The position numbers were made by a program, and so were the translations under genes. 64,000 nt of DNA from Comamonadaceae bacterium (GTDB lineage: Bacteria > Pseudomonadota > Gammaproteobacteria > Burkholderiales > Burkholderiaceae_C), in the NCBI GenBank assembly GCA_947375135.1, contig CANCER010000001.1:124001-188000 (forward strand). The letters run 5' to 3'. Positions 1-64,000 of this stretch are shown one piece after another. The notes under the pieces were generated by a model. It worked only from the letters and a program-made list of their open reading frames with translations, did no database searches and was not told the DNA's origin. Within the stretch, counting starts at the first letter, position 1. Each line of letters starts with the position of its first letter.

Positions 1-628
1 CCACCAGCAGGTTTTCGAAGTCGGGGATGAGCTTGACCGCGCTCTCGGCGCCAAAGTCCACATAGGCCTCGTCGATGATGACGACAGACCCGCGGTTGTG
101 TTCCAGCAGCTCGCGCAGTTGGCTCAGCGGCAAGGCGATGCCCGTAGGCGCATTGGGGTTGGGCAACACGATGCCGCCGTTAGGCACCTTGTAATCCGCC
201 ACATCCACTTCAAAGCCTGCGGTCAAGGGCACCTGGGTGTAGTCAATGCCGTACAGACCGCACCACACCGGATAAAAGCTGTAGCTGATGTCCGGGTACA
301 GAATCGGCAGCGCGTGCTTGAGCAAGCCCATGAAGGCATGGCCCAGCACCTCGTCAGAGCCATTGCCCAGAAACACCTGGTCTGCGCCCAAGCCGAAATG
401 CGTGGCAATCGCGCCCTTGAGTGCCGTGCCATTCGGATCCGGGTACAGGCGCAGCTTCTCGTTCACGCCATCACGAATGGCCTGCAAAGCGCGCAGCGAA
501 GGCGGATAGGGGCACTCGTTGGTGTTGAGCTTGACCCAACCGTCGGTTTGCGGCTGCTCGCCCGGCACATAGGCCTTGAGCTGGTCTATGCCCGTGCTCC
601 AGAAAGGAGATGTCTTTATTCCGTTCAT
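1..628 (-). CDS. hisC: Histidinol-phosphate aminotransferase (3' end outside window)
   Basis: Hand translation from CAT at 626-628 gives [48 protein letters not shown]..., typical HisC N-terminus; ATGA overlap with the upstream pyrB stop. Confidence 0.85.
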
Positions 629-1587
629 GCTTCATTCCCCGCAACAATACTCATTACTGCCATACGCACCGCAATACCAAAGGTCACCTGCGGCAGGATC
701 ACGCTCTGCTGGCCGTCCACCACGGCCGAGTCAATTTCCACCCCGCGGTTGATGGGGCCGGGGTGCATCACGATGGCGTCGGGCTTGGCCAGCTGCAGCT
801 TCTCGGGTGTCAGGCCAAAGCTCTTGAAAAATTCGCTCGTGCTGGGCAGCAGCGCACCGCTCATGCGCTCGTTCTGCAGGCGCAGCATGATGACCACGTC
901 GCAGTCCTTGATGCCCTCTTCCAGCGTGTGGCAAACGCGCACCCCCATCTGCGCCATGTCGGAGGGCACCAGCGTTTTGGGGCCGACCACGCGCACCTCG
1001 GCACAGCCGAGCGTGGTGAGGGCATGGATGTCGGAGCGCGCCACGCGCGAATGCAGCACATCACCGACGATGGCCACCGTAAGGTTGGCAAAGTCTTTCT
1101 TGAAGTGCCGGATGGTGTACATGTCCAGCAGACCCTGTGTCGGGTGGGCGTGGCGCCCGTCTCCGGCGTTGATCACATGGACATGCGGCGCCACATGCTG
1201 GGCAATCAGGTAAGGGGCCCCGGACTCGCCGTGGCGCACGACAAACATGTCGGCGGCCATGGCGGAGAGATTTGCGATGGTGTCCAGCAGCGACTCGCCC
1301 TTGGCCGCGCTGGAGCGCGCGATGTCCAGGTTGATGACGTCAGCCGAGAGCCGCTTCGCCGCAATCTCGAAGGTGGTGCGGGTGCGGGTGCTGTTCTCGA
1401 AGAACAGGTTGAACACACTTTTGCCGCGCAAGAGAGGCACCTTCTTCACCTCGCGGTCGTTCATCGAGACAAAGTTGGTGGCGGTGTCCAGGATGTGGGT
1501 CAGGATGGACTTGGGCAGCCCTTCCACCGACAGCAGGTGGATCAGCTCGCCGTTCTTGTTGAGTTGGGGGTTTCGTTTGTACAACAT
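625..1587 (-). CDS. pyrB: Aspartate carbamoyltransferase catalytic chain
   Basis: [30 protein letters not shown] and [12 protein letters not shown] motifs. Confidence 0.96.
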
Positions 1588-1589
1588 GG

Positions 1590-2120
1590 CTAGCCGGCTT
1601 TCACTTCAAAACTAAACACGCCCGCGTCGCTGCGCGCCAAGGCCAGCGACTGCTGCTCGCCCAGTGCCACGCGTGCGGCGGCAAAGTCGGCCTGCACCGG
1701 CAGTTGGCGTCCGCCCCGGTCCACCAGCACCGCCAGCTTGACGCTGGCCGGGCGGCCGTAGTCAAACAGCTCGTTGATCACGGCGCGCAGCGTGCGGCCG
1801 GTGTAGAGCACATCGTCCAGGATCAGGATGTGGGCGCCGTTCACATCAAACGGCAACTGGGTCTGCGCGCTGCTGGCCAGGCCGCGCTTGGCAAAGTCGT
1901 CGCGGTGCATGGCCGAGGAAATCACGCCCGGTTTGCCGCTCAGGTTCAGGTCGCGCTGCAAGCGCTCCACCAACCAGGCGCCGCCGGAGGTAATGCCCAC
2001 CAGTCTGGTATCGGCTCGGCACAGCATCTGCACGCCGCGCAGCAGCTCTTGGTAGAGCGCCTCGGCATCTAAAAACAAAGCGCCGATTGTCGCGGCGCCG
2101 GGATGTGCGTCCTTGTCCAT
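1590..2120 (-). CDS. pyrR: PyrR bifunctional regulator / uracil phosphoribosyltransferase
   Basis: PRPP motif [21 protein letters not shown]; adjacent to pyrB. Confidence 0.93.
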
Positions 2121-2545
2121 TACAGACTCCTTAAAAATTGTTCGAGGATGATGCAGGCCGATGCCGCATCGGCATCCTTGGCGCCGCTGGCCAGGGCCTC
2201 GGTGGTGCTGTAGCGCTCGTCCACCTCAAACACCGGCAGCTTGAAGCGGCCATGCAACTGGCGGCCGAACTTCCTGGCGCGCGCCGTGTTTTCGTGGGCG
2301 GCACCGTCCGGGTGGTAGGGCACGCCGATGACGATGGCATCGGGCTGCCACTCTTTGATCTGCTTTTCAATAAGCACAAAGCGCGCGTCGCCCTGCGCAT
2401 GCACCGAGCCCTGTGGCTGCGCCGTGCCCATCAGGCGGTTGCCCACAGCCACGCCGGTGCGTTTTTCGCCATAGTCAAAGGCGATGAAGGTGGTAAGTGT
2501 GGCGGGAACGGTCACGGGTACGCTGTCGCCGGCTGGGGCGCTCAT
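2120..2545 (-). CDS. ruvX: Holliday junction resolvase-like protein RuvX/YqgF
   Basis: FDYGEKRTGVAVGN and VDERYSTTEA motifs. Confidence 0.93.
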   Translation of the reverse strand: MSAPAGDSVPVTVPATLTTFIAFDYGEKRTGVAVGNRLMGTAQPQGSVHAQGDARFVLIEKQIKEWQPDAIVIGVPYHPDGAAHENTARARKFGRQLHGRFKLPVFEVDERYSTTEALASGAKDADAASACIILEQFLRSL

Positions 2546-3141
2546 GCGTGCCCGATCTGGCTGGAAATCATCCAGGACTGCAGGCCCAGCAGGCTCAGCG
2601 CGCGCTCGTAACGCTCGGCCACCGGGGTGTCAAAAATCACTTCGCGGGTGGCGTCCACCGTCAGCCAGCTGTTTTCGCCCAGTTCGGACTCCAGTTGCCC
2701 CTCGCCCCAGGCGGAGTAGCCCAGCGTGATCAACACCTTTTGCGGGCCGCCGCCGCCGGCCAGGGCTTCGAGCACGTCTTTGGAGGTGGTCATTTCCAGC
2801 CCGCCGGGAATGCGCATGGTGGAGGCATACAGCGCCTCGCTGTGGTTGTCAGCGCCGACAAACAGGGACTCGTGCAGCACAAAGCCGCGCTCGGTCTGCA
2901 CCGGGCCACCCTGAAATACCGGCGTATCGGACAGGTCAGCGCGCTTGAGGCCCAGCTCCACCTTGCCGAACAAGGCGGGCAGCAGCATATCGGCCGGTTT
3001 GTTGATGACCAGGCCCAGGGCGCCGCGCGGTGTGTGCTCGCACACATAGACCACGCTTTTGCCGAACAGGGCATCTTCCAGACCCGGCATGGCGATCAGA
3101 AAGTGGTTGGTGAGATTGATGGGTGCAGAATCGCCGGTCAT
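2542..3141 (-). CDS. yqgE: UPF0301 (YqgE/AlgH) family protein
   Basis: NHFLIAMPGLEDALFGKSVVYVCEHTPRGALGLVINKP; next to ruvX. Confidence 0.92.
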   Translation of the reverse strand: MTGDSAPINLTNHFLIAMPGLEDALFGKSVVYVCEHTPRGALGLVINKPADMLLPALFGKVELGLKRADLSDTPVFQGGPVQTERGFVLHESLFVGADNHSEALYASTMRIPGGLEMTTSKDVLEALAGGGGPQKVLITLGYSAWGEGQLESELGENSWLTVDATREVIFDTPVAERYERALSLLGLQSWMISSQIGHA

Positions 3142-3162
3142 GTCTTCATTTTAGCGGCTCGT

Positions 3163-4626
3163 ATGCAATCAACTTATTCACTCGGACTGGTCTGGCTGCG
3201 GCGCGACCTGCGCCTGCAAGATAACCCGGCTTTGGCCGCTGCGCTGGCGCAATGCACACGCGTTCTGTGCGTTTTTGTGTACGACAAGGCGATTCTGGAC
3301 ACCCTGCCGCGCCAGGACCGGCGCGTGGAATTCATCCACGCCTCGCTGCTGGAAGTGGACGCCGGCGTGCGGGCTGCGGCCGGTGATGCGGCAGCAGGCC
3401 TGATCGTGCGGCACGGGCTAGCCCAAGACGAGATTCCCGCACTGGCACAAGCGCTCGGAGTGCAGGCCGTATTTGCCGCCAAAGACTATGAACCGCAGGC
3501 CCTGCAGCGCGACGCGCTTGTGCGTCAGGCCTTGCAGGCCCAGGGCATCGCCTTTGTGCAAATGAAGGACCATGTGGTTCTGGAGGAGCGCGAGCTGCTC
3601 ACGCAGACCGGCAAGCCCTATGGCGTGTTCACGCCCTATCTGCGTGCCTGGCTGGCCAAGCTGGGGCCCTCGCCGCTGCCGGTGCACACATTGCCTGCGC
3701 ACTGCCCGCAACTGGCAGCACGTCCGGCACCCTACGCCACCGACCTGCCCACGCTGCAGGACATTGGCTTCGAGCCCACCAACCTCAAGACCCTGGCCAT
3801 TCCCACCGGCATGTCGGGCGCTGCTGCCCTGCTGCAGGACTTTGTGGAGCGCATGGACCGCTACGACGAAACGCGCAACTTCCCCGCCGTCAAAGGCCCG
3901 AGCTACCTGGGCGTGCATTTGCGCTTTGGCACCGTGTCCATCCGCCACCTGGTGAACCTGGCGCGTCAACATGTGGCACAGGGCAGCGCAGGCGCGCAAA
4001 CCTGGCTGGCCGAGCTGGTGTGGCGCGACTTTTATGTGCAGATTCTGGCCAACTTCCCGCGCGTGGCCACCGGCGCCTTCAAGCCGGAATATGACGCGAT
4101 TCAATGGGAAGAAGGCGACACCGCCGAAGACCTGTTTGACGCCTGGTGCAAGGGGCGCACCGGTTACCCGCTGGTGGACGCCGCCATGGCCCAGCTGAAC
4201 CAGACCGGCTATATGCACAACCGCCTGCGCATGGTGGCCGGCAGTTTTCTGGTCAAACACCTGGGGCTGGACTGGCGCTGGGGCGAGCGCTACTTTGCCC
4301 AACAGCTGAACGACTTTGACCTGTCAGCCAACAACGGCGGCTGGCAGTGGGTGAGCTCCAGCGGCTGCGATGCCCAGCCCTACTTCCGCATCTTCAACCC
4401 CATCACCCAGAGTGAAAAGTTCGACGCCCAGGGCAAGTTCATCAAGCGCTACCTGCCGGCCCTCAAAGGCTTGAGCGACAAGTCCATCCACGCGCCCTGG
4501 GCGGCCAAGCCGCTGGAGTTGCAGGCCGCCGGCATCACACTGGGGGTGGACTACCCGCTGCCGGTGGTCGACCATGCCAGGGCGCGGGCGCGCACGCTGC
4601 TGCGCTACGGGGTGGTGAAGAAGTAG
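3163..4626 (+). CDS. phrB: Deoxyribodipyrimidine photolyase
   Basis: LVWLRRDLRLQDNPAL start; ELVWRDFYVQI, MHNRLRMVAGSFLVKHL, DFDLSANNGGWQW motifs; start at internal ATG of ORF 2497..4626. Confidence 0.94.
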   Translation: MQSTYSLGLVWLRRDLRLQDNPALAAALAQCTRVLCVFVYDKAILDTLPRQDRRVEFIHASLLEVDAGVRAAAGDAAAGLIVRHGLAQDEIPALAQALGVQAVFAAKDYEPQALQRDALVRQALQAQGIAFVQMKDHVVLEERELLTQTGKPYGVFTPYLRAWLAKLGPSPLPVHTLPAHCPQLAARPAPYATDLPTLQDIGFEPTNLKTLAIPTGMSGAAALLQDFVERMDRYDETRNFPAVKGPSYLGVHLRFGTVSIRHLVNLARQHVAQGSAGAQTWLAELVWRDFYVQILANFPRVATGAFKPEYDAIQWEEGDTAEDLFDAWCKGRTGYPLVDAAMAQLNQTGYMHNRLRMVAGSFLVKHLGLDWRWGERYFAQQLNDFDLSANNGGWQWVSSSGCDAQPYFRIFNPITQSEKFDAQGKFIKRYLPALKGLSDKSIHAPWAAKPLELQAAGITLGVDYPLPVVDHARARARTLLRYGVVKK

Positions 4627-4718
4627 ACGCTGAGGCAGCGGGTGGAAATAGCGTCCGGGTTGGCCACTTGATATCGGATTGCACCAAACGGGGCTCAGCG
4701 CCTCTTAGGCTGGCCCCA

Positions 4719-4752
4719 TGAAACGGGGGGGCATAGCCCCCGTTTCATTTTT
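4719..4752 (+). terminator. Rho-independent terminator after phrB
   Basis: tgaaacggggg-ggcatag-cccccgtttca followed by a T run. Confidence 0.7.
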
Positions 4753-4865
4753 CACTCACGGGTCTTTTTGTTCTCCTCGGGCTTGAACGGCCGGTTGAGC
4801 CAGTTAGCGAGCTTGAAAAAGACCAGCAGGGCGAAAAGCAAGATAACGGGCAATGCAGATTTCAT
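4752..4865 (-). CDS. 37-aa single-span membrane protein downstream of pucC
   Basis: MKSALPVILLFALLVFFKLANWLNRPFKPEENKKTRE; strong SD AAGGAGA before ATG. Confidence 0.65.
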   Translation of the reverse strand: MKSALPVILLFALLVFFKLANWLNRPFKPEENKKTRE

Positions 4866-4921
4866 GGTGTCTCCTTGGGGTTGGGGTTGCTTGGGTATTT
4901 CACATGATTCGCGCCGGGCCA

Positions 4922-6313
4922 TCAAGCCCCGCGCGTGCGGCCTGGCCTCAGCAACGGGAACATGGCCACCAGAGTGGCGCACAGCAGCAACACTTCGAGG
5001 CTGTACACGCTGTGGTAGCCGGTGGCGGAATCGGTGGCATGGGCCACGGTGTCGCGCAGCACGCCACCACAGGCCATGGCCAGACCGGCACAGGTGGCCT
5101 GTACCGCGCCCCAGGCGCCCAAGGCAAGGCCGGCCTGGTCTTTGGGGGCCAGATTCATGGTGGCCGTCAGGGTGCCGTGGCCGAACATGCCCGCGCCCTG
5201 CCCGATCAAAAAGGTACCCACCGCAAACAAGGGAGCAGACAACAGGGGCGCCGAGCCGATCACGGCCAAAAACGCAGGGATGCCCGTGCCCACGCCCAGC
5301 GCCGCCATGCGAAACGGGTCCATGCCGCGACCGAGTGCGCGCGAGGCCCAGGCAAAACCGGTCAGACCGCCAAAGGCCAGGGTGGCGGTGAGTGTGGTGG
5401 TGGCCGACACACTGAGGTGCAAAATTTCGCCGCCAAAGGGCTCCAGCAAAACGTCCTCCATGGAGAACGCCATGGTGCCCACGCCCAGCACCAGCAGGCG
5501 CCGCACCGCATGACCACCGCTGCAAAACAGCTTCCAGGATTCCTGAAAGCTGGCGTCGGCCTGCTGCGCGGCCCGGCGCGCATGACCGCGCGCCTCCTGC
5601 TTCCACAGCGCCACCACGTTCAGCACCAGGGTGGTCAGCGCCGCACCTTGTATCACCTGGACCAGGCGTGCCGGGCTGTAGTCGGCCAGCAGTTGTCCAA
5701 AAAAGAATGCGCTGCAAATCATGCCCACCAGCAGCATGACGCACATCAGACCCACCACCTGCGGGCGGGACTGGGGGGCAGCGAGATCCGTGGCCAGTGC
5801 CAAGCCCACGGTCTGCGTGGTGTGCAGGCCCGCGCCCACCAGCAAAAAGGCCACGCCGGCACCCAGATGGCCTATCCAGGCCGGCGCTTGTGCCGCCTGG
5901 CCGCCGCCGGCCAGCACCAGGAGCGCAAACGGCATGATGGCAAAGCCGCCGAACTGCAGCATGGTGCCCATCCAGATATAAGGCACGCGCCGCCAGCCCA
6001 AGGCGGAACTGTGCTGGTCGGACTTGAAGCCGATCAGGGCGCGCAAGGGCGCAAAGAAAAGAGGAAGCCCCACCATCACCGAGACCAGCGCCGTGGGCAC
6101 CTTGAGCTCGACAATCATGACGCGGTTGAGTGTGCCCACCAGCAGCACAATGGCTATGCCAACCGACACCTGGAACAAAGACAAACGCAACAGTCGCGAC
6201 AGCGGCAACGCGGCCGTGGCCACATCGGCGAACGGCAAAAAGCGCGGACCCACAGAGGCCCAGGCATGCACGAGTTTGCGGCTGAGGGAGTTCATGGCAA
6301 CAGGTCCGGGCAA
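4922..6313 (-). CDS. pucC: BCD-family MFS transporter, PucC/LhaA-like light-harvesting assembly factor
   Basis: SLFQVSVGIAIVLLVGTLNRVMIVEL...ALIGFKSDQHSSALGWRRVPYIW, PucC family pattern; follows pucBA. Confidence 0.9.
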   Translation of the reverse strand: MPGPVAMNSLSRKLVHAWASVGPRFLPFADVATAALPLSRLLRLSLFQVSVGIAIVLLVGTLNRVMIVELKVPTALVSVMVGLPLFFAPLRALIGFKSDQHSSALGWRRVPYIWMGTMLQFGGFAIMPFALLVLAGGGQAAQAPAWIGHLGAGVAFLLVGAGLHTTQTVGLALATDLAAPQSRPQVVGLMCVMLLVGMICSAFFFGQLLADYSPARLVQVIQGAALTTLVLNVVALWKQEARGHARRAAQQADASFQESWKLFCSGGHAVRRLLVLGVGTMAFSMEDVLLEPFGGEILHLSVSATTTLTATLAFGGLTGFAWASRALGRGMDPFRMAALGVGTGIPAFLAVIGSAPLLSAPLFAVGTFLIGQGAGMFGHGTLTATMNLAPKDQAGLALGAWGAVQATCAGLAMACGGVLRDTVAHATDSATGYHSVYSLEVLLLCATLVAMFPLLRPGRTRGA

Positions 6314-6359
6314 GAGGACCTAAGCCTTGCGGCTTGGGTCACTGCTTGCCCTGAAGGGA

Positions 6360-6575
6360 CTACTTTTTCACCGGGGCTTCTACCGCAGGGGGAGCTGCGG
6401 TAGCCATGGCGACCACGGCAGGCTTGCCTGCACCGCCATTCAGAAAGCCTTTGACCCAGGTGGTGTTGCTCACGATAGCGAGGTGAACACTGAATGAGGC
6501 AACGGCGACTGCGCCCAGAAACACCGGGATGCCCACGGCCGGATTGACCACCGTCCAAATTTTTCCGTAAATCAT
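6360..6575 (-). CDS. pucA: LH2 alpha polypeptide
   Basis: MIYGKIWTVVNPAVGIPVFLG...VHLAIVSNTTW with His31; 71 aa. Confidence 0.95.
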   Translation of the reverse strand: MIYGKIWTVVNPAVGIPVFLGAVAVASFSVHLAIVSNTTWVKGFLNGGAGKPAVVAMATAAPPAVEAPVKK

Positions 6576-6585
6576 GTGCAGTCTC

Positions 6586-6735
6586 CTATTTCAGCCAGGG
6601 TGAATAGATATAGGCCAGCAGATGGGCGAACGCGGCAATCATGCCGAATATCTGCGTACCCTGGATGAGATGCCGATGGATCTCCTCCGACTCAGCCACG
6701 GTAAGACCCGTTGGCCCCACTTTTTCGTCAGCCAT
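6586..6735 (-). CDS. pucB: LH2 beta polypeptide
   Basis: MADEKVGPTGLTVAESEEIHRHLIQGTQIFGMIAAFAHLLAYIYSPWLK, typical LH beta. Confidence 0.95.
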   Translation of the reverse strand: MADEKVGPTGLTVAESEEIHRHLIQGTQIFGMIAAFAHLLAYIYSPWLK

Positions 6736-6825
6736 AGTTTTTTCTCCTTGCAAGACGATCACTACGTGCACAACCCGCACGGTGGGTATCGGCGGCCCCA
6801 ATGGCCACAAATTCTTTTCTTCGCA

Positions 6826-7760
6826 TCACGTCCGCCGGGGCATGCGCCAGGGCAGCATGGCGCGCACCACAGGCGAGACCAGCCGGGGGATGGAGAGCGA
6901 TTCGTGGAAGCTGGTGACGGTCTCCCCCAGCAATTCACTTTTCAACAGCGCACGCTGGTAGAACGGTGTGTCTTCCAGCTGTTCATGGATATGCACCGGT
7001 GCGTCGCTGCGCATGCCCCGCGCCAAGCGCCACCGGGTGGGTGCCAGTGCGTGCCGGGGTGGCGCTGCGAAGGGCTGCACAGAGCCGTCGGTGCCGAAGC
7101 GCAAAGCCAGCATGCGTTCGCTGCGATCGGGGTACTGCATGTCGTAGAGCACCGTCGTGCTGCCGTCACGCATGCGGCTGCGGGACCAGTCCCAGGAATG
7201 GAAGGCGCGCTCGATGGGCTCTTCGCCTTCGTTGGAATCCAGATAGGCGTCTCCGCTCCAGCGCTGGGCCGGTGCATCCAGCGCCACTTCAATGCGTGCC
7301 GAAGGCGCCAGCGGGCCCCAGCGGTGTTTGGCAGCGGCGTCCAGCGGGGTGCTGAAATCAAACAGGCGCTGCGGCTCCAACCGGATGTGCCCGCGTATGC
7401 GCTGCGGGATGGGCACGCACACTTCGTCAATCTGAACCTGCAGTGCCTGGCCGTCCCAGTGCATCTGGCTCGGACCTATGTCAAAGCGGGTGGCGTCGCG
7501 GTGGCACAGGCGCCGCCCGCGTTCGGTCATGCTCCAGCGGCGGGCATTGCGGCTGTAAAGCGCCACATTCAGGCAGCAAAAGTTGTCAGGGTCCACACCC
7601 GGCCTGCTGCGCCCCCAGGCGTAGTACGGTGAGAAGACGCTGCCCACAAAAGCAATCATGGTGAGCCCCAGCGTGCCGTCATCGCTGACGGCATCGACGT
7701 ACCACCAGAGGTACCCGCCGGGCGCAACCGCCTGGTCGAAGCAAGGTGCTCCAGCACGGC
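6826..7760 (-). CDS. crtC: Carotenoid 1,2-hydratase (hydroxyneurosporene synthase); start uncertain
   Basis: FDQAVAPGGYLWWYVDAVSDDGTLGLTMIAFVGSVFSPYYAWGR; overlaps the crtD 3' end, exact start not resolvable. Confidence 0.88.
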
Positions 7761-9224
7761 TTCGGCCGCCAGACGTCCCGACAGGGCTGCCATCGGCACG
7801 CCAGGCCCCGGATGGGTGCTGCCACCCGCCAGGTACAGCCCCGGTATCGGGCAGACAGCGCCCGGACGTGAAAAGATGCTCAGCCATCCGTGTGTCGCCT
7901 GTCCATACAAAGCCCCTCCCGTTGCGGGAAACCGTTGGTGAAATTGCTGTGGCGTGGTGAGCACCGTGCGCGCGGGCTCCAGCTCCACCTCCAGGCCGCA
8001 GTGGCGCAGCCATTCAAAACTGGTCTGCTGGCAGCGCTCAATCGCTTGCGCGCTTAGGCTCGCAGAGGCGGTATCGCCCACGGCAGGGGCGTTGACCAGG
8101 CACAGCAGGCGCTCGCGCCCTGCAGGCAAGGTACCTGCCCCGCGGTCTTGTGCGCACACATAGACGGTGGGCTCCTGCGGCAAACGCGCGCGGGTAAAAA
8201 TGTCCTCAAACTCACGGGCGTAGTGCGGACCGAAAAACAGGTTGTGCCGGTCCAGCGGGCGACCCCGGGTGTGCGTCAGCACGGACCAGGTCAGGGCCGA
8301 GAGCGAGCGCTGTTTGCGCGCCGCAGGCACCGCAGCGCGGGCCGGCTGGCCCAGCAGGCCTTGGCGCAAAGCGGCCGCATCGCCGTTGAACACCACCAGG
8401 TCGGCACGCAGGGCGTCGCCCGACTCGAGGCGCACGCCGCTGGCCTGGCCATGGGTCATCAGAATTTCCTGGCAGTGGCTGTTGAAGCGGAACTGCACGC
8501 CGCGCTGCACGCACAGGCGCTCCAGGCATTGGGCCAGCGCCACCATGCCGCCCTGCACTGCCCACACCCCATCCATCTCGACCTGCGTGATGAGGCTGAG
8601 TGTGGCGGGTGCCTGCCAGGGCGAAGAGCCGGTGTAGGTGGCGTAGCGGCCAAAAAGCTGCTGCAGGCGCGGGTCGGTGAAATGACGCTCCATGCTGCGC
8701 CACAGCGTGCGCAGGGGCCCTACGCCTGTGAGCAGTGCCAAACCACGCGGCCCCAGGCGCGCCATGAAGCGCGGCACAGTGGTCAGGCCCGACCGGATGA
8801 AGGGTGCTTCCAGCTCCCGGTAGAGCGCGCGGGTGGTGACGCAAAATTGATGAAACCGCGCAGCCTCTTGCGCCCCGGCAAAGGCTTCTACTGCGGCCTG
8901 CGTGGCTTGCGGGTCGGCAAACAAATCCAGTGCACTGCCGTCGCCCCAGAAGTGGCGTGCCAGCACCGGCAAGCGGTGCAGTTGCAGTTCGCTATCCAGA
9001 TCGGCACCCACCATCTGCAGCAGTTCGTCAAACACCCAGCGCATGGTAAATACCGTGGGCCCGGCGTCTATGGCCTGGCCGTCAATGTGCTCGGCGCGCA
9101 GCTTGCCGCCGGCCCGGGCGGAACGCTCCACCACCGTGACCGCGACGCCGGCATGGGCCAGGCGCAGGGCTGAAACCAAGCCGGCCATGCCCGCGCCCAC
9201 AATGATTGCGCGGGGTTCAGCCAT
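7656..9224 (-). CDS. crtD: Methoxyneurosporene dehydrogenase (phytoene desaturase family)
   Basis: MAEPRAIIVGAGMAGLVSALRLAHAGVAVTVVERSARAGGK; AGPTVFTMRWVFDELL; C-terminal PGLYLAGGSTHPGPGVPMAALSGRLAAE. Confidence 0.92.
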   Translation of the reverse strand: MAEPRAIIVGAGMAGLVSALRLAHAGVAVTVVERSARAGGKLRAEHIDGQAIDAGPTVFTMRWVFDELLQMVGADLDSELQLHRLPVLARHFWGDGSALDLFADPQATQAAVEAFAGAQEAARFHQFCVTTRALYRELEAPFIRSGLTTVPRFMARLGPRGLALLTGVGPLRTLWRSMERHFTDPRLQQLFGRYATYTGSSPWQAPATLSLITQVEMDGVWAVQGGMVALAQCLERLCVQRGVQFRFNSHCQEILMTHGQASGVRLESGDALRADLVVFNGDAAALRQGLLGQPARAAVPAARKQRSLSALTWSVLTHTRGRPLDRHNLFFGPHYAREFEDIFTRARLPQEPTVYVCAQDRGAGTLPAGRERLLCLVNAPAVGDTASASLSAQAIERCQQTSFEWLRHCGLEVELEPARTVLTTPQQFHQRFPATGGALYGQATHGWLSIFSRPGAVCPIPGLYLAGGSTHPGPGVPMAALSGRLAAEAVLEHLASTRRLRPAGTSGGTSMPSAMTARWGSP

Positions 9225-9990
9225 GGGCCGCCTCGCCATAGTGGCGCCCGCACCAGGTACCCGACATGCTGCGCACGCGCAAGCGCGCGAACATGGACTC
9301 TGAAAAAAAGTCGTGCTTTGTTGCAGCTGCAATGGCCTGGCGGTGCGCGCCTTGGTGGGCGTAGGCCACCAGGGCTGTGGTGTCGTCCCAGACGCTGAAA
9401 GTGCATTGGCGCACCAGCGGTGCCTCGCCCAAGCCCATAGCCAACCGGCAGCCTGCGGCCTGTCCCAGGTCCGCCTGCGCCGGTGGCGCATAGCGCCAGA
9501 AGGCCAGCGCCTTGGCCGGACGGATGGAGCCCCGTGTGAGGGCCGCTACCGGCATGCCGCCAGGCACGTCGGCCTCGCCTGGCGCCGGGGGGGCGCCGTT
9601 CAGGCACGCCTCGGGTGTGATGCCCCAGCTCTGCTGGTCCCACTGTCCACGGATGGCGGTGACCGCCAGCGTGCCCAGCCAATGCTCCCGCGCACGGGCC
9701 ACAAACGCCTGCAGCACCGGCCCCTTGCAGCAGGCCTGCGCATTGCGTTCATCGTCAAACACCAGCACCAGCCCCTGGTGCGTGGAACTGGGCCGCAAGC
9801 CGAAGCCGCCACCGTGGCCGCTGCCCATGATCTTCACAAACTGCAAGCCGGCAACACCCCGGAACCCGGCACTGCCCTGCGCCAGCCGCAACCAGCCCCA
9901 ACCCCGGTGCGGAGCTGCAAAGTCCAGCAGCAACACCACGACCACACCGGACAGCACGGCGGCAGTCTGGACGTGGGCGGCAGTGTTCAT
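9217..9990 (-). CDS. crtA: Spheroidene monooxygenase
   Basis: FVKIMGSGHGGGFGLRPSSTHQGLVLVFDD...GGMPVAALTRGSIRP; operon position. Confidence 0.88.
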   Translation of the reverse strand: MNTAAHVQTAAVLSGVVVVLLLDFAAPHRGWGWLRLAQGSAGFRGVAGLQFVKIMGSGHGGGFGLRPSSTHQGLVLVFDDERNAQACCKGPVLQAFVARAREHWLGTLAVTAIRGQWDQQSWGITPEACLNGAPPAPGEADVPGGMPVAALTRGSIRPAKALAFWRYAPPAQADLGQAAGCRLAMGLGEAPLVRQCTFSVWDDTTALVAYAHQGAHRQAIAAATKHDFFSESMFARLRVRSMSGTWCGRHYGEAAHG

Positions 9991-10013
9991 GGCGGGCACG
10001 CTGCTGTTGCCAA

Positions 10014-11054
10014 CTATTTGGAGGCCAGGCTCTGCGTCACCGGGCCCGCCAACTCGGGGTAGTCGGCCACCATGGGCGTGCCATTGAGGGGCTTGTAGGC
10101 GCCCTGGTGGCAGGTCGCGCAGTTGGCCTTGGCCACATCGCCCAGCTCGCCCTTGCGGTGTGCGGGGAAGGTATCGGCCAGCGGCTCCAGAAAGTCGTTG
10201 TTCAGCGAGCGGGCCATGCGGATGCCGTACCAGGCCACCGCCCGTTGCGGCGGGTTGCCCTGCCAGGACTGGAAGGACCGCGTGTTGTGGCAATAGGTGC
10301 AGTTCACACCCAGCGATTGCGACAGGTGCGTCATCAGCCCATAGGTCCATTCCGCCTGCTTGATGGAGTGGCGGTTACCCGAGGGCAAGGCCGTGGGGCC
10401 GTTGACGCGGATGTCCTCCTGGCCCAGCAGAAAGGGGGTGAACGGATCGTTGGGCAGGGACGACAGATTGACCGCCGGGTCGGGGCTGTTCTGGCCGGCC
10501 TTGTCGCCGATGAAGTTGGAGCCATAGGGCTGGGGGTTGGAACGGAACCAGACCTGCTGCGGAATGGCGTTGCCACGGTGGCAGGTGTAGCAGGTCACGC
10601 CGGTTCCGGCCACGTGGGTCTTCCACTCGCTGTTGACGGTGCGTGTCATCTCCAGCATGCGCCGCGCCACGACCTTGGTGTACTTGCTGTCTTCGGCAAA
10701 GTTGGCCGGGTTGTGGCAATAGATGCAGCCTTCGTTGGGAGCCACCCAAGTCGTCATGGAGGCCATCAGGCGGGTGAACTGGGCGACACTAAGGTCACCC
10801 ACCACCTTGACGTTTTTGAATACGACCGACGCCCTGGGGCCATCCACCGCTGCGGGTGGCAGTGGCACCGGTGCGGTGTGGTTGTCCAGATTGGCTTCGA
10901 CGATGCGCGGGTTGTAAACCTGCAGCATGCCGGTGCCACGGTAGCCACGTTGCACCGAGTCCATGCTGGGGCGCTCGCAGCCCACGAGCAAAAAGGCCAA
11001 TGCCATCAGCGCCAGGCGCAGCCTGTTGCCGGAGGTGAAGAGAAACGGTGTCAT
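10014..11054 (-). CDS. pufC: Photosynthetic reaction centre tetraheme cytochrome c subunit (lipoprotein)
   Basis: Four CXXCH motifs (CIYCH, CYTCH, CTYCH, CATCH); lipobox LVGC; downstream of pufM. Confidence 0.96.
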
Positions 11055-12028
11055 GGCTTCACTCCTTGCAGCAGGGTGGGATCAATCACTTGGGGGAACA
11101 CGGCCGGGTATGGCGGCACTACGCCGTGCTTCATGGACCAGAGGTACCAGTTATCCACCACCGTGCCGGTGAGCAGAATGCCGATGCCACCGACCAGCGG
11201 GCACAACACTGCAAACCACCAGGCCCAGCGGTGAATCGATTCCATGGTGGCGTTGAAGCCCATGGTCCAGCGCCAGAACAGGGCAGCACGCTCAGACGCC
11301 GTACCTCGGTCCACGATCTGCTCCACCTCGCGCTCGCCGCCGAAGCGGGTCACCGCCAGGATGGTGGCGCCGTGCATGGCAAACAGCAGCGTAGAGCCAT
11401 ACAGGAACACGATGGAGAGCGCATGGAAGGGGTTGTAAAACAGGTTGCCATAGCGCAAGGAGAAGGCCGCCGTCCAGTCCAGGTGCGGGAAGATGCCGAA
11501 GGGCACTGCCTCACCCCAGGAGCCCATCAGGACGGGGCGGAAAAAGCCCAGCACCAGAAAAAGCCAGATAGCCGCCAGGAAGGCCCAAGGCACATGGGTG
11601 CCCAGCCCCAATTCGCGGGAGCGCCGGTAGGTGCGCAACCACCACAGAAACAGCGAGGCTGTCAGGAAGCCACCGGCCATCAGCCACCAGCCACCCTGGT
11701 TGAGTGGCGGCAGATGCAGCCCGTAACTCGGCGGCGGCGGCTCCAGCGCCAGCCAGAACAGCTGGCGCACAAACTGCACCGGGTTCCAGTGCACCGATGC
11801 CAGCATGTTCAGGCCGATGATGTTGAAAGCGATCATGCCGCACACCAGCGAGGCCAGTCCCAGGGCACCGAGGTAGATCGGGCCGATCTGCGCGTTGCCC
11901 AGCTTGCCCGCCCAGTACGAGGCAAAGGGCTGGCCCAGGCGCGGGCTGTTGCCCCGGCCCAGTTCAACGCCGTGGTGCAGCGGTCCCGTGGCTTGCACGG
12001 TCGTGAAAAGATTTTGGTATTCAGCCAT
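11051..12028 (-). CDS. pufM: Photosynthetic reaction centre M subunit
   Basis: [13 protein letters not shown]...[23 protein letters not shown]...[17 protein letters not shown]...[18 protein letters not shown]. Confidence 0.97.
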
Positions 12029-12040
12029 TGCCTGCTCCCG

Positions 12041-12868
12041 TTATTGCTGCCAGATCGGCATGTTCAGCCACCAGCTCCACCATTCGGGCCAGCCACGGCT
12101 CCAGAACGGGCCACTCAAAACAATGCACAGCGCGCTGAACAGCACGGCAGCCAGTGCCAGGAACAGGCCCAGGCGGTGAATGCCCAGCGTGCCGATGGAG
12201 TAGCCCACGATGTCCTTGAAGAAGGTGTCCTCGTGCTCCGGCGTTTTGACCACTTCGCCCGCCTTGGGGTTGGCCGCCGACAAAATCAGGCCGCCATGCA
12301 GCGAGAGCGCAAACGTGGTGGCAAAGAAGAAACTCACGGCCAGCATGTGGGCCGGGTTGTAGTGAAAGTGCAGGTACTGGTAACCCACATTGGACACCCA
12401 GTCCAGGTGGCTGTAGATGCCATACGGAAAGCCGTGGCCCCAGGCACCCAGGAGCACAGGGCGTATCACTTCCAGCGTGAAGTAGGCAAAGATGGCGACA
12501 AAGAAGGCAGCGGGCACGTGGTACCCCATGCCCAGCTTGCGGCAGATTTCCACCTCGCGCGCGGCCCAGGACACAAACGCCCCCAGTGCGCAGATGGTGA
12601 TGAGCTGCCACAGGCCCCCTTGCATCAGCGGCGCGGGTCGCAGGCCCCAGGAAAGATCGGGCGGCGCAATGCTGATCTGCCAGAGATTCCAGGTCGGGCC
12701 CATGGCGGCGCCCCAGAGAATCAGGGCGGTGCCGATGAGGCTGAAAAAGACGGTGGTGATGCCGAAAAAGCCGACATAAAACGGCCCCACCCAAAAGTCG
12801 AACAAGTCGCCCCCGAGCAGAGTGCCACCACGGACTCTGTATTTTTTTTCAAAGCTAAGCATGGCCAT
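12041..12868 (-). CDS. pufL: Photosynthetic reaction centre L subunit
   Basis: [36 protein letters not shown]...[22 protein letters not shown]. Confidence 0.97.
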
Positions 12869-12907
12869 GACGGGGCTCCTGGGCAGCGGATGTGCAGTTC
12901 ATGTTCT

Positions 12908-12962
12908 AGAAAAAAAGAGGGAAGCAGACACCGGGCTGAAGGGACTTCGGTTCAGTGTCTGC
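12908..12962 (-). promoter_or_regulatory. pufA-pufL intercistronic hairpin with downstream T tract
   Basis: On minus strand GCAGACAC...GTGTCTGC stem followed by CTTCCCTCTTTTTTTC; located in the pufA-pufL gap. Confidence 0.7.
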
Positions 12963-12971
12963 CAGGTGCAG

Positions 12972-13175
12972 TTACGACTTGATCGCAGGCACTGCGGGCG
13001 GCAACGGTGCGTTTTGCGCTGTTGCTGATGCCACGGGTTTCTTTGCGCCGTCGAGCCAGTTGAACTTGTTGGTGCTCAGCAGGATGAGGTGAATCATCGC
13101 GGCCAAAGCAAAGAGGAAAATTCCCTGAACCACCATGGCCCGAAGGGGATCGAAAAGTCGCCAAATACGCCACAT
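12972..13175 (-). CDS. pufA: LH1 alpha polypeptide
   Basis: [41 protein letters not shown]. Confidence 0.96.
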
Positions 13176-13185
13176 AAAAGTACTC

Positions 13186-13413
13186 CTAAAAAATGTGGGA
13201 CAAGAAGGTGTAGATACCAGCGTTCACCCCGGAGAAGATGTTTGTCATGTTCTCGGCACCAGGCAGCCAGTTCTTCCATGACATGCCAAGCACCTGGCCA
13301 ACGGCAGCAACGAACAAAAGCAGGACAAAACACGGTACAAAGACCAGGGCAAACGTCAGCTTGTCACCCTTGGCAGGGTGGTGGGCTTCCGATAAATGCG
13401 GGTTTACGAACAT
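13186..13413 (-). CDS. 75-aa membrane protein encoded between pufB and pufA
   Basis: [81 protein letters not shown]; its stop codon overlaps the pufA SD (TAGGAGT). Confidence 0.85.
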
Positions 13414-13445
13414 GGTTTAACTCCGATGAAAGTTGTCTGTCCGGT

Positions 13446-13589
13446 TCAGAACCAGGGTCGCCATGCCCAGACCAGGATGTGGGCGACCACGGCAACCGCC
13501 GTGAAACCCACCATTCCCTGCATCCAGTAATGGTGAAACTCCTGAGCTTCCTCGTCAGTCAGTCCGGATATGGAATTCGGATTCGACAT
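13446..13589 (-). CDS. pufB: LH1 beta polypeptide
   Basis: Hand translation: [47 protein letters not shown] (absent from the ORF track because it is short). Confidence 0.96.
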
Positions 13590-13723
13590 GCGCTCGCTCC
13601 TTTTCTAAAACGACCTTGCGGCCACCACTGCGCTAAGCCCGCGCAGCAAGGGCAGCCGTGGCGGAATGCCACGACGTTCGGTGGATGACAGGGCTTGCGG
13701 CCCGGCATCGAATGTGTGGCGGG

Positions 13724-15202
13724 TCATGCAGGCACCCCCATTCCCAGCGCACGGCTGGCCTGGTCGACATGGGCATCGCCCACGCTGGCTGCGGCGGCTT
13801 CGCGGGCATGGCGCTCGGCCAGGTCGCGCAACTGTTTGGCCGCAGAAATCTGGATCAGCACCGGCTGGCTCTGCACGATGTCGCGCAGCCGCGCCTGTGC
13901 CGACTCTTCCCAGATGGCGTTGGGCACCACCACGCCGCGTGCGTGCGTGGGGTCGACCCGGTCCATCTCGGTGCCCAGGGGCAGGATGTGGAACAGCGCA
14001 TCAAAGAGCGCGTTGCAAACTTCCTGAATCAGGTAGGTGGCGCCGCTGTAGCCCATGAAGGGCGTGCCGGTGTGGCGGCGGATGATGGCACCCGGAAACG
14101 AGGCTGGGATAAAGGCCGCACGCATGGGGCCTGCGCCACCGGCTTCGGCCAGGTACATACGCTCGTTGTAGCTGCCAAACATGATGAGCGGCGTCTGCGT
14201 TTTGCACATCTGGCGGATGGCCTGGTTGTCGGTCTTGGTACCTGCGGTGCGCGACACCGCAAACTTGCAGGGCAGGCCCATCTCCACTTCCAGAAAATGG
14301 CGGATGCCCCGCGTGTAGGTTTCGGTGGCGACGATGGCAAAGCTGGCGGTGGAGAAAAAGTCCTGCGTCACCGAGCGCCACAGGTCCCACAGCGGTTTGA
14401 GCGTGGTGTGGCGTTCGCGCTCGATAAAGGGCTCGGGGTCCAGGCCCAGCAGTTCGCCGAGCTTGCGCAAGAACTGGGTCGTGCTGTGCAGTCCGATGGG
14501 GGCTTGCAGATAAGGGCGCTCCAGCGCCTCGCACAGCATGCGGCCGAACTCACGGTACATGCAGATGTTGACATCGGCCTCCACCAGGCGCGACACATCG
14601 GCCACGTGGCTGGTCAGCGGGAACACCATGTTGATGTCCGCACCCATGCCCTGCACCAGGCGGCGGATTTCGGCCAGGTCGCTGGGGGAATTGAAGGTGC
14701 CATAGGCCGGGCCGATGATGTTGACCCGCGGCTTCTCGCCGGCCGGGCGTTCGGCAAAGGGCTTGCGGGCAGGCACCTGGCGCAGGCCGTATTCGGTCCA
14801 CAGCCAGTACATGGCGCGGTTGGCGCACTGCCACTGGTCTTCGTCAATCGTGCGCGGCAAAAAGCGCAGGATGTTGGTGCCTTCGGGCGTGACGCCGCCA
14901 CCAATCATTTCGGCAATCGAGCCGGTCACCACCACGGCGGGCAGATCGGGGTCCAGCGTGGCGTGGGCACGCTTCATGGCGCCTTCGGTGCCTTCGCGTC
15001 CCAGTTGCTCTTCACCCAGGCCGGTCACCACAATGGGCAACTCGTGCGGGGGCAAGGCATCGGTGTAATGCAGCACGGAGGTCACCGGCAGGTTCTCGCA
15101 GCCCACCGGGCCGTCAATGACGACCTGCAAGCCCTTGATGGCGGTGAACACATACACCGCCCCCCAGTAGCCGCCGGCCCGGTCGTGGTCTATGACAAAC
15201 AT
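13724..15202 (-). CDS. bchZ: Chlorophyllide a reductase subunit Z
   Basis: [72 protein letters not shown] overlap with bchY. Confidence 0.96.
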
Positions 15203-16764
15203 CAGCCCATCTCCTCGGCTTTGCGCTTTTTGAGCAAACGCGCCAACTGGCGTTTGGTCTCGGCGCGGAACTCGGGGCGGTCTTGCGGCACGTCTTCCCA
15301 CACGCCGGAAGCGTGGCCGGCGCCCACCTGACCAAAAAAGCCGGACATGGCATCAAAGCGGGCCTGGTTGCCTATGGCGGCCTGCACCACCTGCACCAGC
15401 GACCCGGCTCCAGCTACGCCCATCAGGGGCCGGGCGGAAATCAGGTTGGTGAAGTACAGCGAGGGGATGGACAGCTGTTTGGCCTTTTGCACCACCGGGG
15501 TGGTGCCCACGGCGAGTTGCGGCCTATATTCATGGACGGCAGCCAGGTCCTGCTCCAGCGAGGCACGGAATTGCACTTGCACACCGTGCGCCTGCAGCCA
15601 GTCGGCGTCCGCCGCATTCCAGGGCGTGGCCGGACAGGCCGAACCGACATAGCGCAAATCGGCACCGCACTCCACCAGCAGGCGGCCTACCAGCAGCTCG
15701 GAGCCCTCATAGCCGCTGAGCGTGATGCGCCCTGTAATGGGTTTGGCAGCCAGTAGCGGGCGCATGGCAGCCAGGGCCTGGTTGCGGGCCAGATCGATCT
15801 TTTCCTGGCCCACACCACAGGCGTGGCCAATGGCCTGCAGCCAAGCCTGCGTGCCCTCCAGCCCCACCGGAGCCGAGCCGATGACGGGGCGGCCCGCCGC
15901 CTGAAACTCGCGCACGCTGGCGGTGTAAAAGGGATGGATGGCGGCCACGGCGGCGCAGTCCAGCGCGGCGTAGAGCTCGCGCCATTCGCGTGTGGGCACC
16001 ACCGGCCCGGCCGCCAGACCCATGGGGGCCAGCAGATGCGCAATGCCCACCGGGTCGGCGGGGAACATTTCGCCCAGGAGCGTGACCGTGGGCTTGTCGT
16101 TGATGCCGGCACGCGGAGCCTGCACCGGGCCGTTCAGAATCTCCTGGCGGGCGTAGCGCAGCATGGCGCCAGCCAGCACGTCCTTGGCCTCTGCGTGGGT
16201 GGGCACGCCAAAGCCGGGCACGTCGATGCCGATGACGCGCACGCCGTTGATCTCCTTGGGCAGCAGCTGCAGCGGCACACCGCTGGCGCTGGGCACGCAC
16301 AGGTTGATGATGACGATGGCGTCGTATTGCGCCGGGTCGGCCTGGGCATGCACGGCTTCGCGGATGTCTTCAAACAGCTTGCCGGTGACCAGGGTCTCGG
16401 AGTTGAACGGCACATAGCCGACGCTGCGGCGCGCACCGTAGAAGTGCGAGGTAAAGGTCAGTCCATACACGCAGCAGGCCGAGCCCGACAGGATGGTGGC
16501 AGTGCGGCGCATGCGCAGCCCCACACGCAGCGAACCAAAGGCCGGGCACATGCTTTGGGGCTGGTCGTGCGGGCCGGCCTGCTCCTTGCGCGGATAGTCC
16601 TTCGCGTACTGCGCCAGGATCTCGGATTTGCCGGCGGCCTTGGCCGCCGAGAGCAGTTGCTCGCCACCCGCGTGACAGCCCATGCCGTCGCCTTCGAGTG
16701 CGGTGGTTTGCGCAGTGCGGGGAGTCAGCGACTCCACCGGAACAATGGGTATGGTGGTGGACAT
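15202..16764 (-). CDS. bchY: Chlorophyllide a reductase subunit Y
   Basis: [22 protein letters not shown]...[52 protein letters not shown]. Confidence 0.96.
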
Positions 16765-16793
16765 GGTGGTGGGCGTGGTGGTAGGGGCGCTGT

Positions 16794-17804
16794 TCAGGCC
16801 GCGTCGTAAACCACTTCCAGGCTGGGCTTGATCACTTCATGGCGGCCCACCATGTCAAAGGTGGTGGCCGGCTCCAGCACCACATTGCGGCCGGTCACAT
16901 CGGCGCTGAACAGGCCCAGCAACTGGTCCTGGGTCTGCGGCTTGGGGCGCACCGGCGGTGCCTCACCCACATTGACGGCCAGTTGCTCGAACAGCGGGCC
17001 CCATTCGCTGCCGGGGATGCCGATGATTTCGTAGCTGGCGCTCTTGCGGCGTATGTCATCGTGGGCCGGAATGGCGGCCAGCACCGGGATGCCAGCGTTG
17101 GCCGCAAAGGCTGCGGCCTCGCCCGTACCGTCGTCCTTGTTGATGACCATGCCGGCCACGCCGACGTTGCCGCCGAGCTTGCGGAAATACTCCACCGCCG
17201 AGCACACGTTGTTGGCCACGTACAGCGACTGCAGGTCGTTGCTGCCCACAACAATCACCTTCTGGCACATGTCGCGGGCAATCGGCAGGCCAAAGCCGCC
17301 GCACACCACGTCGCCCAGAAAGTCCAGCAGCACGTAGTCAAAGCCCCAGTCATGAAAACCGAGCTTTTCCAGCGTCTCAAATCCGTGGATGATGCCGCGC
17401 CCGCCGCAGCCGCGCCCGACTTCCGGGCCACCGAGTTCCATGGCAAAAACCCCGTCGCGCTTGAAGCAGACATCGCTGATGCTGACCGCCTGGCCGGCCA
17501 GCTTCAGGCGGGAAGACGTCTCAATGATGGTGGGGCAGGCCTTGCCGCCGAACAGCAGGCTGGTGGTGTCGCTCTTGGGGTCGCAACCGATGAGCAGCAC
17601 CTTCTTGCCCTGCTGCGCCATCATGTAACTGAGGTTGGCCAGGGTGAAGCTCTTGCCAATGCCACCCTTGCCGTAGATGGCAATGATCTGCGTCTCCTTG
17701 GTGGGGGCGCCGGTGTGGACCGGGGCCGGCTCGGCGGCTGCCTCCTGGCGCAGGCGCTCGACAAATTTGAGGGGTTGCTCGGCAGGGGTTTGGGGGTTCG
17801 TCAT
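16794..17804 (-). CDS. bchX: Chlorophyllide a reductase iron protein subunit X
   Basis: P-loop IAIYGKGGIGKSFTLANLSYMMAQQGKKVLLIGCDPKSDTTSLLFGG. Confidence 0.97.
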   Translation of the reverse strand: MTNPQTPAEQPLKFVERLRQEAAAEPAPVHTGAPTKETQIIAIYGKGGIGKSFTLANLSYMMAQQGKKVLLIGCDPKSDTTSLLFGGKACPTIIETSSRLKLAGQAVSISDVCFKRDGVFAMELGGPEVGRGCGGRGIIHGFETLEKLGFHDWGFDYVLLDFLGDVVCGGFGLPIARDMCQKVIVVGSNDLQSLYVANNVCSAVEYFRKLGGNVGVAGMVINKDDGTGEAAAFAANAGIPVLAAIPAHDDIRRKSASYEIIGIPGSEWGPLFEQLAVNVGEAPPVRPKPQTQDQLLGLFSADVTGRNVVLEPATTFDMVGRHEVIKPSLEVVYDAA

Positions 17805-18754
17805 GCGTTGGCACTCCAGTCCAGAATCATCTTGAGGCAGGCAGCATCGCCAAATGCCACTTCGTAAGCCGCGAGCGCCTTGGCGGGCGATTGGCTGTGC
17901 GTGACCAGGCCTTCGAGTGAGAGCCTGCCGTTGTGCACCAGTTCATTGACGGCCAGCAGGTCGGCGCGCTTCCATTCGGCTGCGGTGCGGATTTGCGCCT
18001 CGCGCATGAAGGCCGGCGCAAAGGCGAAGTGCAGGTCGTTTTTGTAGAAGCCGGCCAACACCACCTCACCACCGGGGGCCAGGCGCTGAATCAGCTGGTC
18101 CAGTAGGTGGGAGTCGCCGCTGACGTCGTAAATGGCCTTGTAGTCTTTGCGCGGGTCGGCGTCCGGATGGACTACGCGGTAGCCCTCGCCACCGGCCATG
18201 CGGCCGGCTTGTGTTTCCCACACCGTGGGGGCGGGGGCGCCGGAGGCCACCGTCATGCGCGCCAGCAAACGGCCCATGACGCCGTGGCCCACGATCAGGT
18301 CCGGCGGGTTGATGATCTGGCGCTTGCCGCCGCCGGACACCGCGTGGTAGGCGGTGGCGGCCAGGGCCAGCAAGACGGCGTTGGCGCCCAGGCGGTCTTC
18401 CACCGGCACCACGCGGTCCTGGTTCACCACCAACTGCGAGGCCGTGCCGCCAAACAAACTGCGCACGCCTTGCAGGCAGTTGGAGCCGGGCACAAACACC
18501 CGTTGACCCAGGTTGAGCGTGGAGCTGTCACTGGTTTTAACCACCCGGCCCACGGACTCGTAGCCGGGCACCAGCGGGTAACCCATGCCGGGAAAGGCCG
18601 GCATGCTGCCATCCCACAACAGGCGCTCGGTCCCGGTGCTGATACCGCTGTACTCCACTTCGACCTGAATCTGGCCTTCGGCCAGCTCCGCCAGGTCCAA
18701 AGACTGCACCGAGAGCTGACGCGGCTGATTGAATACGACGGCTTGTGATTTCAT
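17801..18754 (-). CDS. bchC: 2-desacetyl-2-hydroxyethyl bacteriochlorophyllide a dehydrogenase
   Basis: MKSQAVVFNQPRQLSVQSLDLAEL...YSGISTGTERLLWDGSMPAFPGMGYPLVPGYESVGRVV. Confidence 0.95.
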   Translation of the reverse strand: MKSQAVVFNQPRQLSVQSLDLAELAEGQIQVEVEYSGISTGTERLLWDGSMPAFPGMGYPLVPGYESVGRVVKTSDSSTLNLGQRVFVPGSNCLQGVRSLFGGTASQLVVNQDRVVPVEDRLGANAVLLALAATAYHAVSGGGKRQIINPPDLIVGHGVMGRLLARMTVASGAPAPTVWETQAGRMAGGEGYRVVHPDADPRKDYKAIYDVSGDSHLLDQLIQRLAPGGEVVLAGFYKNDLHFAFAPAFMREAQIRTAAEWKRADLLAVNELVHNGRLSLEGLVTHSQSPAKALAAYEVAFGDAACLKMILDWSANA

Positions 18755-18783
18755 GATGTTATTTTTAATCTTACACAAACAAA

Positions 18784-18801
18784 TGTAAATCTATATTTAC
18801 A
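18784..18801. promoter_or_regulatory. TGT-N12-ACA site (PpsR/CrtJ-type) upstream of bchC
   Basis: TGTAAATCTATATTTACA, near-perfect palindrome between the crtF stop and bchC start. Confidence 0.7.
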
Positions 18802-18827
18802 CTTTTCGGGGGAAATAGGGAAAACAC

Positions 18828-20000
18828 TTAGCCGCCGGGCTTGCGTGCGACCAGCAAGCGGGTGTGAATCGGCATGGCATTGGGGAGCAATTCCACATGC
18901 ATAAAGCCGGTGTCGTTGAGCATGCGGCTGAGCTCCGTCGGCGTGCGCAAGCGCCCCGCCCCCATGGCGAGCAGGTAGAAGTGGAAATAGGCGTCCCCGG
19001 TCTGTTCTTCCAGCGGCTCCTGCGCCATGGGTTCGGCCACCAACAAGGTGCCGCCCACCGGCAGTGCGTCATAAATTTTCTGGAACAGGGTGCGCACCTT
19101 GTCGTCCGGGTGGTCATGGGCCACGCGGATCAGGGTCACCAGATCGGCACCCTGCGGCAGGTCGTCCTCAAAGAAGCTGCCGGGGTGGTACTCCACTGCC
19201 GCTTGCAAGCCCTGCGTGGCGTGGTTCTGACGGGCCAGCGCCAGCACCTGCGGCAAGTCGAACAGCCGGATTTGCAGTCCCTTGTGGCGCTTGGCCAGCT
19301 CAGCAGCAAAGCGGCCCTTGCCCGCTCCTACATCCAATACGCAGCGGTAGGGGTCGAAGGCAAAGGTGTTGAGCACCTCATCCAGTACAAAGGTCTGGGA
19401 GGCCGCCATGAGTGCGGAGTAGCGGTCCACATGCTCCGCCTTGGCCTCTTTGGCCTGCGCGGGAGTCATCGCATGGGCGTAGGGCCAGTAGGCCGCCATC
19501 TGGCCGCTCCAGGCGTCGTGCAGGAACGCGGTGGGCTCAGCCAGGTCGCGGTACAGCAGGCTGTTGTGTTCAATCATGGCGCGAATACCCTCGTGCGCGG
19601 CAATCGGTACACCCAGCGGCCCCAGACCGAAACGCTGGCCGCTGCGCCGCTCCAGCAGTTTCAGCGACACGGCCGACAAGATCAGCCGCTGCAATGCGGC
19701 CTGCGGCATGTCGCAACGGCGGGACAGTTCTTCCAGGGTGGCCGGTGCTTCCTGCAGCAGGGCAAACAGCTTGAGCCGCACGCAGGAGAGCAATACCTGC
19801 GAGTACACAAAGCCGGACATGAGATCAAAAATCTGGCGGGTCCGACGCTGGGCAAACCACCGCGTCAAGGGGTTGGACAAGGCCAACCGGTAGAGGCCGG
19901 GGTGGGACATCCACGCCTCGACCTTGCGGTGTACGGTGTCCAGCCAAACGGGCGCAGGGGCGACTGCGGCGGTGTTTCGGGAGATGCCTGTGTGTTGCAT
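18828..20000 (-). CDS. crtF: Demethylspheroidene O-methyltransferase
   Basis: SAM motif CVLDVGAGKGRFAAELAKR; FDLMSGFVYSQVLLSCVRLKLFALL; between bchC and crtE. Confidence 0.93.
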   Translation of the reverse strand: MQHTGISRNTAAVAPAPVWLDTVHRKVEAWMSHPGLYRLALSNPLTRWFAQRRTRQIFDLMSGFVYSQVLLSCVRLKLFALLQEAPATLEELSRRCDMPQAALQRLILSAVSLKLLERRSGQRFGLGPLGVPIAAHEGIRAMIEHNSLLYRDLAEPTAFLHDAWSGQMAAYWPYAHAMTPAQAKEAKAEHVDRYSALMAASQTFVLDEVLNTFAFDPYRCVLDVGAGKGRFAAELAKRHKGLQIRLFDLPQVLALARQNHATQGLQAAVEYHPGSFFEDDLPQGADLVTLIRVAHDHPDDKVRTLFQKIYDALPVGGTLLVAEPMAQEPLEEQTGDAYFHFYLLAMGAGRLRTPTELSRMLNDTGFMHVELLPNAMPIHTRLLVARKPGG

Positions 20001-20025
20001 ATCAGTACCTGAATAAGTGGCGGAC

Positions 20026-20931
20026 TCAAGCAGAAAGTGCTGCTGCGGGTTGGACACCGGGCATGCGGTAGGCGGAGTAGGCCGCGCTGGGAACCAGTCG
20101 TTCGGACTCGTTGCGGACCAGGTGCTGCAGCATGCCGCGGCAGGTGCAAGCCGGCACGCTATCGACGGCTTTTTGGATCAGGTCCTGAAAATAGTCCAAC
20201 GCGCCTCCCAGACCCAATTCGCTGGCGGCGCTGGGACGGGTGTGCAAACAGTCTTGCCCCGTGGGCTTGCCCAGATCGGCACTCAAGCCCATGACGTCAC
20301 GGATGTCGTCTGCCACTTGGTAGGCTTCGCCAAGACAGGCGCCCAGCGCATACCAGGGCTGTGCTTCGCGTCCCGAAGCCAAGGCTCCGGCACAGGTGGA
20401 TGCGACGAACAGGGCGCCGGTTTTGGCGCGTTGGTAGCGGCCCAGGTCGGCGCGTGGTTCGCATTCCCAGGCCTGTCCGGCCACAATGCCATCGGGCAAA
20501 CCCACGCCGGAGGTCATGTTCTGCATCAGCGCAAGCAGGCGATCTGGCGCAGCGTGGCCCGCATTGAGCAGCACCTGGTAGGCCATCACGATGAGTGCAT
20601 CGCCTGTCAACAAGGCCAGCGGTTCACCAAAGGCCTTGTGCACCGTGGGCCGGCCCCGGCGGATGTCCGCATCGTCAAAGGCCGGCATGTCATCGTGAAC
20701 CAGGGAGGCGCAGTGCATCAGTTCGAGCGCGCTTGCGGCCGCATCGCTGAGCTGGGGCTGGTCATCACCGCAGGCAATGGCCACGGACAGGGTCAGCTGC
20801 GGGCGGATGCGCGCGCCACCGGAAAACACCGCATGGCGCATGGCCTCTACGAGGCGCGGTGGAGCCGCTTTGCCGACGGCACCCTCAAAACAAGACGCCA
20901 GGGACTGTTCGGCACGCTTTAATAGACTCAT
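20026..20931 (-). CDS. crtE: Geranylgeranyl diphosphate synthase
   Basis: LVHDDMPAFDDADIRRGRPTVH and YQVADDIRDVMG Asp-rich motifs. Confidence 0.95.
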   Translation of the reverse strand: MSLLKRAEQSLASCFEGAVGKAAPPRLVEAMRHAVFSGGARIRPQLTLSVAIACGDDQPQLSDAAASALELMHCASLVHDDMPAFDDADIRRGRPTVHKAFGEPLALLTGDALIVMAYQVLLNAGHAAPDRLLALMQNMTSGVGLPDGIVAGQAWECEPRADLGRYQRAKTGALFVASTCAGALASGREAQPWYALGACLGEAYQVADDIRDVMGLSADLGKPTGQDCLHTRPSAASELGLGGALDYFQDLIQKAVDSVPACTCRGMLQHLVRNESERLVPSAAYSAYRMPGVQPAAALSA

Positions 20932-20956
20932 GGTGACCTCGCTTTTTTCATCGATG

Positions 20957-20974
20957 TGTCATTTAAAATTGACA
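20957..20974. promoter_or_regulatory. TGT-N12-ACA site (PpsR/CrtJ-type) upstream of crtE
   Basis: TGTCATTTAAAATTGACA. Confidence 0.65.
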
Positions 20975-21008
20975 CGTGTAGGTGTCAATATAAACATTCA
21001 TAATTCTT

Positions 21009-21026
21009 TGTCAATCGAAAGTTACA
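21009..21026. promoter_or_regulatory. Second TGT-N12-ACA site, crtE / small ORF intergenic region
   Basis: TGTCAATCGAAAGTTACA. Confidence 0.6.
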
Positions 21027-21073
21027 CCCAATGGGGGATGTTCCGATGAATGCCTTGGCCAAGGAGTGCCGTG

Positions 21074-21235
21074 ATGGGAATCTGGATGGAGCTTGGAATT
21101 TTTGTGCTGGTGCTGGCCTTCGGGATGTGGCAAATCCACGACGTAAAGCGGGAGCTGCGCAAAGGGAAAACCCGCAAAGAGGCGGCAAAAGCGCCTCCGG
21201 ATCCGGGTCGAAACGCAGAGCCCGACAAAAATTGA
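21074..21235 (+). CDS. Small single-span membrane protein (53 aa)
   Basis: MGIWMELGIFVLVLAFGMWQIHDVKRELRKGKTRKEAAKAPPDPGRNAEPDKN; aaggag upstream. Confidence 0.55.
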   Translation: MGIWMELGIFVLVLAFGMWQIHDVKRELRKGKTRKEAAKAPPDPGRNAEPDKN

Positions 21236-21413
21236 TTAAATCGTTTCAGGTTAGGGCTTATAGGGCTATGCACCACCGCGCCGGACTCCTATACTTTTGA
21301 CGAGCGTCAATGCATTGGCGAATTCAGGCTGATAAGAGAAACGAACAATATAAGCAGACGCATGGCTCGCGATGGACAGGTTTTCCGTCCCGAGTGCGTG
21401 CATAGGAGCACAC

Positions 21414-22349
21414 ATGGAACTCGGTTTAGTTGGCACCCTGAGCGGGCTGCAGATGCACACCCCATTGAAGAGCTGGCATTGGACTTCCATGTCCATGTTC
21501 GGCTCGAGTTCGTCCAAACCCGAAAAGGACAGCAACTGCGGCCAGGAGGAGGACCCGGGCTACGACGAGTGCAAGGGTTCGCTGCGCAGCGTGATTGAGT
21601 CCCAGATCATTCCGCGCTTGTTACAGGCCCATGCGGCTTACGCTGCATCCAACGCACAAGCGTTCAACACCGCTTTCGAACCCAGCAGCGCGGCCGTCGA
21701 TTCCTTTGCAACACTGTGCGTGCAGTTCTCAGCGGAAAATGCCAGCAACTTTGTCATGCAGTTGCAGCGTGACGGGGTCAGCAATGACGATATCTTTCTC
21801 AAGCTGATGGCGCCTGCGGCGCGCTGCCTGGGCACCTGGTGGGAAGAGGACAAAGTGGATTTCACCGTCGTCACCTTGGGCTTGCTGCATATGCAGCAAC
21901 TGACCCACCAATTGGGGTACGACTACCACCAGGCGCCGAAAATGGCAGGCCCGGTGCGCCGTGTGATGCTGGCGGCAGCGCCCGGCTCGCAACACATCCT
22001 CGGGCTGGTGATGGTGAGCGAGTTTTTCCGCAAGGAAGGCTGGCAGGTGGTGGTGGAAATTGCCAATACCGAACGGGAGATCTTCCAGGCGGCAGCGAAC
22101 GAATGGTTTGACCTGATCGGGCTCTCGGTGGGCATCGTGGAGCAAATTCCTTCGCTGACCGCATTGATCGCCCGTGTGAAGAAGTCGTCACGCAACCCCG
22201 CCACGCCGGTGCTTCTGGGGGGCCCGGCCTTCTTCAGCAGCAGCGCCACGGCCGAGAGCCTGGGGGCCGACGGCATCTCGATTGATGCGTTGCACGGCCT
22301 CAAGCTTGCGTCGGCTCTGGTCGACCCGCTCAAGCGGCACGCTGACTAG
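21414..22349 (+). CDS. aerR: B12-binding-domain antirepressor, AerR/PpaA family
   Basis: IIPRLLQAH..., FLKLMAPAARCLGTWWEEDKVDFTVVTLGLLHMQQLTHQL..., C-terminal Rossmann B12-like domain; aggagca SD. Confidence 0.88.
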   Translation: MELGLVGTLSGLQMHTPLKSWHWTSMSMFGSSSSKPEKDSNCGQEEDPGYDECKGSLRSVIESQIIPRLLQAHAAYAASNAQAFNTAFEPSSAAVDSFATLCVQFSAENASNFVMQLQRDGVSNDDIFLKLMAPAARCLGTWWEEDKVDFTVVTLGLLHMQQLTHQLGYDYHQAPKMAGPVRRVMLAAAPGSQHILGLVMVSEFFRKEGWQVVVEIANTEREIFQAAANEWFDLIGLSVGIVEQIPSLTALIARVKKSSRNPATPVLLGGPAFFSSSATAESLGADGISIDALHGLKLASALVDPLKRHAD

Positions 22350-22367
22350 CGCCCTCCCCAACAGGCT

Positions 22368-23309
22368 TCAGTTGAAACCGGCCGGCGAACCATGCCTGGC
22401 GAATTGCGTCGCCAGGTAGTCTTCGCCGTGCTCCAGCACGAAATAGCGCAGCGCCTCCGCAGCGGGCGACAGCAGCTTGGACTGCGTGTGGACCACATTC
22501 CAGGCCCGCACGACGGGCGATTCTTCCACATCCAGCAGTGCGATGAGCCGGTTGTCGAGCTCCAGACCCAGTGTGTGCAGCGAGAGAAAGCTCAAGCCCA
22601 TACCGGCCATGACAGCCTGCTTGATCGTCTCGTTACTCGCCATCTCCATGGTCACACGCAGCTCGGTGCGCGAGGTATCGAGAAATTTCTCCATGGCAGC
22701 GCGGGTGCCCGAGCCCTGCTCGCGCAGGATGAAAGGCTCTCCCTGCAATGTGGCGGGGGCCAACGTGCCGGCGCGTACCAGCGGATGGTCCACCGGTGCC
22801 ACAAAAACATGGGGATGCGCAGCAAAGGGCTCGGCCCGCGTGGCCAGCTCTTTGGGCGGTCGGCCCATGATGGCAATGTCGACTTCATTGGCGTGCAACA
22901 TCCGGACCAACTGCTCGCGGTTGCCCACCACCAGTTTGAGTTCCACGCCGGCATGCTCCTTGTGGAATGCGGCCAACAGGCGCGGCAGAAAGTACTTGGC
23001 CGTGCTGACCATTCCGATGGTGAGCACGCCCACCTCCAGCTTTTGCAGCCGTGCGGCGGCGTCTTCTGCATCCTTCAGGGTGGCGAGCACTTTGCGCGCG
23101 TACACCAGCATGTATTCGCCCACGGTCGTGAGTGCCACGGCACGGCCGCTGCGGTCAAACAGCGGCATGCCGACGTGCTTTTCCAGTTCGCGGATTTGCA
23201 TCGTCACTGCGGGAGGCGTGAGATGCAATGCCTGCGCGGCTTGGGTAAAGCTCAGATGGCGGGCTACTTCACTGAAAACCCGCAGTTGGCGGAAGGTGGC
23301 GTTCTTCAT
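22368..23309 (-). CDS. cbbR: LysR-family regulator CbbR
   Basis: MKNATFRQLRVFSEVARHLSFTQAAQALHLTPPAVTMQIRELEKHVGMPLFDRSGRAV; divergent to cbbL. Confidence 0.93.
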   Translation of the reverse strand: MKNATFRQLRVFSEVARHLSFTQAAQALHLTPPAVTMQIRELEKHVGMPLFDRSGRAVALTTVGEYMLVYARKVLATLKDAEDAAARLQKLEVGVLTIGMVSTAKYFLPRLLAAFHKEHAGVELKLVVGNREQLVRMLHANEVDIAIMGRPPKELATRAEPFAAHPHVFVAPVDHPLVRAGTLAPATLQGEPFILREQGSGTRAAMEKFLDTSRTELRVTMEMASNETIKQAVMAGMGLSFLSLHTLGLELDNRLIALLDVEESPVVRAWNVVHTQSKLLSPAAEALRYFVLEHGEDYLATQFARHGSPAGFN

Positions 23310-23356
23310 TCAGCATTAGCTTAACCCAAAGCCAACTAATTGTGAATTTACATTAA

Positions 23357-24898
<1,542 letters not shown>

Positions 24899-24929
24899 TA
24901 TTCCCATCACACGCAAGGAGACACCCACC

Positions 24930-25367
24930 ATGATGACCAACCCCACCGGGCGCCTGACACAGGGCCAGTTCAGTTTCCTGCCGGATTTGACCGATGCAGA
25001 AATCATGCTGCAGATTGAATACGGCCTGCGCAAGGGCTACGCCTGGAGCGTCGAATACACCGACGACCCGCACCCGCGCAACACCTACTGGAGCATGTAC
25101 GGCAACCCGCTGTTTGACCTGCACGATGCGTCAGGCGTGATGCAGGAACTGTCCGGTTGCCGGGCTGCATTTCCGCGCCACTACATCCGGCTCATGGCCT
25201 TTGACTCGACCCGCAATGTGGAAACCATCGCGATGAGCTTCATCGTCAACCGCCCTGCGGTGGAGCCGGGCTTCATGCTCGAACGCCAGGAGGTGCAGGG
25301 CCGCTCTATTCGCTACAGCACGCGCGGTTACGCGGCAACGCAACCGGAAGGCGAGCGTTACCTCTAA
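24930..25367 (+). CDS. cbbS: RuBisCO small subunit
   Basis: TQGQFSFLPDLTDAEIMLQIEYGLRKGYAWSVEYTDDPHPRNTYWSMYGNPLFDL. Confidence 0.97.
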   Translation: MMTNPTGRLTQGQFSFLPDLTDAEIMLQIEYGLRKGYAWSVEYTDDPHPRNTYWSMYGNPLFDLHDASGVMQELSGCRAAFPRHYIRLMAFDSTRNVETIAMSFIVNRPAVEPGFMLERQEVQGRSIRYSTRGYAATQPEGERYL

Positions 25368-25412
25368 CCAGGGTGACAAACCTGCGCATCCACCCCCCCA
25401 CACGCACCTGCC

Positions 25413-26375
25413 ATGACCGCCCCTTCCTACACCATTCCCGGCAGCACACCGGCTGCCGTATCCCGTGCCCGGACAGAGCAGCCTGCCCTGCCCTCTGATC
25501 CGTTGGCAGGCGCGCGGTCCGTGGCAGAGGTGCTTGCCGGCACCCAGGTGGATGCGGTGTTGCAGGAACTGGATGCCGAGCTGGTGGGCCTGGTTCCCGT
25601 CAAGGCGCGGATTCGCGACATTGCAGCCCTGCTGGTGATCGACCGGCTGCGTGTGAACTTCGGACTGCTCAGCCAGGCACCCAGCCTGCACATGTGTTTC
25701 AGCGGCAACCCCGGCACCGGCAAAACCACGGTGGCCCAACGCATGGCACACATACTGCACAGGCTGGGCTATGTGCGCAAGGGACACCTGATCTCGGTGA
25801 CACGTGACGATCTGGTGGGCCAGTACATCGGCCACACCGCGCCCAAGACCAAAGAGGTGTTGCAGCGTGCCATGGGGGGTGTGCTGTTCATTGACGAGGC
25901 CTACTACCTCTACCGCCCCGAGAACGAACGTGACTACGGGCAGGAGGCCATCGAAATTCTGCTGCAAGTCATGGAAAACCAGCGCAGCGACCTCGTGGTC
26001 ATCCTGGCGGGCTACCACGACCGCATGGAGACGTTTTTCCAGTCCAACCCGGGCATGCGTTCGCGCATCGCCCACCACCTGGATTTCCCGGATTACGCTG
26101 TGCCTGAGCTGATGCACATTGCCGACAAGACACTGGCACAGCAGCACTACCACTTTGGCGCGGGTGCGGGCGAAGCCTTTGAGCAGTACCTCACGCTGCG
26201 TATGCAACAGCCCCAGTTTGCCAACGCGCGCAGCGTGCGCAACGCGCTGGACCGTGCCCGTCTGCGCCAGGCCAGCCGCCTTTTTGCCAACCGGGACCAG
26301 GTGCTGGATGTCCACGCCCTGACGACGATTGAGCCGCAGGACATTCTGGCCAGCCGCCTGTTTCAGAACAGCTGA
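25413..26375 (+). CDS. cbbX: Red-type RuBisCO activase CbbX (AAA+)
   Basis: [57 protein letters not shown]. Confidence 0.96.
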
Positions 26376-26393
26376 CAAGTGAGGCGCACGCGC

Positions 26394-27155
26394 ATGGAAA
26401 CCCCCCGTACAAAAACGCCTTTGCAAGCCCTGATTTTCGATGTGGACGGCACCTTGGCGGACACCGAAGATGCGCACCGCGCGGCCTTTAACCAGGCGTT
26501 TGCCGATGCCGGCCTGGGGTGGGTCTGGGATGAGACGCTCTACATCGAGTTGCTGGACGTCGCAGGGGGAAAAGAGCGCATCCTGCACTACTGGAAGCGG
26601 GTGCAACCGGACCTGGGGGGCGTCAGCACCAGCCGTGCATCCGAATGGATTGACCGCCTGCACGCCAGCAAGACCACAGCCTACGGCCGTCTGGTTCAGG
26701 ACGGCAGCGTGGCGCTGCGCCCCGGTGTGCTGCAGTTGTTACAGGCCGCCCATCGCCAGGGCATTCCCTGTGCCATTGCCACCACCACCACGCGGGCCAA
26801 CGTGGACGCCTTGCTCCTGGCCAACCTGGGGCCTGCATGGCAACAGCACTTTGCGGTGATTGAAGACGCCTCGACGGCACCGCTGAAGAAGCCCCATCCG
26901 CAGGTGTACCTGCAGGCACTGGAGCGGCTGGGGCTGCCCGCCCATGCATGCCTGGCCTTTGAGGATTCTGCGAACGGACTGGCCGCAGCCCGGGGGGCTG
27001 GCCTGGCGACCGTTGTGACGCCAAACCGTTACACGCAACGCCATGTTTTCACAGGCGCATGGCGGCAACTGCCCAGCTTGCAGGCTTGCGCACTGGCGGA
27101 CCTGCAGGCCTGGCATGCCGGCGAGACAGTGCGTGCCTGCACGGCAGGCAGCTGA
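26394..27155 (+). CDS. cbbY: HAD-superfamily phosphatase CbbY
   Basis: [43 protein letters not shown]; follows cbbX. Confidence 0.92.
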
Positions 27156-27184
27156 AGAAATTTTTAACTTTTGGAGACCTGCGC

Positions 27185-28279
27185 ATGCCATTTTCCAAGC
27201 GATTCACGCTGACCCAGTATCTGATTGAGGAACGCCGCCGCTTTCCCGGGGCGAGCGGTAATTTCAACGCGCTGGTGCTGGACGCCGCACTGGCCTGCAA
27301 AGCCATTGCGCGTGCGGTGGCCTTTGGCGAACTCGGCGGCGTATTGGGCAACCAGGACAGCGCGTTGGGCGGTGCCGTCAATATTCAGGGGGAAACGCAA
27401 AAGAAGCTCGATGTATTGAGCAACCAGTACTTCACCCGGATCAACGAATGGGGTGGCAACCTGGCCGGTATGGCCTCGGAAGAGATGGAACACCCCTACC
27501 AGATACCCGCGCAACATCCGCGCGGCAAGTACCTGCTGGTGTTTGACCCGCTGGACGGCTCCAGCAACATTGATGTCAACGTCTCGGTGGGCAGCATTTT
27601 CAGCATTCTGCGGGCGCCGCAAGACGTGATTGCACAAGGGCGTGACGTGACGGAAGCCGATTTTCTGCAACCGGGCACCAGCCAGATGGGAGCAGGCTAC
27701 GCCATCTACGGCCCGACCACCATGCTGGTGCTCAGCGTGGGCAACGGCGTTGCAGGCTTCACACTGGACCCCACTCTGGGTGAATTCATGTTGACGCACC
27801 CCGACATCCAGGTGCCAGTGGACACCCAGGAGTTTGCGATCAACGCGTCCAACAGCCGCTTTTGGGAGGCACCAGTCAAGCGCTATGTCGACGAGTGCCT
27901 GGCCGGCAAACCGGGCCCGCGCGGCAAGGATTTCAACATGCGCTGGATTGCCAGCATGGTGGCTGAAGCACACCGCATCTTGATGCGCGGCGGCGTCTTC
28001 ATGTACCCGCGCGACACCAAGGACGTAACCAAGCCCGGGCGACTGCGCCTGCTCTACGAGGCCAACCCCATCGGATTCATCATGGAGCAGGCAGGGGGGC
28101 GGGCCTCCACGGGTCGCCAACCCGTGTTGCGGGTCACGCCAAGTTCGCTGCACCAGCGCATCGGCCTGGTGTTCGGCTCCAAAAACGAAGTGGAACGCAT
28201 TGAGCGGTACCACACCGAACCTGTGGAAGTTGAGTCGGGTAATCCCTTATTCGGCAAGAGCAGCCTGTTTCGCGACTGA
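27185..28279 (+). CDS. fbp: Class 1 fructose-1,6-bisphosphatase
   Basis: [27 protein letters not shown]. Confidence 0.96.
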
Positions 28280-28303
28280 CACGAACTAAACAAAGGAAAC
28301 CCC

Positions 28304-29188
28304 ATGTCTGAACGCCACCCCATCATCGCCATCACCGGATCGTCAGGTGCTGGAACCAGCACGGTCACGCGCACCTTTTCCAACATCTTCCGGCGCGAAA
28401 ATGTGCACGCGGCCATCATTGAAGGCGACAGTTTTCACCGCTTTGACCGCCAGGAGATGAAACTGCGGCAGGCCGAGGCAGAAAATTCCGGCAACAAGAA
28501 CTTCAGCCATTTCGGGCCGGATAACAACCTGTTTGGTGAACTTGAAGCCCTGTTCCAGTCCTACGGCGAATCCGGCCAGGGGCGCACGCGCAAGTACCTG
28601 CACAACGCAGAAGAAGCCGCACCCTACCAGCAGGAGCCGGGAACCTTTACGGCCTGGGCGGACTTGCCTGCCCAGACCGACATCCTCTTTTATGAAGGCT
28701 TGCACGGTGCGGTGCAGACGCCGCAGCACAACATTGCCAAACACCCCGACCTGCTCATCGGCGTGGTGCCCGTCATCAATCTGGAGTGGATTCAAAAACT
28801 GTGGCGCGACAAACACCAGCGCGGCTACAGCACGGAGGCGGTCACCGACACCATCCTCAGGCGCATGCCCGACTACGTGAACTACATCTGCCCGCAGTTT
28901 GCCCATACCCACGTGAACTTCCAGCGCGTGCCCATGGTCGACACCTCCAATCCGTTTATTGCGCGCGATATTCCGAGTGCCGATGAGAGCATGGTGGTGA
29001 TCCGCTTTGCCAACCCCAAGGGCATTGATTTTCAATACCTGCTCAACATGATTGGCGACAGCTTCATGAGCCGTGCCAACACCGTGGTGGTGCCCGGGGG
29101 GAAAATGGAACTGGCCATGCAACTGATCTTCACCCCCTTTGTGTGGCGAATGATTGAACGCCGCAAACGCGCACTGGCCGCGCTATAG
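28304..29188 (+). CDS. prkB: Phosphoribulokinase
   Basis: HPIIAITGSSGAGTSTVTRTFSNIFRRENVHAAIIEGDSFHRFDR; LLIGVVPVINLEWIQKLWRDK. Confidence 0.96.
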   Translation: MSERHPIIAITGSSGAGTSTVTRTFSNIFRRENVHAAIIEGDSFHRFDRQEMKLRQAEAENSGNKNFSHFGPDNNLFGELEALFQSYGESGQGRTRKYLHNAEEAAPYQQEPGTFTAWADLPAQTDILFYEGLHGAVQTPQHNIAKHPDLLIGVVPVINLEWIQKLWRDKHQRGYSTEAVTDTILRRMPDYVNYICPQFAHTHVNFQRVPMVDTSNPFIARDIPSADESMVVIRFANPKGIDFQYLLNMIGDSFMSRANTVVVPGGKMELAMQLIFTPFVWRMIERRKRALAAL

Positions 29189-29234
29189 CCGATCCGCGCC
29201 TTGCCATGGCGCGCTTTCCGGCCGCCGCTGAAAG

Positions 29235-29705
29235 CTAAAGACCCCGTTCCTTGAACGCCACGACAGCGGCTGCAAGCGCCAGGATGAACAGCCAAATGCG
29301 GCCGGAATGCTCGCCTATAAACGACACGGCCCGGCTCTCCAGGTCCATGTCCTGGGGGGAATGTGCCTGTTTGAAGAAGTCGTAAAGCCTCTTGCTGCTG
29401 GTAACCCCGGGATTGCGATCCTGCAGTTCACCCCAGCCGGCCGTTTGGGGATTCAGAAAATCCGCAGCCGTTGGGACTGGATCCAGCGCTGGCGCCTGGC
29501 CCTCCCACTGCAGGAGCCGGTGCTTTAACCCGGAGAGTTCACATTCCAGCGCCAGCGCGCGCTGCACCAGCAAGTAGTGCGCGTTGGGCTGCTTTTTCAC
29601 CGCAGCGTGAATCAGGTTGCGGGCCGCCGCATCCGCAGGCGTGGTTCGGGTATTGATCAAATGGCGCAAAAACGGCATCAACAGGTCACGTTCGCTTTCG
29701 GTCAT
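29235..29705 (-). CDS. DUF2076-like hypothetical protein, C-terminal TM
   Basis: MTESERDLLMPFLRHLINTRTTPADAAARNLIHAAVKKQPNAHYLLVQRALALECEL; C-term WLFILALAAAVVAF. Confidence 0.5.
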   Translation of the reverse strand: MTESERDLLMPFLRHLINTRTTPADAAARNLIHAAVKKQPNAHYLLVQRALALECELSGLKHRLLQWEGQAPALDPVPTAADFLNPQTAGWGELQDRNPGVTSSKRLYDFFKQAHSPQDMDLESRAVSFIGEHSGRIWLFILALAAAVVAFKERGL

Positions 29706-29831
29706 GGGCGCTCCTGATTTGAGAAATATTAATTGACAGTTTATAACGTCAATCCAACCTGTCATCCCATAAAATTTACACAGGGGTGGGAAATACAAAC
29801 ATTGCCTGAGCAGGTGGAAGGACTCCCGGAC

Positions 29832-30824
29832 ATGACGACGCGTCGGGTTTTTGTCATTGGTGCCACAGGCACCATCGGTCAAGCGACGGTGCGCGCGCTG
29901 GTGCGGCACGGGCACCATGTTGTCTGCTTTGTACGCGCAAAGGCAGGCGTGGGAAGCAGTTTGACCGCCGTTGATAGCGCGCGTCTGCTGCCTGGCGCGA
30001 CGGTGCGCTTTGGCCATGTAACGGACACAGAGTCCCTGGTTCGTGACGGATTTTGCGGCGAGCACTTCGACGTCCTGGTGTCGTGCCTGGCTTCGCGCAC
30101 CGGCGCACCCCAAGACGCCGCCCGCATCGACCACCACGCGCAGTTGGATGCGCTGCAGGCGGCGCAACAGGCGGGCGTCACGCAGATGGTGCTGCTTTCC
30201 GCTATCTGCGTGCAAAAGCCACAGCTCGCCTTCCAGTTCGCCAAATTGGAATTTGAACGGGCGCTGATGAAGTCGGGGTTGACGTACTCGATCGTGCGGC
30301 CCACTGCATTTTTCAAGTCCTTGTCGGGGCAAGTGGAGCGTTTGAAGAAGGGGAAGCCCTTTTTGGTGTTTGGCGACGGCAGGCTAACCGCCTGCAAGCC
30401 CATCGGCGACGACGATTTGGGCGACTATCTGGCTGACTGCCTGGACAACCCGAGTCTGCACAACCGCGTGCTGCCCATCGGTGGCCCGGGCGCTGCCATC
30501 ACCCCGCAGCAACAGGGCGAACAGCTTTTCGCGTTGCTGGGCCAGACGCCGCGTTTCAAGCGGGTGCCACTGGCTTTGCTGGACTTCATCATCGCGGTGC
30601 TGGGCATCTTGGGGCACCTGCTGCCTTTCCTGGCGGCCAAGGCGGAACTGGCGCGCATCGGCCGTTACTACGCCACGGAGTCGATGTTGGTGTGGGATGC
30701 GGAACAAGCTCGCTATGACGCCGCAGCGACGCCATCCTATGGCACCCGCACCCTGTTGGACCACTACCGCGACCTGCTCAACGGAGCCACCACAAGTGAG
30801 CGCGGCGACCACGCAGTGTTCTAA
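29832..30824 (+). CDS. bciA: Divinyl (proto)chlorophyllide 8-vinyl reductase (BciA type)
   Basis: VFVIGATGTIGQATVRALVRHGHHVVCFVR...YSIVRPTAFFKSLSGQVERLKKGKPFLVFGDG. Confidence 0.9.
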   Translation: MTTRRVFVIGATGTIGQATVRALVRHGHHVVCFVRAKAGVGSSLTAVDSARLLPGATVRFGHVTDTESLVRDGFCGEHFDVLVSCLASRTGAPQDAARIDHHAQLDALQAAQQAGVTQMVLLSAICVQKPQLAFQFAKLEFERALMKSGLTYSIVRPTAFFKSLSGQVERLKKGKPFLVFGDGRLTACKPIGDDDLGDYLADCLDNPSLHNRVLPIGGPGAAITPQQQGEQLFALLGQTPRFKRVPLALLDFIIAVLGILGHLLPFLAAKAELARIGRYYATESMLVWDAEQARYDAAATPSYGTRTLLDHYRDLLNGATTSERGDHAVF

Positions 30825-30905
30825 AGGCACCTGCAATGTGAGTGCGAACGACCGTGGCGTGACTTGAACCCCGAGATGCACGTTCGCGCCGACCACACAA
30901 GAGAA

Positions 30906-30937
30906 AAGCCGCTGTCTCAGTGATGAAACAGCGGCTT
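30906..30937 (-). terminator. Rho-independent terminator after tRNA-Val
   Basis: AAGCCGCTGT-loop-ACAGCGGCTT then TTTTCTC on minus strand. Confidence 0.75.
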
Positions 30938-30942
30938 GTATC

Positions 30943-31019
30943 TGGTAGGCGCAATTGGACTCGAACCAACGACCCCCACCATGTCAAGGTGGTGCTCTAA
31001 CCAGCTGAGCTATGCGCCT
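30943..31019 (-). tRNA. tRNA-Val (anticodon GAC), CCA encoded
   Basis: Minus strand AGGCGCATAGCTCAGCTGGTTAGAGCACCACCTTGACATGGTGGGGGTCGTTGGTTCGAGTCCAATTGCGCCTACCA. Confidence 0.95.
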
Positions 31020-31120
31020 GGATCGTAGCCTCAGATTATAGCAGCAAGAAAGGTGCGTCTGACGCCGATTGGTGCCGTCGAGCGCGAATTTGCTGAATGC
31101 CACGGTGTGATGCGCCATAA

Positions 31121-31142
31121 TTGACGTTTACGTAAACGTCAA
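31121..31142. promoter_or_regulatory. 22-bp perfect palindrome, LiuR (MerR-family)-like operator
   Basis: TTGACGTTTACGTAAACGTCAA 22 bp upstream of an SDR gene. Confidence 0.6.
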
Positions 31143-31163
31143 CTACTGGAAGAGGATTGCATC

Positions 31164-31922
31164 ATGGAAATCGCAGGCAAGGTCTTTATTGTTACTGGTG
31201 GCGCATCGGGTCTGGGCGAAGGAACAGCGCGCATGCTGACCGAAGCCGGCGGCACGGTGGTCATTGCGGATATGCAGGTCGAAAAAGGCGAGGCTATCGC
31301 CAAGGAAATCGGCGGGGCCTTTGTGAAGTGCGATGTGTCCAACGAAGCCGATGGCCAGGCCGTGGTGGACAAAGCGGTCTCCCTGGGCAAGCTCATGGGT
31401 CTGGTGAATTGCGCCGGCATCGCGCCCGCAGAAAAAACCATTGGCAAAAGTGGCCCGCACAGCCTGGCCGCGTTCAGCAAATGCCTGACCGTCAATCTGG
31501 TGGGCAGCTTCAACATGATCCGACTGGCGGCAGAAGCCATGAGCAAGAACGAGCCCGAAGACACGGGCGAGCGCGGTGTGATGATTTCCACTGCCTCAGT
31601 TGCAGCCTATGACGGCCAGATGGGCCAGGCCGCGTACAGCGCCTCCAAGGGAGGCATCGTCGGCATGACCTTGCCGATCGCCCGCGACCTGGCGCGCAAC
31701 GGCATTCGCAACATGACGATTGCCCCCGGCATTTTCGGCACGCCCATGATGTTTGGCATGCCCAAGGAAGTGCAAGAGTCACTGGCCGCAGCCGTGCCCT
31801 TCCCTTCGCGCCTGGGTACGCCGCAGGATTACGCACGCCTGGCACGCCATATTTTTGAGAATGACATGCTCAACGGCGAAGTCATACGCATCGACGGCGC
31901 GATCCGCCTCGCGCCCCGCTAA
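31164..31922 (+). CDS. SDR-family 3-hydroxyacyl-CoA dehydrogenase (type II-like)
   Basis: VFIVTGGASGLGEGTARMLTEAG; AAYSASKGGIVGMTLPIARDLARNGIRNMTIAPGIFGTPM. Confidence 0.85.
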   Translation: MEIAGKVFIVTGGASGLGEGTARMLTEAGGTVVIADMQVEKGEAIAKEIGGAFVKCDVSNEADGQAVVDKAVSLGKLMGLVNCAGIAPAEKTIGKSGPHSLAAFSKCLTVNLVGSFNMIRLAAEAMSKNEPEDTGERGVMISTASVAAYDGQMGQAAYSASKGGIVGMTLPIARDLARNGIRNMTIAPGIFGTPMMFGMPKEVQESLAAAVPFPSRLGTPQDYARLARHIFENDMLNGEVIRIDGAIRLAPR

Positions 31923-32069
31923 TTCAAGCAGACCACAAACCATCAGGGGCGCTCAAGGCGGTGCACTTGATGGAATGGCTTGGCAGAGCCAGGGCACGGC
32001 GCATTCAAGCCGCTGCTCAGAGAATAAAATCCTCGGTTAAACCTTTCCCCCAATCAAGCGAGACCCTCC

Positions 32070-33761
32070 ATGACAAATCAGGAAATTCTGGCCCAGTTCG
32101 GCCCCCGTGAAGCGATGGAATACGACGTGGTGGTCGTGGGCGGAGGGCCGGCCGGCCTGGCTGCCGCCATCCGTTTGAAGCAGCGCGCTGCCGAAACCGG
32201 CAAAGAGGTGTCTGTCGTCGTGCTGGAAAAAGGCTCCGAGCCCGGCGCACACATCTTGTCCGGCGCCATCATGGACCCCATCGCACTCAATGAACTCATC
32301 CCTGACTGGAAGGCACTGGGCGCCCCGCTGACCCAGTTGGTGACGGATGACGCGGTTCTCTTCCTGAGCGAGAAATCGGGCTTTCGCACACCCGATATGT
32401 TTTTGCCACCCTGTGTGCAAAACCATGGCTGCTACATCATCAGCCTGGCCGAACTGACCCGCTGGCTGGCCACGCAAGCCGAAGCCCTGGGCGTGGAAAT
32501 CTTCCCCGGCTTCACGGCCGCCGAAGTGCTGTTCAATGAGGACGGCTCGGTCAAAGGTGTGGCCACCGGCAACGTCGGCGTGGGCAAGGACGGTAACCCG
32601 ACCGACAACTTCCAGATCGGCATGGAGCTGCTGGGCAAATACACCATCTTTGCCGAAGGCGCACGCGGCCACCTAGGCAAGCAACTGATTGCCAAATACA
32701 AGCTCGATGCCGACGCTGATCCGCAGACCTATGGCATCGGCATCAAGGAAGTGTGGGAGATCGACCCCGAGCGCCACCAGCCCGGTTTTGCCCTGCACAC
32801 CGCCGGCTGGCCCATGGACGACGCCACCTATGGCGGCGCCTTCATGTACCACATGGAAGGCAACAAGATCGCCATGGGCTTTGTCACTGGACTGAACTAC
32901 AGCAACCCGTACCTGAGCCCGTTTGAAGAATTTCAGCGCTGGAAGACCCATCCCAACATCCGCTACTACTTTGAAAACAGCAAGGGTGAGATCACCGGCA
33001 AACGCCTGGCCTATGGCGCACGCGCCATCACCGCAGGTGGTTTGATGTCCCTGCCCAAGACCGTGTTCCCGGGTGGGGCACTGGTGGGCTGCGATGCCGG
33101 CTTTCTGAACACCAGCCGCATCAAGGGCAGCCACGCCGCCATCAAGACCGGCGCATTGGCCGCAGAGGCAGCGTTCGATGCCTTGCAGGCGGGCCGCCAG
33201 CATGACGAATTAAGCGCTTACCCCGAAGCCTTCGAGAAGAGTTGGTTGTTTACCGAACTCAACAAGGCACGCAACTTCAAGACCTGGTTCAAGAAGGGCC
33301 TGACCGTGGCCTCGCTCATGAACGGCATCGAGCAGTTCGCCCTGCGCGGCCACTTCCCCTGGACGCTGCGCCGCGACAAGCCCGACCACGCCTACCTCAA
33401 GCCCGCGTCGGAGTGCAAACCCATCATCTACCCCAAGCCCGATGGCAAGCTGACCTTTGACCGCAACTCCAGCGTGTTCCTCGCCAATGTGAACCACGAG
33501 GAAAACCAGCCGGCCCACCTGACGCTCAAAGATGCCTCGGTCCCGGTGAGCATCAACCTCGCCAAGTACGCCGGCCTAGAAGCGCGCTACTGCCCGGCCG
33601 GTGTCTACGAGTACGTGAAGGCCGACGACGGCAAAGACCGCTTGCAGATCAATGCGCAAAACTGCGTGCATTGCAAGACCTGCGACATCAAGGACCCGAC
33701 GCAAAACATTGTCTGGGTTACGCCCGAAGGTGGCGGCGGACCGAACTACGCCGACATGTAA
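32070..33761 (+). CDS. etfD: Electron transfer flavoprotein-ubiquinone oxidoreductase
   Basis: YDVVVVGGGPAGLAAAIRLKQ; LEKGSEPGAHILSGAIMDPIALNELIPDW; C-terminal Fe-S CVHCKTCDIKDPTQNI. Confidence 0.96.
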   Translation: MTNQEILAQFGPREAMEYDVVVVGGGPAGLAAAIRLKQRAAETGKEVSVVVLEKGSEPGAHILSGAIMDPIALNELIPDWKALGAPLTQLVTDDAVLFLSEKSGFRTPDMFLPPCVQNHGCYIISLAELTRWLATQAEALGVEIFPGFTAAEVLFNEDGSVKGVATGNVGVGKDGNPTDNFQIGMELLGKYTIFAEGARGHLGKQLIAKYKLDADADPQTYGIGIKEVWEIDPERHQPGFALHTAGWPMDDATYGGAFMYHMEGNKIAMGFVTGLNYSNPYLSPFEEFQRWKTHPNIRYYFENSKGEITGKRLAYGARAITAGGLMSLPKTVFPGGALVGCDAGFLNTSRIKGSHAAIKTGALAAEAAFDALQAGRQHDELSAYPEAFEKSWLFTELNKARNFKTWFKKGLTVASLMNGIEQFALRGHFPWTLRRDKPDHAYLKPASECKPIIYPKPDGKLTFDRNSSVFLANVNHEENQPAHLTLKDASVPVSINLAKYAGLEARYCPAGVYEYVKADDGKDRLQINAQNCVHCKTCDIKDPTQNIVWVTPEGGGGPNYADM

Positions 33762-33771
33762 CCCGTCTCCC

Positions 33772-33803
33772 AAAGAAGCCCGTCAACTGATGGGCTTCTT
33801 TTT
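33772..33803 (+). terminator. Rho-independent terminator after etfD
   Basis: aaagaagccc-gtcaactgat-gggcttcttttt. Confidence 0.8.
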
Positions 33804-33868
33804 GCGTTGGCGCAAACCTGACGCAAACAAATCCAAAGAAGTCGCAATGCGCACAGGTAGAATCAACT

Positions 33869-34096
33869 CGTTCAGGAGAGAGCCTCCCCCGAGGAAGCCG
33901 CCGAAGGCGCAGGGCAGCTGATTGCAGCAGTCTGAACGCTCAGGCAAAAGGACTGACAAGCGCCGTTTGGTTCCCACCCAACGGCGACACCCCACTGGAG
34001 AGAGGCTGCATGCGATGCAGTCCACCGAAGGAGCAAATCGCTGCCGGCATGCGCCACGCAGCGGCCAATCTCTCAGGTAAAGAGGACAGCGGGGGC
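33869..34096 (+). ncRNA. Tandem glycine riboswitch (two aptamers) upstream of gcvT
   Basis: tcaggagagagcct...ccgccgaaggcgca...ctcaggcaaaaggactg and ctggagagaggctg...caccgaaggagcaaat...ctcaggtaaagaggacag. Confidence 0.9.
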
Positions 34097-34161
34097 AAAA
34101 GACCATGGAATGTTTTTCAACACGCCATGGAACCCCAATTTGCCCCTGATGGAGACTGCCC

Positions 34162-35313
34162 TTGTCCGATACCCCTTCCGCTGCTGCTGCCCTGCAAACC
34201 ACCCCCCTGAACGCCCTGCACATGGCGCTCGGTGCGCGCATGGTGCCCTTTGCCGGCTACTCCATGCCGGTGCAATACCCGGCCGGCCTGATGGCCGAAC
34301 ACCACCACACCCGCACCGCTGCCGGCCTGTTTGACGTATCGCACATGGGCCAGTTGCGCCTGGTGGGTACCGATGCAGCTGCGGCCTTTGAGAGCCTGAT
34401 GCCGGTGGATGTGATCGACCTGGCTGTGGGCAAGCAGCGCTACGGCCTGCTGCTCAATGAGACGGGCGGCATCATGGACGACCTGATGTTTATCCGGCGC
34501 GAGGCCGACATCTTTGTGGTGGTGAATGGCGCTTGCAAGGTCGCCGACATCGCCCATATCCAAGCCTCCATTGGCACGCGCTGCGACGTCATCCCCATGC
34601 CCGAAATGGCGCTGCTGGCGCTGCAAGGTCCGCAGGCCATCACAGCCCTGTCCCGTCTGGCACCCGGCGTGGAAAAGCTGGTGTTCATGACCGGCGGGCA
34701 CTTTGTCGTCAACACCGGCACGCAAAGCATCCCCGTATTTCTGACCCGCAGCGGCTATACCGGCGAAGACGGCTTTGAGATCTCCGTGCACCACACCCAA
34801 GCCGACGCACTCGCACGCACCCTGCTCGCGCAACCCGAGGTCAAACCCATCGGCCTGGGCGCACGCAACTCGCTACGCCTGGAGGCGGGCTTGTGCCTGC
34901 ACGGCAATGACATTGATGCCGGCACGACGCCGGTGGAAGCCAACCTGCTGTGGGCCATGCAAAAGGTGCGGCGCACCGGCGGCGCCCGCGCTGGTGGATT
35001 CCCCGCTGCCGACAAGATTCTGGCAGCCCTGGACCACCCCGCTCCCGGCAGCCGCAAGCGCGTAGGCCTGGTGGCGCTGGAGCGCGTGCCGGTGCGCGAA
35101 CACACGGTACTGCAAGACCTCAACGGCAATGCGATTGGAGAAGTCACCAGCGGCCTGCTTGGCCCCACGGTGGACAAGCCGGTGGCCATGGGCTATGTAC
35201 CCGTCGAATTTTCCGCACCGGGCACCCGCATCAACGCCCTGGTGCGCGGCAAAGTCGTGCCCATGGAAGTGGCAGCCATGCCCTTCAACCCGACCCACTA
35301 TTACCGCGGCTGA
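34162..35313 (+). CDS. gcvT: Glycine cleavage system T protein (TTG start likely)
   Basis: TPLNALHMALGARMVPFAGYSMPVQYPAGLMAEHHHTRTAAGLFDVSHMGQ. Confidence 0.96.
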   Translation: MSDTPSAAAALQTTPLNALHMALGARMVPFAGYSMPVQYPAGLMAEHHHTRTAAGLFDVSHMGQLRLVGTDAAAAFESLMPVDVIDLAVGKQRYGLLLNETGGIMDDLMFIRREADIFVVVNGACKVADIAHIQASIGTRCDVIPMPEMALLALQGPQAITALSRLAPGVEKLVFMTGGHFVVNTGTQSIPVFLTRSGYTGEDGFEISVHHTQADALARTLLAQPEVKPIGLGARNSLRLEAGLCLHGNDIDAGTTPVEANLLWAMQKVRRTGGARAGGFPAADKILAALDHPAPGSRKRVGLVALERVPVREHTVLQDLNGNAIGEVTSGLLGPTVDKPVAMGYVPVEFSAPGTRINALVRGKVVPMEVAAMPFNPTHYYRG

Positions 35314-35372
35314 TCCCGCCTGGCCGATAGGCTGTAATCACACACCCCAACCCCATTAAAAGGAAACTCTCC

Positions 35373-35747
35373 ATGACACTCAAATTCACTCCCGACCACG
35401 AATGGCTGCAGCTCGAAGCCGACGGCAACGCCATTGTCGGCATCACCGTGCACGCACAAGACGCCTTGGGCGATGTGGTGTTTGTGGACCTGCCCGAAGT
35501 CGGCAAGACCTATGCCAAGGGCGAAGTCGCCGGCGTGGTCGAGTCGGTCAAGGCCGCGGCCGATGTGTACATGCCCATCGATGGCACGGTGACCGAAGTG
35601 AACGAAGAACTGCGTGCCGACCCAGCCCTGGCCAATAGCGACCCGCAGGGCGCTGGCTGGTTCTTCAAGGTGACGGTGGCCGACCGCGCCCAGTTCGACG
35701 CACTGATGGATGACGTGGCTTACACCAAGTTCGCCGACGCCGCCTGA
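35373..35747 (+). CDS. gcvH: Glycine cleavage system H protein
   Basis: [10 protein letters not shown]...[40 protein letters not shown]. Confidence 0.97.
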
Positions 35748-35853
35748 TCTTGCATGCCAGTGGGCCTGCGGGGCTTGTGTGCCCTGCGGGGCCTGCCCTT
35801 CCAGCCCGCCCCTGCTGTTCCCCGTTCCCTTTAGCGCCCACCGATTGATTGCC

Positions 35854-38775
35854 ATGACCGTCCCTGCCACCCGCCCCAGCCTTGCCGAACTCGAAAACAA
35901 CAGCGAGTTCGTTGCCCGCCACATCGGCATCACCGATGCAGACGAACAGCACATGCTGGCGGTGATTGGCGAGCCCAACCGTGCCGCGCTGATTGACAGC
36001 ATCGTGCCGCGCAGCATTGCGCGCACCAGCAAAATGGCGATTCCGGATGCGGTGACCGAGGCGACTGCACTGGCGGAACTCAAAGCCATGGCGGGCAAAA
36101 ACAAGGTACTTAAAAGCTTTATCGGCCAGGGCTATTACGGCACGCACACGCCCGGCGTGATCCTGCGCAACATCCTGGAGAACCCGGCCTGGTACACCGC
36201 CTACACGCCCTACCAGGCCGAGATTTCGCAGGGCCGCATGGAAGCGCTGGTGAACTTCCAGACCATGGTCTGCGACCTCACCGGCATGCCCATGGCCAAT
36301 GCCTCCATGCTGGACGAAGCCACGGCTGCCGCCGAGGCCATGACGCTGGCCAAGCGCAGTGTCAAAAGCAAAAGCAACATCCTGGTGGTGGCCGGTGACT
36401 GCCACGCCCAAACCCTGGAGGTGCTGGAGACCCGCGTCGCACCCTTGGGCCTGGAAATCCGCGTGGCCAATTCCGCCGACGAATGGGCTGCCCTGCTGGA
36501 AGGCGACTACTTTGCCGTGCTGGCGCAATACCCTTCCACCAGCGGCCGCATCGACGACCTGCGTGCCGACGTCACCCAGGTGCACGCCAAACAGGCCGCG
36601 TTTATTGTGGCGGCCGACCTGCTGGCCCTGACCCTGCTGGCGCCTCCCGGAGAATGGAACGCCGACATTGTGGTTGGCACCACGCAACGCTTTGGCATGC
36701 CGCTGTGCAATGGCGGCCCGCACGCCGCCTACATGGCCTGCCGCGACGAATACAAGCGCTCCATGCCCGGCCGTCTGGTCGGCGTGAGCGTGGACGTGCA
36801 CGGCAACCCGGCCTACCGCCTGGCGCTGCAAACGCGCGAACAACATATCCGCCGCGAAAAGGCCACCTCCAACATCTGCACCGCGCAGGTGTTGCCGGCC
36901 GTGGTGTCCAGCATGTACGCCGTGTACCACGGCCCCGCCGGGCTCAAGCGCATTGCCCAGCGCGTGGCCACCTATACCGCCATTTTTTACAAGGGCCTGC
37001 AAAGCCTGGGTTACACCCCGACCAGCAGCACCGCCTTCGACACCCTGACCGTGCGCTGCCGCTCGGCCTTTGAGGCGCTGGAACTGATGGACCGCGCCGT
37101 GGCCCATGGCGCGAACCTGCGCCTGTCCTGGGCGCAGTACGTCAGCGTCTCGCTGGACGAAACCACCACGCGCGACGACATCGCCCTGCTCTGGTCGCTG
37201 TTTGCCGCAGAAGGCCAGGCCCTGCCGACGGTTGACGCGCTGGCCGCTGACGCCACACCGCTGATCCCCGCAGCGTTGAGCCGCAGCAGCGCCTTCCTCA
37301 CGCACCCGGTCTTCAACAGCTACCACTCCGAGACCAGCATGCTGCGCTACATCCGCATGCTCTCGGACAAGGACCTGGCGCTGGACCGCAGCATGATCCC
37401 CCTGGGCAGCTGCACCATGAAGCTCAACGCCACCAGCGAGATGATTCCCATCACCTGGCCCGAGTTCGCCAACATCCACCCCTTTAGCCCGCCCGAGCAG
37501 CGCGAAGGCTATGCCGAGCTGGACCGCCAACTGCGCGCCTGGCTGTGCGCCGCCACCGGTTACGCCGGTATCAGCCTGCAACCCAATGCTGGCAGCCAGG
37601 GCGAATACGCCGGCCTGCTGGTCATTCGCGCCTGGCATGCCTCACGCGGTGACAGCAAGCGCAATATCTGCCTGATCCCCAGCAGCGCCCACGGCACCAA
37701 CCCCGCCAGCGCCACCATGGCCGGCATGCAGGTGGTGGTCACCGCCTGCGACGCCCATGGCAATGTGGACATGGCCGACCTGCAAGCCAAGTGCGAGCAG
37801 CACAGCGCCAATCTGGCGGCGGCGATGATTACCTACCCCAGCACCCACGGCGTGTTCGAGACCCAGGTGAAAGAACTCTGTGCCCTGGTGCACCAGCACG
37901 GCGGGCGCGTCTATGTAGATGGCGCCAACATGAATGCGCTGGTCGGCACGGCAGCACCCGGTGCGTTCGGCGGCGACGTCAGCCACCTGAACCTGCACAA
38001 GACCTTTTGCATTCCCCACGGCGGTGGCGGCCCCGGCGTTGGCCCGGTGTGTGTGGTCGAAGACCTGGTGCCCTTCCTGCCCGGTCACGGTGCCGGTGGC
38101 ATCAGCAGCAAGGGGGTGGGTGCCATCTCGGCTGCACCGCTGGGTAACGCGGCCGTGCTACCGATCACCTGGATGTACATCCGCATGATGGGCGCCGATG
38201 GCCTGAAGCACGCCACCGAGGCCGCCATCCTGGCCGCCAACTACATCAGCGCACGCCTGACCGACGCCTATCCCACGCTGTACGCCAGTGCCGGCCAGGA
38301 CGGCAGGCCCGGCCATGTGGCGCACGAGTGCATTCTGGACCTGCGCCATTTCAAGGAGACCTGCGGCGTCATGGCCGAGGACGTGGCCAAGCGCCTGATG
38401 GACTATGGCTTCCACGCGCCCACCCTCTCCTTCCCCGTGCCCAACACGCTGATGGTGGAGCCTACCGAGAGCGAGAGCCTGGCCGAGCTGGACCGCTTTA
38501 TCCACGCCATGCTGGCCATACGCGCGGAAATCGCGCAGGTGGAAAGCGGTGCTTGGCCGCAGGACAACAACCCGCTCAAGCACGCACCGCACACCGCAGC
38601 CTGCGTGGTCGATGCGGCGTGGGACCGCCCCTATTCGCGTGAACTCGGCGCCTTTCCGCTGGCGTCTCTCAAGGCGGTGAAGTACTGGCCTACCGTGGGC
38701 CGGGTGGACAACGTGTATGGCGACCGCAATCTGTTCTGCAGTTGCGTGCCAGTGGCCGGCTTCGCCGACGCCTGA
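35854..38775 (+). CDS. gcvP: Glycine dehydrogenase (decarboxylating)
   Basis: [59 protein letters not shown]. Confidence 0.97.
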
Positions 38776-38788
38776 TAGAGTCAGGCGC

Positions 38789-41074
38789 TTGAACCGCCTC
38801 ACCCCCACCTTGCTCTCCTTCGCCCTGGGCGCGCTGCTGCTCGGCAGCGTGCCGCCGAGCGCCGTGGCGCAGGTGGCCGGGTTCCAGGACACGCCACGCA
38901 TCACCGTGGTGCTGGCCGGTGGCGGGGCCAAGGGCTTTGCCCACCTGGCGCTGCTGCGGCGCCTGGAGCATGACCACATCCAGATTGCCAAGATCATTGG
39001 TACCAGCATGGGCGCGGTCATCGGCAGCCTGTATGCCAGCGGCATGTCCACCCAGCAAATTGAAGCCGTCATCGGCAGCCTGGACCCCGGCCGCGTCGGG
39101 CTGGACCAGTTGGACCGCAATGAACTGCCGCACCGCATGCGCGAGTACCAACAGCGCTATCCCGTGGACCTGGAGCTGGGCGTAAAAAACGGTCAGCTCA
39201 CCTTCGCCCGCGGCATGAGCGACGGCCAGCGCTTTCTGACCCTGATGCAGGAGCTGACGGCCAACGTCGCCCCCAACAGCAGCTTTGACCAGCTCAAAAT
39301 CCCGTTCCGGGCGGTGGCCACGCGCTACCGCGATGGCGAGCTGGTGTCGTTTGACCACGGCAGCCTGGCCCTGGTGGTACGCGCCAGCATGGCCGCACCC
39401 GGCGTGTTTGCGCCGGTGGAAATTGAGGGCGAGACCTATGTGGACGGCGGCCTGGTCGCCAACCTGCCGGTAGAAGTGGCACTGCGTGAAGGCGCCGACA
39501 TCATCGTGGCCTCTTACCTGGGCGACACCGACAAGATTGGCGCTCCCCAGGACGCCGGCAACGCCTTGACGGTGGCCAACCGCATGCTGGACATCCTGAT
39601 GCGGCAAAACGAGCGGCGCAACATCGCGCTGCTGCGCCCGCAAGACATTCTGGTGCGCCCGCAGTTGCAGGACTTCGGCTTTGGCAGCTTTGATCAACCG
39701 TCGGCCATCATCCGGGCCGGTGAAGAAGCTGTGGACGCGCAGGACAACCGCTTCAGGCTCCTGGCGCAGGTGGCAGGCCTGCGGCCTGCCGACATGACCG
39801 CGCCGGCACCCGACTTCACGCAACAGGCCATCACCATCGCCCGGGTGCGAACCACCGGCACCCGGGACGTGGCGGCCACCTTTATTGAACGGGAATTGCA
39901 CGCACTGCTGGGGCAGCCCTACCAGGCCCACACCGTGAGCCTGAAACTCGATGCGCTGTATGCCAGTGGAAATTTCGAGCGTCTCAACTACCAGCTCAAC
40001 CGGCTGCAGGATGACCAGTACGAACTGGTCGTGGATGTGAACGAGAAGACCTACGGGCCCAATTTTCTCAAAACCAGCCTGGGCTTTTTTAGCGAGAGCA
40101 GCGGTACCAACCAGTTCTCTTTCGGCGTGGGCTATCGCCGCCCCTGGCTGACACCACAAGGGCTGGAACTGCAGGCCGATCTGCGCGCAGGCTCACAGAG
40201 TGAACTGGCCTTCAGCATGTTCCAGCCGCTGACCCCGCGCTGGGGCGTCAACGCCCACGTTGCCTTGAACAGCAGCGAGTTACCGCTCTACCGGCCCGAT
40301 GTGAGCGTGGCCCAAAAAATGGCCACAGCCACCCTGCGCCGTCAGGAGCTGGGGCTGAACCTGTCGTACGACCTGAGCCAGAAGTCCACCGCCAAAGTCG
40401 GCCTGGTCACCAACCAGACCCGCATCGCCATCGACACCGCAAAAATCATCAGCTACACCCAGGACTCCGGCCAGACGCTGACCTACAAGCTGCAAGACGG
40501 CCAGTGGGAATTTACCGGTCTCAACGCCCAGTTCACTGCCGACTTGCTGGACTCGCCCTCCTTCCCCACGCGCGGCTACTACCTGAACGTGGAAGGCGCG
40601 CAGGGCGTGACCGGCACCAGCCAATACAGCAGCTTGCGCGCCAATGCCCTGTGGGCCCAAAGCTGGGGCGCGCATGTGATCAACATCGGTCTCGATCTGG
40701 GGGCCGACCACATCCTGGACTGCAGCGGCTGCACCCGCCCGACCTCGCTGGCGCCGCTGTACCTGGGTGGCTTCCAGTCCATGGGCGCCTACCAGATGGG
40801 CCAGCTCAATGGCGACCGCTTGCTGCATGTGCAGGGCACCTATATGTACCGCCTGTCAGAGGGCGGCATTCTGCACCAGCCCACCTACGTCGGTGTGGTG
40901 GCTGAGGTCGGCGACGCCTGGATCAGCAGCACGGACTTCTCGCAGAAATACAGCGGCACCGCGTTTATCGGCGTGGACAGCAAAATCGGCGACGTGTTCC
41001 TGGGCGCCGCTACGGGCAGCGGCGGCAACCGCAACTTGTTTTTGCAGTTGGGGCGGCGCTTCAGCTTGTGGTGA
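38789..41074 (+). CDS. Patatin-like phospholipase with C-terminal POTRA/BamA-like barrel
   Basis: ITVVLAGGGAKGFAHLALLRRLE; GTSMGA; DGGLVANLP; C-terminal FLQLGRRFSLW beta-barrel end; TTG start with signal peptide inferred. Confidence 0.85.
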   Translation: MNRLTPTLLSFALGALLLGSVPPSAVAQVAGFQDTPRITVVLAGGGAKGFAHLALLRRLEHDHIQIAKIIGTSMGAVIGSLYASGMSTQQIEAVIGSLDPGRVGLDQLDRNELPHRMREYQQRYPVDLELGVKNGQLTFARGMSDGQRFLTLMQELTANVAPNSSFDQLKIPFRAVATRYRDGELVSFDHGSLALVVRASMAAPGVFAPVEIEGETYVDGGLVANLPVEVALREGADIIVASYLGDTDKIGAPQDAGNALTVANRMLDILMRQNERRNIALLRPQDILVRPQLQDFGFGSFDQPSAIIRAGEEAVDAQDNRFRLLAQVAGLRPADMTAPAPDFTQQAITIARVRTTGTRDVAATFIERELHALLGQPYQAHTVSLKLDALYASGNFERLNYQLNRLQDDQYELVVDVNEKTYGPNFLKTSLGFFSESSGTNQFSFGVGYRRPWLTPQGLELQADLRAGSQSELAFSMFQPLTPRWGVNAHVALNSSELPLYRPDVSVAQKMATATLRRQELGLNLSYDLSQKSTAKVGLVTNQTRIAIDTAKIISYTQDSGQTLTYKLQDGQWEFTGLNAQFTADLLDSPSFPTRGYYLNVEGAQGVTGTSQYSSLRANALWAQSWGAHVINIGLDLGADHILDCSGCTRPTSLAPLYLGGFQSMGAYQMGQLNGDRLLHVQGTYMYRLSEGGILHQPTYVGVVAEVGDAWISSTDFSQKYSGTAFIGVDSKIGDVFLGAATGSGGNRNLFLQLGRRFSLW

Positions 41075-41087
41075 AGTCCGTTCGCGC

Positions 41088-41966
41088 TCAGCGCATCCGG
41101 CAAATAACCGGGTGTGCAGGGTCACTGCTCCACTCGAACCAGCCGCCGTCATACACGCTGATGCGCTCCCAGCCCATCAACCAGGCGTAGAAAAATGCCA
41201 GCGAAGCGCGCCAGCCGGTACCGCAGTAAAACGCAATCTGCATCTCAGGGCCTATGCCAGCCTCACGCCAGAGTGCGGCAATCTCGGCAGCCGGCTTCAT
41301 GCGGCCCAGCGCATCCTGAAAGCTGCCCATGCTGTTGACATCGCCGTCGCTGCCGGCGTGGCCCCAGAGCGCGCCCCTGATTTCGCCCCGGGCCGTGATG
41401 TAGCTGTAGCCTGAGGTTTCGCCCTGGTATTCGGCACGCGTGCGGATGCTGACCAGTGCGGCGTCTGCCCTGGCCAAATGCGCCTTGGCTTGTGCGGTGT
41501 CGATCAGGTATTCCGGGCGCGCCACCCTGCGCACTGGCTGTGCAAGGGCAAGGTCCGCGTAGCACCCCGGTGGCGAGGTCTGTGGCTCCCTGCCCTGGAG
41601 CGCATGTCCGGCAGCGCGCCAAGCGGCCATGCCACCATCAAGAAGTCGCACGTCCTGCACACCCGCAACCAGCAGCAGGTGCGCCACACGCGCCGCTGCC
41701 AAGAGGTTGACGCCGTAGAGAATGACGCTGGTGTCAGGGCCCATACCGGCCTGCTGCAAGACACACAGCAATGCGGCATCCGGCACCTTGTTCCAGAAAG
41801 GCAACTGCTCAAACTGCCGGGTGTCCAGATACTGTGCACCGGGAATGTGGCCGCCACCATAAGCTGCATGGCCCTCACAGGCTACTTCAAACAACTTCCA
41901 ACCCGCCTTCGGTGCGGCTGCAACGGGCTGGTCCTTCAGCAGTGCGGCCAGCCAGTCCACCGACAC
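41088..41966 (-). CDS. Sulfurtransferase with two rhodanese domains (start uncertain)
   Basis: LVSVDWLAALLKD...GHIPGAQYLDTRQFEQLPFWNKVPD...IAFYCGTGWRASLAFFYAWLMGWERISVYDGGWFEWS. Confidence 0.8.
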   Translation of the reverse strand: MSVDWLAALLKDQPVAAAPKAGWKLFEVACEGHAAYGGGHIPGAQYLDTRQFEQLPFWNKVPDAALLCVLQQAGMGPDTSVILYGVNLLAAARVAHLLLVAGVQDVRLLDGGMAAWRAAGHALQGREPQTSPPGCYADLALAQPVRRVARPEYLIDTAQAKAHLARADAALVSIRTRAEYQGETSGYSYITARGEIRGALWGHAGSDGDVNSMGSFQDALGRMKPAAEIAALWREAGIGPEMQIAFYCGTGWRASLAFFYAWLMGWERISVYDGGWFEWSSDPAHPVICRMR

Positions 41967-42102
41967 CAACTGTCGCCAGCGCGGCAGGTCCCGCCGGAAG
42001 CCTGCACAAGCAAGTTCAGGCGGTGCAGGCGGCAGCAACCCGCCCCGGAAGGGGCCGCTCAAGCGCGCTGCAGCACAGGCCGCGACGCTGAGCCCGAAAA
42101 CT

Positions 42103-42813
42103 TCAAACCAGGTTCTCTGACAACCATTGCAGCGTGCGCCCGCGCGCCAGGGCTGCTGCGCGCTGGTTGTACAAGGGGCGGCCCCAGCAGTTAAAGCCGT
42201 GCCCGACTCCGGGATAGGTATGGAACTGCGCCTTGGCGTTGCCGGCAAAGGCGCCCCGCACCGCAGCCACTGCCGTTGCCGGGATGTGGTCATCCAGTTC
42301 GGCATAGTGAAACAAAATGGGCACCTGAACGCCGGGTGCAAGCCCCAGGTTGTTTTGAATGCCGCCGCCGTAATAGCAAACCGCCGCGTCCGTGGTGCCT
42401 GTCGCCGCCAGTGCATAGGACAGGCGCCCGCCCATGCAAAAGCCCACCGAGCCAATCTTGCCGTTCACCTCGGGGCGCGCACGCAGGGCTTGCGCGGTAG
42501 ACACCAGGTCCTGCACGGCCTGAGGGCCGTCCAGACGCGTCATGTACTGGTAGGCCAACTGGGTATCGGCCTCCGTGTACTGCAGGTCCACGCGGGGCTG
42601 CTGGCGCCAGAACACATCGGGTGCCATCACCACATAGCCGTCCAGCGCATATTGGTCTGCCACCGCACGGATATGCGCGTTCACACCCCATATTTCCTGG
42701 ATGATGATGAGCCCCGGTCCGACCCCCTTGGGTGGCAAGGACAGATAGGCGTCAAAGGACCCGCCGTCGTGGCTGGCAATGGAAACAGTGGATGCATTCA
42801 TGAGCAGGCTCAC
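42103..42813 (-). CDS. Dienelactone hydrolase family protein
   Basis: GLIIIQEIWGVNAHIRAVADQYALDGYVVMAPDVFWRQQP; IGSVGFCMGGRLSYALA; YPGVGHGFNCWGRP. Confidence 0.93.
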   Translation of the reverse strand: MSLLMNASTVSIASHDGGSFDAYLSLPPKGVGPGLIIIQEIWGVNAHIRAVADQYALDGYVVMAPDVFWRQQPRVDLQYTEADTQLAYQYMTRLDGPQAVQDLVSTAQALRARPEVNGKIGSVGFCMGGRLSYALAATGTTDAAVCYYGGGIQNNLGLAPGVQVPILFHYAELDDHIPATAVAAVRGAFAGNAKAQFHTYPGVGHGFNCWGRPLYNQRAAALARGRTLQWLSENLV

Positions 42814-42969
42814 TCCTAAGGGTTAGCGGACGGGTTCGGGGTGCATTCTATGGCGGGCCGCATCCCTGCCTCCCTTGCGCACCGCCGACACAGAAGCAGT
42901 TTATGATTTGGCCAACATACATTGAATTGCGCGTGCCATGGACTGCGCTTACCTGAGAGGCCGACCCAC

Positions 42970-43719
42970 TTGACCACCTTGTCCATACCCGCTTTGCTAC
43001 GGCGCGTTCCGCTGTTTGAGAGCCTCTCGGAAGCGCAGGCACAGGCCCTCTCGGGTTCCCTTGAAAAGGTCAGGTTCAAACGTTCAGATTGCCTGATCGA
43101 GACCGGCGGACACTCGGATTCGCTGCTCATCATCCTCAGCGGTGAAGTCAGGGTCGTGGTCACCGGCGAAACCGGCAAGGAGGCCGTGCTGGCCACGTTG
43201 GGCGCTGGCGAATGTGTGGGAGAAATGGGCCTGCTGGACAACGCGCCGCACGATGCCACCGTGATTGCGCAGACGGCTGTCGATGTGCTGGTGCTCAATC
43301 GCAGGGCGTTTCAAACCTGCATCAACCAACACCCCGTCATGGCTATGGCCGTCATGCGCAGCCTGGTCGGACGTTTGCGCCAGGCCAACCAGAAAATTGC
43401 TTCCTTGGCGCTGGTCAGCGTCTACGGGCGCGTGGCACAGCATCTGATCAGCGCGGCCACGGCCCACCCTTCCGGCGAATTGCTGATCGAGAAAAAATTG
43501 TCCCCGGTCGCCATCTCCAGAGTGCTGGGCGCCTCCCGGGAAACCATTGGTCAGACCCTCAAGACGCTGGAGAACCAGACTTTTATCGAACGCATGAACA
43601 GCGGCCAGTTCAAAATCAATCCGCAGGTTCTGCAGAACCGCTCAGAACTGGAATTACAGATTCCACTCAACGTGCACCAATACAACCGCGGCATGACCGA
43701 GCAGGCCAGCGTGCATTAA
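42970..43719 (+). CDS. Crp/Fnr-family transcriptional regulator (TTG start inferred)
   Basis: cNMP-like domain LLIILSGEVRVVVTGETGKEAVLATLGAGECVGEMGLL; HTH SPVAISRVLGASRETIGQTLKTLE. Confidence 0.9.
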   Translation: MTTLSIPALLRRVPLFESLSEAQAQALSGSLEKVRFKRSDCLIETGGHSDSLLIILSGEVRVVVTGETGKEAVLATLGAGECVGEMGLLDNAPHDATVIAQTAVDVLVLNRRAFQTCINQHPVMAMAVMRSLVGRLRQANQKIASLALVSVYGRVAQHLISAATAHPSGELLIEKKLSPVAISRVLGASRETIGQTLKTLENQTFIERMNSGQFKINPQVLQNRSELELQIPLNVHQYNRGMTEQASVH

Positions 43720-43725
43720 GCCTGG

Positions 43726-44442
43726 CTATGGGATCTGGCGATAGACCGCGTCGGCCAGTGCCATCAATGTGGCCTTGCTGACCGGCCCGGACAGGGCGTA
43801 GCCAAAACCCTGGTCCACCCAATAAAAGCTGGGCACCGGACCGCCGGGTTCAAAGCGGAACCGGGTTGAAGTGCTGCCTGCTTCGCCGCCTGCTGTGTCC
43901 ATCGCACCCAGATACAGGGTGACGCGTTGGGCCTGGCTGTTCTGAAACATGAACTGCGCGCGGGCACCGGCTTCGCCGGGCAGCAGGCGACCACCCACCA
44001 ACTCAAAGCCCTGGGCCTCCAGCCGGGGAATCTTCAGGGGCCGGCCCAGCCGCTTGGACAACCACTGCACCAGATGCTCCTGCTCGGGGGCTGCCACCTC
44101 CACCGGGTGGCGTTTCTCCGGTATGTACACGGCATAGGCAAAACCGGCCTGGCGCACAAACTCATGCAAGCTGGCGCCGGCCTGCCGGCCTGCAAAGGTA
44201 TCCGCGATGCTGCCTGGTTGCCCGTGCGACAACCAGCCCACCGCAAAGGCCAGCACCACCCCTGCTGCCATGCCGCCCCAGTGGCGCGTGCGGGCTGCCT
44301 GCTGCTGCAGGCTTGCCAGCCGCTGCGCCGACTCCAGCAAGGCCTGGGGTACGGGCTCGGCCAGCACGTCGCGATGCAGATCGCGCAAGGCCGTATCCAG
44401 CGCCTGGTCGTCGGTTTCTGTCGGTTTGCGGTGAGTGGTCAT
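43726..44442 (-). CDS. Anti-sigma factor (transmembrane)
   Basis: N-terminal cytosolic region, single TM, periplasmic domain; adjacent to ECF sigma. Confidence 0.75.
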   Translation of the reverse strand: MTTHRKPTETDDQALDTALRDLHRDVLAEPVPQALLESAQRLASLQQQAARTRHWGGMAAGVVLAFAVGWLSHGQPGSIADTFAGRQAGASLHEFVRQAGFAYAVYIPEKRHPVEVAAPEQEHLVQWLSKRLGRPLKIPRLEAQGFELVGGRLLPGEAGARAQFMFQNSQAQRVTLYLGAMDTAGGEAGSTSTRFRFEPGGPVPSFYWVDQGFGYALSGPVSKATLMALADAVYRQIP

Positions 44443-44458
44443 GGGGTTGCTCGCAGGG

Positions 44459-45004
44459 TCATTTCAATCGTCGCAGGTGCGGGGCCGGATGCTGCGCCAT
44501 TGCGGGCGGCTGCCCGGGCGTGGCGGCCGGCGCATCCAGCAGTTCACGCATGCGCTCCCGGGCGCGCGCGAGGCGCGACATCACCGTACCCACCGGCACG
44601 CCGGTGACCTGGGCCACCTCCGCATAGGACATGCCTTCCAGGGCCACCAGCAACAACACCGTGCGCTGGTTCAAGGGCAACTGCATCAGGCAGCGCTGCA
44701 AATCCCGCAGGTGGCCCTGGCCTGCGGCCGGAGCCTGCAACTCGTTCGCCACGGCATCCAGTTCCACGGTGCGGCCCCAGTCTGCACGGCGCTGCAAATG
44801 CCGCACATCGCTGACAAACAGGTTGTGCATCACGGTAAACAGCCAGGCACGCAGGTCAGACCCGGCCAGCCACAGCCGCCAGCGCGAGCAGGCCCGCTCC
44901 AGCGTGTCCTGCACCAGATCGTCTGCCGCCCAGGGGTCTGCCGTGAGCGCGCGCGCATAGCGCCGCAATCCCGGAATATGGTCAACGATGGCCTGGCGGC
45001 TCAT
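44459..45004 (-). CDS. ECF RNA polymerase sigma factor
   Basis: DDLVQDTLERACSRW...AWLFTVMHNLFVSD...LEGMSYAEVAQVTGVPVGTVMSRLARARERMREL. Confidence 0.93.
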   Translation of the reverse strand: MSRQAIVDHIPGLRRYARALTADPWAADDLVQDTLERACSRWRLWLAGSDLRAWLFTVMHNLFVSDVRHLQRRADWGRTVELDAVANELQAPAAGQGHLRDLQRCLMQLPLNQRTVLLLVALEGMSYAEVAQVTGVPVGTVMSRLARARERMRELLDAPAATPGQPPAMAQHPAPHLRRLK

Positions 45005-45025
45005 ACCGGCTGCTGGCGGGGTACC

Positions 45026-45424
45026 TTAAGGCTTGGCGACTTGCCACACTTTGTTGAAGCCATCGCCGGTTTTGTCACCGGGCTTGCTGTCCTTGGCCCA
45101 GTAGTACAGGGGCTTGCCCTTGAGCGCCCACTGCTTTTTGCCATCGTCCCGGGTGATCACGCTGTAGTCGCCGGCGGCCTTGTCGCTGTCAGCGGCCATC
45201 AGCGGCGGCCAGTTGGTAGCGCAGGGGCCATTACAGGCCGACTTGCCGCTGCCCGCAGTGTCTTTGTCAAAGGTGTAGAGGGTCATGCCATTGGGGCCGG
45301 TCAGCACGCCATCGGCAACGGAAGCAGGCGCACTGGCCATGCTGGCACAAGCGCCCAGAAAGCCGGCGCTCAGGGACATCACCAGGGTGAGACTGCGGGC
45401 CGTTTTTTGAAATGCAAAGTTCAT
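45026..45424 (-). CDS. COG4315-type predicted lipoprotein
   Basis: LGACASM lipobox; LTGPNGMTLYTFDKDTAGSGKSACNGPCATNWPPL. Confidence 0.85.
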   Translation of the reverse strand: MNFAFQKTARSLTLVMSLSAGFLGACASMASAPASVADGVLTGPNGMTLYTFDKDTAGSGKSACNGPCATNWPPLMAADSDKAAGDYSVITRDDGKKQWALKGKPLYYWAKDSKPGDKTGDGFNKVWQVAKP

Positions 45425-45621
45425 GGGTTTCTCCGAAAGGTAGAGCGCAGCAAAGTGTACGCACCGGCATAAACGCCAGCCGCTGCCCGTTTATTCCCAT
45501 CTCCCGCAAAAAATGTGATTTCGCCCGATGGGCACCGTGCAGCAACACAACAGACCGCGAACCCGGCTTAGCGAGGCATGCTGCGCAATCCCGGGGCAAG
45601 CGCCGGGTCCGGTGAGATACG

Positions 45622-45972
45622 CTAATGCGTTTGCGGTAACTTCCGGCAGTCAGGCTGGTCGGAATGGGTGAAGGCCAGGCTTGCGGCGCGTTCAGGATAG
45701 TCGGCCTGCAACTCCCGCAACGCGGCGATCAACAGGTCTACCTTGGCAAGAAAGACCCGCTTGCTGACGCAAGGGTCCTGGGTGAATATCTGGGTCGAGT
45801 GCTCGGCGATTCCCGGCTCACCCGCTTGCCGTGCCCAGCTCCGCACCTCGCAGTAGCACAGCAAGGCAAGTCGCCCCAACTCTTCGTGCCGGCGCGCATA
45901 GTGCAGATCGGCAAGCAAGTCTTCAAGACCGAGTTGGATGCTGAGTGAAATAGTCATGTTGCATTGCAGCAT
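45622..45972 (-). CDS. Hypothetical protein
   Basis: Intact ORF with coding-like composition; no recognised domain. Confidence 0.45.
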   Translation of the reverse strand: MLQCNMTISLSIQLGLEDLLADLHYARRHEELGRLALLCYCEVRSWARQAGEPGIAEHSTQIFTQDPCVSKRVFLAKVDLLIAALRELQADYPERAASLAFTHSDQPDCRKLPQTH

Positions 45973-46049
45973 AAAACTGCAATCTGACGCTTTTCTTACG
46001 GCATAAACCCTACAAACGCCAAACGGAAAAAACGCGTCTGCCGCAATGC

Positions 46050-47081
46050 CTAGACGGACAAGGCGAGCACCCCTTCATCCAGGGCAGAGGGCGAGAGTTC
46101 GTAGCGCGACTTCTTGGCAAACAGGGACTGCAGAGTCTGCCGAATCCCGACCAGACGGGGGTCCCTTGCGGGCGCGTCGTCCGCAGTGTCATTGATACAG
46201 AAGAAATGCAAGTCTCCCAGTTGCCGTACCACGCGCTCCATGCCACTAGCCTGTTGTGCTTCTCCGCTGGCCACATGGGCATGCGAATAGCTGCGCACGC
46301 GCGCCTTGGCGTGTGCAAGGCTCCAACGCGTGACAAAGTCGGCAACGATGCTTGGCTTCTCCCAGTTTCTGAACACGGTACTGCGCACACTGGCAAACAT
46401 GTCGGGTGCAATGGCCTCCAATGCAAACAGGACCGACTTGCGCATGGCACGCGGCGAATGGGCAAAGGTTTGCAAGGTGTGGCGATAACCTGCGTGCAGA
46501 CCGTCTTGAGGCTGTGCATCCAGCCACTGGATAGACCGGCGGCAGGCATTCTCCAGCGAATCGGACTCCCGGCGCAGCGGCCCCGGGGCCACGGCAGCAT
46601 CGTCGGACCAGCAGGCGTAGACCCCTTCGTCCCAGAACCAGTCCTCCAGATCAACGGGAGCACCAAAAAACACATCGTCGTTGAAATAAAAATACCGCTC
46701 TGCCAGGTTCGGTATGCGATGGATATAGGACTCGATATGGCAAGAGTCGAAGGTGGGCAAAGACGCCGCCGGGATCAGCGCACGGTGGTCAATCAGGGTG
46801 AGTTGGGGATGCGGGCGCAGCCAGGCCGGCACCTGGCCATCGGTGACGATGTAAACATGGCCGTGCTGCGGGAAAAAGCGATCCAATGCGCGCAGGCTGT
46901 AGCGCAACTCGTCGTTATCCCGGAAACGTCCTTCCACATCGCCATAGGGCGCAATCTGCGCCCGCTCGCTGTCAGCCAATGCTTCGCGCGCCTGGCTGCG
47001 TTTGTTGCGCCATACCGGGTCGCTGCCATCCACCCACAGGTAGACAATATCGACCGCCCTGCTGTCTTTCACCATGTACAC
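46050..47081 (-). CDS. Stealth-family sugar phosphotransferase
   Basis: VDIVYLWVDGSDPVW; RFRDNDELRYSLRALDRFFP..VYIVTDGQVPAWL; HRIPNLAERYFYFNDDVFFG. Confidence 0.85.
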   Translation of the reverse strand: MYMVKDSRAVDIVYLWVDGSDPVWRNKRSQAREALADSERAQIAPYGDVEGRFRDNDELRYSLRALDRFFPQHGHVYIVTDGQVPAWLRPHPQLTLIDHRALIPAASLPTFDSCHIESYIHRIPNLAERYFYFNDDVFFGAPVDLEDWFWDEGVYACWSDDAAVAPGPLRRESDSLENACRRSIQWLDAQPQDGLHAGYRHTLQTFAHSPRAMRKSVLFALEAIAPDMFASVRSTVFRNWEKPSIVADFVTRWSLAHAKARVRSYSHAHVASGEAQQASGMERVVRQLGDLHFFCINDTADDAPARDPRLVGIRQTLQSLFAKKSRYELSPSALDEGVLALSV

Positions 47082-47248
47082 CTTTCGCGCATGCGCGTAT
47101 GAATCTTGTTGCGGCCCTTGCCTAGCTCCGGTAGCGGGGCTCGTATCAGAGCTGGGGCGCCATCCTATGCCGCCGCAACGAACTTTGCCTCGTTGGGGCT
47201 TTGTTGGCGCTAGACTGTGCCGCTAATTCTTTTAACGGAGAGACTTCC

Positions 47249-47719
47249 ATGAGCCCGCTACCTCTTGCGCAGCGCAAGGCGCTGGGTGCTGTGCTGGTGG
47301 CCCTGCAGTTCATCTGCATGCTGCTTCTGCCTGCCCTGGCTGCACCGGCCCTTGCGCAGGGTGCCATTCCCGCGGCCACTCTGCTGCTGGGCGCTGCATC
47401 CCTGGGCCTGATGGCCTGGACCCTGCTGCACAACCGGCTGGGCAACTTCAATATCCGCCCCTTACCCAAGACCTTTGGCACGCTGGTCACCAGCGGCCCT
47501 TACCGCTGGATCCGCCACCCCATGTACTCGGCCGTCCTGCTGGGTGGTGCCGCATTGGCCCTGATGACTGGCCCGGCCCCTGGTTGGGCGGTTTGGGCCT
47601 GTCTGGCATCCGTCCTGTGGGTCAAATCCAGTTTTGAAGAACGCTGGATGCGCGAGCACCATCCTGCTTACGGCGCCTATGCCGCGCAGAACAAGCGCTT
47701 TATCCCGCTGATTTTTTAA
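47249..47719 (+). CDS. Isoprenylcysteine carboxyl methyltransferase-like membrane protein
   Basis: LVTSGPYRWIRHPMYSAVLLGG...WVKSSFEERWMREHHPAYGAYA. Confidence 0.85.
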   Translation: MSPLPLAQRKALGAVLVALQFICMLLLPALAAPALAQGAIPAATLLLGAASLGLMAWTLLHNRLGNFNIRPLPKTFGTLVTSGPYRWIRHPMYSAVLLGGAALALMTGPAPGWAVWACLASVLWVKSSFEERWMREHHPAYGAYAAQNKRFIPLIF

Positions 47720-47734
47720 GACTTCGGCCTCGGC

Positions 47735-48456
<722 letters not shown>

Positions 48457-48460
<4 letters not shown>

Positions 48461-49230
48461 GCTTCGTCTTCCTTGCCCAGATAGGCTTCAATCACTTCGG
48501 GGTTGTTGCGGATCTGGTCGGGCGAGCCCTCGGCAATGATGCGGCCAAAGTTCAGCACCGCGATGCGGTCGCACAGGCCCATGACAAAGCGCATGTCGTG
48601 CTCGATCATGAAGACGCCGTAGCCGCGGTCGCGGATGTTGCGTATCTCTTCCATCAGCACGGTTTTCTCGGACGGGTTCATGCCGGCCACCGGCTCGTCG
48701 AGCAGCAACAGCTTGGGCTCGGTGGCCAGGGCCCGGGCGAACTCCAGCTTGCGCTGGTCGCCATAGGACAGGCTGTCGGCCAGCTGATCCGCCTTGTGGT
48801 CCAGGCCGACCCAGGTCAACAATTCGAGTGCGCGTTCCCTGGCCTTTTTCTCGGCGCGGCGGTAGCCCGGCGTGTTGAACAGCAGCCCCAGCGTGCCGTA
48901 CTCCAGATGGTCGTGCAGGCCGACCATCACGTTTTCCAGCAGATCCATTTCCTTGAAGATGCGGATGTTCTGGAAGGTGCGCGCAATGCCGCGGTGGGTG
49001 ATGCGGTGGCTGGGCAGGCCGATCAGGCTCTCGCCCTGGAAGTCGATGGCGCCGCCCGTGGGTTGCAGCAGGCCGGTGACCAGGTTGAACACCGTCGTCT
49101 TGCCGGCGCCGTTGGGCCCGATCAGGCCGTAGATGCTGCCGGCGGGCACTTCAAAATTCACGTCCTGCAGCACGTGCAAACCACCAAAGTGTTTGCTGAC
49201 GTTGCGAATGGAAAGCAAGGGATTGCTCAT
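48457..49230 (-). CDS. livG: Branched-chain amino acid ABC transporter ATP-binding protein LivG
   Basis: GPNGAGKTTVFNLVTGLLQP; LSYGDQRKLEFARAL. Confidence 0.93.
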
Positions 49231-50093
49231 TTGGAAACCCCCGCCCTGCGCGCCCACCAGGCCCGCACCCGGCGCGGCTCCCAGATACCCTTGGGCAGGA
49301 ACAGCACCACCAGCACCAGCACGGCACCGTTCACCAGCGAGCGGAAGTCGTGCAAGAAGCGCAGCAGCTCGGGCAGCAGCGTAAGAATGGTGCCGCCCAG
49401 AATCGGGCCGACCAGGCCCGAGGTGCCGCCCAGTACCGTCATGGTCAGGAAGTCCACGGCGTTCTCGAAACCGTATTCGCGCGGGCTGATGAAGAAGGTG
49501 AAGTGGGCGTTGAGCGCCCCGGCCACGCCGGCAATAAAGCTGCCCAGCACAAAGGCCAGCAGCTTGTAGCGCGCCACGTGGATGCCCATCAGGCGGGCGG
49601 CCACCTCGTCTTCCTTGATGGACTCGAAGGCGCGGCCCACCTTGGAGCGGCGCAGGCGGTGCAGCACATAAATGGTCAGGGCCAGCAACAGCACGATGTG
49701 CCAGCCCTCAGTCACCAGCGGAATGCCGTTCAGGCCTTCGGGGCCGCCGGTGATTTCCATATTGAGGATGGTGATGCGCACCACCTCACCAAAGGCCAGC
49801 GTGGCCATGGCCAGGTAGACACCCGACAGGCGCAGCACCGGCACGCCAATCACCAGCGCCACCAACGCAGGTGCCACGCCACCGGCCAGCAGCACGGCCG
49901 GGAAAGACCAGCCCGCCTGCAGGGTGAGCAGGGCCGAGGCATAAGCGCCAATGCCCATGAAGGCCGCATTGGCCAGCGACAGCAGGCCGCAGGACAGGGT
50001 CAGCCACAGCGACAACGCCAGCATGGCGTGCACGCCCACCGTGAACACCAGGGTGCTGTAGGTGGACCAGAAATCATTCAGCCAGACCATCAC
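49227..50093 (-). CDS. livM: Branched-chain amino acid ABC transporter permease LivM
   Basis: GLLSLANAAFMGIGAYASALL; MTVLGGTSGLVGPILGG. Confidence 0.92.
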   Translation of the reverse strand: MMVWLNDFWSTYSTLVFTVGVHAMLALSLWLTLSCGLLSLANAAFMGIGAYASALLTLQAGWSFPAVLLAGGVAPALVALVIGVPVLRLSGVYLAMATLAFGEVVRITILNMEITGGPEGLNGIPLVTEGWHIVLLLALTIYVLHRLRRSKVGRAFESIKEDEVAARLMGIHVARYKLLAFVLGSFIAGVAGALNAHFTFFISPREYGFENAVDFLTMTVLGGTSGLVGPILGGTILTLLPELLRFLHDFRSLVNGAVLVLVVLFLPKGIWEPRRVRAWWARRAGVSK

Positions 50094-50971
50094 GCTTTCC
50101 TTTCCAGCTGGCGCCCGAACAGCCCGGAGGGCCGCACCAGCAGGATCAGGAACAGGAGACCAAAGGCGGCAGCGTCGCCCATTTGGCTCGACAGATAGGC
50201 CTTGCTGATGACCTCGGCAAAGCCCAAGAACAGGCCGCCGATCAGCGCGCCACGGATGTCACCCATGCCACCCAGAATGATCACCGCAATGCCCTTGTGC
50301 AGCATGGGCTGGCCCATGCCCGGCGTGATGGCGTTGAAATCCAACGCAATCAGCACACCGGCAATGCCGCCCAGGGCTGCGGCCACAAACGAGGTGGCGT
50401 GGAACAGACGCTCCACCGGAATACCCAGCAGCCAGGCCGCCTTGGGCGACTCGGAAATGGCGCGCAGGGCGCGGCCGAGCTGGCTGCGCTTGAGGATGGT
50501 GAACATCACCGCCATCAGGATGAAGGAGACCAGGACAATGGCGATTTCCAGCGCGCGCACATGCACGCTGCCGATAATGTATTCACCGGCCGGCAGCGTC
50601 TCTTCGGGGAAGCGCATGGCCTCGGCGCCGAACAGGCCCTGGGCCGTGGTGGTCAGCATGATGCTCACGCCGATCGTAGCAATCATGGGAATCAAATGCG
50701 GCGCATTGCGCAGGCGCAGGGGCTTGAGGATCAGCATGTCGATCAGCATGCCCAGCGTGCCGCAGACCAGCATGGCGCCGACCATGGCCAGCCACAGTGG
50801 CAGGTTGAAGCGGGTGACCAGGGCCAGGGCCACATAGCTGCCGACCATGAACAGCGCGCCGTGCGACAGGTTGATCACGGCCAGCACGCCAAACACCAAG
50901 GTGAAGCCCAGGGCAAACAGCGCATACACGCTGCCCAGCGTCAGCGCGTTGAGAAGTTGTTGTTCAAGCAT
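50090..50971 (-). CDS. livH: Branched-chain amino acid ABC transporter permease LivH
   Basis: LTLGSVYALFALGFTLVFGVLAVINLSHGALFMVGSY; LGGMGDIRGALIGG. Confidence 0.92.
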   Translation of the reverse strand: MLEQQLLNALTLGSVYALFALGFTLVFGVLAVINLSHGALFMVGSYVALALVTRFNLPLWLAMVGAMLVCGTLGMLIDMLILKPLRLRNAPHLIPMIATIGVSIMLTTTAQGLFGAEAMRFPEETLPAGEYIIGSVHVRALEIAIVLVSFILMAVMFTILKRSQLGRALRAISESPKAAWLLGIPVERLFHATSFVAAALGGIAGVLIALDFNAITPGMGQPMLHKGIAVIILGGMGDIRGALIGGLFLGFAEVISKAYLSSQMGDAAAFGLLFLILLVRPSGLFGRQLERKA

Positions 50972-51064
50972 GGAAGTGGAATATCAAAAAAGGGGCCACT
51001 AAGGGCCCCATTGTGCGCGCGGGAGGCCGGTTGCCCGGCCCCGCGCAGCAGCTTGCAGGCGGAC

Positions 51065-52219
51065 TTATTTGCCTTCGAACAGGGTGAACTTGCCACCGCG
51101 CACGACGTAGATGAAAGGCTTCTGGTCGGCATCCCAACCGCCAGCCTTGCCGTCTTTGGTCTTGGCGGGGCGGAACTTGAAGGGGCCGGTGGCGCCACTG
51201 ATGGATGCCTTGGGCAGGGCGTTCTTCAGGGCTTCGCGGTCGGCGGCCAGGTCACCGGAGAGCTTGATGTCCTTCAGGGTGGCTGCGACGATGCTTAAAG
51301 CGTCATAGGCTTGCGCGGCAAACTGGTTGGGCTGGGCGTCGTACTTCTTGGCATAGGCGGCCACAAAGGCCCTGTTCACCGGCGCCGGGTTGGTGTTGGA
51401 CCAGGGGCTGCCGACAAACGTGCCTTCGCCGGCCAGCTTGGAGATTTCAAACAGCTTGGGCGAGTTGAAACCGTTGCCGCCAATGAACGGGGCCTTGATG
51501 CCCAGGCCGCGCGCCTGGATCATGATGTTGGCGGCTTCCTCGGCCAGGCAGGAGCAGATAACGGCATCGGGCTCGGAGGCCTTGATCTTGGTGAGCTGGG
51601 CCTTGAAGTCCACATCGCCCTTGACATAGGTCTCAGTGGTGGTGACCGGCAGGTTGCGCTCGGCCAGCACGGCCTTGAAGACGTCGTAGCCGCTCTTGGT
51701 GAAGGCGTCGTCGTTACCGTAAATCACGGCGACTTTCTTCAGGTTGTAGAACTTCTGCGCCGTGGCCACGGTCACCGGCAGCACGTCGGATTCCATCACC
51801 GAGTTGCGGAACACATAGGGGCCGATGTCGGTAATGCCGTTGGCAGTGACCGAGGTGCCGAACATCACGGTCTTGGCAGCATTGCCCACGGGGCCGCCGG
51901 CAAACATGGAGTTGGACAGCGTGGGGCCGAACACCATCAGCACCTTGTCCTGGAACACCAGTTTCTTGACGACGTTGATGGCTTCTTCCTTCTTGCCCTG
52001 CTCGTCTTCAATCACCAGTTGGATCTTGTCGCCATTGACGCCACCCTTGGCGTTGATCTCATCGGCGGCCAGCTGAAAGCCGTTGCGGATGGCCACGCCG
52101 TATTGGGCGGCACCGCCGGACAGGGCCTCGGCCACGCCCAGCTTGATGTCGGCAGCCTGGGCCATAGCGGCGCAGGCCAGGGAAATGGTCAGGGCGAGGG
52201 AGCGGGAAGCAAAGCGCAT
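51065..52219 (-). CDS. livJ: Branched-chain amino acid ABC transporter substrate-binding protein
   Basis: Signal peptide MRFASRSLALTISLACAAMAQA; KLGVAEALSGGAAQYGVAIRNGFQLAADEINAKGG. Confidence 0.92.
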   Translation of the reverse strand: MRFASRSLALTISLACAAMAQAADIKLGVAEALSGGAAQYGVAIRNGFQLAADEINAKGGVNGDKIQLVIEDEQGKKEEAINVVKKLVFQDKVLMVFGPTLSNSMFAGGPVGNAAKTVMFGTSVTANGITDIGPYVFRNSVMESDVLPVTVATAQKFYNLKKVAVIYGNDDAFTKSGYDVFKAVLAERNLPVTTTETYVKGDVDFKAQLTKIKASEPDAVICSCLAEEAANIMIQARGLGIKAPFIGGNGFNSPKLFEISKLAGEGTFVGSPWSNTNPAPVNRAFVAAYAKKYDAQPNQFAAQAYDALSIVAATLKDIKLSGDLAADREALKNALPKASISGATGPFKFRPAKTKDGKAGGWDADQKPFIYVVRGGKFTLFEGK

Positions 52220-52424
52220 GGAGTCTCCATTGATGTGGGGTGATAAGTGGGTGCTTTGATGCAGCGTGACAAGCTGGCAAGCCATCGACTGTCCTTACAG
52301 ACTTTTCGCAATCAATTCGTGCCGGAAGCCGTTCGGGCTTGTTGGCCATTCTAGCGCGGCAGGTCTGTGCCGGACGGGCCCCTGCCTGCGCATGGGCTCA
52401 CCACGACGTTGATAGACTCTCACG

Positions 52425-52469
52425 ATGACCGAAGACCTCTCCAAACACACCCCCATGATGGCCCATTAC
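52425..52469 (+). pseudogene. mutS: 5' fragment of mutS (first ~15 codons)
   Basis: ATGACCGAAGACCTCTCCAAACACACCCCCATGATGGCCCATTAC = MTEDLSKHTPMMAHY, the MutS N-terminal signature, then unrelated PCGIAFMRVVA-stop. Confidence 0.75.
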
Positions 52470-52786
52470 CCCTGCGGTATAGCATTCATGCGGGTTGTAG
52501 CCTGATTTCTAACTTTTTGGCGGTAATTGAGAGGTGAAGGTTATCCCCTTGTTCATCATCAGCGCCTGAAAGCTCACTTCCCAGGGTGAAGCCCCCCACT
52601 GACGCCGCCAAATCAGCCAAAAAGCGGGCGTTTTTGCCACCGTAAGTACCGCCAAATTTCGTTGGGCGGCCTACCCTGCCTGCCGCCAAATTCGATTGTA
52701 TTGATGAGGCAAACCGCAGTACCAGCCAGCCCATGACATTACCCAATGGGTGACTTTTTGCATCAGCTCCACCGATCGTCAAATTT

Positions 52787-53155
52787 TTATGCCGAGATCA
52801 GGTGCTCTGTGACTAGCTCCCGCTTGTTGAATGACGCCCATGCAAACGCATCTTCCTTTGCGTATTTTGAAGGTGTCATGGTCGCCTCAATTGCCAACAT
52901 GACGTCAAGGCTTCCAGCGGCAGCAGCCATGCGGTAGACCAAGAAGTCGTTTACGCTTGGGTTTGCACCAAGCGACATCAGTTTTTTTACGCTCTGCATA
53001 TCTTGGCGAACAGACGCCATTGCTAAGGCTGCATCTTCGAGACCAAGCCCACGTGAGGCTGGCGTAAAGGTACCACTCCAAACCTCCGACATTCGTCCAC
53101 GTGACCAATGCAAAAAAAATACGAACTTACGCTTTAGACTCTGCCAACTATCCAT
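52787..53155 (-). CDS. Small ankyrin-like protein
   Basis: DMQSVKKLMSLGANPSVNDFLVYRMAAAAGSLDVMLAIEATM resembles degenerate ankyrin repeats. Confidence 0.5.
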   Translation of the reverse strand: MDSWQSLKRKFVFFLHWSRGRMSEVWSGTFTPASRGLGLEDAALAMASVRQDMQSVKKLMSLGANPSVNDFLVYRMAAAAGSLDVMLAIEATMTPSKYAKEDAFAWASFNKRELVTEHLISA

Positions 53156-53205
53156 TGGTCACCTCCTGACCAATATCTATCTCACATTAAAATGAGTATT
53201 GCAAT

Positions 53206-53409
53206 ATGGTTTCTTGGCTTAAACGTGTGCTTAAAAAAAGGACGACACTTTCCGCAATAGTTGTCGCCAAAACAACAATCATGAATCGCTCACTGTTCGA
53301 CTTCTTTGCCCAAGATGACATTAGGAATGCTATGACAGCAATCGGCTATACGTATGTAGGGAAACCGGGAACAGCCGATGCGAGCGATCCCGATTCATAT
53401 CGTGCCTAA
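53206..53409 (+). CDS. Small hypothetical protein
   Basis: Intact 67-aa ORF; no clear SD. Confidence 0.3.
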   Translation: MVSWLKRVLKKRTTLSAIVVAKTTIMNRSLFDFFAQDDIRNAMTAIGYTYVGKPGTADASDPDSYRA

Positions 53410-53468
53410 CAGGCAACATTTCTTGTATTGACACTTCACGGTCTTGTGACATGCGCCCTGCTGGTCTG

Positions 53469-53486
53469 TTATGCACCGGCGCATAA
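53469..53486. repeat. Palindromic repeat copy 1 (one mismatch)
   Basis: TTATGCACCGGCGCATAA. Confidence 0.8.
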
Positions 53487-53823
53487 AGTGGTGAACGTCA
53501 TACGGCTACGCCCGAACAGTGGGCATGTCGTCCCATGAGGTGGAGTATTCAGGAGACTTCCGGTCTTGCTTCATTCCCCACCGCCTTGGTGCGGAGCCCA
53601 CCCGCGCACTGCCAATCTTGAGGCACTCTTGCCCCACCGATCATTGACAGCATCCATGGCCGACATGATCTTGATCACGAAAGTACCGCACCGACCACCT
53701 CACCACCGTGTCGTCGGTATAAGTCTTAACAGACCAGAGGGCTATGCTTATCATGGGAACTTGTTGACCCTAATCGCGATTTCTGCGAGCTTGTTGAGAC
53801 AAAAAAAACAAAAAGGAATCCCA

Positions 53824-54351
53824 ATGAGCACCGCATCTACTCTCGGAACACTTTTCGCCTTCCTCGCCGTGGGTGGCGTAGCACTTGTAATCCTCAAAGC
53901 CAAGCTAGCGGCAAAGTCCGGTACGGAGGGTGAGAAATTCAAAGCCAAAGACTTGTTCACCCCCAACGAACTTGAATTTCTGGTTCGCCTCGAAACGGCA
54001 GCTCCTGAAATCAGGTTCCATGGCCAGGTCTCGATGGGAGCCATTCTTGAACCGACCGCATCGAAGAAAGATGGCAAGGCCTTTTACAGTGCACGAGGCC
54101 AATTCGCCCAAAAGCAAATCGACTTTGTCGCACAAGACCGCAAGACTGGACGAATCGTTGCCATCATCGAGTTGGACGACCGCACCCACAGTGCTGAAAA
54201 GGATGCCAAGCGTGACGCAATGCTCAACGGTGCTGGCTACCGCACCATCCGCTGGAATTCAAAAAACAAGCCAGACACGGCAGCTATCCGTGCACAGTTG
54301 TTTCCCGTTTCAACACCCCAACCCAATACGGTAGCAACGCCCAAGCCATGA
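53824..54351 (+). CDS. Membrane-anchored DUF2726 (restriction endonuclease-like fold) protein
   Basis: N-terminal TM TLFAFLAVGGVALVILKAK; DLFTPNELEFLVRLE...KQIDFVAQDRKTGRIVAIIELDDRTH. Confidence 0.8.
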   Translation: MSTASTLGTLFAFLAVGGVALVILKAKLAAKSGTEGEKFKAKDLFTPNELEFLVRLETAAPEIRFHGQVSMGAILEPTASKKDGKAFYSARGQFAQKQIDFVAQDRKTGRIVAIIELDDRTHSAEKDAKRDAMLNGAGYRTIRWNSKNKPDTAAIRAQLFPVSTPQPNTVATPKP

Positions 54352-54399
54352 ATCCGCCGACCAGCTCACTGCGGTTTCACTAGACTAATTGGTTGCGAC

Positions 54400-54600
54400 C
54401 TAGCCTCTCGGGGGTGCCCAGTCTCTTGGTGTTACATACGGTTCGTCACGGGTAATTCGACTTTGGCGATTTTGGTCGTGAACGTTCTTGTGAAACTGAC
54501 TTGTGAGCGTCGGGTGTCCGAGGGCAACCGGGGCAGCTGGAATGGGATGCTGCCGTGGTTCAAGTCTTTTTTCGCGCGGGCGTTTCCTCTTTTTTGCCAT
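54400..54600 (-). CDS. Small basic hypothetical protein
   Basis: MAKKRKRPREKRLEPRQHPIPAAPVALGHPTLTSQFHKN...; preceded by AGGAGGAG. Confidence 0.4.
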   Translation of the reverse strand: MAKKRKRPREKRLEPRQHPIPAAPVALGHPTLTSQFHKNVHDQNRQSRITRDEPYVTPRDWAPPRG

Positions 54601-54745
54601 CCATGCTCCTCCTACGAATCGCTTTGCAGTTTTGGCCGGTGAAACACAGCCAAGCATTCACTCACTGGCCGCAGCCTTGATCAGTTCGTCGATATCCACG
54701 GTGACAGGAAACCAAAGTCGACAAATATCTTTTACTCGTCCATCG

Positions 54746-54765
54746 TTTATGCGCCGGCGCATAAA
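54746..54765. repeat. Palindromic repeat copy 2 (perfect, 20 bp)
   Basis: TTTATGCGCCGGCGCATAAA. Confidence 0.9.
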
Positions 54766-54812
54766 AAGGAATCCACTCGACTGTCCACGAAAATTGCCGA
54801 TGCAAGTCGCCG

Positions 54813-55307
54813 TCAAGGCACTTTATGCGCCGGCGCATAAGCATACGACCAGTCCACTTTTCGATCACTCTGATGTTCCGGATTTCCAGTTAAGTCCGTT
54901 TGCAAGCCGAAAAATTCCCGTTTCAGCCTGAGTCCCAGTGTCTCACTGCTACGGGTTTCACATTCCCAGATCTCTACAACTCGCCAGCCCTTTTCCTCAA
55001 GCAGAGCCTTGTTGCGCCGATCGCGGTCTACGTTGGCTTGAAACTTCAAGGCCCAAAATTCGGGCCTCGTTTTTGGGGTGGCTGCGAGTTTGCAATTGTG
55101 TCGGTGCCAGAAGCAGCCGTGAACGAAGATAACAGTGCGATGCTTTGCCAGCACAAGATCGGGTGTTCCTGGCATTTTTTTGCAGTGCAGCCGGAACCTC
55201 AGGCCCAAACGGTGGACCATTGAGCGCACCAGAAGCTCAGGTACGGTGTCTTTCCCCCGGATGGCCTGCATGACCTCCCGGCGTTTTGAAGGTGAGAAAA
55301 CGTCCAT
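54813..55307 (-). CDS. vsr: Very short patch repair (Vsr) endonuclease
   Basis: MDVFSPSKRREVMQAIRGKDTVPELLVRSMVHRLGLRFRLHCKKMPGTPDLVLAKHRTVIFVHGCFWHRH...RDRRNKALLEEKGWRVVEIWECE. Confidence 0.95.
   Translation of the reverse strand: MDVFSPSKRREVMQAIRGKDTVPELLVRSMVHRLGLRFRLHCKKMPGTPDLVLAKHRTVIFVHGCFWHRHNCKLAATPKTRPEFWALKFQANVDRDRRNKALLEEKGWRVVEIWECETRSSETLGLRLKREFFGLQTDLTGNPEHQSDRKVDWSYAYAPAHKVP
54823..54840. repeat. Palindromic repeat copy 3 (perfect, 18 bp)
   Basis: TTATGCGCCGGCGCATAA, inside the 3' end of the vsr ORF. Confidence 0.9.
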
Positions 55308-55384
55308 GTACAGTTTGAATTGTGAGGCATTCCCAGAAATGCAGGTTGGCACGGACACCCGTGTTCCCAGCGAAGCTCAATTTT

Positions 55385-55590
55385 TTATCGCCCTCCACTG
55401 TCCATCGGCTCAAACTGGTATCCCTTAATCGGCCCTGTTTCGTACACAAAGCCCACAAATATCTTTTTCTCGCCCGCCGCTGGTGCACGTGCCTCGCTAA
55501 AATTTGACGATATTCGAATAAGAGCACCGACATGACCACTGGGAATGGTTTTCGCGTGGGGTTAGCCACGCGACCTACTACCACCTTCAC
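55385..55590 (-). pseudogene. Small ORF with strong SD and a one-base frameshift upstream of vsr
   Basis: GTG after GAGGAGGAAAAAAT; frame 1 VKVVVGRVANPTRK then frame 2 ...SGHVGALIRISSNFSEARAPAAGEKKIFVGFVYETGPIKGYQFEPMDSGGR-stop; one extra A in AAAA would join them. Confidence 0.4.
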
Positions 55591-55653
55591 ATTTTTTCCT
55601 CCTCGCCAGTCCGGTGAGAGCTGGCTGCGCTCAAAAACGAGAGTGATCGCCGT

Positions 55654-58581
55654 TTGAATGATATGAACCAAGGTGTTGTTGCTGCAACTCTGCACCGGAC
55701 GTTCAAAATGGCGGTGTGGGCAGGTGTTGAAAGTTCCGTCAAACTTCACATTGAGCGCGGTGATCCGCTGGAAGCCCGTGATGAACAGGGGCAAACCCCT
55801 CTCATGCTCGCTGCGGCACGCAATAAGCCCCACATTTGCAAGATGCTGATTGATGCCGGTGCCAGTCCGTTGGCGACCGACCCCAAAGGCAGGCAAGCAC
55901 TCGACTTCGCTTTGGAGGCCAAAGCCATCGACGCCGCACGTGTTTTGGGTTGGTCCGATGCGGAAATCGTCACGGCGAAGGCCTCGGATGACCCACCGGT
56001 CGCCCCGTACATCTCCGTACATGCCCCGGCCGTCCCCGCAGTGCCCTTGGTGGTCGATGACATTCAGGTCTTTCTTCCTTATATCCACGACACACCCGAA
56101 GCGCCGATTGCCGTACTTGCCCAAGAAATTCCGATCCCCGCACCGACAGCCACTGTTTCCGCTCAACCCGAAGTCCCTCTGGAATTTGTTGACGTTACCT
56201 CTGACACGAGTGATCACCTTGATTGGATTTCCGAGGTCGACGCAGAACGTCCCGTCGAAGATCCCACCCTCCTCGAGGGTCTTGGCAAGACACACGACGC
56301 GATATCGGCTTTCAAGCCCATTGACTCTTCGGCGGATTGGTCTGACTTGGATGTTTTCCTTCCCGAAAGATCCACCCCACTGGCCAAGGCCGATGATCCG
56401 GAAGCTCGAGCCGAGCTCAGACGTCTTCTCCTGCGTGCCATGCGTGAAGGCAGCGTCCCAGCACTGAACCTTGACGAACTTACGCGCGACCCGGACGAGG
56501 TTAGGAGTGCGGCCACTGAGGCACTGATCGTCCGCATCATTGGCGACCTGGGAGGCGAAACTGATGAGCGCTTTGAATATCAAACGGCTCTCGAAGACTT
56601 CACGGTCCATGTGGATCCCACAGAGTCTGCTGAGGAAGACGACCTCCTTTCTGATGCTCTTGAACTTTACGACAACGTTTCCAACCGTCGCAACGATCTG
56701 CTGTATTTGTATTTCAGGGAAACGCAAAGAATTGATCTGATTGACGCCAAGCAGGAGGCGGCGTTGGGCAGGCGCATGGAGACTGGCTACAAAGACACCA
56801 TGGAGGTCATCAGTACGAATCCCGTCTTAGTGACTGAGCTGCTCCATGTTGGCCTTGAACTGAAAGAAGGTCGCACCAGCCTGAGCAACATCCTGACTGG
56901 GTTACTGCTCCCCACCGATCCGATCTCTGACTCGCCATCCATTGCCGATGAAGCAGAAGAGGTCGACGATGTGGAGGCGGAATCCCAGACCCCGCAGGAG
57001 CGCATCGACGAAGTGCTGCTTCTGTTTGCGAACATACAAAACCTTGCGACATCCCTTGAATCGGCCCGCAAGACTTCTGGACCGGATTCAAAGGCCTATC
57101 TCGATTTGCAAGAGGCGTTGACCGCTGCCTGCCAAGTTTTTCGACTCGCTGACGCCGTCATTGAACAGATCATCCGACCACTTGCAAATAGTGCTGACGG
57201 GATTTGGCGGTGTGAGACTGCACTCCACACCCTCTTGGTAAAAGGCTGCGGATATCCGCCGCAGGACTTCATTGCGACCTTTATCGACACCGGTCCTCAC
57301 ACAGGTGCAAAGAGGCCCAACCCGTGTGATCTGCAATGGGCAGAAACGGAATCCGCGACTGATCTTCCTTGGGCTAACGCATTGAAGCCGCATGTCCAAA
57401 CCATTGTCTCGCTGCAAAAGGAACTTGCCGCCATTGAAGCCGATGCCGGACTGCCCCTTCACGTGCTGAAATTTCAGCGCAAGAGGCTGTCCAATGCAGC
57501 CACTGAGATTCAACGTGCGAAGCACAAGCTTGCAGAGGCAAATCTGCGCCTCGTCATTTCCATTGCCCAACGCTATCGGCACAGTGGCATTCCCTTTGAA
57601 GATCTCATCCAAGAGGGCAATCTTGGTCTTTTGAAATCCGTCGACAAGTTCGACTACCGGCGCGGCTACAAGTTTTCAACCTATGCCACTTGGTGGATTC
57701 GGCAGGCTGTCAGTCGATCTGTGGCTGATGACTCACGCGTCGTTCGAGTGCCGGTGCACGCGCATGAGACCGCACAGCGACTCATGAAAGCTTACGAAGC
57801 TTATGAGAGCACCACGGGTCGGCTGCCCACCCTGACATACCTCTCAGAAACCGTCGATGTCCCACTTGGAAAAGTTCGCACTTTTATGCGGTCGACCTTC
57901 GAGACGATACCGATCACCGAACTGGCCGAGGTGGGCCTCATCCCCACTGAAAGCATGGATGACTATCTTGTCCCCGATCCCTACATAGCAGCATGTGAGC
58001 ACGAGTTTTCTCGCAACTTGGAAGACATGCTTGATCAATTGGACACCAATCAGGCTCGCATCATCCGGATGAGGTTTGGTCTGTTTGGATTGGAAGAGCT
58101 CACCTTGGACGACATCGGGCGCCAATTCGAACTTACCCGTGAGCGCATTCGGCAAATCGAAACCCAAGCTTTGAAAGCACTTCGGATACTCGTTGAATTC
58201 GGGCTGGAACCCAAAAAGAAGATTCCAAGTCGGTCGTTGCAAATTTCGCTGCAAGTGTCCCCAGTCGTAGTTCCCACCATTCGCCCCTTGAGGCCCGAAG
58301 TCCGAACCCCTGTACCGCCTCGAAAAGTAGCCGAGTCTGTCCCCATAAAACCTAAACGTTCAAGCGACCGACCGACGGGTAGTTATTACGTTGAACAAAT
58401 GTTGGCCAGAGCGACTGCCCTCGGACTTTCCGTATCCAGAGTACCGCTGAGTGATCGCACTGAATATTGGGTCCACTTCAACGACATCAGTTGTGCACCT
58501 GATTCGACCACTCGATCCCTGTTGCGAGGTCTGATTGAGATGGGCTTTGTATACGTCACCGGAAAAGGCTACCGAAAATGA
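55654..58581 (+). CDS. Ankyrin-repeat / RpoD-like sigma-70 fusion protein (975 aa)
   Basis: N-term EARDEQGQTPLMLAAARNKPHICKMLIDAGASPLATDPKGRQALDFAL; region 2 ANLRLVISIAQRYRHSGIPFEDLIQEGNLGLLKSVDKFDYRRGYKFSTYATWWIRQAVSRSVAD; region 4 LTLDDIGRQFELTRERIRQIETQALKALR. Confidence 0.92.
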   Translation: MNDMNQGVVAATLHRTFKMAVWAGVESSVKLHIERGDPLEARDEQGQTPLMLAAARNKPHICKMLIDAGASPLATDPKGRQALDFALEAKAIDAARVLGWSDAEIVTAKASDDPPVAPYISVHAPAVPAVPLVVDDIQVFLPYIHDTPEAPIAVLAQEIPIPAPTATVSAQPEVPLEFVDVTSDTSDHLDWISEVDAERPVEDPTLLEGLGKTHDAISAFKPIDSSADWSDLDVFLPERSTPLAKADDPEARAELRRLLLRAMREGSVPALNLDELTRDPDEVRSAATEALIVRIIGDLGGETDERFEYQTALEDFTVHVDPTESAEEDDLLSDALELYDNVSNRRNDLLYLYFRETQRIDLIDAKQEAALGRRMETGYKDTMEVISTNPVLVTELLHVGLELKEGRTSLSNILTGLLLPTDPISDSPSIADEAEEVDDVEAESQTPQERIDEVLLLFANIQNLATSLESARKTSGPDSKAYLDLQEALTAACQVFRLADAVIEQIIRPLANSADGIWRCETALHTLLVKGCGYPPQDFIATFIDTGPHTGAKRPNPCDLQWAETESATDLPWANALKPHVQTIVSLQKELAAIEADAGLPLHVLKFQRKRLSNAATEIQRAKHKLAEANLRLVISIAQRYRHSGIPFEDLIQEGNLGLLKSVDKFDYRRGYKFSTYATWWIRQAVSRSVADDSRVVRVPVHAHETAQRLMKAYEAYESTTGRLPTLTYLSETVDVPLGKVRTFMRSTFETIPITELAEVGLIPTESMDDYLVPDPYIAACEHEFSRNLEDMLDQLDTNQARIIRMRFGLFGLEELTLDDIGRQFELTRERIRQIETQALKALRILVEFGLEPKKKIPSRSLQISLQVSPVVVPTIRPLRPEVRTPVPPRKVAESVPIKPKRSSDRPTGSYYVEQMLARATALGLSVSRVPLSDRTEYWVHFNDISCAPDSTTRSLLRGLIEMGFVYVTGKGYRK

Positions 58582-60062
58582 GTAAAACCCGCGCAGCACC
58601 GCCACGTGCAGGAGCCATGCTTGAAGCCTTACGCGGACTTGGCTACTCCACTGCCGCTGCACTGGCTGACATCATTGACAACAGCATCTCAGCCGGGGCC
58701 ACGGAAGTGCGACTGGACTTTCACTGGAACGAATCCCAAAGCCGAGTGACTGTGACCGATGATGGTCGCGGCATGGACGACGCTGAGCTTGAAAGTGCCA
58801 TGACCTTGGGTGACAAGAGCCCCTTGGATGACCGCGCTGCCTCCGACCTTGGGCGCTTCGGCATGGGCCTCAAAACGGCATCCTTTTCGCAGTGCCGCCG
58901 GTTGACTGTGGCGTCAAAAGCCGAAGGATCTGCGGTTGCCTGCTTACGTTGGGACCTGGATGCATTGGCCGCCAACCCTGATGGCGACTGGCTCTTATAC
59001 GAAGGTCCCGCCCGAGGCTCCGAAAAGTTTATCGACAAGCTGGTATCCATGCCCCATGGCACTGTGGTGCTTTGGGAGACCATGGACCGGATCGTCACGC
59101 AGTCCTATACCGTCGACGATTACAACGACATGATCGATCGGGTTGAGGCTCACTTGGCCATGATCTTCCACCGGCTCCTTCAAGGACCCCGCGCCAAGAT
59201 CAAGATCTTCATCAATGACCGTGCTGTATCTGCTTGGGATCCGTTCATGGTGGGACACGTGGCCAAGCCCTTTAACTCTCCCGTCGAGAGCAAGATCACT
59301 GACGCAGGCATCATCGAACTCGAATGCCATGTGTTGCCTCACAAGGACCGGCTCACCCCCGCCGAATTTGAATCCGGGGCTGGCCCCGAGGGATGGACGG
59401 CCCAACAAGGCTTCTATGTCTATCGCAACAAGAGACTACTTGTCGCCGGTGGATGGCTCGGACTTGGGCAAGGCCGTGCTTGGAATCGTGACGAGGCCAT
59501 TCGTCTTGCCCGTATTCGTCTCGATATCCCCAATACCGCAGATGCTGCATGGAAGATCGACATTCGAAAGTCAACAGCACGCCCCCCCGTCTCGCTACGC
59601 CCCTGGCTGACCAAGTACGCCGAGGACACCCGTAACCGAGCACGCCGGGTCTTTGCCTTTCGCGGCTCCCCGATGCCCGGTGCTGGGGGTGCTGCCATTG
59701 AACAAGCATGGAGGGTGGATCACACCGCCAATGGCTCGCGATATCGCATCGACGATAAGCATCCTGCCATCCAGGCCGTTCTCGAAAATGCTGGCAGTCA
59801 GCTCCCCATGATCAAAGCCATGATCCGTGTAATCGAAGAAACGGTGCCGGTGCAGCGCATATGGCTTGATACCGCCGAGAACAAAGAGACTCCTCGCACC
59901 GGATTTGCCGGTGAGCCACCTGAGGCCATCGTGGGCGTACTCAAAACTCTGTACCAGGACATGGTCGGGCGCCGTGGGCTCTCCCCCGAAGCGGCCAAGC
60001 GGACGTTGATGTCCACCGAGCCCTTCCAAAATTTCCCTGCTCTTGTCGCAGGCTTGCATTGA
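58578..60062 (+). CDS. GHKL (MutL/MORC/HSP90-like) ATPase
   Basis: ADIIDNSISAGATEVRLDF, VTDDGRGMDD, LGRFGMGLKTASFSQCRRLTV; ATGA overlap with the sigma ORF. Confidence 0.9.
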   Translation: MSKTRAAPPRAGAMLEALRGLGYSTAAALADIIDNSISAGATEVRLDFHWNESQSRVTVTDDGRGMDDAELESAMTLGDKSPLDDRAASDLGRFGMGLKTASFSQCRRLTVASKAEGSAVACLRWDLDALAANPDGDWLLYEGPARGSEKFIDKLVSMPHGTVVLWETMDRIVTQSYTVDDYNDMIDRVEAHLAMIFHRLLQGPRAKIKIFINDRAVSAWDPFMVGHVAKPFNSPVESKITDAGIIELECHVLPHKDRLTPAEFESGAGPEGWTAQQGFYVYRNKRLLVAGGWLGLGQGRAWNRDEAIRLARIRLDIPNTADAAWKIDIRKSTARPPVSLRPWLTKYAEDTRNRARRVFAFRGSPMPGAGGAAIEQAWRVDHTANGSRYRIDDKHPAIQAVLENAGSQLPMIKAMIRVIEETVPVQRIWLDTAENKETPRTGFAGEPPEAIVGVLKTLYQDMVGRRGLSPEAAKRTLMSTEPFQNFPALVAGLH

Positions 60063-60094
60063 ATCTGTTCTAACAATAACGACGAAAGATCTTC

Positions 60095-62977
60095 ATGGCA
60101 GAAAACGACAAATCCCTGGCCGCTGTCGTCAGCATTGCTCAGACCCTTCTCAAAGCCGAAGAAGGTCGTATCAGCATCACGCCTGATGTCATTGCGGAGA
60201 AAGTGAAACTTGCCGCACTGGCACTCGCGAGCGTCTACCCCGAAGGTGTCGACCAACAGGCAGCATGCGTGGAACTGGTGCGCCGGTTTAGCCACTGGAT
60301 TGGCAAAGATTCGAGCCTTGAAGACAACAGTGGTCATGAAAAGTGGCTCGATGCCTCCCGAAAGAAGGACTGGCGGTACTGGCAACGCTATCAGGGCTAC
60401 TTGGAAAAGAAGCTCTCAGTTGAAGTGGTCGAAGCCTTGGACCGCTCCACCGACCGCATCTTGGGACTTCTGGAAGACCCCAAACGCCAAGGCTCATGGG
60501 ATCGGCGCGGCCTTGTCGTAGGCCACGTGCAATCAGGCAAGACCGGCAACTATTCCGGACTTGTCTGCAAAGCCGCCGATGCGGGCTACAAAGTCATCAT
60601 CGTGCTGGCAGGCCTTCACAACAACCTGCGCTCACAAACCCAAATTCGCCTTGAAGAGAGCTTCTTGGGATACGAGACCTCTGCCACACGGGATCCAGGT
60701 AAACCCATCGGGGTAGCCGAAATTGACAGTGATCCGAGCATCCATCCCCACTGTGCCACGACCCGTGCCGATAACGGTGACTTCAATGTGGCCGTCGCAC
60801 GTCACTTTGCCATTTCTCCCGAAGAGCGCCCATGGCTTTTTGTCGTCAAGAAGAACAAATCCGTTCTGACCCAGTTACTTAAGTGGATCCGAAGCCATGT
60901 GGCAGATTCGACCGACAACGGGACTGGGCGCCGTATCGTGACCCGACTTCCCCTGCTTGTCATCGATGACGAAGCCGATAACGCCTCAGTGGACACCGGT
61001 GAGCAGCTCTTCAATGATGACGGCACCCCGGACGATGAGCACGAGCCCAAGGCCATCAACGGGCTGATTCGCAAGATATTGCACGCGTTCGACAAGTCGG
61101 CATACGTCGGCTACACCGCGACACCCTTTGCCAATATCTTCATCCACCGTCGCAATGAAACGACCGATGAGGGACCTGACCTTTTCCCACGGTCCTTCAT
61201 CGTCAACTTGGCGGCCCCTTCGAATTACATGGGGCCAGCACGCATGTTCGGTCTTCGATCCACGGAGGGTCGCACCGGTGGTCTGCCGTTGATGCATTAC
61301 GTCACCGATCACGTCAATCAGGATGCTCCTGGTGGGTGGATGCCCCCGAAGCACAACAAGGATCACGTCCCGACGTACGCGGGGCAAGAAATACTGCCGC
61401 CCTCATTGAAGTCTGCCGTGCGTGCATTCGTCCTTGCATGTTGCGCCCGTGAGATTCGCGGCCAAGGCAACGAGCACTCATCAATGCTCATCCACGTCAC
61501 GCGCCTAGTCAAGGTTCAGAATGCTGTTCACTTCCAAGTGGCCGACTTCGTCACCAAGATGAAGCAGCGCATTACACGCGGCAATGGTGATGCTGAATTT
61601 CTCACCCAGCTCAAAGACCAGTGGGAGACCGACTTCATACCGACTTGCAAGGAAGTGGCCATCCTCGTTCCCGAGACTGGTGGACCGCCGAAAGTTCCAA
61701 CATGGGATGAGATTCTTGCAGTCATGCCGGACGTCCTCTCCGACATTGACGTTCGCATCAGTAACGGCAAAGCCAAGGATGCTTTGGACTATGCGGCCAA
61801 TGGCGGCAAGGGCATCAAAGTCATCGCCATCGGTGGCGACAAACTTTCCCGAGGCCTGACCCTTGAGGGCCTGTGCACGAGCTACTTTGTGCGCACGACC
61901 AAGATGTATGACACCCTGATGCAGATGGGCCGCTGGTTCGGATATCGCCCAGGCTACATTGACCTTTGCCGCCTCTACACCACAGAAGATCTTGTGGAAT
62001 GGTTCGGCCACATCGCCGACGCCGCCGAGGAGCTTCGTGAAGAGTTCGACGCCATGGAGGAGGCAGGTGCCACCCCCGAGGTCTACGGCATCAAGGTGGA
62101 ATCACACCCGATCTTGCTTGTCACCTCGCCGCTCAAAATGCGCACGGCTCGAACACTCCAACTTTCATTCAGCGGTGAACTGCTTGAAACGGTTGCACTT
62201 CGCAAGGAGCCAGCCATTGTCAAAAGCAATCTCGACGCCACGAACCGCCTCATTGAAGCCATGGGGGATCCAGCCGAAGGTCCCATCATTTCAAGAACTC
62301 GTGCAGGCAGTGAATCACGATGGAGCGGCTACCTCTGGCAGAACGTCCCCGCTGAATTCATTGCGGACTTCTTCCTCCACTACGCGACCCACCCCAAGGC
62401 ACGCAAGGTCAACAGTGCACTGCTCTCAGAGTTTGTATTGACCATGGCCAAGCAGAAGGAATTGACCTCTTGGACGGTGGCGATGACCGGAGGCGGTTCC
62501 GTCAACTCGCACACCTTCGCACGGGGCCTCACCATCGATGCTTTGTTAGAGCGTACTGGGGACGACAAAATTCTAGACCGCTATTCGATTGGCCGTCTGC
62601 TTTCCCCGAAAGATGAGTCCATCGACTTGGACGATCAGGCCTGGCAGGCCGCACTGGCATCGACCATCAAGGCTTGGAAGTCCGATCCGGCACGGCAGAG
62701 CGACGGGGATAAGCGCAAGGAACCTGAGTTGCCCAATGGCCCCGCCGTGCGCCGTATCCGAGGCCGTGGAGCAGACGGCATCGCCCCGGCGCCTGAGCGC
62801 GGACTGCTTCTGCTGTATCCCTTGGACCCGAAGCTTTCCAAGGTCACCTCCTTGCTGGATCAAAGTGACCCTGTAATGGCCTTTGGTGTGAGCTTCCCGT
62901 CAAGCGACTCCGGGCTCAAAGTTGAATACCGTGTTGATCACCTTTTGTGGGAACAAGAATATGGCCCGGCAGAGTAA
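60095..62977 (+). CDS. Z1-domain superfamily II helicase-like ATPase
   Basis: GHVQSGKTGNYSGLVCKAAD, LLVIDDEADNASVD, GYTATPFANIFIHR, GGDKLSRGLTLEGLCTSYFVR, QMGRWFGYRPGY. Confidence 0.94.
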   Translation: MAENDKSLAAVVSIAQTLLKAEEGRISITPDVIAEKVKLAALALASVYPEGVDQQAACVELVRRFSHWIGKDSSLEDNSGHEKWLDASRKKDWRYWQRYQGYLEKKLSVEVVEALDRSTDRILGLLEDPKRQGSWDRRGLVVGHVQSGKTGNYSGLVCKAADAGYKVIIVLAGLHNNLRSQTQIRLEESFLGYETSATRDPGKPIGVAEIDSDPSIHPHCATTRADNGDFNVAVARHFAISPEERPWLFVVKKNKSVLTQLLKWIRSHVADSTDNGTGRRIVTRLPLLVIDDEADNASVDTGEQLFNDDGTPDDEHEPKAINGLIRKILHAFDKSAYVGYTATPFANIFIHRRNETTDEGPDLFPRSFIVNLAAPSNYMGPARMFGLRSTEGRTGGLPLMHYVTDHVNQDAPGGWMPPKHNKDHVPTYAGQEILPPSLKSAVRAFVLACCAREIRGQGNEHSSMLIHVTRLVKVQNAVHFQVADFVTKMKQRITRGNGDAEFLTQLKDQWETDFIPTCKEVAILVPETGGPPKVPTWDEILAVMPDVLSDIDVRISNGKAKDALDYAANGGKGIKVIAIGGDKLSRGLTLEGLCTSYFVRTTKMYDTLMQMGRWFGYRPGYIDLCRLYTTEDLVEWFGHIADAAEELREEFDAMEEAGATPEVYGIKVESHPILLVTSPLKMRTARTLQLSFSGELLETVALRKEPAIVKSNLDATNRLIEAMGDPAEGPIISRTRAGSESRWSGYLWQNVPAEFIADFFLHYATHPKARKVNSALLSEFVLTMAKQKELTSWTVAMTGGGSVNSHTFARGLTIDALLERTGDDKILDRYSIGRLLSPKDESIDLDDQAWQAALASTIKAWKSDPARQSDGDKRKEPELPNGPAVRRIRGRGADGIAPAPERGLLLLYPLDPKLSKVTSLLDQSDPVMAFGVSFPSSDSGLKVEYRVDHLLWEQEYGPAE

Positions 62978-63965
62978 CGAATTTTCCGTCGCGTGGAGTT
63001 CCCTCTCTGGGGATTCCGGTGACACCGGTTGGCGCACGATCGCCATCACCCCGGCGGGCCGCTGTGCTCTGAGTGCAGGGCGCAGGTTCCCTGGCAACGC
63101 ACAGTCCATGCTGGTGGGGTTCAAGACTTTGGCTCTGCCTGCCACCGAGCGCTTGCCCGAAGGTCAAGGATTCAGTGTTGAGCGCGTAACGCTTCCGGGT
63201 GATACACGCTCATGGCTCGCCCTAACCCGCAAGGAGAACGGTAGCCCCGAACTATTCTTGGCCATGGTGTGTGATGTGGCGGGCCTACTTGATCATGAAC
63301 ATCAGGCCGACGACGCCCATTTGCTGCGCATCTTCCTTGGGCGTGTACGGGCCTGGCAAGAGTTCATGCGTAAGGGCGTGGAGACTTTGAGCCCCGAGGC
63401 CGAAATCGGGCTCTTTGGTGAACTTCTGTGCCTATCCCAGATCATCGACTTGGGCGTGTCCCTTGAAACAGCCGTTTCATCGTGGGTTGGCCCACTTGAT
63501 GGCGTCCAAGACTTCGAAATTGGTACCGGTGCCATCGAAGTGAAGACGACGCTTTCACCTGTGGGATTTCCCGCGCATGTCGGCTCCCTTCAACAATTGG
63601 ATGACGCCACTCGACAACCACTCTTTCTGGCAGGAGTTCGGCTTCGTCAGCTTGCCACCGGGCGCACGTTGCCCGAGCTCATTGATGATTTACGCGTGAG
63701 CGTGGCTGGCACGCCCGATTCCACTCGTCATTTTGCCGAGCGCATATTGCGGGCAAGATACTACGAGGGACACCGGGACCAGTACACACGTCGCTTTGAG
63801 TTGGCCGGACTTCGGATCATCGAAGTTAAAGACGCCTTCCCACGTTTGACACCGGGGCGTGTGCCCGTTGGAATTTTCAAGGCCACTTATGACCTCGACA
63901 TAGATCGAGCGCCTGGCCTCAACATTGAATTGCGCGAAGCACTGAAACAATTGGGAGCACTTTGA
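62961..63965 (+). CDS. PD-(D/E)XK motif protein (DUF4420)
   Basis: LSPEAEIGLFGELLCLSQII...VQDFEIGTGAIEVKTTLSPVGFPAHVGSLQQLD. Confidence 0.88.
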   Translation: MARQSNEFSVAWSSLSGDSGDTGWRTIAITPAGRCALSAGRRFPGNAQSMLVGFKTLALPATERLPEGQGFSVERVTLPGDTRSWLALTRKENGSPELFLAMVCDVAGLLDHEHQADDAHLLRIFLGRVRAWQEFMRKGVETLSPEAEIGLFGELLCLSQIIDLGVSLETAVSSWVGPLDGVQDFEIGTGAIEVKTTLSPVGFPAHVGSLQQLDDATRQPLFLAGVRLRQLATGRTLPELIDDLRVSVAGTPDSTRHFAERILRARYYEGHRDQYTRRFELAGLRIIEVKDAFPRLTPGRVPVGIFKATYDLDIDRAPGLNIELREALKQLGAL

Positions 63966-63967
63966 AC

Positions 63968-64000
63968 ATGGAATTGCTGGATTTTCTGCGTGAAACGCAG
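63968..64000 (+). CDS. Start of next operon gene (truncated; AIPR-family expected)
   Basis: MELLDFLRETQ, two bases after the DUF4420 stop; identity inferred from gene order only. Confidence 0.35.
   Translation, partial: MELLDFLRETQ

Follow-up and report, generated by a model that had tools for sequence, protein, structure and literature searches.

The window analysed here, a 64,000-nucleotide stretch of DNA from a Comamonadaceae bacterium, carries a puf operon on its minus strand in which a small gene, designated orfX, lies between the genes for the two LH1 polypeptides. The genes and features of the locus, in the order of transcription, are:

13724..15211, minus strand: bchZ, at the operon's upstream end
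13446..13589, minus strand: pufB, LH1-beta (NF040862); short form with a WRPWF end, no C-terminal tail, His ligand kept
13186..13413, minus strand: orfX (ORF74 family), His-less LH1-beta paralogue of 75 aa with a predicted TM helix at about 15-42
13186..13188, minus strand: TAG stop codon of orfX, overlapping the pufA Shine-Dalgarno sequence (TAGGAG) and forming its first part
12972..13175, minus strand: pufA, LH1-alpha (NF040861)
12910..12963, minus strand: stem-loop followed by a U-tract just past pufA, terminator- or attenuator-like, closing the pufB-orfX-pufA segment
12041..12868, minus strand: pufL, RC-L subunit
11051..12028, minus strand: pufM, RC-M subunit
10014..11054, minus strand: pufC, RC cytochrome subunit

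The orfX frame begins with ATG, comprises 75 codons and is preceded by a GGAG Shine-Dalgarno sequence 7 nt ahead of the start; its product has a single hydrophobic span, with Gln40 at the position of the bacteriochlorophyll (BChl)-ligating His of LH1-beta. These observations bear out the first-pass annotation, which had placed between pufB and pufA an open reading frame with its own Shine-Dalgarno sequence, a stop overlapping that of pufA, and a product described as an accessory single-TM puf protein lacking the BChl His. The reaction-center genes pufL, pufM, and pufC lie downstream of orfX and bchZ upstream; the interval between bchZ and pufB in the window contains no Q-like gene (defined below). 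A hairpin after pufA is present in 60/60 related operons (median −28.5 kcal/mol, vs. −14.6 for a control stretch), and the stem-loop and U-tract place orfX inside the LH1 segment of the operon, which is usually the most abundant puf message. The Shine-Dalgarno sequences of pufB, orfX, and pufA are of similar strength. A second pair of LH alpha/beta-type genes is found on the minus strand at 6453-6693, about 6.3 kb downstream of pufA in the same cluster (LHC matches of 35.6 and 34.4 bits); this pair is probably LH2 pucBA.

Single-sequence scans of Pfam and NCBIfam returned nothing useful for the window OrfX, which has no match above the cut-off to the Pfam LHC family (PF00556); the same family matches 8 of 45 OrfX homologues at E ≤ 1 (best 4.4e-6). 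When the window protein was compared with the PDB by phmmer, LH1-beta chains were recovered (E = 1e-5), and a profile built from the 45 homologues and searched against 177,635 PDB sequences gave 40 matches at E ≤ 1, the best at 1.1e-15 and every one an LH beta chain. Profile–profile alignment of OrfX with beta by HHalign gave E = 1e-16 and a score of 83, with reversed controls at 11 or less. In the column of the beta ligand, His is present in 124/124 beta sequences and is replaced in 74 of 75 OrfX homologues, where the residue is Gln in 60, Thr in 5, Ala, Lys, and Leu in 2 each, and Cys, Gly, Ser, and His in 1 each. From the PDB profile matches, the HHalign score and the His-column counts taken together, OrfX is a divergent LH1-beta paralogue whose pigment ligand has been lost. 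The earlier statement that it is not a third LH polypeptide thus holds for its chemistry and fails for its ancestry; with the ligand gone, OrfX is not classed as an LH1-beta subunit. The single homologue with His at the ligand position (L088:1387-1608, genome G093) could have either retained or regained it.

OrfX is without the N-terminal SGLT..EFH motif of beta. Conserved positions are W46, W49, P51, G52, A53, E54, V63, Y68, T69, and S72, most readily seen as a C-terminal tail of the form W(R/K)xWLPGAE...SL..GVKAAVYTFMSHL, in which GVKAAVYTFMSHL makes up the C-terminal helix. An AF2 monomer model of modest confidence (pLDDT 67) places the TM helix at residues 15-42, followed by another helix at 59-74; a Foldseek search with this model gave no meaningful match, as expected for a protein consisting of one TM helix and a short helix. 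Charge-based prediction of topology is uninformative for OrfX, since beta itself breaks the charge rule.

A search for homologues in relatives, as the first-pass annotation had suggested, was carried out in 300 genomes sampled from the same GTDB family as the window, with E ≤ 3e-8 taken as a strong match: orfX was found in 39 of the 48 genomes that bear pufL and in none of those that lack it. No match was found in a plasmid collection. In every operon that has orfX (about 70), the gene is located between pufB and pufA, the few odd gene orders in the operon survey being an artefact of sorting stop-to-stop frames. The view that pufB and pufA are adjacent in known puf operons therefore applies to the alphaproteobacterial models; in Burkholderiales a gene between them is the rule (70 of 83 operons). 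Values of dN/dS for orfX against its relatives are mostly 0.15-0.28, with 0.59 for one very close pair that has few changes, and those for pufA and pufL are mostly 0.04-0.12; orfX is under purifying selection, weaker than that on pufA and pufL. Protein-level conservation with low dN/dS, fixed position and co-occurrence with pufL together mark orfX as a real gene.

The C-terminal tail of OrfX is also found on some LH1-beta proteins, and its distribution follows a pattern. The 83 Burkholderiales operons show three arrangements and no other combination of beta tail, OrfX, and Q-like protein: a short beta (one that ends at WRPW) with OrfX in 70, a short beta with a Q-like protein encoded ahead of pufB in 4 (G116 and three genomes of family f23, all without OrfX), and a tailed beta alone in 9. 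The tail is thus present once per Burkholderiales operon, either on beta or on a ligand-less paralogue. In three of the nine operons with a tailed beta (G328, G475, and G462), beta ends in an OrfX/Q-type tail, GVKAAVNSFMPYVFMA, and keeps both the His and the N-terminal motif; one tailed beta, WRPWLPGSGGYTSMIDGVKAAVNSFMPYVFMA, scores 90.8 bits as beta, 81.7 as OrfX, and 54.1 as Q-like. The LH1-beta proteins of L248, L250, and L261 bear an OrfX/Q-type tail some 28 residues long at the C-terminus and look like one-gene counterparts of the divided pufB + orfX pair. In the best pufL tree, six changes of tail coincide with changes of OrfX/Q, of which one independent pair falls on well-supported branches; as the phylogenetic test is underpowered on supported branches, the statistics of this complementarity are suggestive only. 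OrfX and a tailed beta are not straightforward alternatives in all groups: that idea was rejected on account of the many alphaproteobacteria that have a tailed beta together with a Q-like protein. Outside Burkholderiales this combination is common and a few operons have neither, in a sample that was partly picked by a PufQ search and whose proportions mean little. The non-Burkholderiales loci L138, L139, and L235 encode a short LH1-beta with no OrfX and no detectable Q-like protein.

Q-like proteins, as the term is used here, are small proteins whose genes occupy the pufQ position between bchZ and pufB; all but one lack the His. They were found in two gammaproteobacteria (G1226 and G1136), a few Burkholderiales and a range of alphaproteobacteria, namely an order around G605 and several further groups. 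The Pfam PufQ family misses those at L210-L219, L125-L137, L231, L232, L078, and L251, so that organisms carrying such genes may be scored as lacking PufQ; the unannotated genes are flagged here. Three sets of comparisons connect these proteins with their neighbors: OrfX and Q-like align by HHalign at 8.6e-13 (score 61-68, controls 15 or less); the Q-like profile, independently of OrfX, has LH1-beta as its top nine PDB matches (2.5e-8); and Q-like aligns with Rhodobacterales PufQ at 1e-6 to 1e-5 (score 31-37, controls 15 or less). Direct comparison of OrfX with PufQ is marginal (E = 5e-4, score 23 vs. 12 for the control) and that of PufQ with beta shows no similarity by HHalign; the link from PufQ to beta therefore depends on the Q-like intermediates. 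One of these, L232 from a gammaproteobacterium, keeps the His and scores equally with both group profiles (42.0/40.8 bits). By HHalign, OrfX is somewhat nearer to beta than it is to Q-like. In a tree of 112 sequences beta (80/95), OrfX (96/97), and Q-like + PufQ (98/87) are separated, and the OrfX clade has, by this tree, a single origin; since the tree is unrooted and the sequences are short, it fits OrfX nearer beta and OrfX nearer Q-like, and a shared ligand-less OrfX/Q ancestor as well as independent losses of His. The first-pass proposal of a PufQ-like factor survives in part, through the profile link by way of intermediates: there is no match to PF05398 (Pfam PufQ) at orfX, and orfX lies between pufB and pufA where pufQ lies between bchZ and pufB, and on these two grounds OrfX is not filed as PufQ.

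The role of PufQ has been disputed since 1988, and its mode of action is unsettled. In Rba. sphaeroides PufQ is needed for normal BChl levels, which are lowered by its deletion; the protein also associates with carotenoid and with ferrochelatase, and pigment binding and a role in LH assembly were proposed for it in earlier work (PMC5725709). Its pattern of conservation (TM helix and C-terminus) is that seen in OrfX and the Q-like proteins, and it is from the known role of PufQ and this shared pattern that a PufQ-like mode of working may be proposed for OrfX. We suggest, with about even confidence, that OrfX arose from LH1-beta and serves, like PufQ, in LH1/pigment biogenesis. LH1-beta would have been duplicated and one copy, OrfX, would have lost the BChl ligand; the C-terminal tail would have stayed with OrfX, or passed to it, and disappeared from the operon's pigment-binding PufB. 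OrfX would then be the Burkholderiales member of a wider ligand-less, beta-derived puf family that includes the Q-like proteins and, most distantly, PufQ; translated, together with LH1 alpha and beta, from the abundant pufB-orfX-pufA message, it would serve as a beta-mimicking membrane factor in pigment delivery and LH1 assembly, as PufQ may, and not as an antenna subunit. Its place in the PufQ functional group and its part in assembly or pigment supply are both inferred. Counted against this role are the missing PF05398 match, the marginal OrfX-PufQ score and the position unlike that of pufQ; a complementarity that is strict in Burkholderiales only, with one supported independent pair; and expression within the LH1 segment with pufA-like Shine-Dalgarno strength, which suits a structural subunit too.

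The broader evolutionary proposition seems to us somewhat more probable than its opposite: PufQ and OrfX/ORF74 would both be ligand-less descendants of LH1-beta, and the tail would be a module of beta origin that the puf operons of proteobacteria have in cis, as part of LH1-beta itself, or in trans, as part of a paralogue without the His. An antenna subunit would thus have been divided in two, one part binding pigment and the other dedicated to biogenesis (or ring architecture), and the gene would have shifted between the two sides of pufB. Most of the sampled phototrophic Burkholderiales operons contain orfX, and this reading would assign the gene to a family and account for its origin; for PufQ it would supply an origin open to testing. 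If it is true, removing the tail from a tailed LH1-beta, deleting orfX and deleting pufQ should each impair one and the same step, and the three should partially complement one another.

The alternative that OrfX is a structural subunit of RC-LH1, sitting as a pigment-less beta in a beta position, capping an LH1 arc with a quinone gap, or lying outside beta like the gamma polypeptide, is a possibility that we hold as the less favored of two serious ones. Homology to beta would provide a fold that fits the ring, and the WRxW interface motif is kept; the gene belongs to the most abundant puf message, with Shine-Dalgarno strength like that of pufA (PMC10037100), and PufX and protein W are precedents for TM proteins without pigment that open the LH1 ring (PMC7806223). 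Against it, orfX evolves about 2-5 times faster than pufA and pufL, which is unusual for a tightly packed ring subunit; the sequence of OrfX shows no relationship to those of PufX, protein W, or protein-U; and its studied distant relative, PufQ, is a biogenesis factor rather than a ring subunit.

Glutamine is able to ligate Mg in other chlorophyll proteins. The prevalence of Gln in OrfX (60 of 75 homologues) and the retained WRxW motif would accordingly suit a spectrally shifted third antenna polypeptide that binds BChl through Gln or another residue, but in 14 of 75 the ligand position is occupied by Ala, Gly, Leu, Thr, Lys, Cys, or Ser while the rest of the protein is conserved, and the N-terminal EFH motif of beta is lost as well, which makes this reading improbable. 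Still less probable is that orfX acts mainly by setting the spacing or ratio of beta and alpha translation, with a peptide that matters little. The overlap of its stop with the pufA Shine-Dalgarno sequence and the median gap of 12 nt from orfX stop to pufA start are compatible with such an effect, yet the protein is conserved and under purifying selection, its C-terminal peptide is conserved across families, and Q-like genes at another position replace it; the translational offset of beta and alpha put forward in the first-pass annotation found no specific support, the three Shine-Dalgarno sequences being alike. That OrfX is a decaying, functionless duplicate of pufB, as ligand loss and faster evolution might suggest, is hardly credible, being contradicted by an intact frame, by purifying selection and by its retention in every short-beta Burkholderiales operon that has no Q-like gene (70 of 74, the other 4 having Q-like).

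Several known systems can be set beside the proposed biogenesis factor. With LH1-beta (PufB; PF00556/NF040862) OrfX shares a homologous TM helix, WRxW motif and C-terminal tail, the last where beta itself is tailed; it differs in being encoded by a separate gene beside a true pufB, in the loss of His in all homologues but one, and in the loss of SGLT..EFH. PufX, protein W, protein-U/PufY, and LH1 gamma are small pigment-less membrane proteins of RC-LH1 and possible functional analogues of OrfX. The likeness to PufX, PufY, or protein W drawn in the first-pass annotation has no counterpart in sequence: although the PDB set includes RC-LH1 entries containing PufX, protein W, and protein-U (PufY), the OrfX profile retrieved none of these chains, nor LH1 gamma, at E ≤ 1. 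Protein W has three TM helices (PMC7806223) vs. one span in OrfX, and the gamma-like peptide is of 22 aa and inverted (PMC9640540). Among PDB entries no RC-LH1 from Burkholderiales was recognised; the beta chain that best matches the window pufB is one with a tail (60 bits, vs. 106 for the self-match).

The closest non-beta relatives of OrfX are the Q-like proteins (e.g., L210, L231, L232, L078, and L251), which have the same architecture and a common tail (S-V/L-F/I-G-x-A/V-K/R-A-A ... FM); they differ in being encoded before pufB, in an eroded WRPW motif and in a tail that ends in PFAFM rather than the YTFMSHL of OrfX. Rhodobacterales PufQ (PF05398) likewise has a single TM helix, a conserved C-terminal segment, a puf operon location and no BChl His, but its gene precedes pufB where orfX follows it, and the Pfam profile does not match OrfX.

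The search brought up no homologue annotated as a characterised puf protein; the sole annotation found is ORF74 of Roseateles depolymerans (RD2015_RS05155), left uncharacterised in PMC10037100, which cites Suyama et al. (2002). By locus tag ORF74 falls between pufB (RS05150) and pufA (RS05160), and its length is nearly that of OrfX; judged by position and length, it is likely the OrfX orthologue. It shares the major 1-kb puf transcript with pufB and pufA, and induction upon carbon starvation is greatest for these three genes (PMC10037100). That study assigns ORF74 no family, homology, or function. Searches of open-licence literature found no description of a pufB-orf-pufA family or of a Burkholderiales RC-LH1 structure beyond ORF74, and no statement of LH1-beta paralogy, of generality in Burkholderiales, or of a shared origin with PufQ, an earlier description being possible. 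The gene itself had thus been noticed before, as ORF74; what the comparison with LH1-beta, Q-like proteins, and PufQ adds is a family and an origin for it.

What the first reader, a model, noticed from the sequence alone, without database searches (positions are those of the whole stretch)
52420..52510. Native mutS appears cut after ~15 codons: left boundary of the island
ATG at 52425 encodes MTEDLSKHTPMMAHY, matching the conserved MutS N-terminus (..HTPMMxQYLRLK..), then diverges into PCGIAFMRVVA-stop. No other MutS sequence occurs in the window. The breakpoint is at about 52469-52476 and everything to the right is accessory in character, so this is probably an integration junction.
Basis: partly seen in the sequence, partly recalled or inferred. 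Interest (0 to 1): 0.7.

Follow-up and report, generated by a model that had tools for sequence, protein, structure and literature searches.

The report
Defence island spliced into mutS start
A 37-kb mobile island carrying anti-phage genes has inserted into the first codons of the DNA-repair gene mutS and brought its own copy of the gene's beginning, so the repair gene is re-headed rather than destroyed; elements that do this were described in 2017, but this one uses a different, apparently independently evolved integrase.

Summary
The junction is real. ATG 52425 starts the native mutS 5' end (the closest empty-site relative reads MTEDLKQ|HTPMMAQYLALKADFPD), and it is interrupted by a 37.1-kb island. 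mutS is not lost. The intact gene lies 25-28 kb past the window edge, fused in frame to an element-supplied start (…MASSESVAKDFSN|HTPMMAQY…). A 20-bp direct repeat, CACACCCCCATGATGGCCCA, marks attL (52446-52465) and attR (89551-89570, extended coordinates), with a divergent tyrosine recombinase next to attR. Of 29 integrase relatives found in about 85,000 species genomes, all 27 with readable flank sit at the same mutS codons with an open in-frame leader; seven left or internal stubs elsewhere show the same anatomy, and one locus is a tandem insertion. The cargo is mainly defence: Mza, Lamassu, C5 methylase, Vsr. The kind is known: Chu et al. 2017 (PMC5296598) described elements in the mutS HTPMMQQ motif that supply promoter and start. 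New here is the integrase lineage. It is not the E. coli-536-type lineage; an AU test rejects a single mutS-targeting clade (p=1.6e-7), so the site was probably acquired at least twice. Loss of mismatch repair is not indicated (own vs empty-site mutS dN/dS 0.06); altered mutS expression is untested.

The parts
52425..52505 (+). Native mutS 5' stub: MTEDLSKHTPMMAHYPCGIAFMRVVA*; codons 1-7 and the core are host-derived, the tail is read from the element's left end
52446..52465 (+). attL core CACACCCCCATGATGGCCCA (codons for HTPMMA + CA); exact copy at attR, extended coordinate 89551-89570 (G000:C1:213551-213570), beyond the window
52466..64000 (.). Left part of the 37.1-kb island (continues to extended coordinate 89550). 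Beyond the window: C5 methylase 69884-71434 (-), LmuA/LmuB 84015-86983 (+), 248-aa integrase partner 87057-87803 (-), tyrosine recombinase 87841-89316 (-), TTGGCGG cluster 89336-89428, element-supplied mutS start 89482 or 89512, host mutS from HTPMM 89551-92133 (+)
52516..52690 (.). Left-end cluster of four TTTGGCGG/CCGCCAAA sites (52516+, 52612-, 52656-, 52690-), candidate integrase arm-binding sites; the 52656 site lies 210 bp from the core, as in two other elements (209 and 211 bp)
53824..54351 (+). DUF2726 protein (also weak DUF559 match)
54813..55358 (-). Vsr-type mismatch endonuclease
55654..58581 (+). MzaA: ankyrin repeats + sigma-70 regions (start codon not determined)
58578..60062 (+). 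MzaB: GHKL-type (MutL/Hsp90-like) ATPase
60095..62977 (+). MzaC: Z1-domain protein
62961..63965 (+). MzaD: DUF4420
63962..64000 (+). MzaE: AIPR protein, start only (gene runs to extended coordinate 65737)

Best explanation
52425-52505 is the attL scar of a 37.1-kb tyrosine-recombinase integrative island that recombined into the HTPMM codons of mutS. Shown by sequence: the element carries, in its right end, a replacement 5' end for mutS (start codon, about 13-23 codons, upstream region), so integration leaves a short stub on the left and a complete hybrid mutS on the right, next to the divergent integrase. Inferred: the integrase exchanges strands in or near the ATGATG shared by both junctions; TTGGCGG repeats at both ends are its arm sites; transcription of hybrid mutS starts inside the element; excision would rejoin the native MTEDLSK start to the rest of mutS in frame. 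The main payload is anti-phage defence genes.
For: Intact mutS on the same contig and strand, with a 20-bp exact direct repeat 37,105 bp apart. Empty-site relative with the native start. Island GC 0.50 against 0.63-0.65 in the flanks. Integrase adjacent to attR with the catalytic R-K-HxxR-H-Y residues invariant in 21 aligned sequences. 27 of 27 readable relatives sit at the same mutS codon with an in-frame leader. Paired stubs in G008 (12.8 kb), G356 (9.8 kb), G353 (25.7 kb), G345 (79.4 kb), G346 (tandem) and G358 (about 40 kb). L017 matches the island at about 96% DNA identity up to the HTPMM codons, then falls to about 70-75% in mutS. 8 of 41 TTGGCGG sites of a 98-kb stretch lie in the outermost 300 bp of the two ends, P about 3e-10. 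Own mutS vs the empty-site relative dN/dS 0.058.
Against: No sigma-70-like promoter was recognised in the element's or the native mutS upstream region, so element-driven transcription is inferred. Excision and mobility of this copy were not observed, and no transfer gene was recognised among the island proteins searched (a relative with a near-identical integrase carries a TrwC relaxase). The empty-site contig ends 134 bp upstream of mutS, so synteny of the left neighbour (liv genes) was not checked there.
Confidence: 0.94

Rival explanations
1. mutS was inactivated by the insertion and the strain is a mutator; the right-hand mutS is a second, foreign copy.
For: The native start is physically severed, and a mutS element causes hypermutation on excision in Vibrio splendidus 12B01 (PMC5296598).
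Against: Only one mutS in the genome assembly. The right-hand mutS is 98% identical in protein to the empty-site relative with dN/dS 0.058, so it is the host's own gene. The reading frame is intact.
Confidence: 0.04
2. Beyond sitting in mutS, the island controls mismatch repair: hybrid mutS is expressed from a region packed with integrase arm sites, so mutS level depends on the island's state and on excision (as in SpyCI at mutL or the Vibrio mutS element). This is an addition to the best explanation, not an alternative anatomy.
For: The mutS start lies in the divergent int-mutS region with four TTGGCGG sites. The host's upstream region is left on the stub. Several family-A leaders show a TAGA box 8-9 nt before the start codon, resembling the native TAGAC box.
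Against: No expression data; purifying selection on mutS is compatible with constant, normal expression. No benefit to island or host is shown.
Confidence: 0.25
3. Ordinary prophage integrated in mutS.
For: Chu et al. report that some mutS elements are prophages; one IMG/VR contig carries a clade member (L092).
Against: None of the island proteins searched against Pfam or PADLOC matched phage structural families; close integrase relatives are absent from 50,697 phage records (best about 25% identity).
Confidence: 0.03
4. Assembly chimera at 52446.
For: Draft genome of 89 contigs.
Against: The same junction anatomy recurs in independent assemblies, including G008 in a single 5.3-Mb contig.
Confidence: 0.01

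Closest known systems
Mobile elements in the HTPMMQQ motif of mutS (Chu et al. 2017 mBio, PMC5296598: V. splendidus 12B01, E. coli 536, P. putida F1, B. multivorans CF2)
   Same: Same target motif, element-supplied promoter region and translation start, orphaned host start upstream, integrase next to mutS, 4 to >150 kb with variable cargo, horizontal transfer.
   Different: The integrase here belongs to another lineage: E. coli mutS integrases align at about 21% over part of the catalytic domain only, and one clade is rejected at p=1.6e-7. In 12B01 excision leaves a 2-bp frameshift; rejoining the flanks here gives an in-frame native gene, as Chu et al. found for E. coli 536, P. putida F1 and B. 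multivorans CF2.
SpyCI chromosomal islands at the 5' end of mutL in Streptococcus pyogenes (PMC3430984, PMC4689407)
   Same: Site-specific island at the start of a mismatch-repair gene; in one strain an island-internal promoter rescues the gene.
   Different: SpyCI integration separates mutL from its operon promoter and normally silences it; here the element supplies a replacement coding start to mutS.
SXT/R391 ICEs at the 5' end of prfC (PMC4542580, PMC4344509; that SXT supplies a new prfC start is from my own knowledge of Hochhut & Waldor 1999, not read here)
   Same: Integration in the first codons of a gene, with the element supplying a new 5' end.
   Different: Different target gene; 79-110-kb conjugative elements, whereas no transfer module was recognised in this island.
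Mza (MzaABCDE) and Lamassu (LmuAB) anti-phage systems
   Same: All five Mza proteins and both Lmu proteins match PADLOC models.
   Different: They are cargo of the mutS island, not the mechanism of the junction; the Mza set with C5 methylase and Vsr recurs in the G353 mutS element although its integrase is only about 33% identical.

Membership tests
Mobile elements within mutS (Chu et al. 2017) | Insertion within the codons of the HTPMMQQ motif | tested here: met
   Core CACACCCCCATGATGGCCCA = HTPMMA codons; junctions
Mobile elements within mutS (Chu et al. 2017) | Element provides a new translation start and upstream region giving an intact mutS reading frame | tested here: met
   (promoter activity itself not tested)
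Mobile elements within mutS (Chu et al. 2017) | Orphaned host start upstream that matches element-free relatives | tested here: met
   MTEDLSK vs MTEDLKQ in G313
Mobile elements within mutS, E. coli-536-type integrase lineage | Integrase of the same lineage as the published elements (found there by BLAST with the 12B01 integrase) | tested here: not met
   Against full-length E. coli mutS integrases: partial 21% identity, E 6e-6 at best; AU test rejects one clade. The 12B01 sequence itself was not available and Table S2 of the paper was not read. The island is therefore filed under the kind, not under that lineage.
Mobile elements within mutS (Chu et al. 2017) | Excision detectable by attB/attP PCR | not testable with these tools
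   Needs the strain
Tyrosine-recombinase integrative element | Tyrosine recombinase with catalytic residues plus flanking direct repeat | tested here: met
   PF00589 above cut-off; R291, K328, H394-x-x-R397, H420, Y431 invariant in 21 sequences; 20-bp repeat
SpyCI-type reversible mismatch-repair switch | Integration silences the repair gene; excision restores it | not testable with these tools
   Sequence shows an intact hybrid gene; expression unknown
ICE/IME (self-transmissible or mobilizable element) | Relaxase or conjugation genes in this element | tested here: inconclusive
   None among the island proteins searched with Pfam, but not every ORF was searched; a relative (G340) has a TrwC relaxase
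Mza defence system | All five proteins MzaA-E in one gene cluster | tested here: met
   55654-65737, PADLOC models PDLC02203-02207

The most novel reading that the evidence does not exclude
Two unrelated lineages of tyrosine recombinase independently evolved to target the same HTPMM codons of mutS. In the second lineage (Burkholderiales, this island) the integrase arm sites lie inside the region that now drives mutS, so successive elements, which can stack in tandem with each replacing the previous mutS head, put mismatch repair under mobile-element control while delivering phage defence.
Probability: 0.3. Interest if true: 0.7.

Novelty: new variant of a known kind. Interest (0 to 1): 0.4.

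Why it matters
It turns a suspected broken repair gene into a defined junction: annotators who see the stub should not call these strains mutators. The probable convergent evolution of two integrase lineages on the same mutS codons suggests that the site itself (highly conserved and re-headable in frame) is what is selected. It also gives a second, independent set of strains in which to test whether mobile elements tune mismatch repair, a question left open by Chu et al. 2017.

Tried and rejected
Chance match to MutS: rejected by the empty-site relative and the 20-bp repeat. Second, foreign mutS copy: rejected (single mutS in the assembly, 98% identical to the genus relative). Prophage: no phage structural family in the proteins searched; phage and plasmid collections have no close integrase; one IMG/VR contig (L092) belongs to the clade but is cut at the integrase and shows no att core. 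Long upstream open frame (GGDLADKLADRY...) as real N-terminal MutS: not accepted, because it is not open in most relatives and its conservation coincides with the TTGGCGG sites. Sigma-70 promoter scans: nothing found at either place. E. coli 536's own integrase is truncated, so full-length E. coli relatives were fetched for a fair comparison. A class-level search with the profile of this lineage found no mutS-adjacent member other than our own in 369 genomes, so the lineage looks restricted to Burkholderiales in this sample. A nucleotide search of E. coli genomes with our integrase gave nothing.

Full report
Coordinates. The window is G000:C1:124001-188000; beyond 64000 I use extended window coordinates (C1 position minus 124000).

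Observation. The genome has one MutS, intact, on the same contig and strand (919-codon open frame). Its HTPMM codon is at 89551, 37,105 bp to the right of the one in the stub. The two places share 20 exact bases, CACACCCCCATGATGGCCCA (24 of 25 over a slightly longer stretch). A same-genus genome with an empty site (G313, MutS 98% identical) has ATG ACA GAA GAC CTC AAG CAA directly followed by the core and the rest of mutS, and the bases just before the ATG (GTTGATAGACTC.CACG) also match the window. So the stub is the host's own mutS start, and the island lies between 52446 and 89551.

What replaced the start. Right of the island mutS reads ...MTLPSEKQGKMASSESVAKDFSN|HTPMMAQYLALKADFPD...; the leader is not that of the empty-site relatives. 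The host part of mutS is under strong purifying selection (own vs empty-site relative dN/dS 0.058 over 828 codons). Island GC is 0.50 against 0.63 and 0.65 in the flanks.

Integrase. A divergent gene (87841-89316, minus) encodes a 491-aa tyrosine recombinase with the catalytic residues invariant in 21 aligned sequences. A scan of one genome per species for about 85,000 species found 29 relatives. In all 27 whose flank is readable mutS lies beside the integrase and the mutS homology begins at the same codon, preceded by an open in-frame leader with a possible start codon. The other two are contig fragments. In Comamonadaceae, 5 of 301 genomes carry a close relative, all five at mutS, while eight weaker integrase matches are elsewhere. 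The hosts are Burkholderiales (Comamonadaceae, Oxalobacteraceae, Sphaerotilaceae); one contig binned as Hyphomonadaceae carries a Comamonadaceae-like mutS and is probably misbinned. Some genomes occur in both searches, so these counts are not independent.

Left ends. Paired stubs with the same anatomy (HTPMM, a few more codons, then a short foreign tail and stop) occur in G008 (12.8 kb), G356 (9.8 kb), G353 (25.7 kb), G358 (about 40 kb) and G345 (79.4 kb). In G345 the left stub already carries an element-type leader, so an older insertion lies further left. G346 has three cores in a row, 13.1 and 3.8 kb apart: the middle one joins an element-type leader to the next element's left end, and only the last is joined to mutS. 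Insertions can therefore stack, each taking over the head of mutS. Across all pairs the bases always shared by both junctions include ATGATG, which I take as the likely exchange region (inference).

Mobility. L017, a different host (MutS N-terminal region 73% identical), has a 99.4%-identical integrase. DNA identity is about 96% through integrase and leader and drops to about 70-75% right after the HTPMM codons. Within the stretch compared, only the integrase and its 248-aa partner are shared at the DNA level, and the L017 element includes a TrwC relaxase. No relaxase was recognised in the proteins of the window's island that I searched.

Ends. TTGGCGG/CCGCCAA occurs 41 times in 98 kb, yet four times in the first 300 bp and four times in the last 300 bp of the island (P about 3e-10). 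One left site lies 210 bp from the core here and 209 and 211 bp in two other elements, and the right-end spacings are repeated in L018. The more distant subfamily has GGGGACT repeats instead. I read these as integrase arm sites (inference). They occupy the region between int and mutS, where mutS must now be transcribed. Simple promoter scans found nothing at either end. Native mutS genes of the genus usually have TAGAC 12-13 nt before the ATG (12 of 15), and several family-A leaders have a TAGA box 8-9 nt before the start; this is suggestive only.

Cargo. MzaA-E, Vsr, a C5 methylase, LmuA/LmuB and a DUF2726 protein. The G353 element also carries Mza, Vsr and the methylase, although the two integrases are only about 33% identical. 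G008 carries a type II methylase, and G356 a protein resembling part of a type I restriction subunit.

What is known. Chu et al. 2017 (PMC5296598) described a 27-kb element in mutS of V. splendidus 12B01 that supplies promoter and start, whose excision leaves a 2-bp frameshift and hypermutation. They listed hundreds of beta- and gammaproteobacteria with elements in the same HTPMMQQ motif, and saw clean in-frame excision in E. coli 536, P. putida F1 and B. multivorans CF2. The window's island is of that kind. To see whether it is the same lineage I fetched E. coli mutS integrases, including full-length ones. They align with ours at 21% over part of the catalytic domain; ordinary non-mutS recombinases score higher against our profile than they do. 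The E. coli-type lineage sits at mutS in gammaproteobacteria and Burkholderiales, including one Comamonadaceae genome (19 of 60 loci checked). A tree of both lineages with their nearest non-mutS relatives gives two separate, well supported mutS clades, and holding them together is rejected (log-likelihood 84.9 lower, p-AU 1.6e-7). So the site was probably acquired at least twice. Limits: divergence is high and the test depends on the model; the 12B01 integrase and their Table S2 were not available, so I cannot say whether Chu et al.'s list contains members of this second lineage.

Verdict. attL of a mutS-targeting defence island, of a known kind with a separate integrase lineage. No evidence for loss of mismatch repair; an effect on mutS expression is possible and testable.

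Noticed in passing
window 54813-64000 and beyond; L078:144-12111: Mza system, C5 methylase and Vsr occur together in two mutS islands whose integrases are only about 33% identical (own and G353), most proteins 50-70% identical: cargo shared between element subfamilies.
   Followed up: partly
extended window coordinates 77376-82154 (L002 and L003): A low-GC block (about 0.41-0.43) inside the island with its own tyrosine recombinase (79144-80253, +), possibly a nested element.
   Followed up: no
L034:7022-9165 and L076:3558-5641: Two different mutS islands in different hosts share a very similar pair of genes near the left end: a RelA/SpoT-domain protein and a 37-kD nucleoid-associated (NA37) protein.
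   Followed up: no
G346:C79:6302-23176 (L081, L082): Tandem mutS insertions with three att cores; the integrase of the first element is frame-broken.
   Followed up: partly
E. coli complete genomes (L094, L118-L120): About 35 of 5,426 E. coli genomes carry the other (E. coli-536-type) integrase; where opened it lies at mutS. In E. coli 536 and Combat2C1 it is truncated to 249 aa.
   Followed up: partly
window 55654-58581: MzaA here fuses ankyrin repeats to a primary-sigma-like protein (Sigma70 regions 1.2, 2, 4 and the non-essential region).
   Followed up: no
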